Below, in pieces: positions 1 to 64,000 of a stretch of DNA of 64,000 nucleotides. Positions within the stretch are counted from its first letter, which is position 1. Each line of letters starts with the position of its first letter. Location: positions 3,834,001 through 3,898,000 of the forward strand of contig NZ_CP061080.1 of the NCBI RefSeq assembly GCF_014495845.1, given 5' to 3'. This DNA is from Aquibium microcysteis. Its GTDB lineage: Bacteria; Pseudomonadota; Alphaproteobacteria; Rhizobiales; Rhizobiaceae. Made by a program: the position numbers and the translations under genes. The notes under the pieces are model-generated. The model did no database searches, was not told where the DNA came from, and worked only from the letters and a program-made list of their open reading frames with translations.

Positions 1-315
1 GGCGCGGAGCCGGCGCACGACCTCCGCGTCGCGGGGGGCCGGCTTCCCTTCCGCCTGCACGACGGCGGATCCGGCGCGCGTGATGTCGCCGGCGACGTCG
101 AACAGGTCCTTGATGGAAACGATCACGCCATCGAGCGGACCGAGAGACAGGCCGAGACGGTTGCGTTCGTCTGCGGCAACCGCCTCCGCGCGGGCGCTCC
201 GTTCATACACGCTGACGCAGGCGCGCGCTCCCTCCGAAGCCGGATCGGCGATGCGCGCCAGACTCTCGGCGAGCCGTTCCTGCGCCGACCCGCGGCGATT
301 GACCCTTGCATTCAT
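1..315 (-). CDS. Amidase signature family enzyme, N-terminal part (cut by window edge)
   Basis: An open frame runs leftward from an ATG at 315 and leaves the window still open after 105 codons. It reads as the N-terminus of an amidase-signature hydrolase (GatA/AtzF-like): a helical start, then LGPLDGVIVSIKDLFDVAGD, where K69 would be the catalytic lysine of the Ser-cisSer-Lys triad, then the usual GSAVVQAEGKPAPRDAEVVRRL segment. The Ser-rich signature lies outside the window. Such enzymes hydrolyse amides in the cytoplasm; the substrate cannot be told. It is divergent from the gene at 422. The family is clear, the specificity is not. Confidence 0.85.
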   Translation of the reverse strand, partial: MNARVNRRGSAQERLAESLARIADPASEGARACVSVYERSARAEAVAADERNRLGLSLGPLDGVIVSIKDLFDVAGDITRAGSAVVQAEGKPAPRDAEVVRRLRA

Positions 316-346
316 GAGTTATGTTTGCTCATTAGCTACATTCGGT

Positions 347-354
347 ATGTACAT
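347..354. promoter_or_regulatory. ATGTACAT palindrome in the upstream region of the amidase
   Basis: The 106-bp divergent region 316-421 is AT-richer than its surroundings and holds the perfect palindrome ATGTACAT. On the minus strand TACATA would be a plausible -10 for the amidase. Half-sites resemble the GTACGTAC palindromes in the RutA island at the other end of the window, so a HutC/GntR-type operator is possible. An 8-bp palindrome alone is weak evidence. Confidence 0.25.
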
Positions 355-421
355 CTATAATTGGACACGCCCTCTCACGTCCAGCGATAAATGCGTTTCC
401 CGATGAAGGAACCAGCGATCG

Positions 422-973
422 ATGACCTCCGCCGACAGCCCGCCCACGCTCTGGGACTTCTCGGTCGACCTGTACGGCCGTCCGGGCGTCTCCAGGGCCT
501 GCCTGGTCCTGCAGGACAACCTCGGGGTCGACGTGAACCTGCTTCTGTTCTGTGTCTGGTGGAGCACGACGGGCCGTGGCGACATCGGCGAGGAAGCATT
601 CGCAACGATCGTGCAGCGGGCGACGCGATGGAACCACGACGTGGTGCGTCCGCTGCGGACGGCACGCAAGGCGGTGAAGCGCGGCCACCCCTCCCTGCCG
701 GCGACCGAGGCGGAAGCCCTCTACAGGACGGTGCTTGACGCGGAGCTCCTCATGGAACGGGCGGAGCAGACGATCCTGGAGCGAACGGCGGAAGAGCTTC
801 TCGGCCAAGATTCTTCGACGAGCCGGGCGGGAGACGCTTCGCCGCGGCTCATCGAGCGCTACCTGGCCAAACTCGGGGCGGTTCCCGACCGCCAGGACCA
901 GCAGGCCCTCGCGACCATTCTGTCGTTTGCGGGTGGGAGAGCTCCTGCCCCCGCGCCGCACCGCGATGCGTGA
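422..973 (+). CDS. TIGR02444 family protein
   Basis: A 183-aa soluble protein. The N-terminal segment LWDFSVDLYGRPGVSRACL, followed by QDNLGVDVNLLLFCVW, is the hallmark of the TIGR02444 (DUF2390) family, whose function is unknown. The rest is helical and charged, ending in a Pro/Ala tail. ATG at 422 is the first start before the family-typical TLWDFS motif. The gene stands alone, divergent from the amidase at 315-1 and tail-to-tail with the MscS-type gene at 1195. No signal peptide or membrane segment is visible, so the protein should be cytoplasmic. Confidence 0.8.
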   Translation: MTSADSPPTLWDFSVDLYGRPGVSRACLVLQDNLGVDVNLLLFCVWWSTTGRGDIGEEAFATIVQRATRWNHDVVRPLRTARKAVKRGHPSLPATEAEALYRTVLDAELLMERAEQTILERTAEELLGQDSSTSRAGDASPRLIERYLAKLGAVPDRQDQQALATILSFAGGRAPAPAPHRDA

Positions 974-1072
974 TCAGGAACCGCAGCCGGAGGCTTCCTC
1001 GGCCATGGACATGACCTGCGGCGTGACCGCAAGCCCGCGACGCGAGGTTCCGGACGCGAGGATCTGACATCG

Positions 1073-1153
1073 ATGACCCCGGAGGCTATCGCGATCGGTC
1101 TGCTCAGCGGCATGCTTGCGGCACTTCTGTGGGTTTATCTCGAAGGACGATGA
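1073..1153 (+). CDS. Possible 26-aa single-span membrane peptide
   Basis: ATG at 1073 opens a 26-codon frame (start MTPEAIAIGLL, end ALLWVYLEGR) that would form one hydrophobic helix with charged ends. A GAGG lies about 12 nt upstream, further than ideal. It sits in the 220-bp gap between the convergent genes ending at 973 and 1195. Its length and composition suit a small membrane protein, but chance ORFs of this size are common. Confidence 0.2.
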   Translation: MTPEAIAIGLLSGMLAALLWVYLEGR

Positions 1154-1194
1154 GCGTCCTCACCTGAGTTTTCCGATGGCACTCGTCAGGCGCG

Positions 1195-3606
1195 TCAGCG
1201 GAGCATCGGCGCCGCCTCCGGCGGCTGCCTCCCCGGCCCGGCCACGGGGAGCGCAGGGCCCGCCCGCGCTGCGACCGGAACGGCGCGCATCCGCAGGAGC
1301 CTCGCCAGTCCGACGAGAATGTCGCTGCGCACGTCGGCGACGATGCGGGGGGAGGAGACGAAGGCGGTCACGACGTACAGTATCTTCTCGTCGACGAGCG
1401 ACTCGAGCCTGACGTCGGGACGGGGCTCCGCGAGAACGCGCGGATGGGCGGCCACGAGCGTCCGGACCAGCGCGATGACCTCGTCGGCGTCCTCGCTCGA
1501 AGGCGTCGAGAACTCGACGCGGACCCGGCCAAGCGGGTCGGCCATCGACATGTTGCGCACGCTCTTGGTGATCAGCTCGGAGTTCGGAATGATCAGCGTC
1601 GAATGATCCGCGATCCGGATCTCCGTCGAGCGGACGCTGATGCGCCGGACGTCCCCCTGCTCCTCGCCCACCCGGATCGTGTCGCCGACCTTGACCGGCC
1701 GTTCTGCCAGGAGGATGAGGCCGGATATGAAGTTCTGGGTGATCGCCTGAAGGCCGAAGCCGATGCCGACGGAGAGCGCGCTCGCGACGAGGCCGATCCG
1801 ATCCATTCCGAGGCCGATCGTGGATGCCGCCCAGACGAGAACGGCCGCGAACCCTGCATACCGCACGATCGTGCTGATCGACGTGCGTGTGCCCTCATCG
1901 AGCCGCGTCGTCGGCAGAAACGTGTCGCGGAGCCAGCTCGATACAAGGCGCAGGGACACCAGTCCGACCACCAGCACGCCTGCGCCACGCAGTCCGGCCC
2001 CGATGTCGGGGAAGAGGGCTTTGACCGTGCGGGTGACGAGTTCGGGCAGATCCGCGAGCGATGGGACGACGGCTCGCCCCGTGGGTGCGAGGACGAGGAG
2101 GATCGCCAGGCAGAAGACGAGGATCCTGATCGCGGCGGAGATCAGCAGCCCTCCCTGGGTCAGACGCCGCTCGGGAACGTTGAAGCCGCGGCTCAGAAAC
2201 CTGCCGACGCGGCCCGACCGCGATAGGGCGCTCGAAGCAAGGCCGTCCAGCGCCGAAGCGGTGAGGTAGGCGGCGGTGGCAACGGTAAACATCCATGCCG
2301 ACTGGACGCAGATCATCACGACGAGCGTAACGTTGCCCCGAACGAGGAGGCCGATGCAGAGCGCGATCACGATCCAGCCGGCGAGCATCAAGGCGCTGGC
2401 CAGCGGATGTCTGCTCGTGACGTTTCCGGCATCGCGGTCGCGAAGGAGCCGCAGCCTCCCCAGAACGATCAGCAGCCGCGCAAGGAGTGCGAGTTGCAGG
2501 ACGGAGAAGACGAGTGCGGCGACGGTGCTGGCGATCGGACTCATGCCCATGATGCCGACGAGATCCATCGATCCGCCGCCCAGGGCGATGACCAGCGCCG
2601 ACAGGATGGGGAGCGGCCTCAGGCTCGCGGCGTCACGATCGTTGATGGGCAGCAGCCGCCACGATCCCCGCCGGACCGAGAGCAGCGCCTCGCCGAGCGC
2701 CGCGACGATCGCGCCGAACGCGATCGATGCGATCAGAGCTTCGGCGCATTCCGTCGCCGGTCTTGTCAGAGCGCCCGCTCAGAGAAGGGCCTGCACGACC
2801 GAAGCGGCCGCCGCAATGGTCGTGGACGAATCCACGACGACGGACCAGACCGCGAGCCAGGACCGCCGGGCTCGCGTCTCGGGTGCGCAGTGCGTGGCGT
2901 GGAAGCGGCCCATCTCGCGCAGGCGCTTTCGCAGCGGGAAAGCCAGCAGGAATGCGACGACGAGTCCGGCTGCGAGAATCGCGCCGCCCCGATGGGACAT
3001 GGCGCCGACGAAGCGGTCGCGGGCCTGGGCCGCCTGCCCTGCCAGCCTCGCCCTATCCTCGGGAAGCGCAGCATCGAGCTCGCTCCAGAACCGCCTGGAC
3101 AATGGCGGGGCGACGCGCTCGAATGCGTCGCGCCGGAACGTGCTGGCGCCGGCCTGATCGACGAGGTCCACGCTCGCCCTCGCCGAAACCGCCAGCAGAC
3201 GCGCCCGCTTCAGCGTCGTCTGCAGCGTGTCGCGCTCCGCAATCAGGTCGGAGCGCCGGCTGCGCAGGTCCGCGGGCTCGCCGTCGGTCGCCGCGCCGAG
3301 GGCGTCCAGTGCCGTCCGCATCGAGGCAAGGCGGCCGGAAAGTTCCTCGACCGCGGTCTCCGCCCTGGTGGCGACGTCGAGCGCACGACGGCGCAGCGAC
3401 TCGTAGTCGGGATCGGAACCCGCCTCGCCGACCTTTCCGGACCCGAGCAGGAGCGCGCGGATGGATTCGAGCTCCCGCGCCTCCATGTCCAGAACCCCCG
3501 GCGCGTCGATCGACACGCCCGCCGCCCGGGCGGGATGCGGAACGGGCGGGACCGCGGCGAAGAACAGGATCAGAAGGCAGGCGGCAAGGCGCAGCGGCGT
3601 CATCAT
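1195..3606 (-). pseudogene. DUF3772-MscS family mechanosensitive channel, interrupted by an in-frame TGA
   Basis: Two open segments lie in the same frame, separated only by a TGA at 2781-2779. The first (ATG at 3606, GGAG 4 nt before it, 275 codons) has a signal peptide, a coiled DUF3772-type periplasmic domain and the first membrane helices, ending VVQALL. The second (about 527 codons) continues AGALTRPATE and has further helices plus the MscS core, with GIGFGLQAITQNFISGL in the pore region and RPVKVGDTIRVGEEQGDV in the beta domain. Joined, they give about 803 residues, the usual family length. Both halves keep good codon use, so the stop is either recent, a sequencing error, or read through. 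Internal restart (ATG at 2568) could make an MscS core alone. Confidence 0.8.
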
Positions 3607-3728
3607 TCGCTCCGGTTGACCGGCAACGCCTGGAGGACGTGCGTCGCCGGCACGTTGCGGACGCATGGAGGGTTCGTGGAGACTGCCCGACCCGTGGTGC
3701 GGCGCGCCGGAACGCCGCAGTGTCCGGC

Positions 3729-4817
3729 TTAATCGCGGGCCGACGGTGCAGGGGACCGCGGCATCCGGAACACCATCTCGAACTGGGCACCGCCCTTCGG
3801 CGCGGTTCTGTAGCGGAGGCTCCCGCCATGCGCTTCCATGATCGCGCGCACGACCGACAGACCGAGCCCGTTGCCTCCGGCTTCCCTGGCCCGTTCGGGG
3901 TCGCCGCGCACGAAGGGCTCGAAAACACGACCGGCGAGTTCGGGGGCGACGCCCGGCCCCTCGTCGGCGATGGCGAGCACGGCCGTCGCGTCGACCGCCT
4001 TCAGGCTCATGGTGATCGTGCCCCTGCTGGCGTGCCGCCGCGCGTTCGAGACGAGGGCGAGGATCGCCTGGCGCACGCGCGTCGCATCCGCCTCGACGAC
4101 GATGTCGTCGAGATCGAGCCTCAGGTCGAAGCCTCCGGCGGCCAGATCGGGCGCCATCAGCTCCGCGACTTCCTCGAGTTCTCTGGCCAGACGGGCCGGC
4201 ACGATCCGCAGATCGAGGTGCCCGCTGTCGGCGAGGGTCACCGTGCGCAGGTCCTCGACCAGCCGCCCCAGGCCGTCGACCTGCAGGATGAGCCGGCGAA
4301 GCGTACGCTCGTCCGGCTCGAAGACCCCGTCGATGATACCCTGGAGGCGTCCCTTGAGGATGGTCAGCGGCGTTCGCAGTTCGTGTGCGATCGTGGCGTT
4401 CCAGAGTGCCATGTCGGCTGCCATATCCTGAAGCCGCTGTGCCATGGTGTTGAAGTCCCCTACGAGCGAAGCGGTCTCGCCCAGCGCGTTCTCGCCTGCC
4501 GCCGCACGGGCGGAGAGATCGCCGGCGGCGATCCGGCGTGCGCTGCAGGCAAGCGATTCCAGCGGATCGAGAATGCGGCGCGCCAGGCGCAGCGCCACGA
4601 ATGCGGCGATCGGCAGCGTGACGAGGATCAGCGACGCGAAGATGACGAGGTCGAGAGACGTCAACCACTCGTCCGTTTCGGGCAGCGGATAGACGGCGAC
4701 GATCGCCGTGTAGACGAGGAAGGTCCCGAAGAAGACGAGAATGCCTGCGAGGACCGTGATCGCCGACATGGCGAGGAGGATCTGGCGGCTCAGCCCGGCG
4801 CGCGTCTCCATCGTCAC
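3729..4817 (-). CDS. adeS: AdeS-like sensor histidine kinase
   Basis: A 362-aa membrane kinase. It has two transmembrane helices (about residues 12-40 and 57-78) with only a short periplasmic loop between them, then HAMP, HisKA with IAHELRTPL (H145), and HATPase_c with N box SNARRHAS, G1 DEGPGV and G2 GNGLGLSVV. The short sensor loop and overall architecture match AdeS/BaeS kinases. The start is GTG at 4817, which shares GTGA with the stop of the response regulator upstream, so the two are translationally coupled; ATG at 4811 is an alternative. It should phosphorylate the AdeR-like regulator and control the divergent RND pump. Confidence 0.88.
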   Translation of the reverse strand: MTMETRAGLSRQILLAMSAITVLAGILVFFGTFLVYTAIVAVYPLPETDEWLTSLDLVIFASLILVTLPIAAFVALRLARRILDPLESLACSARRIAAGDLSARAAAGENALGETASLVGDFNTMAQRLQDMAADMALWNATIAHELRTPLTILKGRLQGIIDGVFEPDERTLRRLILQVDGLGRLVEDLRTVTLADSGHLDLRIVPARLARELEEVAELMAPDLAAGGFDLRLDLDDIVVEADATRVRQAILALVSNARRHASRGTITMSLKAVDATAVLAIADEGPGVAPELAGRVFEPFVRGDPERAREAGGNGLGLSVVRAIMEAHGGSLRYRTAPKGGAQFEMVFRMPRSPAPSARD

Positions 4818-5497
4818 GCCGAGAGTCTGTAGCCTATCCCGCGAACCCCGGGCAGAAGACCGTGCGCGCCGGCCTGTTCGAGTTTCTTGCGCAGCTTGCT
4901 CACATGACTGTCCACGGTCCGGTCGAGTGCGTCGGAGCCGGGCAGGCAGGCATCGACGAGCTCGCTGCGCATGTACACCCTGCCGGGATTGCGCGCCATA
5001 TGCGCCAGGATGCGGAACTCCGTCAGGGTCAGCGCCAGCGGCCGTGCGTCACTGCCGGTCCCGAAACTCGCCTGGTAGCCGTCGAGGTCGATGGAGAGGT
5101 CGCCGACGCGCAGGACCCCTCCGGCGCTGGCGAGCCCCGAGCGCCGGAGCACCGCCTTGGCGCGCGCCACCACCTCGATGGGATTGAACGGCTTGACGAC
5201 ATAGTCGTCGGCTCCGATCCGCAGCCCCTGAAGGCGGTCGATATCCTTGTCGAGCGCGGTGATCATGATGGCGGGGGTTGTGCCGCGCCGGCGCAGCTCG
5301 GCCAGGACCTCCCAGCCGTCAAGCCGCGGCATGGTAACGTCGAGCAGGACCAGGTCCGGCTTCAAGGCAAGGTGCAGATCAAGCGCAGTGCGGCCGTCGC
5401 GGGCGAGTACGGTCCTGAAACCCTCGCGCTGGAGATAGGCATCGAGAATCGATGCGATTTCGTCGTCGTCTTCGGCAATGAGAACAAGTGCGGCCAT
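4814..5497 (-). CDS. adeR: AdeR-like OmpR-family response regulator
   Basis: 227 aa. The receiver domain has acidic pocket EDDDE, phospho-acceptor D53 (LLDVTMPRLDGWEVL) and K102 (VVKPFNP). The C-terminal winged helix includes LALTLTEFRILAHM and DRTVDSHVSKLRKKLE. The segments ALDKDID, GLRIGADDYVVKPFNP and the DNA-binding helix closely match Acinetobacter AdeR. The start is ATG at 5497, chosen because GGAG lies 6-9 nt before it; an earlier ATG at 5524 has no such site. It forms an operon with the kinase, is divergent from the pump genes, and probably activates them through the CTCCA repeats at 5559-5585. Confidence 0.9.
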   Translation of the reverse strand: MAALVLIAEDDDEIASILDAYLQREGFRTVLARDGRTALDLHLALKPDLVLLDVTMPRLDGWEVLAELRRRGTTPAIMITALDKDIDRLQGLRIGADDYVVKPFNPIEVVARAKAVLRRSGLASAGGVLRVGDLSIDLDGYQASFGTGSDARPLALTLTEFRILAHMARNPGRVYMRSELVDACLPGSDALDRTVDSHVSKLRKKLEQAGAHGLLPGVRGIGYRLSA

Positions 5498-5558
5498 GGT
5501 GATCTCCTGAAGAAGGAATGCCATCGGCGGCGGCGACCGTCGAGAGCTTCGATTCCGC

Positions 5559-5585
5559 CTCCATCAGATCTCCACACACCCTCCA
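5559..5585. promoter_or_regulatory. Three CTCCA direct repeats at 11-bp steps (putative AdeR operator)
   Basis: CTCCA starts at 5559, 5570 and 5581, exactly 11 bp apart, in the 160-bp region between the divergent adeRS-like and adeAB-like operons. OmpR-family regulators bind direct repeats one helical turn apart, so this is a natural site for the neighbouring regulator. Seen: the repeats and spacing. Inferred: binding and the identity of the regulator. Confidence 0.55.
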
Positions 5586-5657
5586 CGCTTCGGCAACGCC
5601 GGGAATCGATAGGGACACCGTCGCCCCGGCGACTGCTCGCCTATGAGGGATGTCTCC

Positions 5658-6842
5658 ATGATGCCTGCCCGCCGCCGTTTCGCCTGCGCCGTCCTCGGCT
5701 TTGCCGTGCTGGCCGTCGGCGCCTGCACGGACAACGTGAAGGGGGCCGCTGACGAGGCCGCCGGCTTGCCCGGAAATGCCGAGGAGGCTGCGCCGCGCGT
5801 CGCCACCATGACCGTCCAGCCCCACAACGTCGTCGTCTACGACGAACTGCCCGGGCGCGTCTCGGCGCTGCGGACCGCGGAGATCCGCCCTCAGGTCAGC
5901 GGCATCGTCCGCAAGGTGCTCTTCAGGGAAGGCTCGGAAGTCTCGGCCGGACAGCCGCTGTTCGAGATCGACCCCGCACCCTTCGCCGTCGATGTCGAGG
6001 CGGCTTCGGCCGTGCTGGCGCGCGCCGAGGCGGACGAACTCAATGCCTCCCTCAAGTTCGACCGGATCAGGACCCTGGCGGAGAACCGCACGGCGACTGC
6101 CGCAGCGCTGGGCGACGCGCGGGCGGCGCTGGCGCAGTCGCGGGCGAGCGTGGCCGAGGCGAAGGCCAATCTTGCCCGCCGCAAGCTGGAACTGGCGCAT
6201 GCGACGGTCACCAGCCCGATCGCCGGCCGCGTCGGTCAGGCACTGATCACCGAAGGGGGGCTTGCCACGGCGGGCGCCACCGGCGCCATGGCCGTCGTCC
6301 AGCAGCTCGATCGCCTCTTCCTGGACGTCCGCCAGCCTTCGATGGGGCGCGAACGGCTCGAGGAGGCGCTGGCGAACGGGCAGGGGGACGAGGCGCGCGG
6401 GGTGCCCGTCGACATCCTGACGGTCACCGGCAAGCCGTATGAGTTCCAGGGCCGGATCCGGTTCTCCGACAGCACCGTTGATCCCGGCACGGGCAGTATC
6501 TCGATCCGGGTCGAGGTGCCCAATCCGCATGACCAGCTGCTGCCCGGAATGTATCTGCGCGCGCGCGTGCCCCGCTCCGTTCATCCCGACGCCTTGACGG
6601 TGCCGCAGGAAGCCGTCGTACGCGACGGTTCCGGCCGGCCGCAGCTGACCGTCGTGGCGGCGGACGGGACCGCCTCGCGCCGCGCGGTCGAGCTCGGCCC
6701 CCTGACCGACCGTCGCTACGTCATCCTGTCCGGCATCGCGGCAGGCGACGAGGTGGTCGTCGAGGGTCAGGATCGCGCGACAGAGGGAACGAAACTTCAG
6801 ACGGTGGCCTACAAGCCCGCCGCCCAGACGGACGCAAAGTAG
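5658..6842 (+). CDS. adeA: RND efflux periplasmic adaptor (AdeA-like membrane fusion lipoprotein)
   Basis: 394 aa from ATG 5658, preceded by GAGGGA at 5645-5650; ATG 5643 is an alternative five codons upstream. The signal peptide ends in a lipobox (AVGAC, C23), so the protein is a lipoprotein of the inner membrane facing the periplasm. It has the HlyD/AcrA order of domains: first lipoyl half (TAEIRPQVSGIVRKVLF), coiled coil (ADELNASLKF to RRKLELAHATV), second lipoyl half (SPIAGRVGQAL), beta barrel and membrane-proximal domain (QDRATEGTKLQTV). It bridges the RND pump to an outer-membrane channel. The pump gene follows 11 nt downstream in the same operon. Confidence 0.9.
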   Translation: MMPARRRFACAVLGFAVLAVGACTDNVKGAADEAAGLPGNAEEAAPRVATMTVQPHNVVVYDELPGRVSALRTAEIRPQVSGIVRKVLFREGSEVSAGQPLFEIDPAPFAVDVEAASAVLARAEADELNASLKFDRIRTLAENRTATAAALGDARAALAQSRASVAEAKANLARRKLELAHATVTSPIAGRVGQALITEGGLATAGATGAMAVVQQLDRLFLDVRQPSMGRERLEEALANGQGDEARGVPVDILTVTGKPYEFQGRIRFSDSTVDPGTGSISIRVEVPNPHDQLLPGMYLRARVPRSVHPDALTVPQEAVVRDGSGRPQLTVVAADGTASRRAVELGPLTDRRYVILSGIAAGDEVVVEGQDRATEGTKLQTVAYKPAAQTDAK

Positions 6843-6853
6843 AGCACGCCGCC

Positions 6854-9800
6854 ATGCCCCAATTCTTCATCGACCGCCCGATCTTCGCCTGGGTCATCGC
6901 CATCTTCATCACGATGGCGGGCCTCGCCGCGATCCCGCAGCTGCCGGTCTCGCGCTTTCCCGTGATCGCGCCGCCCAGCGTGAGCATCAGCGCGAGCTAT
7001 GTCGGCGCGAATTCCCAGACGGTGACCGACAGCGTGATCGGCCCGATCGAACGCGAACTGACGGCGGTGAAGAACGTCCTCTACTCCGAGTCCACCGCGG
7101 ATGCCACCGGCAACGCCACCATCACCGTCACCTTCAAGCCGGGGACCGATCCGGAACTCGCGCAGATCGACGTGCAGAACCGCCTGAAGGCGGTCGAGAC
7201 CCGCCTGCCCGAACCGGTCAGGCGAGGCGGCCTTTCGGTCGAAGCAGCGTCATCGGGATTTCTCATGATCGTTTCGCTGCGGTCCACGGACGGTGCCGTC
7301 GACACCATCGCTCTCAACGACTATCTCGCCCGCGGGCTCTCGCCGGAACTGAAGCGTGTTCCGGGAGTCGGCCGCGTCCAGTCGTTCGGCTCGGAGGCCG
7401 CGATGCGCGTCTGGATCGATCCCGCGCTGCTCGTTTCCTACTCGCTCTCGATGACGGAGATCGTCCAGGCGATCCAGACGCAGAACATCCAGGTGGCGCC
7501 GGGAAGGCTCGGGGAGGAGCCGGCCGTCCCCGGTCAGAGGATCAGCGTGCCGCTCAGCGTCAGCGGTCAGCTGGAGACGCCGGAGCAGTTCGCGGCGGTG
7601 GTGCTGCGCTCGAATCCCGACGGCTCCAAGCTGACGCTCGGCGACGTTGCTCGGATCGAGGTCGGCCCCCAGTCCTCGGGCTTCTCCATCTTCGACGGCG
7701 GCAAGCAGGCGACGGCGGCGGCGATCCAGCTGTCGCCCGGCGCCAACGCTGTGAGCACGTCCGCGAACGTCCGCGCCCGGCTGGCCGAGCTGGCACCCTC
7801 GATGCCGTCCGGCGTCACCTACGCGGTCTCCTACGACACCGCGCCGTTCGTGAAGCTCTCCATCGCCAAGGTCGTCCAGACGCTCGCCGAAGCGATGGTG
7901 CTGGTGTTCCTCATCATGCTGCTCTTCCTCCAGAAGGTGCGCTACACCCTGATTCCTGCGATCGTCGCGCCCATCGCCCTGCTCGGCACCTTCGCCGTGA
8001 TGTGGGCCATCGGCTATTCGATCAACGCGCTGACCATGTTCGGCATGGTGCTGGCCATCGGAATCATCGTGGACGACGCGATCGTGGTGGTTGAGAACGT
8101 CGAGCGACTGATGGTCACCGAGGGGCTTTCGCCCCGCGATGCCACGCGCCGCGCCATGGGGGAGATCACCGGCGCCGTCATCGGCATCACCCTGGTGCTG
8201 ACGGCCGTGTTCCTTCCGATGGGACTGTCGACCGGCTCGGTGGGCGCGATCTATCGCCAGTTCACGGTCTCGCTGGCGGTCTCGATCCTCTTTTCGGCCT
8301 TCCTCGCCCTGAGCCTCACGCCGGCGCTCTGCGCAACGCTCCTCAAGCCTGTCGCGCCTCATCACGAACGAAAGGGGATCTTCGCCCGGTTCAACCGCGG
8401 GTTCGAGCGGCTGACGGTGCGCTACACCGCTTGGGTCGGCTCGCTGGTGAAGCGGGGAGCGAGGGTCATGCTCGTCTATGCCGGGATCGTGGTCGCGCTG
8501 GCCTTCGGCTACAGCGCCCTGCCGACCGCCTTCGTGCCCGACGAAGATCAGGGAACCTTCATGACGTCCTTCACCCTTCCGGCCGATGCGACGGCCCACC
8601 GCACCAAGGCGATCGTGGAGCGCTTCGACCGCCACGCCGCAACGCGTCCCGACGTCGCCAACAACCTGTCCGTCATGGGCTTCAGCTTCTCCGGGTCCGG
8701 GGCGAACGCGGCCATGTCGTTCACGACGCTGCGCGACTGGAGCGAACGCGAAGGCAGCGCCGACGCGGAAGTGGAGGCTGCAGCGGCTGCGATGGCGGAA
8801 GCGACGGAGGGAGAGATCCTCGTCATGAAGCCGCCCGCCATCGAAGAGCTCGGCACCACGTCCGGTTTTGCCATGCGCCTCGTGGATCGAGGCGGCAAGG
8901 GGACTGACGCCTTGCGGGCGGCCGCCGACGAACTGATCGGGCTTGCCGCCCGCAGCACGCTCCTGCGGGACGTCCGCGTCGATGGCCTGCCCAGCGGCCC
9001 GAGCGTGCGGCTCGACATCGATCGCGCGAAGGCCGGCGCGCTCGGCGTCAACTTCTCGACGATCAGCGACACGCTCGCGACGGCGATGGGCTCGACCTAC
9101 GTTAACGACTTTCCGCGCGCCGGCCGCCTCCAGCAGGTCATCCTTCAGGCCGAGGCCAAGGACCGCATGCAGGTGGAGGACGTGCTGCGGCTTCATGTCC
9201 GCAACGACAAGGGGGGCATGGTTCCCCTGGCCGAGGTCGTCACGCCGAAATGGTCGGTCAGCCCGCTCCAACTCAACCGCTACAACGGGTATCCTTCTCT
9301 CAGCATCTCCGGCAATGCCGCCGCAGGCGTTTCGAGCGGCGTCGCGATGAGCGAGATGGAGCGCCTGGCCTCGAAACTGCCGACCGGCTTCGGCGTGGAG
9401 TGGACGGGACAGTCGTTCCAGGAGCGCCAGGCGGGCACGCAGGCGCCGATCCTGGTGGCGCTTTCCTTCCTCGTCGTGTTCCTCGTGCTGGCTGCGCTCT
9501 ACGAGAGCTGGTCCATCCCGCTGGCCGTCATGCTCGTGGTGCCGCTCGGCATCGTGGGCGCGGTCGTCGCGGTCAACCTGCGCGGGCTGGAGAACGACGT
9601 GTTCTTCAAGGTCGGCCTCATCACGCTGATCGGTCTGTCGGCCAAGAACGCGGTGCTGATCGTCGAGTTCGCGCGCAAGCTGCGCGCTGACGGCTGGAGC
9701 CTGCGCGATGCGGCCATCGAGGCGTCCCGCCTGCGGCTGCGGCCGATCGTGATGACCTCGCTCGCCTTCACGCTCGGCATCGTCCCGCTGGTCATCGCCA

Positions 9801-9967
9801 AGGGTCCCAGCTCGGAAACGCAGAACGCGCTCGGCACGGGCCTCTTCGGCGGCATGATTTCGGCAACGGTTCTGGCCGTGCTCTTCGTGCCCGTCTTCTT
9901 CACGCTGGTCACGCGGCTGGCCGAATGGGCGACGGCACGCCGGGCGACCGAGGCGGTGACGTCATGA
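6854..9967 (+). CDS. adeB: RND multidrug efflux pump, inner-membrane subunit (AdeB-like)
   Basis: 1037 aa, full length for an HAE1-type RND pump. It begins [19 protein letters not shown], the first transmembrane helix. TM4 carries the proton-relay pair D407/D408 in [18 protein letters not shown], at the same numbers as in AcrB. The docking and porter segments ([24 protein letters not shown], the [13 protein letters not shown] loop) and [17 protein letters not shown] in the second repeat closely match AdeB. It exports drugs using proton motive force together with the adaptor upstream. No outer-membrane factor gene follows, so it must borrow a TolC-type channel encoded elsewhere. Probably induced through the divergent AdeRS-like system. 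Confidence 0.93.
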
Positions 9968-10043
9968 GGACGCCGATCCGTCGCGAAGCCGTGCTGCCCA
10001 TGCCGGGCACCTGCCCTTCCACCATTCATGCAGGAGACGACCG

Positions 10044-10577
10044 ATGAAGACCGCACTTGCCACGGGCCACGTGACCCTCGACATCGCGACCGAGGCTGAC
10101 CTGCCGCGTTTCCGCGAGGAACTTCAGGCCGCCTTTGCGGTCGCCGTCGTCGAGACCTTCGGGTCGGTCGACGAGGGGCCGATCCCGTCGGACGAAGACG
10201 TGGCCGCGTCCTTCGAGGCTCCCGGCGCGGTCGTGCACCGCATTCTCGAAGACGGGAGGTGGGTCGGCGGCGCTGTCGTTTCGATCGATGGCGAGACGCA
10301 GCGGAACTCGCTCGACTTCTTCTACGTCCGCGCGGGCGAGATCGGCCGTGGCATCGGCCGCAAGGCCTGGGCCGCCATCGAGGCGGAGTATCCGCAGACG
10401 CAGGTCTGGATCACCCACACGCCCTACTTCGAGAAGCGCAACATCCACTTCTACGTCAACGTCTGCGGCTTCCATATCGTCGAGTATCACCACGCCGGTC
10501 ATCCCGACCCCAACCGTCCGGAGGAGCCCGACCTGCCGGACGATGACGGCATGTTCCGGTTCGAGAAGCGTCTCTGA
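10044..10577 (+). CDS. GNAT family N-acetyltransferase
   Basis: A 177-aa single GNAT domain. [20 protein letters not shown] is the acetyl-CoA binding motif A (Arg/Gly-x-x-Gly-x-Gly/Ala), and [19 protein letters not shown] the motif B region, ending in an acidic tail. It transfers an acetyl group from acetyl-CoA to a small molecule or protein amine in the cytoplasm; the substrate cannot be inferred. It starts 76 nt after the RND pump on the same strand, so read-through is possible, but a role in resistance is only a guess. Confidence 0.8.
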
Positions 10578-10949
10578 CGCAACGCGCGGCGCAGCGTCAG
10601 ACGCAGGCTCCCGCCGGAAACCGCTTCGCGCGTTGGCCGCGGGGACCTGCCACGGCCTTCCGGACATGAGCCATCGATGGCCGTGGCAGCCCCGCAGGCG
10701 CGTCAACGTCTGCGGCTGAAGATCCCGGAGCGCCGTCTCCACGGAGGCAGCGGGCGGGGCTCCGAGCCCGGTGTCGGATGCGCAGGCCGTCGAAGCGTCC
10801 GGCCGGGCGATAGAGCCAGGTCGCGATCCCCGGGAAGATGAGCAGGACGGTGAGGGGTCCAAGCGACAGAGCAGGCCATGCCCGCTGGGAGGGAGTGCAA
10901 GCGAACTCGCCTGTGGAGAACGAACACTTATGCAGAAGAAGGGGGAAGC
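10578..10949. other. Gene-free stretch with a possible transporter gene remnant on the minus strand
   Basis: No convincing gene lies between the GNAT gene and tRNA-Glu. On the minus strand around 10790-10880 one frame reads LGPLTVLLIFPGIATWLYRP, which looks like the last transmembrane helix and cytoplasmic tail of a TRAP or similar carrier. It has no start, no upstream domains, and is followed by low-complexity Arg/Pro-rich translation. It may be the decayed 3' end of a transporter gene, or chance. Confidence 0.25.
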
Positions 10950-11024
10950 TGGTACGCCCAAGGGGAATCGAACCCCTGTTTGCGCCGTGAGAGGGCGCCG
11001 TCCTGACCGCTAGACGATGGGCGC
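10950..11024 (-). tRNA. tRNA-Glu (anticodon CTC)
   Basis: On the minus strand the gene starts GCGCCCATCGTCTAGCGGTC. The anticodon arm is GCGCC-CTCTCAC-GGCGC, giving anticodon CTC after U33. The T arm is AGGGG-TTCGATT-CCCCT, the acceptor closes with TGGGCGT, and ACCA follows, so CCA is encoded. The cloverleaf is complete and reads GAG codons. It lies alone, between the gene-free stretch and the MBL-fold gene. Confidence 0.96.
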
Positions 11025-11179
11025 GTCCAAGATGAGGGCGATATAGACGGCTCCGGCGGGAATTGCAACCGCCCGCGGACGATCCGCGGCTCTTTTCCGC
11101 ACTCGCGAAATCGTGACTCCGGCCGGGCGGTCCGGCGTGTCGTAATGCGCTCTGCCCCACGACGACGAAGGAGACCGCC

Positions 11180-12016
11180 ATGCCCCTCCCCCGCGCCGCC
11201 GCCCTGCTTGCCGCAGTCTTGCTTTCGCTGCCGCTCGCCGCGGCGCCCGGAGCGGCCCGGGCGCAGGCGCAGACCGACCCCGTGCCGTCGAAGTGCCTCG
11301 CCATCGCGCAGGCGCTGCCGTCCGTGACCTATGCGAGCTACGTGCCGGCGCAGGCGACGCGCACGTCCGGCGAGGTGACGATCACCTATGCCGGACACTC
11401 GACCTACGTCATCGAATCGCCCGGCGGCGTCCGGGTCGCCACAGACTATTCCGGCATCTACGGCCGCGACCCGCTGCCGCGCGTCGTGACCATGAACAAG
11501 GCGCACACGACCCACTTCACCACGAGCCCGGATCCAGCGATCGAGCACGTCCTGCCGGGCTGGAACCCGGACGGCGGCGAACCGGCGCGCCACGCGGTGG
11601 TGGTTGACGACGTCTACATCCGCAACGTGACGACCGACATCCGCCGTTTCGGCACGATGGAGGAGAACGCCAATTCGATCTTCATCTTCGAGGTGGCGGA
11701 CCTGTGCATCGGCCATCTCGGCCACCTGCATCACGCCCTGACGGACGCCCACTACGGCGCGATCGGCCGGCTGGACATCGTGATGGTGCCCGTCGACGGC
11801 GGGATGACGCAGTCGCTCGCCAACATGAGCGAGATCACGACGCGTCTCTCCTCCTCGATCGTGCTGCCGATGCACCGGCACTCGACGCCGATGGGAGAGT
11901 TTCTGGCGATGATGGGCAACAGCTACGCCGTCGACTACCGTGCGGAGCGCAGCTTCACGATCTCGCTGCGCGACCTGCCCCGCCGCCCGACGATCCTGAT
12001 CCTGCAGGGCGTGTGA
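11180..12016 (+). CDS. Secreted metallo-beta-lactamase-fold hydrolase (UlaG-like)
   Basis: 278 aa. Residues 1-33 form a Sec signal peptide ending in an Ala/Gln-rich cleavage region, so the protein is periplasmic or secreted. The mature part follows the UlaG/YtnP branch of the MBL fold: ITYAGHSTYVIES (first strands), VVTMNKAHTTHFT in place of a canonical HxHxDH, IGHLGHLHHAL, MVPVDGGMT and IVLPMHRHS. These give several His and Asp residues for a metal centre, but the classic HxHxDH motif is altered, so the activity is unclear. The start ATG 11180 follows GAAGGAGA. It is monocistronic, ended by the hairpin at 12021. Confidence 0.8.
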   Translation: MPLPRAAALLAAVLLSLPLAAAPGAARAQAQTDPVPSKCLAIAQALPSVTYASYVPAQATRTSGEVTITYAGHSTYVIESPGGVRVATDYSGIYGRDPLPRVVTMNKAHTTHFTTSPDPAIEHVLPGWNPDGGEPARHAVVVDDVYIRNVTTDIRRFGTMEENANSIFIFEVADLCIGHLGHLHHALTDAHYGAIGRLDIVMVPVDGGMTQSLANMSEITTRLSSSIVLPMHRHSTPMGEFLAMMGNSYAVDYRAERSFTISLRDLPRRPTILILQGV

Positions 12017-12020
12017 CCGC

Positions 12021-12045
12021 CGCACGCGCCGGGAGCGCGCGTGCG
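12021..12045. terminator. Bidirectional hairpin between convergent genes
   Basis: CGCACGCGC at 12021-12029 pairs perfectly with GCGCGTGCG at 12037-12045 across a 7-nt loop. It lies in the 43-bp gap between the MBL-fold gene (ends 12016) and terC (ends 12060), which point at each other, so it can serve both. There is no T tract, which is common in high-GC genomes. Confidence 0.65.
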
Positions 12046-12059
12046 GATCGGCGGGCGGG

Positions 12060-12842
12060 TCAGTGCCCGGCGTCGCCGATGCCGCGCGCCTTGTCTGCCG
12101 CCTTCTTGCGCCGCGCCAGCATGTTGAGCGTCTCGACCAGCGCCGAGAAGCCCATCGCCGCGTAGATGTAGCCCTTCGGCACATGGAAGCCCATGCCGTC
12201 GGCGATCAGCGTCATGCCGATCATCAGGAGGAAGCCCAGCGCCAGCATCACGATGGTGGGGTTCTTGGCAATGAAGCGCGACAACGGCTCGGCCGCGATG
12301 AGCATCACCGTCACCGCGCAGATCACGGCGATGTACATGATCGCGATCTCGTCCGTCATGCCGACGGCCGTGATGATGGAATCGATCGAGAAGACGAGGT
12401 CGAGCAGCAGGATCTGGACGATCGCGGCGCCGATCGACATCGACACGGCGCGGCCGACGATGTCTTCCTTGGGGTCCTCGGGATCGACCGTGTGGTGGAT
12501 TTCCTTGGTGGCCTTCCAGACCAGGAACAGGCCGCCGGCGATCAGGATCAGGTCGCGCCAGGAAAAGCCGTGGTCGAACAGCGTGAAGACGGGGGTCGTC
12601 AGCGTCACGATGAAGGAGACGGTGGCGAGCAGGATCAGGCGCAGGACCAGCGCGGCGCCGATTCCGATGCGGCGCGCGTTCTTCTGCTGGTGGGCGGGAA
12701 GCCGGTTGGTGAGGATGGAGATGAAGATCAGGTTGTCGATGCCAAGCACGATCTCGAGCACGACGAGCGTGGCCAGCGCCACCCAGGCGGACGGGTCGGC
12801 GAACCAGTCGAGATGCGAGGCGAGAACGTCGGAGAACGGCAT
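12060..12842 (-). CDS. TerC family integral membrane protein
   Basis: 260 aa with about seven transmembrane helices. Family motifs are [18 protein letters not shown] in the first helix and [14 protein letters not shown] in a later one, whose acidic residues within the membrane form the putative metal site. TerC proteins are linked to metal (Mn) export or metal loading of exported proteins, and to tellurite resistance. The start is ATG 12842 ([10 protein letters not shown]), the family-typical N-terminus; a GTG at 12875 would add 11 residues without membrane character. It is followed by a shared terminator and preceded by the YmdB-type gene on the same strand. Confidence 0.9.
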
Positions 12843-12899
12843 GGGACGGGGATCCTTCGAGCGCGGTGAAGGCACGGTTGCGCCGCTAAACGGCTGGGG

Positions 12900-13730
12900 T
12901 CAACCGCCGTTCCAGAAGACGGGCACGGTTTCTTGCAGCCGCGGCCCGAGCCTGAGCGGAGCGACCTTCTCGGCCAGCCCGGTGCGGTCGGATATTTCGA
13001 CGCCGAGCCCGCAGATGGTCGCCGGTCCGCTCGCCGCCTCGAAACGGCCGCGCGGCACCTTCGACAGAAAGCGGTTGAGCGGCTCCTCCTTGTCCATGCC
13101 GAGCGAGGAATCATAGTCGCCGCACATGCCGGCGTCCGAGATGTAGGCCGTGCCGCCGTTGAGGATCTGGTGATCGGCCGTCGGCTGGTGCGTATGCGTG
13201 CCGACGACGAGGCTCGCGCGGCCGTCGACGAAATGGGCGAAGCACATCTTCTCGCTGGTCGCCTCGGCGTGGAAGTCGATCACCACCGCATCCGCCTGCT
13301 CGCCGAGCGGACAGGCGGCGAGTTCGCGCTCCCCCGCCTGGAAGGGATCGTCGAGCTCGGGATGCATGAAGACGCGGCCCATGATGTTGGACACCATCAC
13401 GCGCGCGCCGTTGCGGGCGACGTAGAGGCCGGAGCCACGGCCGGGCGTGCCGCGCGGGAAGTTGACCGGGCGCAGGAAACGCTCCTCGTGCGGCGCGAAC
13501 TGCAGGGCTTCGCGCTGATCCCAGACGTGGTTGCCGGTGGTGACGACGTCGGCGCCGGCGTCGAGCGTCGAGCGAAAGATGTCTTCCGTGATGCCGAAGC
13601 CGCCCGCCGCGTTCTCACCGTTGACGATGACGAAGTCGAGCCGGAAATCCGAGATGAGCCCGGGAAGGCGCTGCCAGACGGCCGTGCGGCCGGAGCGGCC
13701 AACCATGTCACCGAGGAAGAGAAGTCTCAT
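12900..13730 (-). CDS. ymdB: YmdB-type metallophosphoesterase (TIGR00282 family)
   Basis: 276 aa. Metal-ligand motifs of the family are present in order: FLGDMVGRSG, VNGENAAGGFG, TTGNHVWDQ, IDFHAEATSEK and GTHTHQPTAD. YmdB enzymes hydrolyse 2',3'-cyclic nucleotides with a binuclear metal centre, in the cytoplasm. ATG 13730 (MRLLFLGD) is the conserved start; upstream codons are not family-like. It lies 10 bp downstream of the 5-FTHF cyclo-ligase gene, a pairing common in Hyphomicrobiales, so the two are probably co-transcribed. Confidence 0.92.
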   Translation of the reverse strand: MRLLFLGDMVGRSGRTAVWQRLPGLISDFRLDFVIVNGENAAGGFGITEDIFRSTLDAGADVVTTGNHVWDQREALQFAPHEERFLRPVNFPRGTPGRGSGLYVARNGARVMVSNIMGRVFMHPELDDPFQAGERELAACPLGEQADAVVIDFHAEATSEKMCFAHFVDGRASLVVGTHTHQPTADHQILNGGTAYISDAGMCGDYDSSLGMDKEEPLNRFLSKVPRGRFEAASGPATICGLGVEISDRTGLAEKVAPLRLGPRLQETVPVFWNGG

Positions 13731-13740
13731 GAATTGAGCT

Positions 13741-14343
13741 TTATCCCTCGATCTCGAACCGCCGCAAGCCACTTTCCGTCAGGATCGCCGGAAGCGGCAC
13801 GTCGTGCGCCTCGGCCGGCACCCGTTCGACCTCCTGGCAGTCGAAGGCGATCCCGAAAAGACGCGGATGGAGTCCCCGCGCGTGAAGCCGCGCGATGGCG
13901 CGGTCGTAGTGGCCGGCGCCGTAGCCGATGCGGTGGCCGCGCGCGTCGAAGGCCGCGAGCGGCACCAGCATGATCGTCGGATCGAGCACCGCGGCGTCTT
14001 CGGCCGGACCGACGGTCCCGAAGCCGGTGTCGACCAGTGGCGCGCCTCGCACCAGTTCGCGGAAGACGATGGTTGTCTTGTCGAGGATCGCGGGAACGCA
14101 GACCCGCGCACCCTTCTCCGCGAGGGCTGCCAGAAGCGGTCGCGTGTCCATCTCGCTGCGGATCGGCATGAAGCCGGAGACCACGTCGCCGGGCTCGACG
14201 CCGATGGCCGAAAGACCGGCCTCGGCGATCACCAGCGCAGCCTCGATGCGCCGGTGCGGATCGAGCGCATCACGACGGGCGAGCGATTCGAGCCGAAGGG
14301 CCTTCTTCAATTCACGATTGGAGGAGTGGTGTTCTTCGGTCAT
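13741..14343 (-). CDS. fau: 5-formyltetrahydrofolate cyclo-ligase
   Basis: 200 aa. It converts 5-formyl-THF to 5,10-methenyl-THF with ATP, salvaging folate in the cytoplasm. Diagnostic features are the N-terminal LKKALRLESLARRDAL, SGFMPIRSEMDT and the C-terminal ATP/folate site RIGYGAGHYDRAIARL. The start ATG 14343 places the ligase core directly after a short MTEEHHSSN leader. The 6S RNA lies immediately upstream on the same strand, the ssrS-fau arrangement known from many proteobacteria. Confidence 0.93.
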   Translation of the reverse strand: MTEEHHSSNRELKKALRLESLARRDALDPHRRIEAALVIAEAGLSAIGVEPGDVVSGFMPIRSEMDTRPLLAALAEKGARVCVPAILDKTTIVFRELVRGAPLVDTGFGTVGPAEDAAVLDPTIMLVPLAAFDARGHRIGYGAGHYDRAIARLHARGLHPRLFGIAFDCQEVERVPAEAHDVPLPAILTESGLRRFEIEG

Positions 14344-14397
14344 CGCCAAGCTTTGGACGATGACGGCCCCGGGTTCAACCCGGCAGGCGACGGATAG

Positions 14398-14552
14398 ATG
14401 ACGATCCACGACAACCGGTGGAAAGGTTGATCCCGGGTGCCTACAACGTAGGTGGGCGCCGTATGGAAGGACCCACGGGTCCTCCCAGGGACAGCTCCCT
14501 TGGGATCAGTAAGGCCCCGGGGAATGTTATTCCTGCCGCGAAGCGCAGACCG
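14398..14552 (-). ncRNA. ssrS: 6S RNA (approximate ends)
   Basis: Between the cyclo-ligase gene and the DUF4345 gene there is a structured, non-coding stretch. On the minus strand it contains GGCCTTACTGATCCCAAGGG, GGAGCTGTCCCTGGGAGG, CACCTACGTTGTAGGCACC and CGGGATCAACCTTTCCACC, blocks I associate with alphaproteobacterial 6S RNA. A TATATT that could serve as -10 lies just upstream, near 14560. 6S RNA mimics an open promoter and sequesters sigma70 polymerase in stationary phase. Synteny with fau supports the call; the ends are estimated. Confidence 0.78.
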
Positions 14553-14571
14553 CCGATACCAATATAGGACG

Positions 14572-15024
14572 TCACCCGGGCCTGCGCCATCCCATTCGAA
14601 CGCCCCGCGCATGCCAGAGCACGACGAACGGCACGGCGACGAGTTCCATGGCCAGTCCGGCGAGGTGCCCGGCCGACGGCGCGCCGGCCAGACCGAGCGA
14701 CGCGAGCCGCGCGAGTCCGCCGGCGAAGGTCATCGCCGCCAGCAGGCGCAGCCGCTCACCCTTCGTTTCGATCGACGGAATGCAGCTCCACCATGCGAGG
14801 CCGACGACCAGAAAGACGCCGGACAGGAAGCGCATATGGCTGTCGAGATCGACCGGCCAGGGTGACGTTGCGCCGAGGAAGCGAGGCCCCGCGACGATGC
14901 CCGCCGCGCCGGCGAAGACGGGCAGGCAGCCTGCGACGGCGATGAAGACCTGCAGCGCGCGCCGCGCGGTCGCGTCTTTGCCTGTCGCGATGGCGTCGGG
15001 GGCGTTCCCGGCTCTCTGTGTCAT
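14572..15024 (-). CDS. DUF4345 family membrane protein
   Basis: 150 aa with four predicted transmembrane helices (about residues 24-46, 65-85, 93-112 and 120-140). FIAVAGCLPVFAGAAGIV, VDLDSHMRFLSGVFLVVGL and LARLASLGLAGAP are typical of DUF4345 proteins, whose function is unknown. ATG 15024 (MTQRAGNAPD) gives a short cytoplasmic N-terminus; an upstream in-frame start at 15150 would add an Arg-rich tail that overlaps the next gene's leader. Divergent from the MoxR gene. Confidence 0.75.
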   Translation of the reverse strand: MTQRAGNAPDAIATGKDATARRALQVFIAVAGCLPVFAGAAGIVAGPRFLGATSPWPVDLDSHMRFLSGVFLVVGLAWWSCIPSIETKGERLRLLAAMTFAGGLARLASLGLAGAPSAGHLAGLAMELVAVPFVVLWHARGVRMGWRRPG

Positions 15025-15152
15025 GCAGGGTGAACGGCGACGGGAGCGGCGAAGTTTCGCACCGCCGTCTTGACCGGGTGCACCCTTGCGCCTGTCGGTC
15101 TCGTTCCCTACGGTTTGCGACAAGTCTGAACAATCATCCGGGACAATCACGC

Positions 15153-15992
15153 ATGCGTTTCGAAGGCACGGCAGCCTATGTGGCCGACAAGGATCTGATG
15201 GTGGCGGTGAATGCCTCCATCGCGCTGGAACGGCCGCTTCTGGTCAAGGGCGAGCCGGGCACCGGCAAGACCGAACTCGCCCGCCAAGTGGCCGGCGCGC
15301 TCGGCCTCGACCTGATCGAGTGGCACGTGAAATCCACCACGAAGGCGCAGCAGGGCCTCTACGAGTACGACGCCGTGTCGCGGCTGCGCGACAGCCAGCT
15401 CGGCGACGAGCGCTTCAACGACATCCGCAACTACATCAAGCGCGGCAAGTTGTGGGAGGCCTTCGCGGCCGGCCGCAAGGTGGTGCTTTTGATCGACGAG
15501 ATCGACAAGGCGGACATCGAGTTCCCCAACGACCTCTTGCAGGAACTCGATCGCATGGAGTTCTTCGTCTACGAGACCGGCGAGACGGTGAAGGCGGTGC
15601 AGCGGCCGATCGTCATCATCACCTCCAACAACGAGAAGGAACTGCCGGATGCCTTCCTTCGCCGCTGCTTCTTCCACTACATCCGCTTCCCGGAGGCCGA
15701 GACGCTGCAGAAGATCGTCGAGGTGCACTATCCCGGCATCAAGCAGAATCTCGTCCGCGCCGCGCTGACCCAGTTCTACGAGGTGCGCGAGGTGCCGGGG
15801 CTGAAGAAAAAGCCCTCGACCTCGGAGGCGCTCGACTGGATCCGCCTGCTGGTGGCCGACGACGTCGACCCGGCCGACCTGCGTGGCGAGGCCAAGAATG
15901 CCCTGCCGAAGCTGCACGGGGCGCTTCTGAAGAACGAGCAGGACGTCCATCTGTTCGAGCGGCTGGCTTTCATGGCGCGCCGGCAGGGGTGA
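15153..15992 (+). CDS. MoxR family AAA+ ATPase
   Basis: 279 aa. Walker A is GEPGTGKTE (33-41), Walker B VVLLIDEIDKAD, sensor 1 IVIITSNNEKELPDAFLRRC with the arginine finger region. MoxR ATPases act as chaperones that insert metals or remodel partner complexes, usually with a VWA protein encoded next door. Here the CoxE-like VWA gene lies 3.3 kb further on the same strand, separated by the insertions at 16033-19319. The start ATG 15153 (MRFEGTAAYV) is the conserved one. A strong hairpin follows the stop, so it is now transcribed separately from the VWA gene. Confidence 0.93.
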   Translation: MRFEGTAAYVADKDLMVAVNASIALERPLLVKGEPGTGKTELARQVAGALGLDLIEWHVKSTTKAQQGLYEYDAVSRLRDSQLGDERFNDIRNYIKRGKLWEAFAAGRKVVLLIDEIDKADIEFPNDLLQELDRMEFFVYETGETVKAVQRPIVIITSNNEKELPDAFLRRCFFHYIRFPEAETLQKIVEVHYPGIKQNLVRAALTQFYEVREVPGLKKKPSTSEALDWIRLLVADDVDPADLRGEAKNALPKLHGALLKNEQDVHLFERLAFMARRQG

Positions 15993-16000
15993 GCGTGAAC

Positions 16001-16020
16001 GGGCGGCGCTAGCGCCGCCC
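16001..16020. terminator. Perfect palindromic terminator hairpin
   Basis: GGGCGGCGC and GCGCCGCCC flank a TA, a fully self-complementary 20-mer, 9 nt after the MoxR stop and 13 nt from the stop of the convergent gene at 16033. It should terminate both. It also marks the left boundary of the AT-richer insert. Confidence 0.75.
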
Positions 16021-16032
16021 GCGTAGGTTGCA

Positions 16033-16239
16033 CTACCGAGTGTGACACTCGTTGCAGCACCAATAGCAACCATCAGCCATATAGTCATAGAGCTTGGCAG
16101 TCGAGACAGCCGAATGGCACGAGTAGTGCTCTCCAAGCGGTCTACGGTTGTGAAGTGCAGGGAGACGGTGGCAGGATTCACGATGGACCTCGTGATCGCC
16201 ATTCGCCTGCGCGTTTGCATTCATATAGTATTGAGCCAT
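16033..16239 (-). CDS. Small Cys/His-rich protein of unknown function
   Basis: 68 aa, starting MAQYYMNANAQANGDHEVHR and ending DGCYWCCNECHTR. Cysteines at 23, 41, 58, 61, 62 and 65 with H16, H19 and H66 suggest a zinc-binding fold. I recognise the pattern YY-N-NAQ-NGDHEVH ... C..LP ... LG ... C..A ... DGC..C...CHT from small uncharacterised proteins in many bacteria; no function is known to me. ATG at 16239 is favoured over ATG 16251 because the family begins at this MxxYY. Base composition is clearly lower in GC than the flanks. It lies 184 bp downstream of the winged-helix gene on the same strand and may form a module with it. Confidence 0.7.
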   Translation of the reverse strand: MAQYYMNANAQANGDHEVHRESCHRLPALHNRRPLGEHYSCHSAVSTAKLYDYMADGCYWCCNECHTR

Positions 16240-16423
16240 TTCGGCCTCCATATCGGATTCGATATTGAACGGGAGCCGAAACCATGCGAATCTTGAATTG
16301 CTAGGTCAGTGTTCGCTTGGTTTCGAATTTCGAGCCAGCGCTTCGCTGAGGATCTGAACCACGTGGGCCTCCGGGCTTCACGTGGTTCGTCTTTCCATTT
16401 CAACCTCATTCGTTACATTTCAG

Positions 16424-16774
16424 TCAGCGACGAAACAGGTCCAACTGAGTTCGTTCACTTTCGCCTACAAGACTATCCCCCCTAGGAGTTAAGAGGTATG
16501 AGCCTTTTCCAAAGCGCTCCCCGCGCCGATAAATAGCCAAACCGTCCTTCTCAAGAGTTCGATGACTTACAAGATTCCTAACAACTTGGCTAAATCGATC
16601 GTCCTTTCTTCCTTTTAAGATTTCACGATCTTCGTTTGATAGATCAATCCGCTTTCGTAGATACTTAGTAATCTCGGTTATTGCGAGCCCTGAGTTCGGG
16701 TCTCCAAACTCCTTGATAAGCTGGAGAACCGGTAGAACGAGATCCCTCTCTCTGATACGCGATTCGTTAACCAT
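16424..16774 (-). CDS. Mrr_N-like winged-helix protein
   Basis: 116 aa, low GC. The pattern LVLPVLQLIKEFG, AITEITKYLRKRIDLSNEDREIL, RFSQVVRNLVSHRTLEK, GSYLLTPRGDSLV fits the N-terminal winged-helix domain of Mrr-type restriction enzymes, but no nuclease domain follows. It is therefore either a stand-alone DNA-binding protein or the specificity remnant of a lost Mrr. Five copies of GATTCG/CGAATC surround and overlap its start (16761-16839), which suggests autoregulation. The surroundings (lower GC, between the MoxR and VWA genes) point to horizontal acquisition. The family assignment is by pattern and moderately sure. Confidence 0.65.
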   Translation of the reverse strand: MVNESRIRERDLVLPVLQLIKEFGDPNSGLAITEITKYLRKRIDLSNEDREILKGRKDDRFSQVVRNLVSHRTLEKDGLAIYRRGERFGKGSYLLTPRGDSLVGESERTQLDLFRR

Positions 16775-16840
16775 CTATCTTGTGCATCTGCGTGACGAAT
16801 CCCTAGATATTGCCTCGAATCCGATTCGTCAAGGATTCGT
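16761..16840. promoter_or_regulatory. Array of GATTCG/CGAATC hexamers upstream of the winged-helix gene
   Basis: GATTCG occurs at 16761, 16823 and 16834, and its complement CGAATC at 16796 and 16816. The copies at 16816-16828 form the palindrome CGAATC-C-GATTCG. A hexamer is expected about once per 2 kb on both strands together, so five in 80 bp is striking. The array covers the promoter and start codon of the gene at 16774, a typical autorepressor position. Confidence 0.55.
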
Positions 16841-16959
16841 AAACCATGTCTGTTAACTCGCCTTAAATCCCATCCGATCTGAGGACAGGTTGCAGGCGCA
16901 CTGGATTTTGCCAGTGAATTCGCTATGCCCTCCCCCCGGACTTATGAGGAGGACACACT

Positions 16960-17613
16960 ATGAAGACCAAGCTCAATCTCTACTACGACCGCGCCGCCTG
17001 TTCGCTGGGCGTGCGCATCGCGCTGGAAGCGGCAGGGGCCGACTACGGGGACACCCGCGTCGCCATCCGCAAGGGCGAGGCGCAGGCGCCGGACTATCTG
17101 AAGGTCAATCCGGCCGGCCGCGTCCCGGCGCTGGCGATCCCGGGCGAGGCGGATGCGCTCGGCGAACTCGTGGCCATCTTCGCCTGGCTCGCGGAGCGTT
17201 TCCCCGAGGCCGGCCTCCTGCCGCCTGCCGGTATGGCGCGCGCGCGGGCGATCTCCTTCCTGTCCATACTCGCCACCCACGTCCATGCCGCTGGCTTCGG
17301 CCCCTTCTTCCGGCCGCAGCGCTTCGCGTCTGGCGAGGAGGCGCAGAAGGACGTGCAGGCGCAGAGCCTCGCCACCGTGGCCGACGGATACCGGCAGATC
17401 GAGGCGCGGCTTCCGGCGGACGGTTTCGCTCTCGGCGCCGCGCCGAGCGCGGTCGACTACATGATCTACGTCTACGGCCGCTGGGGCGCGGCGACGCCGA
17501 TCAAGGTGGCGGAGGCGTTTCCGGGCATGGCCGCGCTGATGGCACGCGTCGAAGCCCTGCCGCAGACGAAGGCGGCGCTGGAAAAGGAAGCCCTGCCGAC
17601 GGTGGCGGGCTGA
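16960..17613 (+). CDS. Glutathione S-transferase family protein
   Basis: 217 aa. The N-terminal thioredoxin fold has LNLYYDRAACSLGVRIAL, where the Cys is the candidate catalytic residue of beta-class GSTs, and the cis-Pro region GRVPALAIPGEADALGE that binds glutathione. The C-terminal helical domain includes FALGAAPSAVDYMIYVYGRW. It conjugates or reduces electrophiles with glutathione in the cytoplasm. ATG 16960 follows GAGGAGG. It returns to high GC after the low-GC module, so it may be part of the ancestral locus. Confidence 0.88.
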   Translation: MKTKLNLYYDRAACSLGVRIALEAAGADYGDTRVAIRKGEAQAPDYLKVNPAGRVPALAIPGEADALGELVAIFAWLAERFPEAGLLPPAGMARARAISFLSILATHVHAAGFGPFFRPQRFASGEEAQKDVQAQSLATVADGYRQIEARLPADGFALGAAPSAVDYMIYVYGRWGAATPIKVAEAFPGMAALMARVEALPQTKAALEKEALPTVAG

Positions 17614-17725
17614 AGCAACGCCCGCGCCGGAGACATCAGGACAGCAGCAATGACTGCCGGGCCGTGGCCCTGGCAAAAACCGGTCCTGTCGCTAGCTTCG
17701 GCGTTTCGAGGCAGGAGAGCGTATC

Positions 17726-18172
17726 ATGGAAGGCATGGAACTGCGGGTCCCGACCCGGGACGACGAGGCCGACTGGCGGCGCCTGTGGACCGCCTATCTC
17801 GACTTCTACGAGACGAAGGTGCCGGAGGAGGTCTATCGTCTCACCTGGGAGCGGATCCACGCCGGCGGCGAATTCGAGCCGAAATGCATGCTGGCCGTGG
17901 TGAAGACGAAGCCGGTGGGGCTCGTGCACTACATCTATCACCGAACCTGCTGGTCGCCCGCCAACAACTGCTATCTCCAGGACCTCTTCGTCGAGCCGGA
18001 TCTGCGCGGAACCGGCCTCGGCCGCGTGATGATCGAGGCGGTGAAACGCGAGGCGAACGCGATCGGCGTGACAAACGTCTACTGGATGACCCACGAGACC
18101 AACGCCACCGCCCGCAGGCTCTACGACCGCGTGGCGCGGCGGACGGGCTTCATCGAGTATGATGTGGGGTGA
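17726..18172 (+). CDS. GNAT family N-acetyltransferase
   Basis: 148 aa, one GNAT domain. Motif A is LQDLFVEPDLRGTGLGRVMI, with the acetyl-CoA pyrophosphate loop RGTGLG, followed by NVYWMTHETNATARRLYDRV in motif B. An acetyl-CoA dependent acyltransferase of unknown substrate. ATG 17726 is chosen; ATG 17735 (MELRVPTR) is equally possible. No operon partner is evident: 112 bp separate it from the GST gene. Confidence 0.85.
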   Translation: MEGMELRVPTRDDEADWRRLWTAYLDFYETKVPEEVYRLTWERIHAGGEFEPKCMLAVVKTKPVGLVHYIYHRTCWSPANNCYLQDLFVEPDLRGTGLGRVMIEAVKREANAIGVTNVYWMTHETNATARRLYDRVARRTGFIEYDVG

Positions 18173-18213
18173 GGGGGATTCTGCTCTCAGACTAGAACTG
18201 ATATGGTGACGCT

Positions 18214-18915
18214 ATGGATAAGCGAACCCATGAACCAGCGATGACCGCACTCATTGGCGTAGGTCTCTATACGCCAGCAGAGGCGGCAAGATTGTTGCGC
18301 ATCCCTGCCGGCAAGATCACGCGCTGGCTACGGGGACATGAAGTGAAAGGGAAGTGGTACGATCGGCTCTGGCGGCCGCAAGTGGACCTCGCGGATGGCA
18401 AGGTTTATCTCGGTTTCCGTGATCTGATGGAGATGAGAACCGTGAACGCCTTCATGCAGGCTGGACTAAGCGCGTTCATGGTACGTCGAGCAATCGATGA
18501 GGCGAAAAACCTTATCGATGACGAGCGCCCGCTATCTACGAAAAAATTCTTTACGGACGGCAGATCGATCTTCCTTGAGATCGTGGACGAAAGTGGCGAC
18601 CCAAAATTACTTGATCTGTTCGAGCGACAGTACGCCTTCAAACGTATCATGGAGGCGAGCCTGAAAGATGTGGAGTTCGACGGCGCAGCACCTTCACGAT
18701 GGTGGCCAATGACAAAAGCTCAGAAGATTCTCGTTGATCCGGAAAGAGCGTTTGGTCAACCCATAGAGGCGGAATCTGGCGTGCCTACCGCTGTTCTTGC
18801 GGCAGCGGCAAAGGCCGAGCAAAGTTCCGAGATTGCCGCCAGCCTTTGGCAGGTTTCGGTTCCATCTATAAAGCGCGCGATAAAATTTGAGACCGAACTG
18901 CTCGCAGCCGCATGA
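18214..18915 (+). CDS. MerR-like/DUF433 antitoxin (VapB45-like)
   Basis: 233 aa. The N-terminal LYTPAEAARLLRIPAGKITRWLRG is a helix-turn-helix, then YLGFRDLMEMRTVNAFMQAG, and a C-terminal DUF433 helix-turn-helix (GVPTAVLAAAAKAEQSSEIA ... VSVPSIKRAIKFE). This architecture is found in the antitoxins of VapBC45-type modules. It overlaps the PIN-like gene downstream by ATGA, as expected for a toxin-antitoxin operon, and would bind its own promoter and neutralise the toxin. GC is lower than the surrounding genes. Confidence 0.75.
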   Translation: MDKRTHEPAMTALIGVGLYTPAEAARLLRIPAGKITRWLRGHEVKGKWYDRLWRPQVDLADGKVYLGFRDLMEMRTVNAFMQAGLSAFMVRRAIDEAKNLIDDERPLSTKKFFTDGRSIFLEIVDESGDPKLLDLFERQYAFKRIMEASLKDVEFDGAAPSRWWPMTKAQKILVDPERAFGQPIEAESGVPTAVLAAAAKAEQSSEIAASLWQVSVPSIKRAIKFETELLAAA

Positions 18916-19319
18916 AGGTGCTGTTTGACAACTGCACTCCGCCGGTCATGGCATCGACACTTGACGGATTCATTCGCAGTTCAGGACATTCCGCAATACA
19001 TGTTCGACAACTTCCGCTCTCCCATCCGAAGGACATCGAATGGATCGAACACATTTCAACAACAGGAGAGGAGTGGCTTGTATTCACAGGAGATCAGAAG
19101 ATCAGAAAGAACAGGGCAGAATCAGAAGCATTCCGACGTGCTCGTTTGCGCGGAATTGTTCTCGCTCCCGCCTATCAGAAGACACCAATGAACCGGTGCT
19201 GCGCAGTCATCGTGGACCAATGGCCTCGGCTGCTTGAAACTATCGAGCGGTTCGATCCACCTTTCATGTTCGAGCTGAGCATCAACTTCACCGGCCGATT
19301 CAAGCAGTTGTCCATCTAA
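18912..19319 (+). CDS. PIN-like toxin (VapC45 family)
   Basis: 135 aa. MKVLFDNCTPPVMASTLDGF carries the first conserved acid (D6) of a compact PIN-like fold, and WLVFTGDQKIRKNRAE a second one; AYQKTPMNRC is a family segment. VapC45-like proteins are predicted RNases. It begins inside the antitoxin stop (ATGA) and ends 3 nt before the VWA gene, so the toxin-antitoxin pair sits exactly at the 5' end of that gene and may now supply its promoter. Family assignment is from pattern memory; cleavage activity is inferred. Confidence 0.75.
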   Translation: MKVLFDNCTPPVMASTLDGFIRSSGHSAIHVRQLPLSHPKDIEWIEHISTTGEEWLVFTGDQKIRKNRAESEAFRRARLRGIVLAPAYQKTPMNRCCAVIVDQWPRLLETIERFDPPFMFELSINFTGRFKQLSI

Positions 19320-19322
19320 CCC

Positions 19323-20513
19323 ATGTTCATTCCCTTCTTCCTCGAACTCAAAGCCGCCCGCGTCCCCGTCTCGCTGCGCGAATACCTGCTGCTGCTCGAA
19401 GGCATGGACGCCCATCTCGTCGATTACGACGTCGAGGGCTTCTACTATCTGGCCCGCGCGGCGCTGGTGAAGGACGAGCGCCACATCGACCGCTTCGACC
19501 AGGTGTTCGGCCATGTCTTCAAGGGCGTGGAAGCGATCGGCGGGGAGAGCGCGATCGACCCGGCGAACCTTCCGGAGGAATGGCTGCGGCGGCTCGCCGA
19601 AAAGCACCTGACCGACGAGGAGAAGAAGCTGGTCGAGGCGCTGGGCGGCTTCGAGAAGCTGATGGAGACGCTGAAGCAGCGGCTGGAGGAGCAGAAGGGT
19701 CGCCACCAGGGCGGCTCGAAGTGGATCGGCACGGCCGGCACCTCGCCCTTCGGCGCCTATGGCTACAATCCGGAAGGCGTGCGGATCGGCCAGCACGAGA
19801 GCCGCCACCGCCGCGCGGTGAAGGTGTGGGACAAGCGCGAGTTCAGGAATTTCGACGACAGCGTCGAACTCGGCACGCGCAACATCAAGGTGGCGCTGAA
19901 GCGCCTGCGACGCTGGATCCGCCAGGGCGCGGACGAGGAACTCGACATTCCCGGCACCATCCACGCCACGGCGGAGCACGGCTATCTCGACGTGAAGACC
20001 AGGCCCGAACGGCGCAACGCCGTGAAGCTCCTGATGTTCTTCGACGTCGGCGGCTCGATGGACGACCACATCAGGGTGGTGGAGGAGCTGTTCTCGGCCG
20101 CGCGCGGCGAGTTCAAGCACATGGAATATTTCTACTTCCACAACTGCCTCTACGAGGGCGTCTGGAAGGACAACCGCCGCCGCCACTCCGAGGTGATCCC
20201 GACCTACGACGTGCTGCACAAATACGGTCCCGACTACAAGGTCATCTTCGTCGGCGACGCCTCGATGAGCCCCTACGAGATCGCCTATGCCGGCGGCTCG
20301 GTGGAGCACTGGAACGCGGAGCCCGGCATCGCATGGCTGAAGCGGGTGATCGACCAGTGGCCGAACGCGGTGTGGATCAACCCCGTGCAGCAGAAGCACT
20401 GGAGCTACACGCACTCGATCGGCATGATCCGCGAGATCTTCGCCGAGCGCATGTACCCTCTGACGCTGGCGGGCCTGGAAGGCGCGACGAAGGAACTGTC
20501 GCGGAAGCACTGA
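19323..20513 (+). CDS. CoxE-like VWA domain protein (MoxR partner)
   Basis: 396 aa. The N-terminal half is helical and charged ([20 protein letters not shown]), the C-terminal half a von Willebrand A domain with a MIDAS-like segment [13 protein letters not shown] and [17 protein letters not shown]. Such proteins work with MoxR ATPases in metal-centre assembly or complex remodelling in the cytoplasm. Its partner gene at 15153 is on the same strand but separated by unrelated genes. ATG 19323 is only 3 nt after the VapC-like stop, so translation may be coupled to the toxin-antitoxin transcript. Confidence 0.88.
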
Positions 20514-20754
20514 CCCGCGTCCTTTCGGGCCGGGTGGCGACCGAAGCGAAGGTATCCGGAGCCGGACTCCCGTCCGCGACCGCCGCGGCAGGCGGCGCGA
20601 CATCGCATACGTCAGGGAATGGATGCCGGACAGGCTTCACCGCGCTCCGCGCGGTTCACCTTCCAATATGACACGGGCATGGTTGCCGGGCGCGCGCCTT
20701 CGACAAGCAGAGATCGCCGCACTACATTGGTGCAAACACCGCAGGGAGACCCCC

Positions 20755-21156
20755 ATGGACGTCCACACCTATCCCGTCACCCGCACCGACGCCGAATGGC
20801 GCGCGCGGTTGACGCCCGAGCAGTATTACATCATGCGCGAGCACGGCACCGAGCGGCCGGGCAGTTGCGCGCTGCTCTACGAGAAGCGCGCGGGCACTTT
20901 CCGCTGCGTGGGTTGCGATTCGCCGCTCTTCGAATCCAAGCTCAAGTTCGAGAGCGGCACCGGCTGGCCGAGCTTCAACGATCCCGTTCCGGGATCGGTC
21001 GCGACCACCATCGACCGCAGCCACGGCATGGTGCGCACGGAATGCCACTGCGCGACCTGCGGCAGCCATCTCGGACACGTCTTCCCGGACGGCCCGCCGC
21101 CGACCTATCAGCGCTATTGCATCAACGGCGTGGCGCTGGCCTTCGAGCCGGCATAA
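20755..21156 (+). CDS. msrB: Peptide-methionine (R)-S-oxide reductase
   Basis: 133 aa. It reduces methionine-R-sulfoxide in proteins. The zinc site is C51/C54 ([11 protein letters not shown]) and C99/C102 ([14 protein letters not shown]), and the catalytic residue is C122 in [24 protein letters not shown] is the substrate pocket. ATG 20755 follows GGGAG; upstream in-frame starts lack family sequence. Probably monocistronic, 240 bp after the VWA gene; nothing clear lies in that gap. Confidence 0.95.
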
Positions 21157-21167
21157 CCGCAAGGGCG

Positions 21168-21503
21168 TCACAGCAGGATCGACAGCGCCAGCCAGCCGAG
21201 CACCGCACATCGGGTCGCCAGCGAAGCGAGCGGCCCGAGATTCTCCGCCTGCCGCCACACGCAGGCGAACAGGAACAGATTGTACGGCACCGGCAGCATG
21301 TAGACCGCGAACGCCACGGCGCCGGGCGTGTCGGCCGCCAGCAGGAGCAGCGACGCGGCGGCAAATCCGATGTTGATGGCCGTCGCGACAAGGATGGTAT
21401 CGCGCCAGAACAGCGTGCCGAAGTCGATTTCGCCGTACCAGCGGCGGGCGAAGAACCCACGTTCCGGACGTGGGACGGGTCGGATGCTGGGAGGCCTGGC
21501 CAT
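21168..21503 (-). CDS. Small integral membrane protein of unknown function
   Basis: 111 aa from ATG 21503. After a basic cytoplasmic leader ending ERGFFARRWYGEIDFGTLF, three hydrophobic helices follow (ILVATAINIGFAAASLLLLA, AVAFAVYMLPVPYNLFLFAC, CAVLGWLALSILL). No family is recognised. It is convergent with msrB, 11 bp away, and lies downstream of the cupin gene on the same strand with a 113-bp gap. Confidence 0.6.
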   Translation of the reverse strand: MARPPSIRPVPRPERGFFARRWYGEIDFGTLFWRDTILVATAINIGFAAASLLLLAADTPGAVAFAVYMLPVPYNLFLFACVWRQAENLGPLASLATRCAVLGWLALSILL

Positions 21504-21616
21504 GCGGGTTATCCGAAAAATGCCCTTGCGCTTTACGGCAAAGGCAGTCCGGATGAAATCGCCGCGCCGGCCGGATGTCCAGCGGCTGGAATGGACGCTG
21601 CAGGAAAGGCCGTTTG

Positions 21617-21979
21617 CTAGGCGCCGCCGTCGGCGTGGAGCACGTAGAGCTTGCGCGTCGTCTCGTGGAGCGTCCACTCGCCGCGCCAGCCGCGCGGCAG
21701 GACGAGCATGTCGCCCGCCGCCAGGTCGCGGCTCTGCCCGTCGGAACCGTGCAGGGTGATCCTGCCCGAGATCAGGTGGCAGGTTTCCGACGCGGCCTGT
21801 CGGTCGGCCGAGAAGCGGCCGGGCGTGCATTCCCAGACGCCGATCTTCATGAGCCCGTCCGCAGAGCGGAACAGTTCGCGCGCCGCCTCCCATTGCTCGC
21901 AGTCGATCGAGGTGGGCTTGCGGGAGGGCGCACCGAGGTCGAGCGCGCCCAGGCTTTCGTTGAAGAGAAACTCGATCAT
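21617..21979 (-). CDS. Cupin domain protein
   Basis: 120 aa with one cupin barrel (DUF861/EutQ-like). CHLISGRITLHGSDGQS and GDMLVLPRGWRGEWTLHE correspond to the two cupin motifs; only part of the usual metal-ligand set is retained. It lies 68 bp downstream of the ABC permease gene on the same strand and is probably the last gene of that operon. Cupins of this kind often bind or isomerise a small substrate, or act as sensors. ATG 21979 is the only start consistent with the domain length. Confidence 0.8.
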   Translation of the reverse strand: MIEFLFNESLGALDLGAPSRKPTSIDCEQWEAARELFRSADGLMKIGVWECTPGRFSADRQAASETCHLISGRITLHGSDGQSRDLAAGDMLVLPRGWRGEWTLHETTRKLYVLHADGGA

Positions 21980-22047
21980 CGGACGTCCTTCAGTTTGGAA
22001 ACCTGCTCGGCGATCTGGTCCTGCCCCAGCTGAACCACCGAATGCAA

Positions 22048-22866
22048 TCATCGATCGGAGCGTCCGAACAGTTGCGACAGGGCGAGCAGCAGCGACGTCA
22101 GGACGATCATTACCGTCGAGATGGCCGCGATCGTCGGGTCGATCTGGTCCCGCAGCGCGAGGAACATGTTGCGCGTCAGCGTCGAGTTCTGGCCGCCCGA
22201 GACGAACAGCGCCACGATCACCTCGTCGAAGGAAGTGAGGAAGGCCAGCAGTGCCGCCGTGACCACGGAAAAGCGGATCTGCGGCAGCGTGACCAGCAGG
22301 AAGGCGCGCGGCCGGGACGCGCCGAGGCTGCAGGCGGCGCGCTCCTGGTTCATGTCGTAGCTCTTCAGTCCGGAGGCGACGACGAGCACGACCAGCGGCA
22401 GCGCCAGCATGGAATGGGCAATCACGACGCCCGCCAGCGTGTTGAGCAGGCCGAACTGGACGTAGACGTTGAAGACGCCGATGCCGATCAGGATCAGCGG
22501 CATCATGATGGGCATCGCCAGAACCAGCATGGCGAGGCCGCCGAGGCGGGTGCGCGAGACGTGCAGCCCGTAGGCGGCGAGCGTGCCGAGCGGCGTCGCC
22601 ACCAGCATCGTCAGCAGGCCGGCCTTCAGCGACGTCCAGGTGGCCTGCATCCATTCGAGCGAACCGAAGTAATTCTCGTACCAGCGCAGCGACCAGGCCG
22701 GCGGCGGGAAGCTGAGATATTGCGAGTCCGAGAAGGACATCGGGATGACGATCAGGGAGGGGAGGACCAGGAACAGCATGACCGCGCCGCCGACGGCATA
22801 GAGCCACAGCCTCCGGCCGTGCGTGATCTGGGTCTCGGAGGCGGGACGGGAGAGCCAGCCTGTCAT
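22048..22866 (-). CDS. ABC transporter permease, PotC type
   Basis: 272 aa with six transmembrane helices. The EAA loop is ERAACSLGASRPRAFLLVTLP, the site where the ATPase couples. It resembles the second permease of spermidine/putrescine and opine importers. The start ATG 22866 overlaps the stop of the first permease (ATGA). It is part of the operon binding protein, ATPase, permease, permease, cupin. Confidence 0.9.
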   Translation of the reverse strand: MTGWLSRPASETQITHGRRLWLYAVGGAVMLFLVLPSLIVIPMSFSDSQYLSFPPPAWSLRWYENYFGSLEWMQATWTSLKAGLLTMLVATPLGTLAAYGLHVSRTRLGGLAMLVLAMPIMMPLILIGIGVFNVYVQFGLLNTLAGVVIAHSMLALPLVVLVVASGLKSYDMNQERAACSLGASRPRAFLLVTLPQIRFSVVTAALLAFLTSFDEVIVALFVSGGQNSTLTRNMFLALRDQIDPTIAAISTVMIVLTSLLLALSQLFGRSDR

Positions 22867-23755
22867 TTCGCGCCTCCTGCCAGCCGGTCGAAGCCGACAA
22901 GCCGCGAAGCGGCGAAGAGGAGTGCCACGGTGAGCACGAGCAGGACGACGCCGAGTGCGCTGGCCGCCCCCCAGTTGAAGAACAGTTCGATGTCGGTGGC
23001 GATGCGCATCGACACGAGGATGACGCGCCCGCCGCCGAGCAGCGCCGGCGTGATGTAGAAGCCGAGGCACAGGATGAAGACGATGGTCGCGCCGGCCACC
23101 AGCCCGGGAAGAGACAGCGGCAGATAGACCGACCAGAAGGCCCGGCTCGGCGAGGCGCCGAGATTGGCCGCAGCCTTGAGATAGTCGCCGTCGATCGCGC
23201 GCATGGAGCCGTAGAGCGGCAGGATCAGGTAGGGCAGCATGATGTGCGTCATGCCGATCAGCGTCCCGGCGAGGTTGTGCACCAGAGGCAGCGGTTCCTG
23301 CCACAGGCCGAGGCCCATGCCCCAGTCATTGACGATGCCCTGGCGCTGCAGCAGCACCAGCCAGGCGTAGGTGCGCACCAGCACCGACGTCCAGAACGGC
23401 AGGAGCACCGCGATCATGCACAGCGCAGCGATCCGCCGCGGCAGCTGTGCGAGCAGGTAGGCGAGCGGATAGCCGAGCAGGACGCACAGCCCGGTGGTGA
23501 TGAGGCTGACTTCGAAGGTGGTGCGGAAGATCCGCGCATAGGAGGCCTGGCTGGCCAGGCGGCGATAATGCTCGAGGCTGAACGCGCCTGCATCCGACAG
23601 GAAGGACAGCCAGAACAGCCAGCCGATCGGCACGACGAGCATGACGAAGACGAGCAGCAGGGCCGGCAGGCCGAGGCTGAACAGCGTCCAGTGCTCGCGA
23701 ACCCCGTCGCGGTGAAGCAGCGCGGCATTCGGCGCCTGCGTGGTCGGGATGCCGT

Positions 23756-23759
<4 letters not shown>
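22863..23759 (-). CDS. ABC transporter permease, PotB type
   Basis: 298 aa with six transmembrane helices, the first at about residues 28-50. EAA loop: DYLKAAANLGASPSRAFWSVYLP. The start is GTG 23759, sharing GTGA with the end of the ATPase gene, so translation is coupled. It pairs with the PotC-type permease downstream to form the importer channel. Confidence 0.9.
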
Positions 23760-24853
<1,094 letters not shown>

Positions 24854-24890
24854 GCCCGTTGTCCGCCCCGGTCACATTCTGCTGGAACTG

Positions 24891-24922
24891 CGAAGGCGAT
24901 GTCGCAAGCGGCACCGCCTTCG
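24891..24922 (-). other. Intra-operon hairpin after the binding-protein gene
   Basis: CGAAGGCG (24891-24898) pairs with CGCCTTCG (24915-24922), and the 16-nt loop includes a GC-rich segment that may extend the pairing. It lies about 30 nt after the binding-protein stop on the minus-strand transcript. It could stabilise the upstream mRNA or partially terminate, favouring binding protein over ATPase and permeases. Confidence 0.45.
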
Positions 24923-24950
24923 GACTATGGTGTCGTGAAATCGCCCGACG

Positions 24951-26009
24951 TCACTCGGTCAGCATGTCCTGGTAGGCCGCGGAAGCCTCCGCTTCGTTCT
25001 TGATGTACCACTGCAGGTCGATGGGCAGCTGCTTGGCCGCGTTGTCGGGATGCGACGGCAGCAGGCGCGCGTAGTCGTCCTTGATCAGGCCGAGTTCGTA
25101 GGCCTTCACGTTGGTCGGGCCGTAGGTGATGTAGTTGGTGAAGTCGGCCTGATATTCCGGCTTCGAGATCTCGGCCAGGAATTTCATGGCCAGATCCTTG
25201 TTCGGCGCGCCCTTGGCGATGGCGTAGCAGTCGTAGTCGAGCAGCGCCTGGTTGAAGGTGTACTTGACCGCCGCGCCGTTCTTGGCGGCCACGTCGAAAC
25301 GGCCGTTCCACCCGGTCACCATGTCGACCTCGCCGTCGACCATCAGCTGGGCATGCTGGGCGCCCGAGGACCACCACACCGCGATGTGCGGCTTCAGTTC
25401 GCGGATCTTGTCCAGCGCGCGCTTGAGGCCCTCCGGCGTCGAAAGCACCTCGTACACCTGATCGGCCGGCACCCCGTCGGCCATCAGCGCGGGCTCGAGC
25501 GCCCCGGCAACCGAGTTGCGGTAGGCGCGCTTGCCGGGGAACTTCTCGACGTTCCAGAAGTCCGCCCAGTTCTGCGGGCCGTTGTCGCCGTAGGTCTTGG
25601 TGTTCCAGGCGAGCACGGTCGAGAACACGTCGCCGCCGACGCAGAAGTCCTGGTAGAGGCCCTTCTGGAAGGTCGATACGTCGATCACCGAATAGTCGAG
25701 CGGCTCCAGGATGCCCTCGGCGCCGGCACGCGCCGCACTTCCGGATCCGCTGGCGACCACGTCCCAGGTGACGGCGCCGGATTTCACCTGCAGGCGCAGG
25801 TCGGCGATGCCGCCATAGGTCTCCTCGCGCACGGTGATGCCCATCGCCTTGGCTGCGGGCTGGAACAGCGCCTTGCTCTGCGCCTCCTGGTAGGCGCCGC
25901 CAAAGGACACGACCGTGATCTCCTCCGCCAGCGCCGGCAGCGCGAACACGGTCGCAGCGTGCAGGGCCGCGAGCGCGACGGTGCAGTTCAGCAGTTTCCG
26001 CTCAAGCAT
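24951..26009 (-). CDS. Periplasmic substrate-binding protein, PotD/spermidine-opine type
   Basis: 352 aa. A signal peptide (1-28, ending ALPALAEE) is followed by ITVVSFGGAYQEAQSKALFQ, characteristic of the SBP_bac_8 group that binds polyamines, opines or related cations. Later landmarks are TWDVVASGSGSAARAGAEG and VDMVTGWNGRFDVAAKNGA. It captures the substrate in the periplasm for the PotABC-type importer downstream. The upstream region has two GCCATT repeats 11 bp apart that match the putative MocR operators. Confidence 0.9.
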   Translation of the reverse strand: MLERKLLNCTVALAALHAATVFALPALAEEITVVSFGGAYQEAQSKALFQPAAKAMGITVREETYGGIADLRLQVKSGAVTWDVVASGSGSAARAGAEGILEPLDYSVIDVSTFQKGLYQDFCVGGDVFSTVLAWNTKTYGDNGPQNWADFWNVEKFPGKRAYRNSVAGALEPALMADGVPADQVYEVLSTPEGLKRALDKIRELKPHIAVWWSSGAQHAQLMVDGEVDMVTGWNGRFDVAAKNGAAVKYTFNQALLDYDCYAIAKGAPNKDLAMKFLAEISKPEYQADFTNYITYGPTNVKAYELGLIKDDYARLLPSHPDNAAKQLPIDLQWYIKNEAEASAAYQDMLTE

Positions 26010-26090
26010 GTCACTCTCCCATTGTCGTTTCGGCCGCTTGCGGCTCTTGGGCTTCGCAGGACCGTAGCATCAGTCTGAGTTAATTTGGTC

Positions 26091-26107
26091 GCCATTCCAG
26101 TGCCATT
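26091..26107. promoter_or_regulatory. Paired GCCATT repeats upstream of the importer operon (putative MocR site)
   Basis: GCCATT begins at 26091 and 26102, 11 bp apart. On the minus strand these read AATGGC, one followed by ACT, matching the repeats at 27800 and 29353. They lie 82-98 bp upstream of the binding-protein start. Spacing of one helical turn fits tandem binding on one DNA face. Inferred target of the MocR protein encoded nearby. Confidence 0.45.
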
Positions 26108-26144
26108 CTGAATTGGCGGGCAGACCACTTGGCCCTCGAGCCGT

Positions 26145-27761
26145 TCAGCCATGGTCGGCGAGGATCAGGTCGGCGGCCTTCCAGCCCGTCATCATGGCCG
26201 GGCCGTTGATGTTGCCGGAGGGCAGGAGAGGAAAAATCGACGCGTCGACGACGCGCAGGCCGCCGAGACCGTGCACCCTCAGCCGCGCATCGACGACGTC
26301 GCGCGCCGGGTCCGGACCCATCCGGCACGTCCCGCTCGCATGGAACACCGAGCCCGCCCGTGCGCGCAGATCCGCCTCCAGCGCGGCGCGGGCGACCACT
26401 TCCGGTCCGGGCCACAGCTCGCGCTCGATGATCTCCGCCAGATGGCCGGCGGCCGCGATCCGCCGCAGCATGACGGCGCCGTCGAGCAGTTCGTCCACGT
26501 CCGCGCGTTCGGCGAGATAGTTGGGCTGGATCGACGGCGCGGCGAAGGGATCCGACGAGCGCAGCCGCACGTGGCCCCGGCTCTTCGGATGGCAGTTGGA
26601 GACGCCGAGCAGGAAGCCGGGTTCCTGGTCCGGCAGCATCAGCTGCCGCTTGCCCGGCGTCGTCCGGGTGTAGCTGAGCGGCGAGAAGTAGAGCTGCATG
26701 TTGGGCCGCGGCCGCGACGGATCGGAGCGGAAGAAGCCGCCTGCCTGGTTGACGCTGAGCGACAGAGGGCCGGTCCGCGTCAGCACATATCGCAGTCCGA
26801 CGGCGAGGCGTCCCCACCAGGGCCGCAGCACGGAGTTCAGCGTCGGCCTGTTGGCGCGGTAGACATGGTCGATGCAGAGATGGTCCTGCAGGTTCTCGCC
26901 GACGCCGGCCAGCGCCTGCACCACCGCGACGCCCCGGGACTGGAGCAGGGTGCCAGCCCCGACGCCCGACAGTTGCAGGAGGTGCGGGGAACTGACCGCG
27001 CCGGCCGACAGGATCACCTCGCGGCCGGCCGAGGCGCGGTGGATCCGGTCGCCGATCCGGTACTCCACGCCCCCCGCGCGCCGCCCCTCGAAGAGAATGC
27101 GCGTCACGTGCGCATGCGTGACGACCCGCAGGTTCGGTCGCCGCATCGCCGGACGAAGGAAGGCCGAGGCCGACGAAGCGCGAAAGCCGTTTCGCGTGGT
27201 GATCTGGTAGAGACCAGCGCCTTCCTGCGTGGCGCCGTTGAAATCGGCGTTGCGGGGAATTCCCACCGCTTCGCAGGCCGCGATGAAGGCATCACAGGTC
27301 GGATGTTCCGAGCCGGCGATGCCGGTGACCGCGAGCGGCCCTCCCCTGCCGCGATGCTCGTCCTCGCCGGCCAGATTGTCCTCCATCCGCCGGAAGATGT
27401 CGCCGACGCCGCGCCACCCCCAGCCGGGATTTCCCGACGCCTCCCAGGACTCGTAATCCTCGCGCTGGCCGCGGATGAAGACCATGGCGTTGATGGCGCT
27501 CGACCCGCCGAGCACCTTCCCGCGCGGCCAGTAGGTCTCGCGGTCGCCGAGCCCGGGAACCGGCTCGCTGACATAGCGCCAGTTCAGCGTCGGGTGGTGG
27601 AAGGTCTTGCCGTAGCCGATCGGCATACGGACCCAGAAATTGCGGTCGCTGCCGCCGGCCTCCAGCACAAGAACGCGGTGGCGCCCGCTTTCCGTGAGGC
27701 GGTTCGCGAGCACGCAGCCGGCCGAACCGGCGCCGACGATGACGAAGTCGTAGCTGTCCAT
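26145..27761 (-). CDS. GMC family FAD-dependent alcohol dehydrogenase (choline dehydrogenase-like)
   Basis: 538 aa. The FAD Rossmann motif is at the N-terminus (DFVIVGAGSAGCVLANRL). The GMC signatures are YWPRGKVLGGSSAINAM and GAVSSPHLLQLSGVG. The C-terminus has the catalytic HASGTCRMG histidine and the NINGPAMMTGWKAAD asparagine. It oxidises a primary alcohol to an aldehyde, passing electrons through FAD. The aldehyde dehydrogenase encoded at 30612 could take the product further. Same strand as the MocR gene upstream, 65 bp away. Confidence 0.92.
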   Translation of the reverse strand: MDSYDFVIVGAGSAGCVLANRLTESGRHRVLVLEAGGSDRNFWVRMPIGYGKTFHHPTLNWRYVSEPVPGLGDRETYWPRGKVLGGSSAINAMVFIRGQREDYESWEASGNPGWGWRGVGDIFRRMEDNLAGEDEHRGRGGPLAVTGIAGSEHPTCDAFIAACEAVGIPRNADFNGATQEGAGLYQITTRNGFRASSASAFLRPAMRRPNLRVVTHAHVTRILFEGRRAGGVEYRIGDRIHRASAGREVILSAGAVSSPHLLQLSGVGAGTLLQSRGVAVVQALAGVGENLQDHLCIDHVYRANRPTLNSVLRPWWGRLAVGLRYVLTRTGPLSLSVNQAGGFFRSDPSRPRPNMQLYFSPLSYTRTTPGKRQLMLPDQEPGFLLGVSNCHPKSRGHVRLRSSDPFAAPSIQPNYLAERADVDELLDGAVMLRRIAAAGHLAEIIERELWPGPEVVARAALEADLRARAGSVFHASGTCRMGPDPARDVVDARLRVHGLGGLRVVDASIFPLLPSGNINGPAMMTGWKAADLILADHG

Positions 27762-27799
27762 CCCATGGTTCTACGGCGTCGGGCGCCGCCTGCGCAGCG

Positions 27800-27828
27800 G
27801 CCATTCTGGAAACGCGACGAGACCATTC
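27800..27828. promoter_or_regulatory. Paired CCATT repeats upstream of the GMC gene (putative MocR site)
   Basis: CCATT starts at 27801 (within GCCATTCT) and 27823 (within ACCATTCA), 22 bp apart, two helical turns. The pair fills the gap between the MocR stop and the GMC start. The same half-site and the same 22-bp spacing occur in the MocR/enolase divergent region. Confidence 0.42.
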
Positions 27829-29305
27829 ACGCCCCGAGCGAGTCGATCGCCTCGGCGAGGCGCTCGACGCCCGCACGGATCTCGGACGGCGGCGAGGTGC
27901 TGAAGCCGATGGCGAAGCCCTTCGCCGCCACCGGCGCGATGCAGAAGCGGGCCAGCGGTGCGACGATGACGTTGCGCGCAGCAGCAGCCTCGGCCACCGA
28001 CGCCTCGTCATGGGCGGTCAGCAGATGGCCCACCGTCTGGATGCCGCTTTCGGTACGCTTGACCGCCACCGCGCCCGCGAGCCGGCGCGCGGCCGCCTCG
28101 ACAAGCACCTCGTGCCGCTCCGTGTAGACCTTGCGCATGCGCCGGATGTGGCTGGCGAAGTGCCCTTCCTCGATGAAGCTCGCGACCACCGACTGCAGCA
28201 TCGTGGAGGCGCCCTGGAATGCGGCACCGGCGATGCGGGCGAACACGTCCGACAGCGGCGCGCTCACCACCATGAAGGCGATGCGCAGGGCTGGGAACAG
28301 CGATTTCGAGAAGGTGCCGACATAGATCACCCGTCCGGCGGTATCGACGCTCTTCAACGTCGGGGGCGGGTGGCCGGAATAGTAGAACTCGCCGTCGTAG
28401 TCGTCCTCGACGATCCAGGCATCGGCCCGGTCTGCCGCCTGGAGCAGTTCGAAGCGCCGCTGCAGGCTCATCACCGCCCCCAGCGGATGCTGGTGCGACG
28501 GCGTGACGAAGGCGAGCCGGAAGTTCGGCTCGGTCGCCAGCCCGGCGGCGACGTCGACGCCCTCGTCGTCCACCGGCACCGGCACCAGCTTCGCGCCGCA
28601 GGCCAGCAGGCTGTTGCGCGCGCCGATCGCTCCCGGATTCTCGAACCAGACCGCGTCGCCGGGATCGAGCAGCGTGCTGCCGATCCGGTTGAACGCCTCC
28701 TGTGCCCCGTTGACGATGAACACCTCCTCCGGGTCGCAGACGATGCCCCTGTTGGCGCGCAGGTGCGCGGCGATGGCCTGGCGCAGTTCGCGCAACCCGC
28801 CCGGCTCCGGATAGCCCAGCATGTGGCCGCGGGCGGAACGCCAGTGGCGTGCCGTCAGCTTGGCCCACAGCGGCATCGGGAACATGTCCAGCGCGGGCAG
28901 CCCCGTCACGAAGGGTCGCGGCTTCGTGGGATGCGAGAGGCGGGGAAAGAACTGCTCCGACGCGCGGCTCGCCAGGCTTGCCAGCCTTGTCGGCTGCTTG
29001 ACGTCGCCTGCACTGTCCGGCTGGACTGCCTTCGCCTTCAGCACGTCGCTGACATAGGAGCCGGAGCCGACGCGCGAGACGAGCAGTCCTTCGGCCGTCA
29101 GCGACTCGTACACGCTGATGGCCGTTGTGCGCGAAATGCCCTGATCGTGCGCGAAGGTGCGGCTGGACGGCAGCCGCTGCCCCGGCGCGAGAACCCCCGA
29201 CAGGACGAGTTCGCGGATCGCGCTGACGAGTTGGACGGCGATCGGCCGCCCGGACTCGCGGTCGACACGCAGCGTGGGCAGAAGGGCGCCCCCGGCATAT
29301 TTCAT
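27827..29305 (-). CDS. MocR/GabR family transcriptional regulator (GntR + aminotransferase fold)
   Basis: 492 aa. The N-terminal GntR winged helix (GQRLPSSRTFAHDQGISRTT) is linked to a fold-type I aminotransferase domain with the PLP lysine in YVGTFSKSLFPALRIAFM. MocR proteins sense amino compounds as PLP adducts and bind tandem direct repeats. It is divergent from the enolase/ALDH/oxidase operon and upstream of the GMC gene. Repeats at 29353, 27800 and 26091 suggest it controls itself, both catabolic units and the importer. ATG 29305 is the natural start. Confidence 0.9.
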   Translation of the reverse strand: MKYAGGALLPTLRVDRESGRPIAVQLVSAIRELVLSGVLAPGQRLPSSRTFAHDQGISRTTAISVYESLTAEGLLVSRVGSGSYVSDVLKAKAVQPDSAGDVKQPTRLASLASRASEQFFPRLSHPTKPRPFVTGLPALDMFPMPLWAKLTARHWRSARGHMLGYPEPGGLRELRQAIAAHLRANRGIVCDPEEVFIVNGAQEAFNRIGSTLLDPGDAVWFENPGAIGARNSLLACGAKLVPVPVDDEGVDVAAGLATEPNFRLAFVTPSHQHPLGAVMSLQRRFELLQAADRADAWIVEDDYDGEFYYSGHPPPTLKSVDTAGRVIYVGTFSKSLFPALRIAFMVVSAPLSDVFARIAGAAFQGASTMLQSVVASFIEEGHFASHIRRMRKVYTERHEVLVEAAARRLAGAVAVKRTESGIQTVGHLLTAHDEASVAEAAAARNVIVAPLARFCIAPVAAKGFAIGFSTSPPSEIRAGVERLAEAIDSLGA

Positions 29306-29352
29306 GCCTTCACCACACGGAATGTCGATGCGCGATCGAACGGAACGGTCTC

Positions 29353-29384
29353 AAATGGCCCTCCAGAATATTCAAAGTGGCTCT
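29353..29384. promoter_or_regulatory. Direct repeat pair in the MocR/enolase divergent promoter
   Basis: AAATGGCCCT (29353-29362) and AAGTGGCTCT (29375-29384) agree at 8 of 10 positions and are 22 bp apart. They lie in the 200-bp region between the MocR start (29305) and the enolase start (29506). GabR, PdxR and TauR of this family bind comparable direct repeats, so this is the best candidate operator for the local regulator. Confidence 0.55.
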
Positions 29385-29505
29385 TATCGGCAGACCAATA
29401 TGAACGGAATAGTTCGGGACGCCAAGGCGAACGATGCTGCGGCGCGGCCGGGAGCGTCGCGCCGTCCCCCATTTCGGGCATGACAGGTTGCGTGGATCAT
29501 TTCAT

Positions 29506-30615
29506 ATGAAGATCAAGATCTTAGAGAGCTTTTCCAGCCCCTACGTGGCCTTCGTCAGGGTAACCGCGGAAGACGGCTCGACCGGCTGGGGCCAGATCGC
29601 CCCCTACCATGCCGACCTCTCCGCGCTCGTCCTGCACCGGCAGGTCGCACCCTGGGTGCTTGGCACCGAGGTGGACTGCGACCTCGACGACCTGATGGAC
29701 CTCGTGGGCGAGCGCGAGCACAAGTTCCCGGGCTCGCATCTGCGCCGCGCCATGGGCGGCTTCGACACCGCGCTGTGGGACCTGCGCGGCAAGCTGGCCG
29801 GCAAGCCGGTCGTCGAACTCCTCGGCGGCAAGCCCACCACGCTGCGCGCCTACGCCTCGTCGATGAAGCGCGACATCACGCCGGCCGACGAGGCCGAACG
29901 CTTTCGCAGGCTGCAGGGCGAGCACGGCTTCGACGCCTTCAAGTTCCGCGTCGGCGCAGAGGTCGGGCGCAATGCCGACGAGTGGCCCGGACGGACGGAG
30001 GAGATCATCCCGACGATCCGCCGCGCGCTGGGCGACGGGGTCGACCTGCTCGCCGACGCCAACAGCTGCTATTCCCCGGCCCGCGCCATCGAGGTGGGCC
30101 GGCTGATGGAGGCACATGGCATGGTGCACTACGAGGAACCCTGCCCCTACTGGGAACTGGAACAGACGCGGGAAGTCACCGAAACGCTCGACATCGACGT
30201 CACCGGCGGCGAGCAGGACTGCGAGTTCTCGGTCTGGAAGCAGATCATCCGCGACCGCGTCGTCGACATCGTCCAGCCCGACATCCTCTATCTGGGCGGA
30301 ATGGCGCGGTCGATGCGGCTGGCCGCGATGGCGGCTGCCGCGGACATGCCGGTGACGCCGCACGCCGCCAACCGCAGCATGGTGACGATCTTCACCATGC
30401 ACTACCTCGCCGCCATCCCGAACGCCGGCAAATACCTGGAACTTTCCATCGAGGGCGAGGACTACTATCCCTGGGAGCAGGGCTTGTTCCGGAACGATCC
30501 CTACCGGGTCGAGGACGGTCGGGTCCGCATCTCCGACGCGCCGGGCTGGGGGCTGGAGATCTCCCCCGAATGGCTCGAAAACGCCACCTATCAGGCAAGC
30601 AGGCTGGACGCATGA
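29506..30615 (+). CDS. Mandelate racemase/muconate lactonizing enzyme family (enolase superfamily)
   Basis: 369 aa. The catalytic barrel shows K146/R148 (AFKFRVG, a KxR variant of the KxK motif), metal ligands D184 (LADANS), E210 or E211 (HYEEPCP) and E236 (GGEQDCE), and D259 (QPDILYLGG) with H286 (TPHAANRSM), the His-Asp dyad of the mandelate racemase subgroup. Members racemise or dehydrate acids such as sugar acids or betaine-like compounds by abstracting an alpha proton. ATG 29506 is chosen. It overlaps the ALDH gene by ATGA. Confidence 0.88.
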   Translation: MKIKILESFSSPYVAFVRVTAEDGSTGWGQIAPYHADLSALVLHRQVAPWVLGTEVDCDLDDLMDLVGEREHKFPGSHLRRAMGGFDTALWDLRGKLAGKPVVELLGGKPTTLRAYASSMKRDITPADEAERFRRLQGEHGFDAFKFRVGAEVGRNADEWPGRTEEIIPTIRRALGDGVDLLADANSCYSPARAIEVGRLMEAHGMVHYEEPCPYWELEQTREVTETLDIDVTGGEQDCEFSVWKQIIRDRVVDIVQPDILYLGGMARSMRLAAMAAAADMPVTPHAANRSMVTIFTMHYLAAIPNAGKYLELSIEGEDYYPWEQGLFRNDPYRVEDGRVRISDAPGWGLEISPEWLENATYQASRLDA

Positions 30616-32117
30616 CCGAGGAACTCGAAACGCTCGTCGCGCGCTACCGGGCCGGCGGCGGGGTCGAAGGACTGCCGGCGAGACACTTCATCGGCGGCGA
30701 ATGGAGCCCGTCGGCGTCCGGCCGGACGATGGAGAGCCTCGACCCCGGCACGGGCCAGCCCTTTCACAGGTTTGCGTCCGGCGACGCCGGAGACGTGGAC
30801 CGCGCGGTGCGCAGCGCTGATGCCGCGCTGAAGGGCGCCTGGAGCCGCGTGTCGCCTGCCGCGCGCGGCGCCGTGCTCGCCCGCGCCGCCATCCTGATCC
30901 GCGAGGCCGGCCCGCGGCTCGCCTTCGCCGAAACGCTGGACAGCGGCAAGCCGCTGCAGGAAGCCGAAGGCGACGTGCAGGGCGCGGCACGCTGCTTCGA
31001 GTACTATTCCGGTCTTCCTGACAAGCTGGAGGGCCGCACCCTTCCGCTCGGTCCGGACCATCTCGGCTACACGAGCTGGGAACCGATCGGCGTTACCGCC
31101 CACATCATTCCCTGGAACTATCCGTTGTCGACCTTCGCGCGCGGCATCGCGCCGGCGCTCGCCGCCGGCTGCACGGTCGTCGCCAGACCGGCCGAGCAGA
31201 CGCCGCTGACGGCCTTGATGCTGGCCGAGATCCTGATGCAGGCCGGCCTGCCGGCGGGCGTGCTCAACGTCGTGACCGGAACGGGCGTCGAAACCGGCGC
31301 GCCGCTGGTCGCCCATCCGCTGGTTCGCCAGGTCACGTTCACCGGTTCCACCGCGACGGGCATCGAGGTCATGCGGGCCGCGGCGCGCAACGTCACCAGC
31401 GTGCTGCCGGAGCTCGGCGGCAAGTCGCCGGTGGTCGTGCTGCACGACACCGATCTCGATGCCGCGGTGGACGGCGTGATCGGCGCGATCTTCGAGAATG
31501 CCGGCCAGATCTGTTCGGCCGGCTCGCGTCTCGTGGTCGAGCGCGCGGTCCACGCCGACATGCTCGAACGGCTGGTCGCCCGTGCCCGCGCGATCCGCAT
31601 CGGCCACGGCTTGCGCCGCCCCGACATGGGACCGATCACCTCCGCCGAGCAGCGCGCCAGGATCGCGGCCTTCGTCGATGGCGCCCGCGCGCGAGGTCTC
31701 GAAATCGCCACCGGCGGGCACGCCGTGACGGACCCGGCGACCGGTCTCGGCTGGTTCTACGAGCCGACCATCATCGACCGCGTTCCGGTCGACGATCCGA
31801 TCGCGCAGGAGGAGATCTTCGGTCCCGTGCTGGCGGTGCAGGTGGTGGAGGATGCCGAGGAAGCGCTCGCGGTGGCGAATTCGACCCGCTTCGCGCTGGT
31901 GGCCGGCGTCTACACGCGCGACTTTTCGGCCGCGCACGATCTCGCCCGCCGGATCGACGCCGGTCAGGTCTACATCAACGAGTATTTCGCCGGCGGGATC
32001 GCGCTTCCCTTCGGCGGCAACAGGATGTCGGGCTTCGGCCGGGAGAAGGGCGTCGACGCCGTCCGCACCTACATGAAGCTGAAGAGCGTCGCCGCGCGCG
32101 TGTCGTCCGGCCGGTGA
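30612..32117 (+). CDS. NAD(P)-dependent aldehyde dehydrogenase
   Basis: 501 aa, full length. Family landmarks are IIPWNYPLSTF, TFTGSTATG in the NAD site, the general-base glutamate in LPELGGKSP, the catalytic cysteine in AGQICSAGSR, and EEIFGPVLAV. It oxidises an aldehyde to the acid. The ATG at 30612 overlaps the enolase stop (ATGA), and its own stop overlaps the start of the FAD oxidase gene, so the three are translated as a coupled unit. The GMC enzyme at 26145 and the amine oxidase downstream could both supply its aldehyde. Confidence 0.92.
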   Translation: MTEELETLVARYRAGGGVEGLPARHFIGGEWSPSASGRTMESLDPGTGQPFHRFASGDAGDVDRAVRSADAALKGAWSRVSPAARGAVLARAAILIREAGPRLAFAETLDSGKPLQEAEGDVQGAARCFEYYSGLPDKLEGRTLPLGPDHLGYTSWEPIGVTAHIIPWNYPLSTFARGIAPALAAGCTVVARPAEQTPLTALMLAEILMQAGLPAGVLNVVTGTGVETGAPLVAHPLVRQVTFTGSTATGIEVMRAAARNVTSVLPELGGKSPVVVLHDTDLDAAVDGVIGAIFENAGQICSAGSRLVVERAVHADMLERLVARARAIRIGHGLRRPDMGPITSAEQRARIAAFVDGARARGLEIATGGHAVTDPATGLGWFYEPTIIDRVPVDDPIAQEEIFGPVLAVQVVEDAEEALAVANSTRFALVAGVYTRDFSAAHDLARRIDAGQVYINEYFAGGIALPFGGNRMSGFGREKGVDAVRTYMKLKSVAARVSSGR

Positions 32118-33421
32118 CCGCCATGGCCGCAGTCGAAACCTTCACCCCGGACTTCAAGACCGATCCCTACTGGTGGGAGGCCTCGCCACGCCCCGACCTG
32201 CCCGAAACGGCGCTGCCGAAGAGCGTCGACGTGCTGGTGGTCGGCTCCGGCTACACCGGCCTCAACGCCGCGCTGGTGACCGCGCGCGGCGGGCGGTCGA
32301 CGCTCGTCCTGGAGAAGGACCGCGTCGGCGAAGGTTGCAGCACCCGCAACGGCGGCCAGATCAGCACCAGCGTCAAGCCCTCCTTCGCCGAACTGTCGAA
32401 GCGGCACGGGCCCGACACCGCACGCGCGATCCTGATGGATGGACGCGAGGCGCTGCGCTGGATCGGCGACTTCACCAGGGACGAAGGCATCGACTGCGGC
32501 TTCGCCGTCTGCGGCCGCTTCCATGCGGCACATTCGCCGAACGCCTTCGAGGTCATGGCCCGTGACGCGAAGCAGCAGACGCCCGGCCTCGAGGTGGAGT
32601 TCGACGTCGTTCCGCGCGCCGAACAGCACGCCGAGATCGGCACCGACGCCTATCACGGCGGCATCGTGCTCAAGCGCCACGCCGTGCTGGATCCCGGCCG
32701 CTACCATGCCGGCCTGCTCGCCCGCGTCCGCGCGGCGGGCGTGGCCCTCGCCGAGCGCTGTCCGGCCACCGGCATAGAGCGCGACGGCAAGGGCTTCGTC
32801 GTCGTCACGCCGCGCGGCCGGATCGCTGCGCGGGAGGTGGTGATCGCCACCAATGGCTACACCGGCGCCGTGACCCCCTGGCTGCGGCGCAGGGTGATCC
32901 CGATCGGCAGCTACGTGATCGCCACAGAACCGATGCCGCGCGAGACCATGCAGGCGGTCATCCCCCGGGATCGCATCGTCTCCGACACCCGCAAGGTGGT
33001 CTATTACTACCGCCTGTCGCCCGACGGCACGCGCATGATCTTCGGCGGTCGCGTCAGCCACGCCGAGACCGACCCGCGCGTCAGCGGCCCGCTGCTGCGT
33101 GCCGAGATGGCGAGGCTCTTCCCGCAGCTCGAAAAGACCCGCATCAGCCATTCCTGGATGGGCTTTGTCGGCTACACTTTCGACACGCTGGCCCACACCG
33201 GCAGCCATGACGGCATGCACTACGCCATGGGCTATTGCGGCTCGGGCGTCTCGATGGCGAGCTATCTCGGCATGCGCACTGGCCAGAAGGTGCTGGGCCT
33301 GAAGGAAGGTCGCACCGGCTTCGACGCCGCGCGCTTCCAGACCCGACCGCTCTACACCGGCAACCCCTGGTTCCTCGCGGCCTCGGTGCGATACTATCGC
33401 TGGCTCGACGCGCGAAGCTGA
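32114..33421 (+). CDS. FAD-dependent amine oxidase of the DAO family (PuuB-like)
   Basis: 435 aa. The N-terminal YWWEASPRPDLPETALPKSV, then VDVLVVGSGYTGLNAALVTA (FAD site), GCSTRNGGQIS and the C-terminal GYCGSGVSMASYLG are typical of gamma-glutamylputrescine oxidase-like enzymes. It would oxidatively deaminate or demethylate a secondary amine, giving an aldehyde and H2O2. GTG 32114 shares GTGA with the ALDH stop; ATG 32123 is an alternative. Last gene of the operon, followed by a terminator hairpin. Confidence 0.88.
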   Translation: MTAMAAVETFTPDFKTDPYWWEASPRPDLPETALPKSVDVLVVGSGYTGLNAALVTARGGRSTLVLEKDRVGEGCSTRNGGQISTSVKPSFAELSKRHGPDTARAILMDGREALRWIGDFTRDEGIDCGFAVCGRFHAAHSPNAFEVMARDAKQQTPGLEVEFDVVPRAEQHAEIGTDAYHGGIVLKRHAVLDPGRYHAGLLARVRAAGVALAERCPATGIERDGKGFVVVTPRGRIAAREVVIATNGYTGAVTPWLRRRVIPIGSYVIATEPMPRETMQAVIPRDRIVSDTRKVVYYYRLSPDGTRMIFGGRVSHAETDPRVSGPLLRAEMARLFPQLEKTRISHSWMGFVGYTFDTLAHTGSHDGMHYAMGYCGSGVSMASYLGMRTGQKVLGLKEGRTGFDAARFQTRPLYTGNPWFLAASVRYYRWLDARS

Positions 33422-33433
33422 GGCCGGGAGAAC

Positions 33434-33455
33434 GGTCCGCCCGGCGGGGCGGACC
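33434..33455. terminator. Hairpin between convergent operons
   Basis: GGTCCGCC (33434-33441) pairs with GGCGGACC (33448-33455) over a 6-nt loop, 13 nt after the oxidase stop. The convergent ATPase gene ends at 33562. No T tract. The remaining 100 bp hold nothing recognisable. Confidence 0.65.
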
Positions 33456-33561
33456 ATTCGTCGCTCTCCGAACGCCGACACGAGGTCCTTCGTGAAGGGT
33501 CGGCGCCTCGGCCGGCGCGGCAGCAGGGGCTCGACCGCGCCGCGGCGCAGCGGATCCGATG

Positions 33562-35270
<1,709 letters not shown>

Positions 35271-35274
<4 letters not shown>

Positions 35275-36143
35275 GAAGCCGCCCTCCGCATTCGCGCTCC
35301 GATCTCGGGGTGATCGGCGAAGACGGGCAGCGGCGGCGTCCACCGCGTCGCCGATGGCGCGAAGCCGAAGGCGATGGGATCGCGACCGGTGACCTGCCAG
35401 TTCACGGTCTCTCCCAGTTCGAGCAGCCCCATCGCGCCGGCCGGCTCTCCCTGCGTGGTGAAGCTCTCGGTCAGCGACTGCTGCGTCAGGTGGGTGATGC
35501 CGTCGACCGTGGTGATCGTGTTCCAGTGGACGTGGCCGGCGAGACAGACGACCGGCACGCGGGCCTGGGCCAGCGCCGCGCGCGCGCGCTCGGCCATCGG
35601 ATAGGTGGCGACCGACGGATTGCGCTCGAAGTAATAGTTGCCGGTCTGGGCGTGGCCCGAGATCGGCACGTGGCTGACGACGAGGAGCGGCCGGTCGGCG
35701 GCCTGCGCGGTGCGCGACAGCCACAGGAGGTCTTCCTCGCGCAGGACGAATCCCTGGTTCGCCGGATCGCGATGGATCTTCGCGTCCGCGCGCCACAGCG
35801 CGATGCGCCAGCCGCCGACGTCGAGCGTCATCGACTTCATCGGCTGGCCGAGGATGGTCTCGTTGTCCACGACGTCGAGGTGGTCGCGGTCGTGGTTGCC
35901 GTTGATGTGGTGGATCGGCGCCGCGACCGGGCGGAACGCGTCGGCCACCTCCTTCTGGAGGACGAGATCGGTCTCCCGGTTCTCGTCGGAGATCCGGTCG
36001 CCGAGGTCGAGCACCAGATCGGGGCGGGCATCGCCGGTGAAGCGGGCGAATTCCGCCATCAGGGACAGCGCGGCATCGCCGCGCTTCGTGGCGGACGGTT
36101 TTCCGTGGTGGATGTCGGCTACGACGCAGATGCGGACGGACAT
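35271..36143 (-). CDS. Calcineurin-like metallophosphoesterase
   Basis: 290 aa. The binuclear metal motifs are all visible: [37 protein letters not shown] and LAGHVHWNT. There is no signal peptide, so it acts in the cytoplasm, hydrolysing a phosphodiester or phosphomonoester. ATG 36143 ([12 protein letters not shown]) is the conserved start. It sits between the binding-protein gene and the fused ATPase gene and is translationally coupled to the latter, so it should process the imported compound. Confidence 0.87.
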
Positions 36144-36180
36144 GGGTTTGGTTCCGTTTCTCGGCTGGACAAGTGGAGGA

Positions 36181-36204
36181 CGCCGCCGGCACGGGCCGGC
36201 GGCG
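36181..36204 (-). other. Strong intra-operon hairpin after the binding-protein gene
   Basis: CGCCGCCGGC (36181-36190) and GCCGGCGGCG (36195-36204) form a perfect 10-bp stem with loop ACGG, 15 nt after the binding-protein stop on the minus-strand transcript. It is likely to block 3' decay or partially terminate, so that binding protein is made in excess over ATPase and phosphoesterase. Confidence 0.6.
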
Positions 36205-36219
36205 CTTCGATGACGGGCG

Positions 36220-37773
36220 TCAGTTCGTCGCGAAGGAGATCGAACCGGCACGGAAATCGAGCACGTAGGGGATGTGGCCGGGCTTCGGCGCCCAGTTGAC
36301 GTTCTTGTTCATCGCCCAGGACTCGAACGGCCGGTAGAGCGGCAGCACGGGCGGATCCTGACGGATGCGTTCCATCAGTTCGGCATAGGCCGCCCTGCGC
36401 GCCTCGACGTCCTTGGAGAAGCGGAAGCGCTCCCAGCTCTCCGCATAGGCCGCATCGGTGTTGAAGCGGCCTTCCGATTCGGACGGCCCGTTGGGCGCCC
36501 ACATCACGCCGAATGATCCGAACGGGTCGGCGAAATACATCGGGTTCGACCAGTTGCGGGCCATCATGTCGGCATCTCCGCCGGTCCACTTGTCGACCAC
36601 GTTGACCTTGCCGTTGATGCCGACCTCCTTCCACATCTCGACGATCGCCTGCGCGGCGAGCAGGCCGTTGGTGTAGTAGGTCGGGAAGCTCGTGTAGACG
36701 ATCTCCTCGCCCTTGTAGCCCGCCTCCTGGAGCAGCTGCTTCGCCTTCTCGGGGTCATATTCGAAGGTCGTCAGCTCCGGCATGTAGAGTTCGCCGAACT
36801 CCTCCATCGTGTGGGTCGACGGCACGATCGCCTTGCCGAGCCACAGCGCCTCATTGAGCGTGTCGCGGTCGACGGCGAGGCTCATCGCCTGGCGGATGCG
36901 CGGGTCCTTCAGAACCGGATTGTTCACGTTCATGATCATGACGTGGAACAGCGCGGTGGCCGAGCCGGCGGCCTTGAGCGCCGGATCGGACTCGATCAGC
37001 GACAGCTGGTCGGGTGCGATGTTGGTGACGAGGTCGGCCTCGCCGGTCTTCAGCGCCGTGATGCGCGAGGCGGTCTCGGGCATGTGCTTCACGGTCACCT
37101 TGTCCAGCGGCGCCTTTTCGCCCCAGAAGCCGTCGAAGCGCTCCCAGACCAGTGTCTCGCCGGGAACGAGCTGGGTGATCGCATAGGGGCCGGTGCCCAC
37201 CGGCTTCAGCGAGAAGGCTTCGAAATCGTCGTTCTCCGCCACCTTGGGATCACCGGTGAGGCCCTTGGTGTACTCTTCCGGAATGATCATCACCTGCTGC
37301 AGGTTGAGCAGCGTCTCCCACAGCGGCTCCTCGCGCTTGGCGTGGATGCGCACCGTGTAGTCGTCGATCTTCTCGGCCTTGTCGAAATTGGCGAGACGGT
37401 CGCGGGCCCGCACCTGGTAGGGCGGGAAGGTCGCCTGGTACATGCGGTTGAGCGAGAACACCACGTCGGCGGCGGTCATCGCCTCGCCGTTGTGGAAGGT
37501 CACGCCCTGGCGAAGCTTCAACTCCATCACGGTCGGCTCGACGAGCCGCCACTCGGTGGCGAGTCCGGGGCGGAACTCGCCCTGGAGCTTGTCGTAGTTC
37601 TTCTCCACCAGCGTGTCGAAGCTGTTGTAGTAGAACTGCGACCCGACGTTGGAATGGTCGCGGCCCGGATCGATGAAGCCGGTCACGTTGGCCGCGCCGA
37701 CGGTCAGTTCGACGGCGAAGGCCGAGCCCGCGAGCACGGTGGCGATTGCGGTCGTCGCAAGGAACCTGGTCAT
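36220..37773 (-). CDS. Periplasmic binding protein, dipeptide/oligopeptide type (SBP_bac_5)
   Basis: 517 aa. The signal peptide (1-20, ending AGSAFAVE) is cleaved for export. The mature protein has the family pattern ATEWRLVEPTVMELKLRQGV, FHNGEAMTAADVVFSLNRM and DPRIRQAMSLAVDRDTL. This family binds peptides, nickel, sugars and many other ligands, so the name does not fix the substrate. Context (two phosphatases in the operon) suggests an organophosphate. ATG 37773 gives a standard signal peptide. Confidence 0.9.
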   Translation of the reverse strand: MTRFLATTAIATVLAGSAFAVELTVGAANVTGFIDPGRDHSNVGSQFYYNSFDTLVEKNYDKLQGEFRPGLATEWRLVEPTVMELKLRQGVTFHNGEAMTAADVVFSLNRMYQATFPPYQVRARDRLANFDKAEKIDDYTVRIHAKREEPLWETLLNLQQVMIIPEEYTKGLTGDPKVAENDDFEAFSLKPVGTGPYAITQLVPGETLVWERFDGFWGEKAPLDKVTVKHMPETASRITALKTGEADLVTNIAPDQLSLIESDPALKAAGSATALFHVMIMNVNNPVLKDPRIRQAMSLAVDRDTLNEALWLGKAIVPSTHTMEEFGELYMPELTTFEYDPEKAKQLLQEAGYKGEEIVYTSFPTYYTNGLLAAQAIVEMWKEVGINGKVNVVDKWTGGDADMMARNWSNPMYFADPFGSFGVMWAPNGPSESEGRFNTDAAYAESWERFRFSKDVEARRAAYAELMERIRQDPPVLPLYRPFESWAMNKNVNWAPKPGHIPYVLDFRAGSISFATN

Positions 37774-37850
37774 GTCATGCCTCCTGAAAGGACGGTTGGG
37801 TGTGGGATCGGCGGGCCTCGAAGGCCTCTTCTTCTTGAAGGGGAAGCGGG

Positions 37851-38753
37851 TCATCTGCCGCGCAGCCGCACGTCGGCCCGGTCGCGCAGCCAGTCGCCGA
37901 GGATCTGGACGGCGAAGGTGACGAGGAGGATGGTCACGGCCGGCACGATCACGATCCACGGCGCCGTCGGCAGGTAGTCGCGGCCGATGCCGACCATCGA
38001 TCCGAGCGTCGCCGTCGGCGGCTGCACGCCCATGCCGAGGAACGAGAGAGTCGATTCGAGGAGCACGATGTTGGAGATCGACAGGGTGAACTGGACGACG
38101 AGCGGCGAGACCGCGTTGGGCAGCACGTGCCGGAATGCGATCCGGGTGCCCGATGCGCCGGCCGCGCGCGCCGCCTCGATGAAAGGCATCGCCATCAGCC
38201 GCCGGACCTCGCCGCGCAGGATGCGGGCATAGTGCTCCCAGCCGTAGAGGCCGAGCACCAGCACCATGACCTCTATGGAAGAGCCGAAGATCGCCAGCGT
38301 CAGGAGCGCGATGAGGGTGAAGGGAATGGCGATCTGGGCGTCGACCGCGCCCATGATCACGTCGTCGACGATCCCGCCGGCGATGCCCGAGACGAGGCCG
38401 AGCGTTCCGCCGAGCAGGAGGCCGATGGTGGCGCCGAGGGCCGCGAGGATCAGCGTGAGCTGCAGGCCATGGAGCGAGCGCGAAAGCACGTCGCGGCCGA
38501 GTTCATCGGTCCCGAGCAGATAGCCGTCCTTGTAGCGCTCGAAACCGAGCGGCGGGCGCAGCCGCGCGATCAGGCTCTGCGCGGTCGGCTCGTGCGGCGC
38601 GATGACCGATGCGAAGGCCGCCACGATCAGCAGGAGCACGGCGACGATGATCGCCGCGCGCTGGATTCCGTTCGCTTCCGCCCAGACCCGCCGTGGGCCT
38701 GAAAGGAGACGGGAGCCGACCTCGGTCGTTCCGATCGCTGCCTCGGCCATCAT
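37851..38753 (-). CDS. ABC transporter permease, DppC type
   Basis: 300 aa. The N-terminal OppC_N helix is at about residues 33-52, followed by LLGTDELGRDVLSRSLHG and a five-helix permease domain. EAA loop: EAARAAGASGTRIAFRHVLP. ATG 38753 overlaps the DppB-type stop (ATGA). It forms the channel with the DppB-type subunit. Confidence 0.92.
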   Translation of the reverse strand: MMAEAAIGTTEVGSRLLSGPRRVWAEANGIQRAAIIVAVLLLIVAAFASVIAPHEPTAQSLIARLRPPLGFERYKDGYLLGTDELGRDVLSRSLHGLQLTLILAALGATIGLLLGGTLGLVSGIAGGIVDDVIMGAVDAQIAIPFTLIALLTLAIFGSSIEVMVLVLGLYGWEHYARILRGEVRRLMAMPFIEAARAAGASGTRIAFRHVLPNAVSPLVVQFTLSISNIVLLESTLSFLGMGVQPPTATLGSMVGIGRDYLPTAPWIVIVPAVTILLVTFAVQILGDWLRDRADVRLRGR

Positions 38754-39676
38754 GCCCTCCCCAGCCGGATGCGGGGATCGGCATAGGCATAGGCCATGTC
38801 GATCGCCCCGTTGACGATGACCACCGCGAAGGCGACCGCGAGCACGGCGAACTGCAGCACCGGGAAGTCGCGCAGGATCGCCGCGTTGACGAGCAGGTCG
38901 CCGATGCCGGGCCAGGCGAAGATCGCCTCGACGACGACGTTGCCGGCCGCAGCCAGTCCCGCGATCTGCAACCCGAGCACCGACAGGATGGTGATCGAGG
39001 CATTGGAGAAGCCGTGCTTCAGGATGACGACGGCTTCGGGCAGGCCCTTGGCTCGGGCAGTGCGCATGAAGTCCTGGCTGAGCACGTCGAGCATGGCGTT
39101 GCGCGTGAAGCGTGTCAGCGCCGCGATCAGCCCGGCGGCGAGCGTGATGGTGGGCATGATGAAGTGCCACGGCGTCGCATTGCCGACCACGGGCAGCCAG
39201 TTCAGCGTGAAGGCGAAGACCAGCACCATGAAGACGGCGAGCACGAAGTTCGGCACCGCATAGCCGATAAAGGCGATGGTCATCACCGTGCTGCCGATCC
39301 AGTTGCTCCTGTGGATCGCCGCGAGGATGCCGAGCGGGACGGCGACGAGGATGGTGAGGCCGACGCCCGACAGGAGCAGCTGCAGCGAGGGCCAGAGGCG
39401 TTCCGCGACGATGTCGGCCACCGGCCGCCGCTCGACGAAGGACAGGCCGAACTGGCCGTCGACGAAGGAGCCGAGAAAGCGGACGTACTGCTCCCATATC
39501 GACGCATCGAGACCGTAGTAGCGCGTCAGAAGCTCCCGGTCCTCCTGCGTGATCCCCTGCCCCACAACGTAATCGATCGGATCGCCCGAGAGGCGCGTGG
39601 CGAAGAAGACCAGCGTCACGATCACGAACAGCGTGACGACCATCTTGACGAGCGTGCGGGCGACGTGGCGCAGCAT
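38750..39676 (-). CDS. ABC transporter permease, DppB type
   Basis: 308 aa with six transmembrane helices. N-terminal VTLVFFATRLSGDPIDYVVG, EAA loop DFMRTARAKGLPEAVVILKHG, and AIFAWPGIGDLLVNAAILRD near the end are family hallmarks. Its ATG (39676-39674) overlaps the stop of the HAD gene by one base (TGATG), so translation is coupled. Confidence 0.92.
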   Translation of the reverse strand: MLRHVARTLVKMVVTLFVIVTLVFFATRLSGDPIDYVVGQGITQEDRELLTRYYGLDASIWEQYVRFLGSFVDGQFGLSFVERRPVADIVAERLWPSLQLLLSGVGLTILVAVPLGILAAIHRSNWIGSTVMTIAFIGYAVPNFVLAVFMVLVFAFTLNWLPVVGNATPWHFIMPTITLAAGLIAALTRFTRNAMLDVLSQDFMRTARAKGLPEAVVILKHGFSNASITILSVLGLQIAGLAAAGNVVVEAIFAWPGIGDLLVNAAILRDFPVLQFAVLAVAFAVVIVNGAIDMAYAYADPRIRLGRA

Positions 39677-40473
39677 CAGATCGATCCCCCGGCGGCGGCC
39701 GCGTCCGGCATCGCCAGCGCACCGGCAGCCGGCGGTCCGTTCGCGGTCATGCGCCGCAGATGGACGAAGCGGACGCCCGCCGCCGAAGCCGCGACCCCGT
39801 CGGTGCCCGCATTGTCGCCGATGAAGACGCAGGCGGCGGGTATAGCGCCGCTGAGCCGGAGCCCGAGTTCGACCAGGTCCGGCGCCGGCTTGCCGATGCT
39901 GGTGAAGCGGATCGACGGAACGCAGGCCCGGACCGCCGCGACGATCGCTCCGGTCTCGGGAACCGGTCGGCCCCGGTCGTCGGGATGTACGGTGTCGACG
40001 TTGGTGACGACGAGGCGCGCGCCGTCCTGGACCTCGTCGATCAGCCGGGCGAGGTCACGAACACTGAAGCCGGGATCGCGTGCCAGAAGCACGAAGTCGG
40101 GCCTGCGGGTCTCGATCCGCAACCCGAGCGATCGGGCGAGATCGCGGATCGGCGCCTCGGCATAGACCAGGACGGCCGCACCCGGCCGCCGCGCCGCGAT
40201 CCGCCGCACCGCCTGCTCCCCGGCGAGCAGGATGCGGCCCGCACCGACCTCAAGCCCGAGCAAGCGCATCCGCGCCGACAGCGTATCGGCGGTGTCGGAC
40301 GAATTGTTCGACACGATCCAGAGGCGGTCGGAATGGCGGGTGACGAAGTCCCGGACGTTGGGATAGACATGTCCGCCCGAAACGAGGCATCCGTCGAGGT
40401 CGCAGAAGATCGCGGCGCATCCATCGACGGACGCCTGTGCGATGTCTCCTATCCTGATCGTCTCGTCGGTCAC
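39676..40473 (-). CDS. HAD superfamily phosphatase (NagD-like)
   Basis: 265 aa. HAD motif I is CDLDGCLVSG (two Asp nucleophile/acid), motif II VSNNSS, motif III K in SIGKPAPDLVELG, and motif IV IGDNAGTDG. The cap follows the NagD/C2 pattern, as in phosphoglycolate or glycerol-phosphate phosphatases. It removes phosphate from a small molecule in the cytoplasm. The start is taken as GTG 40473, which gives a normal leader; longer frames are Arg-rich. First gene of the importer operon. Confidence 0.82.
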   Translation of the reverse strand: MTDETIRIGDIAQASVDGCAAIFCDLDGCLVSGGHVYPNVRDFVTRHSDRLWIVSNNSSDTADTLSARMRLLGLEVGAGRILLAGEQAVRRIAARRPGAAVLVYAEAPIRDLARSLGLRIETRRPDFVLLARDPGFSVRDLARLIDEVQDGARLVVTNVDTVHPDDRGRPVPETGAIVAAVRACVPSIRFTSIGKPAPDLVELGLRLSGAIPAACVFIGDNAGTDGVAASAAGVRFVHLRRMTANGPPAAGALAMPDAAAAGGSI

Positions 40474-40608
40474 GTGTCGGCTCCGCTGCCGGCGGGCACG
40501 ACGAAACCGTCCGTCGGCGCAAGCGCGCCGCGTCGGGTTCGTCCCGTCCGCCCCGGGTCTGTTGAGCAGCCGGCACGTCGCCCGCTGCATCTGCAAACTG
40601 GGCCTTCT

Positions 40609-40619
40609 CTGTGACACAG
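40609..40619. promoter_or_regulatory. CTGTGACACAG palindrome in the LysR/HAD divergent region
   Basis: An 11-bp perfect palindrome (CTGTG-A-CACAG) lies in the 211-bp gap between the divergent HAD operon and LysR gene. It has the size and T-N-A character of a LysR half-site pair, so it may be the local operator. No second copy was seen. Confidence 0.35.
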
Positions 40620-40684
40620 GCTTTACAGACGACAGCTAGACTTGGGTTCGATCAAAGCCACGCTTGTGCCGAGGGAGATTTTCC

Positions 40685-41605
40685 TTGTCCGTTTCGCCCA
40701 CCCGCATCCGCGCCGTGAACGCCGTCGCCGCATCGGGTTCCTTCGCCGCAGCGGCGCGTCTGCTCGGGATCTCCCAGCCGGCGGTCTCCCAGCATGTGAA
40801 GGGGATCGAGGAGAAGTTCGGCGTGCGCCTGTTCCTGCGCCGCAACGGGGCGCTGCACCCGACGCCCCTGTGCCTGGAACTCTGCGACGTGGCGGAGCGG
40901 TTGACGGAGGCGGAAAGCGCGGCGACCCGCATCCTCACCCGCCGCAACGCGCTCGCCGACGGCCATCTGTCGGTCGGGCTCGGCAATTCGATGCCCGGCA
41001 TGGCGCTGATCGCGCTGTTCAACAGGCGCCACCCGTCGGTGTCGATCTCGGTGCAGACCGGCTCCTTCGAAGAGATCACCACCGCCGTCATCACCCGCCG
41101 CGTCGACGTCGGCGTGCTGCCGAACCTGCCGGACGACGGACGCTTCCGGCGCGAACTGCTGGTGCGCCAGCAGGTCGTCGCGATCGTCAACGCCGACAGC
41201 GAACTGGCGACGGAGGCGTTTCTGACCTGCGAGCAGCTGATCGCCGCACCGCTCGTCTTTCGCACACGGGGATCCTCGACCCAGCGTGTCGTGGATCGGG
41301 CGTTCAGCGCAGCGGGATTGAACCCCGTCCCGCTGCTCACCCTCGACACGCGCGACGGCGTCTACGAGGCGGTCGCCAACGGCATCGGCGTCGGCTTCAT
41401 GTGGCGCGAAGGCACCGGCCGGACGGATGCGATCCGGCGCATCCCGGTGCGCGAGATGGAACGTCTCTACGACGAGGTGGTGTTTTCGCCGCGGGACGAC
41501 GCCGGACAGGTGACCGAAGCCTTCTTCGCCGCCGCCAGGGTCTTCGCCGGTGCGGTCCGGGCCGAGATGGCGGCGAAGGGCCTGCCCGAGGCGGCCGCTT
41601 TCTGA
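40685..41605 (+). CDS. LysR family transcriptional regulator
   Basis: 306 aa. The N-terminal winged helix is RAVNAVAASGSFAAAARLLG to QPAVSQHVKGIEEKFGVRLF, followed by a periplasmic-binding-protein-like effector domain. The start is taken as TTG 40685 because GAGGGAG lies about 8 nt upstream; longer versions starting at 40664 lack a ribosome site. It is divergent from the HAD/Dpp-type importer operon and is its likely regulator. Confidence 0.87.
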   Translation: MSVSPTRIRAVNAVAASGSFAAAARLLGISQPAVSQHVKGIEEKFGVRLFLRRNGALHPTPLCLELCDVAERLTEAESAATRILTRRNALADGHLSVGLGNSMPGMALIALFNRRHPSVSISVQTGSFEEITTAVITRRVDVGVLPNLPDDGRFRRELLVRQQVVAIVNADSELATEAFLTCEQLIAAPLVFRTRGSSTQRVVDRAFSAAGLNPVPLLTLDTRDGVYEAVANGIGVGFMWREGTGRTDAIRRIPVREMERLYDEVVFSPRDDAGQVTEAFFAAARVFAGAVRAEMAAKGLPEAAAF

Positions 41606-41652
41606 CCGTCGGGCGGCTTGTCGGGACGGTTCCGGCGGTCGAAGATGGCGGC

Positions 41653-42024
41653 ATGAAGAGCGCCGCACAGCAACCCGCCGTCAGGATTCGCATCGTCTTC
41701 GGAGAGGGCGAGATGATCGGCCCCGGCAAGGCCGATCTCCTCGAACGGATCGAAAGCACCGGTTCCATTTCGGCGGCCGGCCGCGAGATGGGCATGAGCT
41801 ACAAGCGCGCCTGGATGCTGGTGGAGACTCTGAACGCCATGTTTCGCGAACCGCTGGTCGAAAGCACGCGCGGCGGCCCGCACGGCGGCGGCGCGGTGCT
41901 GACCGGAACAGGCAGGCGGGTGCTCGGACTCTACCGCCGGTTCGAGGCCAATGCCGCCGCCTCGGGCGAAAGCGGCCTCGCGGAACTGCAGGCCATGCTG
42001 CGCGCTTCCCCCGACAAAGGCTGA
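41653..42024 (+). CDS. ModE N-terminal domain-like winged-helix regulator
   Basis: 123 aa. IGPGKADLLERIESTGSISAAGREMGMSYKRAWMLVETLN is the LysR/ModE-type winged helix, with GGPHGGGAVLTGTGRRVL forming the wing. There is no molybdate-binding (TOBE) domain, so it resembles stand-alone ModE-like repressors. It follows the LysR gene by 47 nt on the same strand. A role in molybdenum control is not shown; no mod genes are in the window. Confidence 0.8.
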   Translation: MKSAAQQPAVRIRIVFGEGEMIGPGKADLLERIESTGSISAAGREMGMSYKRAWMLVETLNAMFREPLVESTRGGPHGGGAVLTGTGRRVLGLYRRFEANAAASGESGLAELQAMLRASPDKG

Positions 42025-42046
42025 CGCGCGGACCCGCTCGTCCGGC

Positions 42047-42799
42047 TCAGATCGCCAGGTATTCGTTGCGCAGCTCGACATTGTCGAGCACCGCCTGCGC
42101 CGTGCCGTCGAAGACGATCTGTCCCATGTCGAGGATCAGCGCCCGGTTTGCCAGTTCGAGCGCGGCCACCGCGTTCTGCTCGACGATGATGGTGGTGATG
42201 CCGAGCGCCTTGATCTGCTCGACGATGCGCTCGATCTCCTGGACGATGACCGGAGCGAGCCCCTCATAGGGTTCGTCGAGCAGAAGCAGCTTGAGGTCGC
42301 GGGCGAGCGCGCGGGCCACCGCCAGCATCTGCTGCTCGCCGCCGGAGAGCGTCACGCCGTCCTGACGGCGGCGTTCGGCCAGGCGCGGGAAATGATCGTA
42401 GATCTTCTCGATCGACCATCCCTTCGGCTCGGCGATCTGCGCCAGCTTCAGGTTTTCCTCCACGGTCAGGCCGGGAATGATGCGCCGGTCCTCCTGGACG
42501 AGCTGGATGCCCTTCCCCGCCGCCTGAAAATCGCGCAGCTTGTGGATCGCCTCGCCGTTGAGCCAGATCTCGCCGCTCTTCAGCTGCGGATCGAGCGCAC
42601 GCGCCAGCGTCCGCAGCGTCGAGGTCTTGCCGGCACCGTTGCGTCCCAGCAACGCGACGATGTCCCCCTCCTGGACGTCGAAGCTGACGCCCTGAACGAT
42701 GTAGCTCTCGCCATAATAGGCGTGGATGTCTCGAACGCTGAAGAAGGGGCGGGCACCGGTCGCGGCGGCCGCCGGAGCCGGCATGGTCATGGCGTTCAT
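42047..42799 (-). CDS. livF: Branched-chain/amide ABC importer ATPase, LivF type
   Basis: 250 aa. Walker A GRNGAGKTS, signature LSGGEQQMLAVARA, Walker B LLLLDEPYEGLAP. The N-terminus is extended by about 19 residues (MNAMTMPAPAAA) relative to E. coli LivF. ATG 42799 overlaps the LivG stop by one base. Last gene of the importer operon, 22 bp from the convergent ModE-like gene. Confidence 0.92.
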   Translation of the reverse strand: MNAMTMPAPAAAATGARPFFSVRDIHAYYGESYIVQGVSFDVQEGDIVALLGRNGAGKTSTLRTLARALDPQLKSGEIWLNGEAIHKLRDFQAAGKGIQLVQEDRRIIPGLTVEENLKLAQIAEPKGWSIEKIYDHFPRLAERRRQDGVTLSGGEQQMLAVARALARDLKLLLLDEPYEGLAPVIVQEIERIVEQIKALGITTIIVEQNAVAALELANRALILDMGQIVFDGTAQAVLDNVELRNEYLAI

Positions 42800-43557
42800 C
42801 AGTGCGCTCCCCCGAGATAGGCTTCCTGGACGACCGGATTGCCGCGGACCTCGTCCGGCTTGCCGTCGGCGATGATCCGGCCCTGGGCGAGGACGGTGAC
42901 GCGGTCGGCGAGCGAGAACACGACGTGCATGTCGTGCTCGATGATCACCTTGGTCATGCCGCGCTCCTTGAACTTGCGCAGGAGATCGATGGTGGAATTG
43001 GTATCGTGCCGCGACATGCCGGCGGTCGGCTCGTCGAGCAGCAGCAGGCGCGGGTGCTGGACGAGCCCCATCGCCAGTTCCAGCCGGCGCTTGTCGCCGC
43101 GCGACAGGCTGGCGGCGAGCGTGTCGCGCTGCTTGTAGAGTCCGACATCCTCCAGCCAGTGCTCGGCCTCCTCTCGGATCGCCGTCTGGCGCGACGTCGC
43201 CTGCAGGGCGTTGAGGCGGAACGAGCCGTCCCGCTTGGCGAAGGCGGGAACCATCACATTGTGCAGGAGCGAGAGATCGGGAAAGATCTCCGGCGTCTGG
43301 AACACCCGCACCACGCCCATCTGGTTGATCTCGTGCGGCTGCTTGCCCGTGATGACCTGACCGTCGAAGACGACCGCACCGGTGTCGGGCGCGATCCGGC
43401 CGATACAGACGTTGAGCAGGGTCGACTTGCCCGCGCCGTTCGGACCGATGATGGCATGAGTCGTCCCCTCCATCACCTGGAGGTCGATGTCGGACAGGGC
43501 TCTCAGCCCGCCGAAGCTCTTGTGGACGTCGGCGACGTGAAGAACAGCGTTTGCCAT
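42799..43557 (-). CDS. livG: Branched-chain/amide ABC importer ATPase, LivG type
   Basis: 252 aa. Walker A GPNGAGKST, VRVFQTPEIFPDLSLLHNVM, signature LSRGDKRRLELAMGL (LSRGD rather than LSGGQ, a variant also seen in urea-type transporters), Walker B LLLLDEPTAGM. It partners LivF on the LivH/LivM channel. Confidence 0.92.
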   Translation of the reverse strand: MANAVLHVADVHKSFGGLRALSDIDLQVMEGTTHAIIGPNGAGKSTLLNVCIGRIAPDTGAVVFDGQVITGKQPHEINQMGVVRVFQTPEIFPDLSLLHNVMVPAFAKRDGSFRLNALQATSRQTAIREEAEHWLEDVGLYKQRDTLAASLSRGDKRRLELAMGLVQHPRLLLLDEPTAGMSRHDTNSTIDLLRKFKERGMTKVIIEHDMHVVFSLADRVTVLAQGRIIADGKPDEVRGNPVVQEAYLGGAH

Positions 43558-43570
43558 CAGGGTTCCGTCC

Positions 43571-44704
43571 TCATTCTGCCGGAGCGAGCCTGCCGGTCTC
43601 TTCCCGACCGGCCGGCTTGCGGTTGAAGGCGTTTCTGATCTTGCGCACGCCTTCCATCAGGCCGCCCGGGAGGAAGATGACGATCAGCATGAACACGACA
43701 CCGAGCGTCAGGTGCCAGCCCTCCCCGACGAAGGGTGCGGTGATGGTGACGAGGAAGTCTTCGAGCCCGTCAGGCAGGAAGGAGAAGGCCTCGTGCAGCT
43801 TGGCCTCGTGGAAGGCCGAGAAGATGTTCTCGAAGTACTTGATGACGCCGGCGCCGACGACCGGGCCGACCAGCGTGCCGACGCCGCCGAGGATGGTCAT
43901 CAGCACGACTTCGCCCGATGCGGTCCACTGCATGCGCTCCGCGCCCGCGAGCGGATCGGTCGCGGCGAGCAACCCGCCCGCGAGCCCCGCATACATGCCC
44001 GAGATGATGAAGGCGGCGAGCGTGTAGGGCCGGGTGTTGAAACCCGTATAGGCCATCCGGGTCTGGTTGGACTTGATGGCCTTGAGCATCATCCCGAAGG
44101 GCGACCGGTCGATCCGCATCGCGAGGTAGAAGCCGAGAATGAGAAGGACGGCGCAGAAGAAGAAGCCGCTCAGCCCGCCGAGCTGCTCGCCGAAGAGGTT
44201 GGGCGGGGGGATGCCCGGCCCCGCGGTCGCGAACGCGGCGTCGAGGTAGCGCGGGTCGTCGAGCGCGAGCTGCAGGCCGGTCTCGCCGTTGGTGATCGGC
44301 GTCAGCACCGAATAGGCGAGATTGTAGGACATCTGCGCGAAGGCGAGCGTGAGGATGGAGAAGTAGATCCCCGACCGGCGCAGGCTGACGAAGCCGATCG
44401 CGGCTGCGAAGAGCCCCGCCACGACCACCGCGAAGAGCACGGCCGGGATGACGCTCATCGTCAGGAGCTTGAACGACCAGACGGCGGCGTAGGAACCGAC
44501 GCCGAGAAAGGCGGCATGGCCGAAGGACAGGTAGCCGGTCATGCCGAAGAGGATGTTGAAGCCGATGGCGAAGATCCCGTAGATCGCGATCTTCTGCATC
44601 AGGTCGGGATAGGCCGCGCCGATGGGCGCGAGCCAGACCGGCATGGTCAGCACGACGAGCGCGAAGAGTGCCAGCCGGACGAGGTCGTTGCGAAGTATCG
44701 CCAT
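43571..44704 (-). CDS. livM: Branched-chain/amide ABC importer permease, LivM type
   Basis: 377 aa with about nine transmembrane helices. [20 protein letters not shown] near the N-terminus and [16 protein letters not shown] in the later half are family motifs. It has a C-terminal basic tail. Its gene follows livH by one base, showing coupled expression. Confidence 0.92.
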
Positions 44705-44705
44705 C

Positions 44706-45728
44706 TCAGCGCTCCATCACGCCCTTGCGCCCGAGGAGACCGCGCGGCATCGTCAGCAGCACGATCACCGCGACCAGATAGATGATGACCTGGTCGATCC
44801 CCGGGATGATGTTCTTGATCTCGTTCATGGCCGCGAAGGACTGCAGGATACCGAGCAGGAAACCTGCCAGCACGGCGCCCGACACCGACCCCATGCCGCC
44901 CACCACCACGACGACGAAGGACAGGACGAGGAAGTCCATGCCGATGTTGTAGTTGGGCGGCACGATCGGCGTGTACATGACCCCCGCGACGCCCGCCACG
45001 ACCGCGGCGATGGCGAACACCACCGTGAACCGCCGCTGGATGTCGATTCCGAGGAAGCCGACCGTCTGCCGGTCCTCCATGCCCGCGCGCACGACCATCC
45101 CGTAGGTGGTGAAGCGGAGGAAGGAGATCACGAGGCCGACGACGACGACCGCGAAGCCGAGATAGATCAGCCGCCACCACGGATAGTAGATGCTGCCGAG
45201 GCCGATCCACGAGCCGACGTCGGCGCTGCCCGAGAGCGCCGGCGGAGTCGCGACCGGGATCGGGTTGGCGCCGAAATTCGCCTTGACGATCTCCTGCAGC
45301 ACGATGGCGAGGCCGAAGGTCACCAGGATCTGCTCGGCATGCGATCGACGGTAGAAGAAGCGGATCAGGCCGCGCTCCATGGCGATGCCGATCAGCAGCA
45401 TCACGGGTATCGCGAACAGGATCGACAGCGGCACCGACCACTGGACGAGGAAGGCGCCGAAATCGCCGAGCCAGGCCTGGACGAGCGGCGTGCGGATCTC
45501 CATCGGCGAGCCCCAGGGCGTGAGCTTCTCGGGATCGACGGTCACGGTCTCGAGCTGGAGCAGGCGGCTGAAGACGACGGCGCAGAAGGCGCCGATCATG
45601 AACAGCGCGCCATGCGCGAAATTGACGACTCCGAGCGTGCCGAAGACCAGCGTCAGGCCGAGCGCGATGAGCGCATAGGCGGCGCCCTTGTCGAGGCCGT
45701 TGAGCAGTTGCAGAACGAATTGGTCCAT
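44706..45728 (-). CDS. livH: Branched-chain/amide ABC importer permease, LivH type
   Basis: 340 aa. [20 protein letters not shown] at the start and [19 protein letters not shown] toward the end are typical of LivH. About eight transmembrane helices. An insertion after TM2 ([19 protein letters not shown]) makes it longer than E. coli LivH (308). It is separated from the binding-protein gene by the 15-bp hairpin at 45774. Confidence 0.92.
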
Positions 45729-45773
45729 GATCTTTCCGCCCCGTGCGGGGAGAGGGAGAGGCTGCGCGCCGTC

Positions 45774-45808
45774 CGCAGGCGGCCGGCCTGACCGGCCGGC
45801 CGCCTGCG
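45774..45808 (-). other. 15-bp perfect hairpin between binding-protein gene and livH
   Basis: CGCAGGCGGCCGGCC (45774-45788) and its exact complement (45794-45808) flank a 5-nt loop. In the minus-strand transcript it begins 9 nt after the binding-protein stop. So strong a structure is likely to protect the upstream message and partly terminate, giving more binding protein than membrane subunits. Confidence 0.7.
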
Positions 45809-45817
45809 TTCAGCGGT

Positions 45818-47158
45818 TCAGCACTTGCTGGAGACGGGGCCGAGTTCGCCGCCGAAGATCGACGGATCGTAGGTCACCACGTCGGTCGGCACTTCCTTGA
45901 CGACCTGGAGCAGGTCGTACTTGTCGCGCGGGTTCTCCTTGCCCTGCACGACGAGCACCGGCTTGAAGCACTGGTGATCGGCGGCGCGGTAGAGGGTCGG
46001 GCCGTTGCCGAGACCGTCGAACTCGAAGCCCTCGAGCGCCTTTACCACACCTTCGGGATTGAAGGTGCCGGCCATCTCGCAGGCATTGGCGTAGAGTAGC
46101 GCCTGCACGTAGCCGGTCTGCGCGGCCTGCGAGGGCGGCGTGCCGTATTCCTCGCCGAACGACTTGGTGAAGGCCTTCGTCCCGTCATTGTCGAGCTGCC
46201 AGTCCCAGTTGGCGGTGCCGTAGATGCCCTTGATGGCGTCGCCGGCGCCCTGCGCCATGAGTTCCGAGAAGAGCGGGACGACGATCTCGAAGTTCTTGCC
46301 GTTCGCCTGCTTGTCCCGGAGGCCGAACTGCACCGCCTGGCGCAGCGAGTTCACCATGTCGTTGCCGTAGTGGTTGAGGATCAGCACGTCGGCGCCGGAA
46401 TTCAGCACCGGCGTGATGTACTGCGAGAAGTCGGCGGCGCCGAGCGGCGTGCGTACGGCCGTGACGGTCTGCCAGCCGAGGGCTTCGGTGGCGTTCTTGA
46501 TGGACTCCTCCTGGGTCCAGCCCCAGGTGTAGTCGGCCGTGAGGTGGTAGGCGCGGCGGTCCTTGCCATAGGCGTCGGCCAGCACCGGCGCGATCGCCTG
46601 GCCGGACATGTAGGCGTTGAAGAAGTGGCGGAAGCCGTTCGCCTTCTTGTCCTTGCCGGTGGTGTCGTTCGAATGGGTGAGGCCCGACATGAAGATGACC
46701 CCCATGTCCTGGCACAGCGACTGCACGGCGACCGCCACGCCGGAGGACGAGCCGCCGCTGATCATGATGGCCTTGTCGCGCTCGATCATGCGCGTCGCCG
46801 AGGCGCGTGCGGCGTCGGACTTGGTCTGCGTATCGCCAGTGACGTACTCGACCTTCTTGCCGAGAATGCCGTTGCCCTTCAGGGCAGAGCCCTTGAACGT
46901 GGCGAGCATGCCGCCGTCGCCCTCGCCGTTGAGGTGCTTGACCGCGAGCTGGTAGGCCTTGAGCTGGTCCTTGCCTTCTTCGGCATAGGGACCGGTCTGC
47001 GGCACGTTGAAGCCGAGCACCACGCTGGAGCCCGTCGGCGCGTTGCAGAATTCCTGCGACCAGGCGCGGCTGGTGAAGATCGTGGGCATGGCGAGGCCGG
47101 CGCCCGCGAGTACGCTGCTGCGCAGGAACGAACGGCGGTTCATCTTGTCGAAGTTCAT
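45818..47158 (-). CDS. Periplasmic binding protein of a Liv/urea-amide type importer (Tat substrate)
   Basis: 446 aa. The N-terminus MNFDKMNRRSFLRSSVLAGA has a twin-arginine motif (RRSFLR), so export is probably by Tat. The mature part follows the Peripla_BP_6 fold (VVLGFNVPQTGPYAEEGKDQ, MISGGSSSGVAVAVQSLCQD, SGADVLILNHYGNDM). The group includes binders of branched-chain amino acids, urea and short amides; the ligand cannot be fixed. ATG 47158 is the first start before the twin-arginine motif. First gene of the livHMGF operon and divergent from the XRE/ScfR-type regulator. Confidence 0.9.
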   Translation of the reverse strand: MNFDKMNRRSFLRSSVLAGAGLAMPTIFTSRAWSQEFCNAPTGSSVVLGFNVPQTGPYAEEGKDQLKAYQLAVKHLNGEGDGGMLATFKGSALKGNGILGKKVEYVTGDTQTKSDAARASATRMIERDKAIMISGGSSSGVAVAVQSLCQDMGVIFMSGLTHSNDTTGKDKKANGFRHFFNAYMSGQAIAPVLADAYGKDRRAYHLTADYTWGWTQEESIKNATEALGWQTVTAVRTPLGAADFSQYITPVLNSGADVLILNHYGNDMVNSLRQAVQFGLRDKQANGKNFEIVVPLFSELMAQGAGDAIKGIYGTANWDWQLDNDGTKAFTKSFGEEYGTPPSQAAQTGYVQALLYANACEMAGTFNPEGVVKALEGFEFDGLGNGPTLYRAADHQCFKPVLVVQGKENPRDKYDLLQVVKEVPTDVVTYDPSIFGGELGPVSSKC

Positions 47159-47277
47159 GGAAGTCCTCCCTGGGTGTCGCTTCGAAACGTGAAACGGACG
47201 CGGCGACGCGAGCGGCGCCTGGGACACTATCGGGGACGCTTGTAAAGCAGGCAATAAGCCTTTGGTTTAACAACGTA

Positions 47278-47332
47278 ATTTTGTAATTGTTTGCACGTTT
47301 GCAGTCCCGTGTGTGATAATGTTTTACAAAAT
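47278..47332. promoter_or_regulatory. Inverted and tandem repeats in the regulator/importer divergent promoter
   Basis: ATTTTGTAA (47278-47286) and its exact complement TTACAAAAT (47324-47332) are centred on 47305. Between them lie two tandem 8-mers, GTTTGCAC and GTTTGCAG (47289-47304). The region is much richer in A+T than its surroundings and lies between the binding-protein start (47158) and the regulator start (47359). It is the probable operator of the XRE/ScfR-type regulator. Confidence 0.55.
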
Positions 47333-47358
47333 GTTGGCTGCGAAGGGAGGCGGCGACC

Positions 47359-48825
47359 ATGGGCAGCGTTCTCAGAGGATGGAAAATCAGGAACGCCCGC
47401 CTGTCGGCGGGCCTGTCGCAGGCGGAACTCGCGCGTCGCACGGGTCTCTCGGCGCCCTACCTGAACCTGATCGAACGAAACAAGCGGCGCGCCACCGCGG
47501 CCATCCTCGCCCGTATCGCCGAGGCCCTCGACGTTGACCGTTCGGAACTCGACGGGGATGCGGAACGCCGCCTTTCGGAAGAGATCGGCGAGATCGTGGT
47601 CGACCCGATCCTCGGTCAGACGCCGATGACGGCCGGCAGCGCCGAGGAACTGGTCGGCCGGGATCCCGGGTGGGCCGAGCTGATCCGGCGCCTCTATCGC
47701 GCCTATCAGGACCAGCGGCAGTCGGTGCTCGCGCTGGCGGACCGGCTCAATCACGATCCCTTTCTCGGCGAAAGCGTCCACCGCGTCCTCAACCACGTCA
47801 CGTCCATTCGATCGTCCGCGGAGATTCTGGCGGGGCCGGCACCGCTCGACCCGGCCGACCGCGACCGCTTTCTTTCGATCGTCACCTCCGACAGCGCGAA
47901 GCTATCCGACGCAGCCCGATCTCTCCTCGCCTTCTTCGACGACACCGGCATTCGTGTGCGGTCGGCAACGACGATGGAGCATGTCGACGCCTTCATCTTC
48001 GAGACCAACAACTATTTCGGTTCCCTGGAGATGGCCGCGGCGGAGATCCGGGCGGGTTTCCGTCCTGGCGAGACGCCCCTCGCCGCGGCGGAGCGCGACC
48101 GGGCGGTCGCGACGGACGGCGCCATATGGAACCCCGCGAGCCGCGGCTTTCAGGCCGTACGCAGCATGGTCGCACCGGGCGTCGAAGGCGAGATCGGGCG
48201 CATCGTCTCGAGCCATCCGGCGCTTCCGTCGCCCGAGTCGCGAGACCTCGCCCGCTCCGCGCTGACCAGCTACGCGACGGCAGCGGTGCTGATGCCCTAT
48301 GAGGATTTCCTCGGCGCAGCCCGCGCCTGCCGCTACGATCTCGACAGGCTGAGCGCCCGGTACGGGGTCTCCTACGAACAGGCAGCCCATCGCCTCGCCA
48401 CGCTGCGCAAGCCGGGCGCCGAGGGCGTCCGCTTCGCGTACATGCGCTCCGATCCATCCGGCTTCGTGACCAAGCGCCTGCCGCTGTCGGGCCTGCCGCT
48501 GCCGCGCTATGGAACGGCCTGCCCGCTCTGGGTGATCTACGGAGCCTTTCAGTCGCCGGGAGCGACGGTCCGCAGCTTCGGCGAACTGCCCGGGGGCGAG
48601 CAGTTCCTGTTCTTCGCCCGTGCGGTGGAGAAAAGCCCGGCCGTGATTGGACGACCGCGCCACCTCCTCTCCATCATGCTCGCCTGTTCGGCCGCCGATG
48701 CAGCGCAGGTGGTCTACGGGGACGGGCTGGACAGGAAGACCGCCATGGTTCCCGTCGGCACCATCTGCCGTCTCTGCGCACGGCTCGAATGCGGTGCCAG
48801 GCAGGAGGCGCCCCTGATCGCCTGA
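47359..48825 (+). CDS. XRE-family regulator of the short-chain fatty acyl (ScfR) type
   Basis: 488 aa. An N-terminal XRE helix-turn-helix (KIRNARLSAGLSQAELARRT, YLNLIERNKRRAT; residues about 8-62), a middle region LNHVTSIRSSAEIL ... FLSIVTSDSAKLSDAARSLL that looks like a HisKA dimerisation helix pair, a region corresponding to the IrrE-like domain, and a C-terminal ScfR/DUF2083 domain (FAYMRSDPSGFVTKRLPLSG, CRLCARLECGARQEAP, four Cys in all nearby). No HEXXH is visible, so the IrrE-like part seems non-catalytic. Regulators of this type respond to acyl-CoA status. It probably controls the divergent importer. Confidence 0.82.
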   Translation: MGSVLRGWKIRNARLSAGLSQAELARRTGLSAPYLNLIERNKRRATAAILARIAEALDVDRSELDGDAERRLSEEIGEIVVDPILGQTPMTAGSAEELVGRDPGWAELIRRLYRAYQDQRQSVLALADRLNHDPFLGESVHRVLNHVTSIRSSAEILAGPAPLDPADRDRFLSIVTSDSAKLSDAARSLLAFFDDTGIRVRSATTMEHVDAFIFETNNYFGSLEMAAAEIRAGFRPGETPLAAAERDRAVATDGAIWNPASRGFQAVRSMVAPGVEGEIGRIVSSHPALPSPESRDLARSALTSYATAAVLMPYEDFLGAARACRYDLDRLSARYGVSYEQAAHRLATLRKPGAEGVRFAYMRSDPSGFVTKRLPLSGLPLPRYGTACPLWVIYGAFQSPGATVRSFGELPGGEQFLFFARAVEKSPAVIGRPRHLLSIMLACSAADAAQVVYGDGLDRKTAMVPVGTICRLCARLECGARQEAPLIA

Positions 48826-48904
48826 GCAGCGGTCAGGCGCCGGAACGAAAGACCTATGGCAGTCGCCTCTCGCAGGTTGTACTGCTAGACGAGCTTGGGA
48901 GGGC

Positions 48905-49288
48905 ATGACGGATTTGACACAGGCGAGAATCCTGGTCGTCGAGGATGAACCGAACATCGTCGAGTCGCTGCGGTTCATTCTGGCCCAGGCAGGATTTGCG
49001 GTGGACGTGTCGGGCGACGGCGCGGACGCTCTGCGGCGAATGCGGAGCGGTCACTACGATGCAGTCGTGCTCGACGTCATGCTGCCGGGACTGAACGGCT
49101 TCGACGTGCTGAAGGCCGTCCGGGCCGATCCAGGACTATCGGGGCTCCCGGTGATCGTGCTGACGGCGAAGGGGCAGGCGACGGACCGCAAGAGCGCCGA
49201 GGAGATGGGCGCAAGCGCCTTCATCACCAAGCCCTTCGCCAATGCCGACGTGGTGGCGCAGGTGCGGAACCTGGCGATCAGGACATGA
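48905..49288 (+). CDS. Single-domain response regulator (CheY-like)
   Basis: 127 aa, a receiver domain only. The acidic pocket is VVEDEPN, phospho-acceptor D57 (VVLDVMLPGLNGF), the conserved Thr/Ala LTAKG and Lys in FITKPF. With no output domain it must act by protein contact or as a phosphate relay. It overlaps the next gene by ATGA, and the operon ends with a large sensor kinase, its likely partner. Confidence 0.92.
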   Translation: MTDLTQARILVVEDEPNIVESLRFILAQAGFAVDVSGDGADALRRMRSGHYDAVVLDVMLPGLNGFDVLKAVRADPGLSGLPVIVLTAKGQATDRKSAEEMGASAFITKPFANADVVAQVRNLAIRT

Positions 49289-49542
49289 AGACCCTCGAGC
49301 GGGAGAACCGGGGTGCGCGCGACGCCGCGGCGATCCTGCCCTTCGTGAGCGTCGTCCTGCTGTTTCCGCCGATCGTCTACATCTTCGCGGCGCCGGTATC
49401 CGTCGCTGGCGTGCCGCTGATCGTGCTCTACCTGTTCGGAGTGTGGGCCGCCATCATACTCGCTGCCTGGATCGTCTCCCGGCGGCTGCAGCCGGAGGGC
49501 GACGAACCCGCAGACCCGGCGGGCACGGCTGGCAGGCGATGA
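49285..49542 (+). CDS. Small two-helix membrane protein linked to an SLC5-type sensor kinase
   Basis: 85 aa with two transmembrane helices (about residues 16-36 and 42-66) and hydrophilic ends. In size and topology it resembles the small subunits encoded next to sodium/solute symporters (for example DUF4212 and DUF485 proteins), but I cannot place it in a family. It overlaps both neighbours by 4 nt (ATGA), so it is translated with the sensor and may associate with its transporter-like domain. Confidence 0.7.
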   Translation: MKTLERENRGARDAAAILPFVSVVLLFPPIVYIFAAPVSVAGVPLIVLYLFGVWAAIILAAWIVSRRLQPEGDEPADPAGTAGRR

Positions 49543-52247
49543 TGCTGCCCGCCGACGTCGTCATCCTCGTCTGCCTCGTCTACGTGCTGATCCTGTTCGC
49601 GGTGGCGTTCGCCGGCGACCGCCGCGCCCGCAAGGACCAGGGCGGCTGGCTTTCCTCGCCGCTGGTCTACACGCTCTCCATCTCGATCTACTGCACGTCC
49701 TGGACCTTCTTCGGCGCGGTCGGCTCGGCCGCGCGCAACGGTCTGGAGTTCGTCACCATCTATCTGGGCCCGACGATCGTCTTCGTCGGCTGGTGGGTCT
49801 TCCTGCGCAAGCTGGTCACCATCGGCCGGATCCACCACACGACGTCGATCGCCGACCTCATTTCGGCGCGCTTCGGCAAGAACCCCGTGCTCGGAGCCCT
49901 CGTCACCGTCGTCGCCCTCGTCGCGACCGCCCCCTACATCGCGCTCCAGCTCAAGGCGCTGACCGCCAGCTACCAGGTCATCACCTTTCACGCCGGAGCG
50001 GTGACCGCCGCCAACATCCCGCTCGCGCCCGACTATTCCACCGCCTTCTGGGTGGCCGCGGGGCTGTGCGTCTTCTCGATCGTCTTCGGCGTGCGCAACA
50101 TCGACGTCAACGAACGGCACCAGGGGGTCGTGGCGGCGATCGCGCTGGAGGCGGTCGTCAAGCTGGTCGCGCTGCTGGTGGTGGGCGTGTGGGTCGTCTC
50201 CAGCGTCGGCAACCTGCCCGCGGGCGCCTTCGCGCACGCGCCGGTGAGCCTGCTCGATCCGGAAGACACGTTCGGCACGCGCTGGGTGACGCTGTGCTTC
50301 CTCGCCGGTGCCGCCGTGATCTGTCTGCCCCGCCAGTTCCAGGTGACCGTGGTGGAGAATTCCAGCGAGAGCCAGTTGTGCACCGCCTCATGGCTGTTTC
50401 CCGCCTACCTCTTCCTGATCTGCCTCTTCGTCGTGCCGATCGCGCTGGCCGGCCTCGGCCGCCTGCCCGCGGGGTCGAACCCCGACCTCTTCGTCCTGAC
50501 CCTGCCGCTGAGCGCGGGGCAGGAGACGATCGCCATGCTGGCCTTCCTCGGCGGCTTCTCGTCGGCGACTTCGATGGTCATCGTCTCGTCGATCGCGCTC
50601 TCGACGATGATCTCGAACCACCTCGTCATGCCGCTCGCGCTGCGATTCTCGCTGGTGCCCGAGGCGAGCGCGCAGATGATGCGCAGCTTCATCCTCGGCG
50701 CCCGGCGTGCGAGCATCGTCTTCATCATCCTGCTCGGCTTCCTCTACTTCCGGCTGAGCGGCACTTCCGAGGCGCTGGCGGCCATCGGCCTGATCTCGTT
50801 TTGCGGGGTGGCGCAGTTTCTTCCGAGCCTCGTGGGCGGGTTGTACTGGCGCCGGGCAACCGAGCGCGGCGCCATCGCCGGCATCGCGGCCGGCTTCGCC
50901 GTCTGGCTCTACGCCCTGTTCCTGCCGAGCTTCGGCGACAGCTTCGTGATGAGTGCGACGATGATCCGCGACGGACCCTGGGGACTGGAGTGGCTCCGCC
51001 CGCACGCCCTGTTCGGGCTCGACCGCTTCGACAGCCTCGTCCACGCCGTCATCTGGAGCATGCTGGCCAACGTCACCCTCTTCGTCGGCGTCTCCATGGC
51101 GACCGAGCCGACGCCGCTCGCCCGCTATCAGTCGCGTCTCTTCATCGACGTCTTCCGCCGCCAGACCGAAGGCGAGATCAGCGTCATCCGGCGGATCGCA
51201 CGCGTCGCCGAACTCCGGCAGATCGCCGACAGGGTCCTCGGGACATCCGAGGCCCTCGCGCTGTTTCCCGCCGGCACGACGCGCGACCCCCATGCGGTCG
51301 CCAGCGACGATCTCATTTCGCAGGTCGAACACCGGCTCGGCGCCAGCGTGGGCGCCGCGACGGCGCGCGCACTGGTCTCGAGCGTGGTGTCCAGCGAGAG
51401 CATCAGCGTCGACGAACTCCGGCGTCTCGCCGACGAGACCGAGCAGATTCGCGCCTACTCCGCCGAACTGGAACGCAATTCCCGGCAGCTGGAGGCTGCG
51501 GCCGCCGAACTGACCCGCGCCAACGCGCGGCTGCGCGAAATCGACACGCAGAAGGACGACTTTCTCAGCCATGTGAGTCACGAGGTGCGCACGCCGATGA
51601 CCTCGATCCGCTCCTTCAGCGATATCCTCCTGTCGAACCCGGACCTTCCGGCCGCGGACATGGACCGCTACCTGCGCATCATCCAGAACGAGAGCCTGCG
51701 GCTGACGCGCCTGCTCGACGGCATCCTGGATCTGAACCGGCTGGAGAACGGCGCCTTGGGCTGGGACAGCAGGCCCTTCGATCCTGAGGCCGCACTGGAC
51801 CGGGCGATGGAAAGCTGCGAGGCACTGGCACAGGCGGCCCATGTGGCGATGAGGCGGCGCGCACGCGCGACAAAGGCCGTCGTGGACGGCGACGAGGACC
51901 GGCTGGCGCAGGTCTTCATCAATCTCATCTCGAACGCCATACGCTACAACACCAGTGCCAGCCCGCAGGTGACCGTAACCACAGCCTTGCGCAAGGGCGT
52001 CTACGAGGCCCGCATCGCCGACAACGGCCCCGGCATTCCCGAGGGAGAGCGGGAACGGATCTTCGCCAAGTTCGCCAGGGGTCCCATGCCGCGCCAGGTC
52101 GGCGCCGGGCTCGGGCTGGCGATCAGCCGCCAGATCGTCGAGCGCTTCGGCGGCACGCTGGACCTGGCGAGCCCCGCCAGCGGCGGCGCGGAGTTCGTGC
52201 TGACGATTCCCCTGCACCAGAACCCGCCTGCCAGGCGACCGTCCTGA
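49539..52247 (+). CDS. CrbS-type sensor: SLC5/SSF transporter domain fused to histidine kinase
   Basis: 902 aa from ATG 49539. Residues about 1-530 form an SLC5 (sodium/solute symporter) domain with some 13 helices (SISIYCTSWTFFGAVGSAAR, FLGGFSSATSMVIVSSIALS). A STAC-like linker follows (ELRQIADRVLG ... QVEHRLGASVGAA), then a coiled coil, HisKA with HVSHEVRTP (H681), and HATPase_c with NLISNAIRYN, DNGPGIP and GAGLGLAIS. It should sense or take up a small solute (CrbS senses acetate) and phosphorylate the CheY-like protein encoded first in the operon. There is no PAS domain. Confidence 0.9.
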   Translation: MMLPADVVILVCLVYVLILFAVAFAGDRRARKDQGGWLSSPLVYTLSISIYCTSWTFFGAVGSAARNGLEFVTIYLGPTIVFVGWWVFLRKLVTIGRIHHTTSIADLISARFGKNPVLGALVTVVALVATAPYIALQLKALTASYQVITFHAGAVTAANIPLAPDYSTAFWVAAGLCVFSIVFGVRNIDVNERHQGVVAAIALEAVVKLVALLVVGVWVVSSVGNLPAGAFAHAPVSLLDPEDTFGTRWVTLCFLAGAAVICLPRQFQVTVVENSSESQLCTASWLFPAYLFLICLFVVPIALAGLGRLPAGSNPDLFVLTLPLSAGQETIAMLAFLGGFSSATSMVIVSSIALSTMISNHLVMPLALRFSLVPEASAQMMRSFILGARRASIVFIILLGFLYFRLSGTSEALAAIGLISFCGVAQFLPSLVGGLYWRRATERGAIAGIAAGFAVWLYALFLPSFGDSFVMSATMIRDGPWGLEWLRPHALFGLDRFDSLVHAVIWSMLANVTLFVGVSMATEPTPLARYQSRLFIDVFRRQTEGEISVIRRIARVAELRQIADRVLGTSEALALFPAGTTRDPHAVASDDLISQVEHRLGASVGAATARALVSSVVSSESISVDELRRLADETEQIRAYSAELERNSRQLEAAAAELTRANARLREIDTQKDDFLSHVSHEVRTPMTSIRSFSDILLSNPDLPAADMDRYLRIIQNESLRLTRLLDGILDLNRLENGALGWDSRPFDPEAALDRAMESCEALAQAAHVAMRRRARATKAVVDGDEDRLAQVFINLISNAIRYNTSASPQVTVTTALRKGVYEARIADNGPGIPEGERERIFAKFARGPMPRQVGAGLGLAISRQIVERFGGTLDLASPASGGAEFVLTIPLHQNPPARRPS

Positions 52248-52415
52248 GGGTCCCGGGGACCGCGAAGACGACCGGTCCGGAGTCCATCTCCCGTTCGAAC
52301 GTCATCATCGCCCGGCTCGGGCGGTCGAGGGCTTCACGGTCGACACGTCGGACAACCCCAGGCTCCAGGATTTCGAACGGACACACCCGTGTCGGCGGCG
52401 GCCTCGTCGATTTCG

Positions 52416-52967
52416 TCAGGCAGCTTCTTCAGGCTGCGGTTGGCCGACCGTGTGGTAGCCGCGCCGATAGTAGATCAGCGCCGGGTCCTCGCCGCCCTCG
52501 CGCACGTCGAGCACGGTGCAGAACAGCACCTGATGGGTGCCCACGTCGACGCTGCTGGCGACGATGCAGTCGAAGGAGACGATCGCACCTTCGAGGATCG
52601 GCGCGCCGGAGACGCCGGTGGTCCACCTGGCGGCCGCGAAACGCTCCTCGACCGGCGTCTTGCCGCCGAACAGGCCCGACAGCGCCTCCTGGCCGCCGCG
52701 CAGCGTGTTCACGCAGACCGCCTGGTTGCGCGAGAAGGCCGGATAGACCGAGGCCGACCGGTTGAGGCAGACGAGCAGCGTCGGCGGCGCGTCGGTGACG
52801 CTGGTCACCGCCGAGGCCGCGAAGCCGGCCTTGCCGCCCGGCCCGTCGGTGGTGATGATGTTCACCGCCGCGCCGAGCCGCGCCATCGCGTTGCGGAACG
52901 CGGCCGCGTCGATCCCCGGGGTCGTCGTCTCGAGCGACTTCGGATCGGGCATTGAGTTCATGGTCAT
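52416..52967 (-). CDS. rutF: Flavin reductase, RutF-like
   Basis: 183 aa. A single flavin reductase-like domain: [45 protein letters not shown], and the C-terminal [14 protein letters not shown] and YYRRGYHTV. It reduces FMN with NADH and supplies FMNH2 to a two-component monooxygenase. The RutA gene at 61081 is the obvious partner in this window. Last gene of the minus-strand arm, 25 bp after the amidase gene. ATG 52967 or 52961 are both possible. Confidence 0.87.
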
Positions 52968-52992
52968 GTCCTTCAGTCCACAGGTGAGAGAT

Positions 52993-54426
52993 TCAGGCCG
53001 CCGGCCGCAGCGTCAGCGGGCGCGCGAAGCTGCCGAGCGCCAGCGCGGTTTCGAGCCTTGCCGCCACGGATGCGGCGAGGTCCTCCCGCCAGGGCGCGGC
53101 GACGATCTGCAGCCCGACCGGCAGGCCGCCGGCGCTGCGCCCGCCGGGCAGCGTCACCACCGGCAGGCCGAGATAGGAGAAGGGGCGCGTGAAGCTCGTC
53201 ATCGCCGAGACCACCGCGTTCATGCGCGGATCGTCGCCGACGTCGACCTCGGCCGACAGCGGCGGCAGGAAGGGCATCGCCGGCACCACCAGCACGTCGC
53301 AGCGCGAGAAGACGGTGTCGATGAACTCGGACAGCATCACGGCGCGGATCTGCAGCGCCCGCACGTAGAGCGGCGCGGGAATGGCGAGCGCCTGCGCGAG
53401 CCGCATGCGCGGCTGCGGGCCGTAATCCTGCGGCCGGTCGCGCAGCCAGTCGAAATGCACGGCGGCGGCTTCCGACATGGCCACCACGTTGGCGAGTTCG
53501 GCGACCGCCGAGAGGTCCGGCATCCCGACCGGCGCGACGGTGGCGGCGAGCGGCGAAAGCACCCGCGCGGCATCCGCGATGGCCGCGGCGACCTCCGGCG
53601 CGAGGCCTTCGGCGAACATGCCTCCGCCGATGCCGATGTGCAGGTCCGACAAATCCTCGCGCAGCGCGCCGAGCGGGGCCGCATCCATGCAGGTCGGGTC
53701 GAGGCCGTCGGGTCCGGCGATCAGGCGCAGCACCAGCCAGGCGTCCGCCACCGAGGCGGCGAGCGGGCCGATGCAGTCCTGGCTGAAGGAGAGCGGCATC
53801 GCGCCATGCCGGCTGACGCGCCCTTGCGTGGCCTTGATGCCGACGACGCCGCAGCAGGCGGCGGGTAGGCGGATCGAGCCGCCGGTGTCGGAGCCGAGCG
53901 CGGCGCGCACGATGCCCGCGCCGACGGCGGCACCCGACCCGCTCGACGAGCCGCCGGTCACGCGCTCGGGATCGGCGGGGTTGCAGGCTCGGCCATGATG
54001 GGCGTTGAGGCCGGTCGGTCCCATGGCGAATTCCGACATGTTGAGCCGGCCGATGCTGATGGCTCCGGCCGCCTCCAGCCGCGTCATGGCGGTCGAGGTG
54101 GTCGACGCGACATGTCCGGTGCGGATCGCCGAGCCGCAGCCGGTGATCCGGCCGGCGCGGTCGTACATGTCCTTGTGGGCGAACGGCACGCCGTGCAGGG
54201 CGCCGAGCGGCCGGCCGGCGGCCACGGCCTCGTCGGCCACCTGCGCGGCGGCGCGTGCCGCCTCCGCCTCGATGGCGATGAAGGCGTTGAGCGCGGGCTG
54301 CAGCGCTTGCGCGCGCGCCAGCGCGGCCTGCGTCAGTTCGACCGACGAGATGCGGCGCTCGCGGATCGCGGCGGTGGCCTCGGCGAGGCCCGCGGGTTCG
54401 CCCGGGGCGACGGCGGCGGCGGTCAT
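52993..54426 (-). CDS. Amidase signature family enzyme
   Basis: 477 aa, full length. The Ser-cisSer-Lys triad is K85 ([12 protein letters not shown]), S161 in [12 protein letters not shown], and S184 in [12 protein letters not shown]. The C-terminus [20 protein letters not shown] is also typical. It hydrolyses a carboxamide or ureido bond in the cytoplasm; the specificity is not evident. The start shares ATGA with the small gene upstream. It lies in one operon with the Rbs-type importer and rutF, so it probably acts in the same catabolic route as RutA. Confidence 0.92.
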
Positions 54427-54623
54427 GGCTTCGCCCGCTCCCGCATCGCGGCGACCCAGTGCGCCGGCTCGACGGCGAAGAGGGGATTGTCGCTCCCCGC
54501 GCGCCAGCCGCCGATCCGGTGCGCGGCGCGCTCGGCCTGGCCGGCCATGGCGCCCTCTTCGGCCGGGTTGGGATCGCGGCCGAGATGCAGCCGGCAGATG
54601 GCGGTCCAGATGTCGGGTGTCAT
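54423..54623 (-). CDS. Small protein preceding the amidase, unknown function
   Basis: 66 aa: begins MTPDIWTAICRLHLGRDPNP, ends [17 protein letters not shown]. Its stop overlaps the amidase start (ATGA). Small proteins in this position (GatC, AtzG) can be subunits of amidases, but the sequence does not clearly match those families. It starts 11 nt after the permease stop, within the operon. Real by context, unassigned by sequence. Confidence 0.6.
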   Translation of the reverse strand: MTPDIWTAICRLHLGRDPNPAEEGAMAGQAERAAHRIGGWRAGSDNPLFAVEPAHWVAAMRERAKP

Positions 54624-54634
54624 GGCGCTGCGCC

Positions 54635-55651
54635 TCAGCTGAAGTCCTGCGGCTGGCGGTTGCGCACCAGCTGCGAGAGGGCCACCGCGATCACCAGCGC
54701 GCCACCGTAGAAGAGGTTCTGCACATAGGCGTCGGCGCCCATCATGGTGAGCCCGGTGATGCCGGTGACGAGGAAATAGACCGCGATCACCGCGCCGAAG
54801 GCGTTGAAGCGCCCCGGCGATATGGTCGTGGCGCCGAGGAAGGCGGCGGCAAAAGCCGGCAGAAGGAGGCTCAGCCCCGACAGCGGGTCGGCCGAGCCGG
54901 TCATGCCGGCATACATGACGCCCGCCAGCGCCGCGATCACGCCGGACACGACGAAGGAGACGGCACGCACGCGGTCGACGTCGATGCCGCTCAGCCGCGA
55001 CACCTCGCGCCCGCGCCCGACGAAGAGCAGCTTGCGACCGGGAATGGTGAATTCGAGCACGTACCAGATCGCGGCAGCCAGGATCAGGGCGTAGAAAAAG
55101 GCGAGCGGGATGCCGAACAGGCGGTAGATGATGACCCACGAGACGAGGTCCATCGAGACGCCCGAGATCGTCTGCGAGGCGCTGAGCCACAGCACCATGC
55201 CGTTGACGAAGGTGCCGATGCCGAGCGTCACGATCAGCGAGTGGATGCGGAAACAGAGCACGAAGAAGGCGTTGACGGCGCCGATCACCGCGCCGGCGAA
55301 CAGCGCGATGACGATCACCGGCACGATGGGCATCCCCTCGCGCACGTTGAGCACGGCGATCAGCATCGAACTCATGGTCAGGATCGAGGCGCCCGACAGG
55401 TCGAAGTCGCCCGAGGTGAGCGGCACGACCAGCGCCAGCGTGAGCATGACGAGCACGGCCTGCGAGCCGAACATGGTGGAGAAGTTGCGCCAGCTCAGGA
55501 AGGAGTCCGGCATCAGGATGCCGAAGATGACGACGAGCAGCAGCCAGGCCCCGACGAGGGCGAAACGCTCGGTCTCCTTCTTCCAGTTGAAGGCGCGCCG
55601 GGACGCGGTGCCGGCCAAGGGCTTGTCCGTGGGAAGATCGATCGACGTCAT
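54635..55651 (-). CDS. Rbs-type ABC importer permease
   Basis: 338 aa with about nine transmembrane helices. VPLTSGDFDLSGASILTMSS and AVIGAVNAFFVLCFRIHSLIVTLG are typical of RbsC/BPD_transp_2 permeases, and FVVSGVIAALAGVMYAGMTG appears near the end. ATG 55651 overlaps the ATPase stop (ATGA). Transporters of this class carry sugars, nucleosides or related polar compounds. Confidence 0.9.
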   Translation of the reverse strand: MTSIDLPTDKPLAGTASRRAFNWKKETERFALVGAWLLLVVIFGILMPDSFLSWRNFSTMFGSQAVLVMLTLALVVPLTSGDFDLSGASILTMSSMLIAVLNVREGMPIVPVIVIALFAGAVIGAVNAFFVLCFRIHSLIVTLGIGTFVNGMVLWLSASQTISGVSMDLVSWVIIYRLFGIPLAFFYALILAAAIWYVLEFTIPGRKLLFVGRGREVSRLSGIDVDRVRAVSFVVSGVIAALAGVMYAGMTGSADPLSGLSLLLPAFAAAFLGATTISPGRFNAFGAVIAVYFLVTGITGLTMMGADAYVQNLFYGGALVIAVALSQLVRNRQPQDFS

Positions 55652-57201
55652 TCGGCGGCCTCCGTGAGAGGGGCTTCGCTGTTGAAGCAGGCTTCGGCGA
55701 TCGCCTTGCGGGTGATCGCGTCGCCCGACAGTTCCGCCACCGGGCGTCCGCGGGCGAAGACGATGATGCGGTCGCAGATCTGCTCCAGCTGTTCGTTGTC
55801 GGTCGAGGCGCAGAGGATCGCCGTGCCCTGCGCGGCGGCCTTGTCCAGCGCCTTGAAGATCTGCTGGCGCGCCCCGTAGTCGACGCCCTGGGTCGGCTCG
55901 TCGAGCAGCAGCAGCTTCGGCCCGAGCTGCAGCCATTTCGCCAGCAGCACCTTCTGCTGGTTGCCGCCCGACAGCGCGCCGAGCGGCAGGCCGGGGTCGA
56001 GCGGGCGCACGTCGTGCTCCCGCGACAGGCGCAGCGCCTCGCGGCCCATGCCGCGACGGTCGAGTCCCAGAGAAGAGAGATGCGCGGGCAGCACGGGCAG
56101 CGTGATGTTGTCGGTGACGTCGAGCGTGCCGACGCCGGCCGCGCCCAGCCGGTCGCCCGGCAGGAAGGCGATGCCGAGGCCCTGCGCCGTGTGAGGCGTC
56201 ATGCGCGCCAGGTTGGCCGTAGCCCCGCCGACTGAGATCGTGCCGACGCCGCGCCGGGCGCCGTAGAGGAGATAGGGCACCGCCGCGAAGCCGGAGCCGA
56301 TGAGGCCTGTGACGCCGAGCGTCTCGCCCTCGCGGATCGTCAGATCGAAGGGAGGGTGACGCCCGTCCGACAGCCCACGCACCTCGACCGCCGCGGCGGC
56401 CCGGCCCTCGGCCATCCGCGCCTTGGCGAAGGCGTCGACGCGCAGGCCGACGATCGTGTCGAGGATGGTCTGGCGCTGCGTGGTGCCGGTGTCGAGGACG
56501 TCGACCAGTTCGCCGTCGCGCAGGATCGCGACGCGGTCGGTGATGTCGAGCACCTCGTCGATGTCGTGGGTGACGATGATGACCGAGGCGCCGGTCTTCA
56601 CGATCGAGCGGATCAGCGAAAACAGGCGCTGGACGTCGGCCGCGGGCAGGAAGGGCGTCGGCTCGTCGAGGATCAGGATGCCCTCGCCGCCATGGCCGGC
56701 ATCGGACGCACGCAGATCCTCGAAGGCGCGGATGATGGCCACGAAGGCGCGCTCGACGGGCGGCAGGTTGGCGACAGTCTCGAAGGGATCGATGGACAGG
56801 CCGAACTCGGCGAAGAGTTTCGCCACCCGCGCGCCTTCCTTGCGCCAGGAGACGAACCAGGGCGTCTTCTGCCCGAGCGCCGCCACGCGCATGTTCTCCA
56901 CGACCGTCAGCGAGGGTACGAGGCCGAGATGCTGGTGGACGAAGGCCACGCCGCGCCGCTTGATGTCCACCGGATCGAGCGGCAGGGGCATGGGGCGCCC
57001 CCACAACACGATCTGCGACCCCGGCTCGGGCTGGTGAAAACCGGCGAGCACCTTGATCATGGTGGACTTGCCCGAGCCGTTCTGCCCGAGCAGGCCGAAG
57101 ACCTCGCCGCGGCGGACCGACAGCGACACGCCCTTCAGCGCGTAGTGGCTGCCGAACCGCATCCGGATGTCGTTCATGTCCAGCACGGCGTTCCGGGTCA
57201 T
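55648..57201 (-). CDS. Rbs-type ABC importer dual ATPase
   Basis: 517 aa with two ATP-binding domains. NBD1 has Walker A GQNGSGKST and Walker B ILILDEPTPFLP, but its signature position reads ANLPPVERAFVAIIRA instead of LSGGQ. NBD2 has a degenerate Walker A (GLIGSGFAAVP) and a normal signature LSGGNQQKVLLAKW with Walker B LLLLDEPTQGVD. As in RbsA only one composite site may be fully active, here with an extra change in NBD1. Confidence 0.9.
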   Translation of the reverse strand: MTRNAVLDMNDIRMRFGSHYALKGVSLSVRRGEVFGLLGQNGSGKSTMIKVLAGFHQPEPGSQIVLWGRPMPLPLDPVDIKRRGVAFVHQHLGLVPSLTVVENMRVAALGQKTPWFVSWRKEGARVAKLFAEFGLSIDPFETVANLPPVERAFVAIIRAFEDLRASDAGHGGEGILILDEPTPFLPAADVQRLFSLIRSIVKTGASVIIVTHDIDEVLDITDRVAILRDGELVDVLDTGTTQRQTILDTIVGLRVDAFAKARMAEGRAAAAVEVRGLSDGRHPPFDLTIREGETLGVTGLIGSGFAAVPYLLYGARRGVGTISVGGATANLARMTPHTAQGLGIAFLPGDRLGAAGVGTLDVTDNITLPVLPAHLSSLGLDRRGMGREALRLSREHDVRPLDPGLPLGALSGGNQQKVLLAKWLQLGPKLLLLDEPTQGVDYGARQQIFKALDKAAAQGTAILCASTDNEQLEQICDRIIVFARGRPVAELSGDAITRKAIAEACFNSEAPLTEAAE

Positions 57202-57244
57202 GGTCTCGCTTTCCGGAAAGGGACCGTTCGGGGTGTTGCCGCGG

Positions 57245-58345
57245 CTACTGCAGCTTCCAGAGCTTGCGGAAACCGTCGAGATGCGCGTCGCCGTAGCCGT
57301 CGTTGAAGTTGGCGGGCACCCCGGCGGTCTCGACGTTGCGCTCGTCGAAGATCAGCAGCGGCACGTTCATCTTCGCCGCTGAAGGCAGCCCGCACATCAT
57401 GCGCATGATGTTGTCGATGGCGGCATAGCCGGCCCAGCCGAGGCTTTCGCCGATGTCCATCTGCACCTGGCCGTCGCGCACCATGTCGAGCACGAAGGGC
57501 GTGCCGTTAAAGCTCGCGAGCTTGACCGCCTCTTCCGAGCCGGTGATGCGCAACGCCGGGATGACGAACTGCGACATGGAATCGTAGATCGGCAGGATGT
57601 AGTTGATGCCGGGATCGGCGAGCAGCGCCGACTGGACGCCGGGCTGGATCTTGGTCGCCCATTCGGAGACCGGCACGTCGAGATGCTTCTGTTTGCAGTC
57701 CGGGCAGAGTTCCGTGAGCTTCTTCTGGATCGCCTCGACGAAGGGGATCGACGGCAGCACGTCCGAAGAGCCGATGATCAGCACGTTCGGCTTGCCGTCG
57801 GTCTTGGCGAAGGCCCAGGCGGCCAGCAGTTCACCGGCACCGGTAAAGTCGACCTTGGCCGAATAGTCGACGGCGGCGATCTGCTCCTGCGTGACGTCGT
57901 AGAGATGCGTCGTGGTGACCTTCAGGCCAGCGTCGCGCGCTTCCTTCAGCTGCGGCCCGAGCCATTCCGGGTTGAGCCCGCCGGCGATGTCGACCACGTC
58001 GTATTTCTGGCTGATCGCCTGGGAGACGCCCTGGATCCACTGGTCGACCTTCAGCTGGTTGTCCCAGGTCGTATAGGTGAAGCCCACTTCCGCTGCCGCG
58101 GAGGCCATCGCCTTCTGCAGTTCCACGTTGAACGGGATGGTCATGGAGATCGGGATCGACAGGACCTTCTTGCCGGCCATGCAGGCCTTGGCGTCGAAGG
58201 CATCCCCCGGCGCCTCGAAGGCCGGCATCCTCTCGTGTTCGGCGATGAGCGCCAGCGCATCCGCCATCGGATCGGCAAGGGCCGGTACGGCCGGAACGAC
58301 TGCCCCCGCCAGGGCGAAGGCCGCATGGAAGACAAACGAACGCAT
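57245..58345 (-). CDS. Periplasmic sugar/nucleoside-type binding protein (RbsB-like)
   Basis: 366 aa from ATG 58345 (MRSFVFHAAFALAGA). The signal peptide ends ALADP at about 25. The mature Peripla_BP_4 domain shows LSIPISMTIPFNVELQKAMA, YDVVDIAGGLNPEWLGPQLK and NYILPIYDSMSQFVIPAL. It binds the substrate for the Rbs-type importer encoded next. First gene of the minus-strand arm; its promoter (58413-58442) carries the GTACGTAC palindrome. Confidence 0.9.
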   Translation of the reverse strand: MRSFVFHAAFALAGAVVPAVPALADPMADALALIAEHERMPAFEAPGDAFDAKACMAGKKVLSIPISMTIPFNVELQKAMASAAAEVGFTYTTWDNQLKVDQWIQGVSQAISQKYDVVDIAGGLNPEWLGPQLKEARDAGLKVTTTHLYDVTQEQIAAVDYSAKVDFTGAGELLAAWAFAKTDGKPNVLIIGSSDVLPSIPFVEAIQKKLTELCPDCKQKHLDVPVSEWATKIQPGVQSALLADPGINYILPIYDSMSQFVIPALRITGSEEAVKLASFNGTPFVLDMVRDGQVQMDIGESLGWAGYAAIDNIMRMMCGLPSAAKMNVPLLIFDERNVETAGVPANFNDGYGDAHLDGFRKLWKLQ

Positions 58346-58412
58346 GAGTATTCCCCTGTTCCCCGCCCCTGATCGGGCTGTTGTACGGCTGTAGTGCAAC
58401 GTGATGTCTGAC

Positions 58413-58442
58413 AATGTACGTACATAAACCGCAACGAGTCAA
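58413..58442 (-). promoter_or_regulatory. Promoter of the Rbs-type/amidase/rutF operon with GTACGTAC operator
   Basis: On the minus strand TTGACT (58442-58437) is separated by 18 bp from TACATT (58418-58413), a good sigma70 promoter. The perfect 12-bp palindrome ATGTACGTACAT (58414-58425) covers the -10. The same core lies over the -10 of the MFS gene and, with three mismatches, of rutA. HutC-type GntR regulators bind such palindromes, so the protein encoded at 59999 is the likely repressor. Confidence 0.65.
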
Positions 58443-58602
58443 CGTGATCTGAATGCAATTTTTGCACTGCACAAATCACGGGCAGATGCCGTAAGGCAGG
58501 CTCAAGATGCGGGCTACGTCGAAGATACGGACGACAACGGAGAGCACAAGAGACGCACGGCTACCGCAGCGCAGCATCGGTCGCCGGATGCTTTGTACGG
58601 AC

Positions 58603-59844
58603 TTATTCCTGCAGGGACGACATCCGGCGACGGCACTGCCGGAAATGCGCCGCAAAGCCGATCGCCATGCCCGCGAAGCCGAAGAGCGAGAAGACGAGGA
58701 AGCTTGCGCCATAATGGTCGAGGAGCGTGTAGAGGGTCGCGAAGCTGGACGGTCCCACGATGACGCCCAGAAAGGTGTAGACCAGCGCGGCGCCCGTGAT
58801 GGCGCCGACGCCGGAGGCCGGCGCGGCATTGGCGAGCTCCCCCAGCAACACGCCGTTCCAGCCGATGCAGACGAAGCCGATCAGCAGGAAAAGCGCGGCC
58901 TGAAGCGACGCAGGCATTGCGCCGAGCCAGTAGAGCGATGCGCAGCCCGCACCACCGATCAGGCCGAGCAGCCCGAGCGTCAGGAAGCCGCCGCCGATCC
59001 TGTTCGCGACGCCGCCCCAGAAGATGCGGCCGCAGGCGCCGGCGAACTGCATCACGGCGGCGAGCGACCCGGCGGCCAGCACCGGCCAGCCGCTGTCATG
59101 GACCAGGGTCACCACGGCGAAGGCCGAGATGGACAGCTGCAGAGCGGAATAGACAAAGCCGAGCAGACTGAGCGCGCGCAGGCCCGGATCGCGCCAGATC
59201 AGCCTCTGCTCGGCGAGCAGGCCCCTGCCCCACTCCCCCGCGCCGGCCGCCAGCGGCTCGGCGGCTGTGAGCGTGAAGCAGAGCACCAGCACGAAGGCAG
59301 GCGCCGCGGCACCGATCATGAGCGCGGCGTGCCAGCCCAGGAGGCTGGTCAGGAAGGGCAGCGCGAAGCTGGCGAGGATGCCGCCGAGCGGCACGCCGCT
59401 CTGCTTGATCGAGAAAACGATGTTGCGCCGCTCCGGTGGCGTGACGCGGCTGAGCAATTCCGACGCCGCCGGATTGTTGAGGCCGTAACCGACGCCGATC
59501 AGAAGCGACGCGAGAACGATGACGGGGAAGCGTCCGGTCGCGATGCCGAGGAAACCGAGGATGAAGCAGACGAGCGCCATCTGCTCCACCCGCACCGGCC
59601 CGTGCCGCCGCACGAGGCCGCCGGCGACCGCCGACGCGATCATGCCGGAGGTGTAGATCAGGCTGATCTGGTAGCCGATCCAGTGCGCGCCGACGCCGAG
59701 ATCCCCGGCGACGGCCGGCGCGATGGCAGTCAGCGCGAGCACGCTCGCGGTGGCCGCGACCTGAACGAGAGTCGCAGCTCCCAGCACCGGCAGAAGCCGT
59801 GACGCGCGCGCACTGTCCGCGCTGCCGGCGGTGATTTCGGCCAT
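58603..59844 (-). CDS. Major facilitator superfamily transporter
   Basis: 413 aa with 12 predicted transmembrane helices. Signature features are GGLVRRHGPVRVEQ in the loop after TM2, the conserved motif LLIGVGYGLNNPAASELLSR, and FSIKQSGVPLGGILASFALP. It is a secondary carrier, probably an uptake or export route for the substrate or an intermediate of the RutA island. Monocistronic; its promoter has the GTACGTAC palindrome. Confidence 0.9.
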   Translation of the reverse strand: MAEITAGSADSARASRLLPVLGAATLVQVAATASVLALTAIAPAVAGDLGVGAHWIGYQISLIYTSGMIASAVAGGLVRRHGPVRVEQMALVCFILGFLGIATGRFPVIVLASLLIGVGYGLNNPAASELLSRVTPPERRNIVFSIKQSGVPLGGILASFALPFLTSLLGWHAALMIGAAAPAFVLVLCFTLTAAEPLAAGAGEWGRGLLAEQRLIWRDPGLRALSLLGFVYSALQLSISAFAVVTLVHDSGWPVLAAGSLAAVMQFAGACGRIFWGGVANRIGGGFLTLGLLGLIGGAGCASLYWLGAMPASLQAALFLLIGFVCIGWNGVLLGELANAAPASGVGAITGAALVYTFLGVIVGPSSFATLYTLLDHYGASFLVFSLFGFAGMAIGFAAHFRQCRRRMSSLQE

Positions 59845-59868
59845 GAGAAGAGTGCCTGCAAACCATGT

Positions 59869-59896
59869 CTTCGGTATAAGTACGTACTAACCGAAG
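59869..59896 (-). promoter_or_regulatory. Operator/promoter of the MFS gene
   Basis: AGTACGTACT (59879-59888) is a perfect 10-bp palindrome, flanked by CTTCGGT (59869-59875) and its complement ACCGAAG (59890-59896). On the minus strand TACTTA would be the -10, with TTGCGG as -35 at 17-bp spacing. The layout matches the promoter at 58413, supporting shared control by the GntR-type regulator. Confidence 0.6.
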
Positions 59897-59998
59897 GGGC
59901 CGCAAACTGCAACAGGGCCGATCGAAACGGACACTCGTACCCATTTTGAATTGCGCCGGCCCCCGAAAGCTGGTCAACACGTCAGCCGGGAGGACGGA

Positions 59999-60799
59999 AT
60001 GACGGAAGCGGAGACGTCGGCGGCGCAAGCCCATGACAGCGAACCGCGCGACGATGGCAGCTGGAAGCCGGAGGTCACCACGGCTCCGCTCTACCTCCAG
60101 GTCGCGCATCATCTGGAAGCGCGCATTGCCAGCGGCGAGTTCGGCATCGGCTCGCTGCTGCCCACCGAGAACGACCTGGCGGTATCGCTGGGCGTCAGCC
60201 GGCAGACGGTACGTCAGGCGATCGGCCTCCTGCGCAGCCGCGGCCGCCTGTCGGCCCGCAAGGGCGTCGGCACGCGCGTCGAGGCGGGCGCCGACCTCGG
60301 AAGCAAGCGTTTCATCGCTCATTCCCGATCGGAGCTGTTCGAGATCGCCAGCGAGACGGAGCTCGTTTTCTCGAGCAAGCAGGAGATCTCCGCGCAGGGG
60401 AAGCTTGCCGTGGAGCTCGGCTGCCGGCCCGGCCGGCGCTTTCTTCACATGACCGGCGTCCGTTACCCACCGACCCGGCAGCGCGCCTTCTCCTGGAACG
60501 AGGTCTATGTCGACGCCCGTCTCGCACCGGCCGTCAGGAACCTCTCGGTCGCCAAGTCGGCGATCTTCCACCTGATCGAGGAATACACTGGCGAGAAGAT
60601 CCAGGAGATCCAGCAGGACATCAGACCGGTGGCGATGACGGGTCATGTCGCCGCAGCGCTCGGCTGCGCCGACGGCGATCTCGCACTGCAGGTCACGCGC
60701 CGCTACTACGGCTCCGGGCGCAGGCTGATCGAATACGCCTTCCAGATTCTCCCGGCCGACCGCTTCACCTACACCACGACGCTTCGCGCCGGGACCTGA
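59999..60799 (+). CDS. GntR family regulator, HutC/UTRA type
   Basis: 266 aa. An N-terminal GntR winged helix ([40 protein letters not shown]) and a C-terminal UTRA ligand domain ([60 protein letters not shown]). ATG 59999 follows GGGAGGAC; this choice drops 16 residues of an upstream frame. It stands between the two arms of the RutA island and probably represses both by binding GTACGTAC-type palindromes, with release by a pathway compound. Confidence 0.9.
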
Positions 60800-60933
60800 C
60801 CGGCCGACCATCCCGGGCGCCCGCCGCAGCCACGGCCGGCGACTCCATTCCGCCGGTCGCCTCGCGAGCCCGGCGCCGGCACGCATCGTCCGGGGCTCTC
60901 CGTCACCCCTCCGCCCACGGCTTCAGCAACCCG

Positions 60934-61035
60934 TTGTGCATCGCACAAGCGACTGCCCATTTTGCAGGCACGGCACAAAATTACGTCAGATTTCGTCTGG
61001 ACTCGCGGAGCGAGATTTGCATTAGTGCGTACATA
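60934..61035 (+). promoter_or_regulatory. Upstream regulatory region of rutA
   Basis: The 281-bp gap 60800-61080 holds no gene. It contains TTGTGC-ATC-GCACAA (60934-60948), a perfect 6-bp inverted repeat, then TTTGCA...GCACAAAA (60961-60980), whose halves also occur at 58461-58475 upstream of the Rbs-type operon. TAGTGCGTACAT (61023-61034) matches 9 of 12 bases of the 58414 palindrome and overlaps TACATA (61030-61035), a plausible -10 for rutA. The -35 is poor, which would suit an activator or a repressed weak promoter. Confidence 0.5.
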
Positions 61036-61080
61036 TTGGCTTTCGCACCACCGCCCGCACGAGACCAAGGGGAACTGACC

Positions 61081-62163
<1,083 letters not shown>

Positions 62164-62201
62164 GCCAGCGCCGAAGCGAACCCAGCTGAAGCGAGGTCGG
62201 C

Positions 62202-63746
62202 ATGACCGCTATGCGTCCGCTGCCCGGGGTCGAGCGGTTCGAGCCGCTCGACCTCGTGGACCCGACGCTGGCGGACAGGCCGTATCGCTGCGATCCCGCA
62301 CCGGACGGTCGTCCCTCCGCGTCCGTCGACCTGCCGCCGGCACCGCTCGCGGTGCCGGCGCGCATGGCAGGCTGCGCCGACCTGCTGGCCGCCTATGCTT
62401 CCGGCACGCTGACGCCCGCCGCCGTGCTGTCCGACCTCGCCGCCGCCGCCGCGGTCGATCCGTCCGGCGCCGAGGCGATCCTCTGCGTGGCCCCCGATGC
62501 GGCGGATCTGGCGCGCGACAGCGAGCGACGCTGGCGCGAGGGCCGGCCGCGGCCACTCGAGGGGCTGCCCTTCGGGATCAAGGACATCGTCGACGTCGCC
62601 GGGGCGAAGGTCACTTCGGGCTCCCTCTTCACCGGCGAGCGCATCGCCGCACAGGATGCCGACGTCGTGGCGCGGCTGCGCGCCGCCGGCGCGATCCCCT
62701 ATGCGATGACTGCGACGACCGAATTCGCCTGCGGCTCGCCCCACAATCCGCGCCACGGCACCGTCACCAACCCGTGGGACGCCTCCCGCTGGACCGGCGG
62801 ATCGTCGACCGGCTCGGGCGCGGCGCTGGCGGCACGGCTGGTGCCCTTTGCCCTTGGCACCGATACCGGCGGATCGATCCGGGTGCCGTCCTGCTGGTGC
62901 GGCACGACCGGCCTGAAGCCCTCGCGCGAACGGGTCTCGCGCACTGGCGTGGCGCCGCTGTCCTGGACGCTCGACCATGTCGGGCCGATGACCCGCAGCG
63001 CCCGCGACATCGCGCTCGTGCTGCCGCACATGGTGGCTGCACCCGACGCCACATTCGCCGCGCGCTGCGCGCAACTCGTCACCGACACGCCCGACCTCTC
63101 CGGCCCGCGGATCGGCGTGCCCGCAGACTGGTTCACCGATCTGGTCTCCGCCCCGGTACTCGCGAACTGGCGCGCCGCATTGGACGTCCTGGCGGCGCTC
63201 GGCGCGGAACTCGTGGACCTGCCGCCGGTCGACGTCGCGCCGATGCACGAGGCGGGCTGGACGATCCTTCTCTCCGAACTCGCCGCCCACCACGAGGCCC
63301 GACATCCGCAGGGCCATCTCTTCGACAGGGGGCTGCTCGCCCGGCTCGAGCAGGGGATGCACATCTCCGCCGGCGCCTATGGACGCGCCCTCGCCACCCG
63401 CCGCCGGGCGCAGGAGGCCTTCCTCGCCGCCATGGAGTGGGCGGGCGCCGACCTGATCGCCACGCCCGGCCTCGGCGGCGAGCCCGGCGACCTCGCCACG
63501 CTGACCTTGGACGTCGACGGCGTCGCGCACGGCTTCCAGCAGGTGTTGTCGCGCAACACGATGATCTTCGACCTGACCGGCTTTCCGGCGCTCATGCTGC
63601 CCTCGGGGTTCGGTGCGATGGGTCTGCCGACCGGATTGCAGATCGTCGGACGTCCGGGCGCCGACGCCGTGTGCCTCGCCGCCGGCGTGGCCTTCCAGGC
63701 GGCGACCCCACACCACAAGACGCTGCCGCCGCGGCTCCGGTCATGA
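62202..63746 (+). CDS. Amidase signature family enzyme with extended N-terminus
   Basis: 514 aa. Triad: K127 (PFGIKDIVDVAG), S202 (TGGSSTGSGAAL) and S225 (TDTGGSIRVPS). An N-terminal extension of about 55 residues (MTAMRPLPGVERFEPLDLVD) precedes the fold. TTEFACGSPHNPRHGTVTNP is the loop before the serines. It should hydrolyse an amide or ureido group produced from the ring-opened RutA product, replacing the isochorismatase-like RutB. It starts 38 nt after rutA and overlaps the next amidase gene by ATGA, so the three are one operon. Confidence 0.9.
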   Translation: MTAMRPLPGVERFEPLDLVDPTLADRPYRCDPAPDGRPSASVDLPPAPLAVPARMAGCADLLAAYASGTLTPAAVLSDLAAAAAVDPSGAEAILCVAPDAADLARDSERRWREGRPRPLEGLPFGIKDIVDVAGAKVTSGSLFTGERIAAQDADVVARLRAAGAIPYAMTATTEFACGSPHNPRHGTVTNPWDASRWTGGSSTGSGAALAARLVPFALGTDTGGSIRVPSCWCGTTGLKPSRERVSRTGVAPLSWTLDHVGPMTRSARDIALVLPHMVAAPDATFAARCAQLVTDTPDLSGPRIGVPADWFTDLVSAPVLANWRAALDVLAALGAELVDLPPVDVAPMHEAGWTILLSELAAHHEARHPQGHLFDRGLLARLEQGMHISAGAYGRALATRRRAQEAFLAAMEWAGADLIATPGLGGEPGDLATLTLDVDGVAHGFQQVLSRNTMIFDLTGFPALMLPSGFGAMGLPTGLQIVGRPGADAVCLAAGVAFQAATPHHKTLPPRLRS

Positions 63747-64000
63747 TCGAGCCGTTCCGCCTGACCGCCACCGGGGCGCTGGCCCGCCTCGCCGAGGGCA
63801 GCCTGACGTCACGGGCGCTGGTCGAATCCTGCCTCGCCCGGATCGCGGCGCGCGACGGCGACCTGCGCGCCTGGCTGGCGATCAGTGAGGACGCGCTGGA
63901 ACAGGCGGACCGCCTCGACGCGCTTTCCGCCGAAAGGCGCGGCCTGCTGCACGGCCTGCCGGTCGGCGTGAAGGACGTGTTCGACACAGCCGACCTTCCG
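63743..64000 (+). CDS. Amidase signature family enzyme, N-terminal part (cut by window edge)
   Basis: ATG 63743 overlaps the stop of the previous amidase gene (ATGA) and the frame is still open at the window end after 86 codons. Helices EGSLTSRALVESCLARIAAR and LHGLPVGVKDVFDTADLP identify an amidase; K77 is the catalytic lysine. The Ser pair lies beyond the window. Two adjacent amidases suggest sequential hydrolyses or a heteromeric pair. Confidence 0.87.
   Translation, partial: MIEPFRLTATGALARLAEGSLTSRALVESCLARIAARDGDLRAWLAISEDALEQADRLDALSAERRGLLHGLPVGVKDVFDTADLP

Follow-up and report, generated by a model that had tools for sequence, protein, structure and literature searches.

The system closest to the locus described here is the E. 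coli Rut pathway (rutABCDEFG, with RutR), in which uracil is opened by O2-dependent cleavage of an amide bond of the ring. The reductive pyrimidine pathway, made up of PreTA, dihydropyrimidinase and N-carbamoyl-beta-alanine amidohydrolase, likewise has the hydrolysis of a ureido acid as its last step. In trigonelline and pyridine pathways, a luciferase-like two-component FMN oxygenase opens the nitrogen ring and amide hydrolases then act on the product. RutA is named together with DszA and HcbA1 in a review of flavin-N5 oxygenation chemistry; in the available text of the same source, RutA is known to act on pyrimidines and to require an intact amide (PMC7662398). Roles have been described for its active-site residues, including coordination of O2 by Thr105 (PMC10005588, PMC7662398). 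In Bordetella and Achromobacter, atzG-atzE clusters carry an annotated monooxygenase and FMN reductase whose function is left unassigned in the available part of the paper (PMC6219798).

The window analysed is a stretch of 64,000 nucleotides from Aquibium microcysteis (NZ_CP061080.1, positions 3,834,001 to 3,898,000), and an island of three transcription units was confirmed around its rutA gene. The initial annotation had described rutA and a rutF-like reductase on opposite arms of the cluster, with three amidase genes, an ABC importer, an MFS carrier and a GntR/UTRA gene, and profile matches or open frames bear out each of these. On the forward strand, a GntR/HutC-type regulator with a UTRA domain (59999..60799, predicted start; PF00392 68.3 bits, PF07702 62.3 bits) is followed by a rutA paralogue, here called RutA2 (61081..62163, 360 aa; TIGR03612 616.8 bits, cut-off 498.3), by AS1, an amidase-signature (AS) hydrolase with an N-terminal extension (62202..63746, 514 aa; PF01425 289.1 bits), and by AS2, a malonamidase-E2-like amidase (63743..65068) which shares an ATGA overlap with AS1 and is cut by the window edge at 64000. 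After AS2, in the same operon, lies rutE (window-equivalent 65165-65767; C1:3899165-3899767), with 299.5 bits to NF003768 against a cut-off of 152. The reverse strand carries the MFS carrier (58603..59844, 413 aa; PF07690 104.2 bits), a periplasmic sugar-type solute-binding protein (SBP; 57245..58345, predicted start; PF13407 93.6 bits), an Rbs/Ytf-type two-domain ABC ATPase (55648..57201, 517 aa; best NCBIfam match YtfR, 311.5 bits, below its cut-off of 850), an ABC permease (54635..55651, 338 aa), an open frame belonging to a cluster (c5) conserved in 50 loci, a small gene of 66 aa (54423..54623), AS3, an AtzE-like hydrolase (52993..54426, 477 aa), and the rutF-like FMN reductase (52416..52967, 183 aa), which narrowly misses the TIGR03615 cut-off (247.1 against 254.75 bits). 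No close solved relative of the SBP was found, the best structure match being 4y9t at 31 bits, and deduction of the substrate from the SBP was dropped because such matches are weak.

RutA2 is not the only member of its group to exceed the NCBI RutA equivalog cut-off; all 14 of the 14 scored window-type RutAs do so, and the clade may therefore easily receive the label 'pyrimidine utilization protein A', which is probably wrong as to function. L65, N134, V136, W139 and F224 are kept in the window RutA and in 87/87 window-type sequences, and of these N134, W139 and F224 show no variation in either window-type or canonical RutAs. Two positions separate the types: residue 105, the Thr of the O2 pocket, is Ser in the window RutA and in 86/87 window-type sequences, a conservative change, and Thr in all 43 canonical RutAs counted (17/17 and 26/26), while at residue 305 the window type has Thr (86/87) and the canonical proteins have Asn (43/43). 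These residue counts leave out L131, a RutB-linked and long-branched sequence with Ser at residue 105, which was treated as canonical in the neighbour count and the tree. Phe226 is non-diagnostic, since it is Leu in 6/43 canonical RutAs; Cys225 also varies in some of them. In the tree, RutA2 falls outside the RutB-linked clade (96/89), with its core set apart by a 99/97 branch; with the topology left free, the 47 window-type rows are not recovered as one clade, yet their monophyly is not rejected by the AU test (p 0.176). RutA2 occurs in loci whose titles name Rhizobium and kin, Rhodobacterales-type genera, Methylobacterium, Novosphingobium, Acetobacteraceae and Nanopelagicales (Actinobacteria), and this spread over several bacterial orders suggests that the substrate is a widespread natural compound.

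When Rut-family profiles were run against the whole single-contig genome and judged by family cut-offs, nothing exceeded those for RutB (TIGR03614, best 123.4 against 377.95 bits), RutC (TIGR03610, 46.4 against 169.1 bits) or RutD (TIGR03611, 64.9 against 238.5 bits). RutG (TIGR03616) had no match in the genome, a weak test since its cut-off is reached by 0/14 known genomes, E. coli included. The initial reading that RutB to RutE and RutG were all missing thus stands for RutB, RutC and RutD and fails for RutE; of the rutB-E genes that might have lain just past the right edge in the same operon, rutE alone is there. RutE is a poor guide to the usual end product, since it is only an occasional member, present in 3/31 of the relatives' loci L019-L049 and within 8 kb of RutA2 in 7/87. 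What looks like a complete set of reductive pyrimidine genes is clustered, together with a RutR-like regulator, at about 2.10-2.11 Mb (names by eye except PreA), and a canonical rutA-rutB-rutC-rutD set coexists with the window type in 4/9 window-type genomes.

The initial annotation had proposed surveying RutA homologues for amidase neighbours and a missing RutB, and this pattern prevails at window-type loci. With counting restricted to loci that have 8 kb of sequence to either side, RutA has an AS amidase inside that distance in 57/67 window-type loci, drawn mostly from the 80 best RutA matches so that close relatives are over-represented, against 1/40 canonical loci (15 + 25; 0/15 in the first set, with L188 among the 25 added); RutB lies within that distance in 0/67 and 39/40, respectively. 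The association of RutA2 with amidases is not chance. Short flanks removed 20/87 window-type and 2/17 + 1/26 canonical loci, and L153-L159 were dropped as duplicates of named loci. RutB was not found at L123, which has short flanks, or at L192. In L087 the window-type rutA and a canonical rutB, which has its own canonical rutA beside it, are about 9 kb apart and so exceed the 8-kb limit.

Two further genes recur in the same operon in relatives: ISOCH, an isochorismatase-superfamily hydrolase (26/31 of loci L019-L049), and PEPM, a methylisocitrate-lyase-like gene (14/31). In the Aquibium genome an ISOCH orthologue and PEPM stand together at 2.78 Mb, 1.1 Mb from the island, next to a different GntR gene. 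The ISOCH orthologue is present in 9/9 same-family window-type genomes and in 12/190 others (p = 2.6e-10, overstated since the genomes are related), the RutA2 and ISOCH screens being taken as the same 199 genomes from their matching genome handles. Same-family here means group f1, which we infer to be Rhizobiaceae, as the RutAs of seven of its genomes match named Rhizobium/Rhizobiales records exactly. ISOCH at 2.78 Mb is far below the RutB cut-off of TIGR03614 (44.5 against 377.95 bits); its closest solved relative is N-carbamoylsarcosine amidohydrolase (26st, about 136 bits), and it also matches 3ot4/3uao (125.5 bits), which we take to be maleamate amidohydrolase. PEPM is closest to methylisocitrate lyase (190.5 bits) and lies under the NCBIfam prpB cut-off (260-270 against 354.4 bits). 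A PF17645 gene (AMDase/maleate-isomerase family) adjoins ISOCH-PEPM in the Aquibium genome, and in L027 and L035, the only two loci with an AMDase gene beside RutA2, an ISOCH-PEPM-AMDase-GntR locus adjoins the RutA2 island. Neither AS nor ISOCH was found near RutA2 in the Actinobacteria variant. The best RutB-family matches in the genome, at about 2.75 Mb, were rejected as ISOCH counterparts, being poor matches to it; their neighbours are an amidase and an ABC set of the BMP type, and the locus was read by eye as one for biuret or ureide use.

The Lys-Ser-Ser motif region is intact in AS1, AS2 and AS3 (read by eye in AS2 beyond the Lys motif). AS3 has the catalytic Lys, GGSSSGSG and GSDTGGSIR, the last found by search and the others by eye; it falls under both AtzE cut-offs (TIGR02715, 363.3 against 425.75 bits; PRK09201, 367.7 against 461 bits), and its closest solved structure is biuret hydrolase 6c62 (257 bits). 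For AS2 this is malonamidase E2, at 210.6 bits against 141.9 for the best of the other families. None of the three reaches the allophanate-hydrolase cut-off. The 66-aa gene, overlooked in the initial annotation and lying between the permease and AS3 with an ATGA overlap with the latter, sits where AtzG-type partners sit and is by analogy a candidate partner of AS3.

A conserved 14-bp operator-like motif occurs at all three transcription units of the island. It was recovered from shared k-mers, a search for exact palindromes having failed to find it, and is present as AATGTACGTACATA (58413..58426; L009 8414), 68 bp ahead of the predicted SBP start and in the same space in relatives, as TTTGTACGGACTTA (58592..58605), a motif match, as TAAGTACGTACTAA (59877..59890), between the MFS and gntR genes, and as TTAGTGCGTACATA (61022..61035), ahead of rutA. 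The motif TNWGTNCGNACWNA, taken from the island loci before being tried on the genome, has 6 sites in 6.1 Mb, against 1 for the control pattern read backwards, and 3/6 of them are inside the island; the remaining three adjoin genes without a visible link and were judged chance. In a looser form, each of the three promoter spaces has at least one site in 29/31 of loci L019-L049, and a site stands ahead of ISOCH in L057 (predicted start), L075, L077 and L086; no island operator lies in front of ISOCH or PEPM in the Aquibium genome. Judging from sequence, the island GntR may bind the 14-bp sites, and the island is probably a single catabolic regulon under GntR control, serving the use of an N-heterocyclic lactam or imide that is not uracil. 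The initial view of a RutA-based unit distinct from the uracil Rut operon gains support from the separate clade, the pocket changes, the operator, the companion genes and, in some genomes, the coexistence with canonical rut genes.

The island most likely breaks down a nitrogen-ring compound different from that of its database label, uracil degradation, and we lean towards a previously undescribed aerobic pathway in which a neofunctionalised RutA opens some N-heterocycle, other than uracil, that is common in nature. The compound would be imported by the SBP-ABC-permease system and the MFS carrier. RutF would supply FMNH2 to RutA2, which is predicted to cleave an amide bond of the ring through the flavin-N5-peroxide chemistry known from RutA and to leave a carboxylate still carrying an amide or ureido group. 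The remaining C-N bonds would be hydrolysed by ISOCH, encoded elsewhere in the genome, and by AS1, AS2 and AS3, the last perhaps with its 66-aa partner, and the carbon skeleton would be finished by PEPM, also encoded elsewhere, and by RutE, a malonic-semialdehyde-type reductase. As to which enzyme takes the RutB-type step, it is possible, though doubtful, that amidase-signature enzymes replace RutB, with AS1, whose gene comes immediately after rutA, hydrolysing the ureido or amide acid left by ring opening. AS1 holds this place in 8/8 Methylobacterium loci, where ISOCH is uncalled within the locus stretches, and the amidases are frequent neighbours with intact catalytic motifs; however, at several loci that lack AS1 (L045, L050, L051, L070, L091), ISOCH stands immediately behind rutA2. 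Since ISOCH occurs in all 9 same-family RutA2 genomes, Aquibium included, its claim to the step is at least as strong as that of the amidases, and the proposal of amidases in place of RutB-E is not borne out in that form, RutE being present as well. ISOCH and the AS amidases may act on different bonds.

A uracil or thymine substrate is conceivable because RutA2 scores over the equivalog cut-off with its catalytic residues intact. RutA2 would then open the pyrimidine, ISOCH or an amidase would replace RutB, aminoacrylate would decay without RutC and RutD, and RutE would reduce the semialdehyde; the rutF-like and rutE genes and the resemblance of ISOCH to N-carbamoylsarcosine amidohydrolase, a ureido-acid hydrolase, fit this. 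We nevertheless find it improbable, given the separate reductive cluster, the coexisting canonical sets, the type-specific T105S and N305T, and the extra amidases, lyase and sugar-type importer, which would be superfluous for uracil. Quite improbable, too, is a pyridine- or maleimide-type ring degraded through maleamate-like intermediates, with a NicF-like ISOCH, isomerisation by the AMDase-family protein and cleavage of an alkylmalate-type acid by PEPM: the 3ot4/3uao match, the PF17645 gene and the methylisocitrate lyase likeness of PEPM, though under the prpB cut-off, speak for it, but the known pyrimidine substrates of RutA with their intact amide, the rarity of AMDase beside RutA2 and a RutE left unexplained speak against it. 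The boldest version of a non-uracil substrate, which we hold to be very improbable, is some 5-substituted uracil, for example the C-nucleoside pseudouridine, which would enter by the ribose-type importer and be opened by RutA2, whereupon ISOCH would remove the carbamoyl group, PEPM would split the sugar from malonic semialdehyde by retro-aldol and RutE would reduce the rest; it leaves the three amidases unaccounted for. Riboflavin or lumichrome catabolism was dropped, no RutA having been noticed in the available text of PMC12746152.

Metabolic models built on the uracil label for RutA2 would probably be wrong. RutA2, RutF, ISOCH, the three amidases and one regulator with a 14-bp site form a defined set for finding a new flavin-N5 substrate.

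Set beside described systems, the island shares with the E. coli Rut pathway the RutA family and its catalytic residues, a RutF-like reductase, RutE and the predicted use of O2 to cleave a ring amide. It differs in the placement of RutA2 outside the RutB-linked clade and in its T105S and N305T changes, in the absence from its genome of RutB, RutC and RutD over their cut-offs (the RutG test being weak), in having a GntR regulator rather than RutR, and in its AS amidases, ISOCH and PEPM companions and sugar-type ABC and MFS transporters. Unlike the island, the reductive pyrimidine pathway uses no oxygenase and is separately encoded. Malonamidase E2 is from Bradyrhizobium; it and N-carbamoylsarcosine amidohydrolase (136.1 bits), the nearest solved relatives of AS2 and ISOCH, respectively, are distant. 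The trigonelline and pyridine pathways resemble the island only in how they work, their oxygenase subfamily and substrates being different. No account of islands joining RutA2 to amidases was found in the open-access literature searched, in keeping with the initial suggestion of an undescribed RutA-based pathway with a likely N-heterocyclic substrate. With the AtzG-AtzE-AtzH system for cyanuric-acid catabolism in Pseudomonas sp. ADP the island has in common an AtzE-like AS3 and a small overlapping gene upstream of it, although AS3 is below the AtzE cut-offs and no AtzD- or AtzH-like gene was noticed, and the atzG-atzE clusters of Bordetella and Achromobacter, as presented in the available part of PMC6219798, are the nearest printed hint of an association of the RutA2-amidase type.

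The divergent rutA/rutF cluster with its amidase genes lies at the right end of the window, as the initial annotation described. The window covers bases 3834001–3898000 of the source genome, a single contig of 6.1 Mb. The island RutA (RutA2) scores 616.8 bits against the RutA profile (cut-off 498.3), RutF scores 247.1 bits, which is under its cut-off of 254.75, and the three amidases, AS1, AS2 and AS3, match the amidase-signature (AS) profile. In the sequence past the right edge, AS2 starts inside the AS1 stop codon (ATGA overlap) and is followed by rutE (299.5 bits, cut-off 152). The next genes, read by eye, are ZapA, transketolase and GAPDH-like, and the right-arm operon is therefore rutA-AS1-AS2-rutE. 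RutB to RutE and RutG had been described as absent; this stands for RutB, RutC and RutD, for which nothing in the whole source genome scores over the cut-offs, but not for RutE, the one rut gene found when the flank was searched for them. RutG also had no match in the source genome, in a search whose control was uninformative. A previously unlisted 66-aa gene (window 54423–54623, minus strand) overlaps AS3 and has homologues in many relatives' islands; its product is a possible AtzG/GatC-type partner.

The gene content of the island is conserved. Relatives were taken from the best 80 of 349 matches in a scan with the island RutA, in which close relatives are over-represented, and neighbours were counted by gene clustering and a recount. 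Across 31 of these loci (L019–L049, titled mostly Rhizobium and kin), rutF, AS3, the ABC ATPase and the sugar-type solute-binding protein (SBP) gene were each found in 29, as was AS1, while the MFS and gntR genes were found in 30 and AS2 in 20. An isochorismatase-superfamily hydrolase (ISOCH) gene was present in 26, a methylisocitrate-lyase-like gene (PEPM) in 14, and rutE in three. Variants of the island also occur in Rhodobacterales-type genera.

Comparison with canonical RutA loci was restricted to those with 8 kb of sequence on both sides of RutA (67 window-type, 40 canonical). Within this distance an AS gene was found at 57/67 window-type loci versus 1/40 canonical loci, and RutB at 0/67 versus 39/40. 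ISOCH was near RutA at 34/67 window-type loci and at none of the 40 canonical ones; PEPM was present at 14/67 window-type loci. At the thresholds applied, both AS and ISOCH were lacking from eight of the 67 loci, and five of these eight are Actinobacteria-type. In the Actinobacteria-type loci, Pfam matches place an alpha/beta hydrolase and an HMGL-like lyase among the neighbours of RutA2; others, read by eye, are a CoA transferase, an ABC importer and a nitrilase-like protein.

Several loci depart from this arrangement. In Neorhizobium galegae (L045) a TRAP-type transporter (by eye) precedes a second rutA paralogue and ISOCH, with no AS gene among the scan's hits there. Two or three RutA-family genes occur in each of L051, L052, L062, L073, L079, L081, L090 and L132; the second copies are diverged, and some have a Pot-type ABC transporter, asparaginase-like or allantoinase/ureidoglycolate-lyase-like genes beside them (by eye). 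In Kaistia (L064) and Acidisoma (L068) a rutA paralogue accompanies a COG0523-type GTPase (by eye) and an AS amidase; L064 also encodes a hydantoinase/dihydropyrimidinase-like enzyme (302 bits, below cut-off), to which the L068 counterpart is 76% identical. Two MAG contigs titled Bifidobacterium breve (L076, L078) are possibly mislabelled; their RutA groups with Nanopelagicales.

After thinning at 90% identity, a tree of 89 sampled RutA sequences groups the canonical RutAs in a single clade (support 96/89), and the window-type core is set off by a 99/97 branch, with four fast-evolving second copies inside the core and three basal window-type sequences outside it. RutA catalytic positions are the same in both types. 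Residue 105, a threonine reported to coordinate O2 in RutA (PMC10005588), is Ser in 86/87 window-type sequences and Thr in the canonical ones (17/17 and 26/26). Residue 305 is Thr in 86/87 window-type sequences and Asn in all 43 canonical ones. At residue 226 most window-type sequences carry Met or Leu in place of Phe, and Leu is found there in 6/43 canonical sequences as well. A canonical rutA-rutB-rutC-rutD set coexists with window-type RutA in four of nine same-family genomes. We read the island RutA as a paralogue, not a RutA that lost its RutB. The RutA equivalog model TIGR03612 (NCBIfam; cut-off 498.3) also admits RutA2 (14/14 scored, about 616–633 bits) and, with RutB within 8 kb at 0/67 loci, probably over-annotates this clade.

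ISOCH and PEPM are missing from the island of the source genome, where they lie side by side at 2779748–2781251, 1.1 Mb away. Among 199 same-family genomes, nine have a window-type RutA and 21 an ISOCH orthologue (E <= 1e-60); ISOCH is found in 9/9 genomes with window-type RutA versus 12/190 without (p = 2.6e-10), or, by genus, 6/6 versus 7/103. In L027 and L035 an ISOCH-PEPM-AMDase-GntR-MBL gene group, separate in the source genome, adjoins the RutA island. ISOCH is a companion of the RutA2 island. Its nearest relatives are N-carbamoylsarcosine amidohydrolase (136 bits) and 3ot4 (125 bits); the match to RutB scores 35 bits. ISOCH could perform the RutB-type step.

An operator-like motif, TNWGTNCGNACWNA, was derived from k-mers common to both arms of the island. 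The genome holds six occurrences (one when the pattern is read backwards), three of them within the island, against a chance expectation of 0.04 for the whole window; the other three lie beside genes without a visible link to the island. Relaxing the motif raises the island count to four, the added site lying 68 bp ahead of the inferred SBP gene start. A site was present in each of three promoter spaces in 29 of the 31 loci; L026, which is without the SBP-ABC-AS3-rutF arm, has two, and L045 has none. Operator-like sites lie just 5' of ISOCH in L057, L075, L077 and L086, and none was found at ISOCH-PEPM at 2.78 Mb in the source genome. The island is apparently co-regulated as one regulon, and we infer that GntR binds the 14-bp sites.

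RutA is reported to use flavin-N5 chemistry to cut the N3-C4 amide of uracil, and to require an intact amide (PMC7662398, PMC10005588). Retention of the RutA catalytic residues argues for RutA-like chemistry in RutA2, which would likewise use flavin-N5. AS2 is nearest to malonamidase E2 (210.6 bits, against 141.9 for the best other family), AS3 to biuret hydrolase (257 bits), and AS1, more remotely, to biuret hydrolase too (154 bits), so that amide, ureido or malonamate-like products would be expected. RutE, where present, would point to an end product of the malonic-semialdehyde type, and PEPM, which resembles methylisocitrate lyase (190.5 bits, under the prpB cut-off), may provide a C-C cleavage step. 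Instead of a canonical rut set, the source genome encodes PreA (728.8 bits, cut-off 335), with neighbours read by eye as PreT, dihydropyrimidinase, carbamoyl-beta-alanine amidohydrolase and a RutR-like TetR regulator. Given this cluster and the canonical rut sets in four of the nine genomes, uracil is probably already served by another route.

Just left of the window start, L169 (source genome C1:3816000–3835500) contains, by eye, a P450, a ferredoxin reductase, an alpha/beta hydrolase, a flavin reductase, an AS amidase and an M29-like protein, which we take to be NicX-like. It also has another isochorismatase homologue, 41% identical to ISOCH. L169 may be a pyridine-type catabolic cluster; the two of its proteins that were scanned had no NCBIfam match at 1e-20, and the M29-like protein no Pfam match at 1e-5. 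The genome's best RutB-family hit lies in L170 (C1:2742000–2760000). Its neighbours, read by eye, are a BMP-type ABC transporter and an amidase of 610 aa, and the locus looks like one for biuret or ureide use. Two adjacent luciferase-like monooxygenase genes at C1:16439–18696 (L002, L004) score 248 and 53 bits against the RutA model.

No description of a RutA2-type island was found in the portion of the open-access literature covered. The closest published hint of a similar association is a report of atzG-atzE clusters in Bordetella and Achromobacter that include one gene annotated as monooxygenase and another as FMN reductase (PMC6219798). The island is real and conserved, and it is distinct from the Rut operon.
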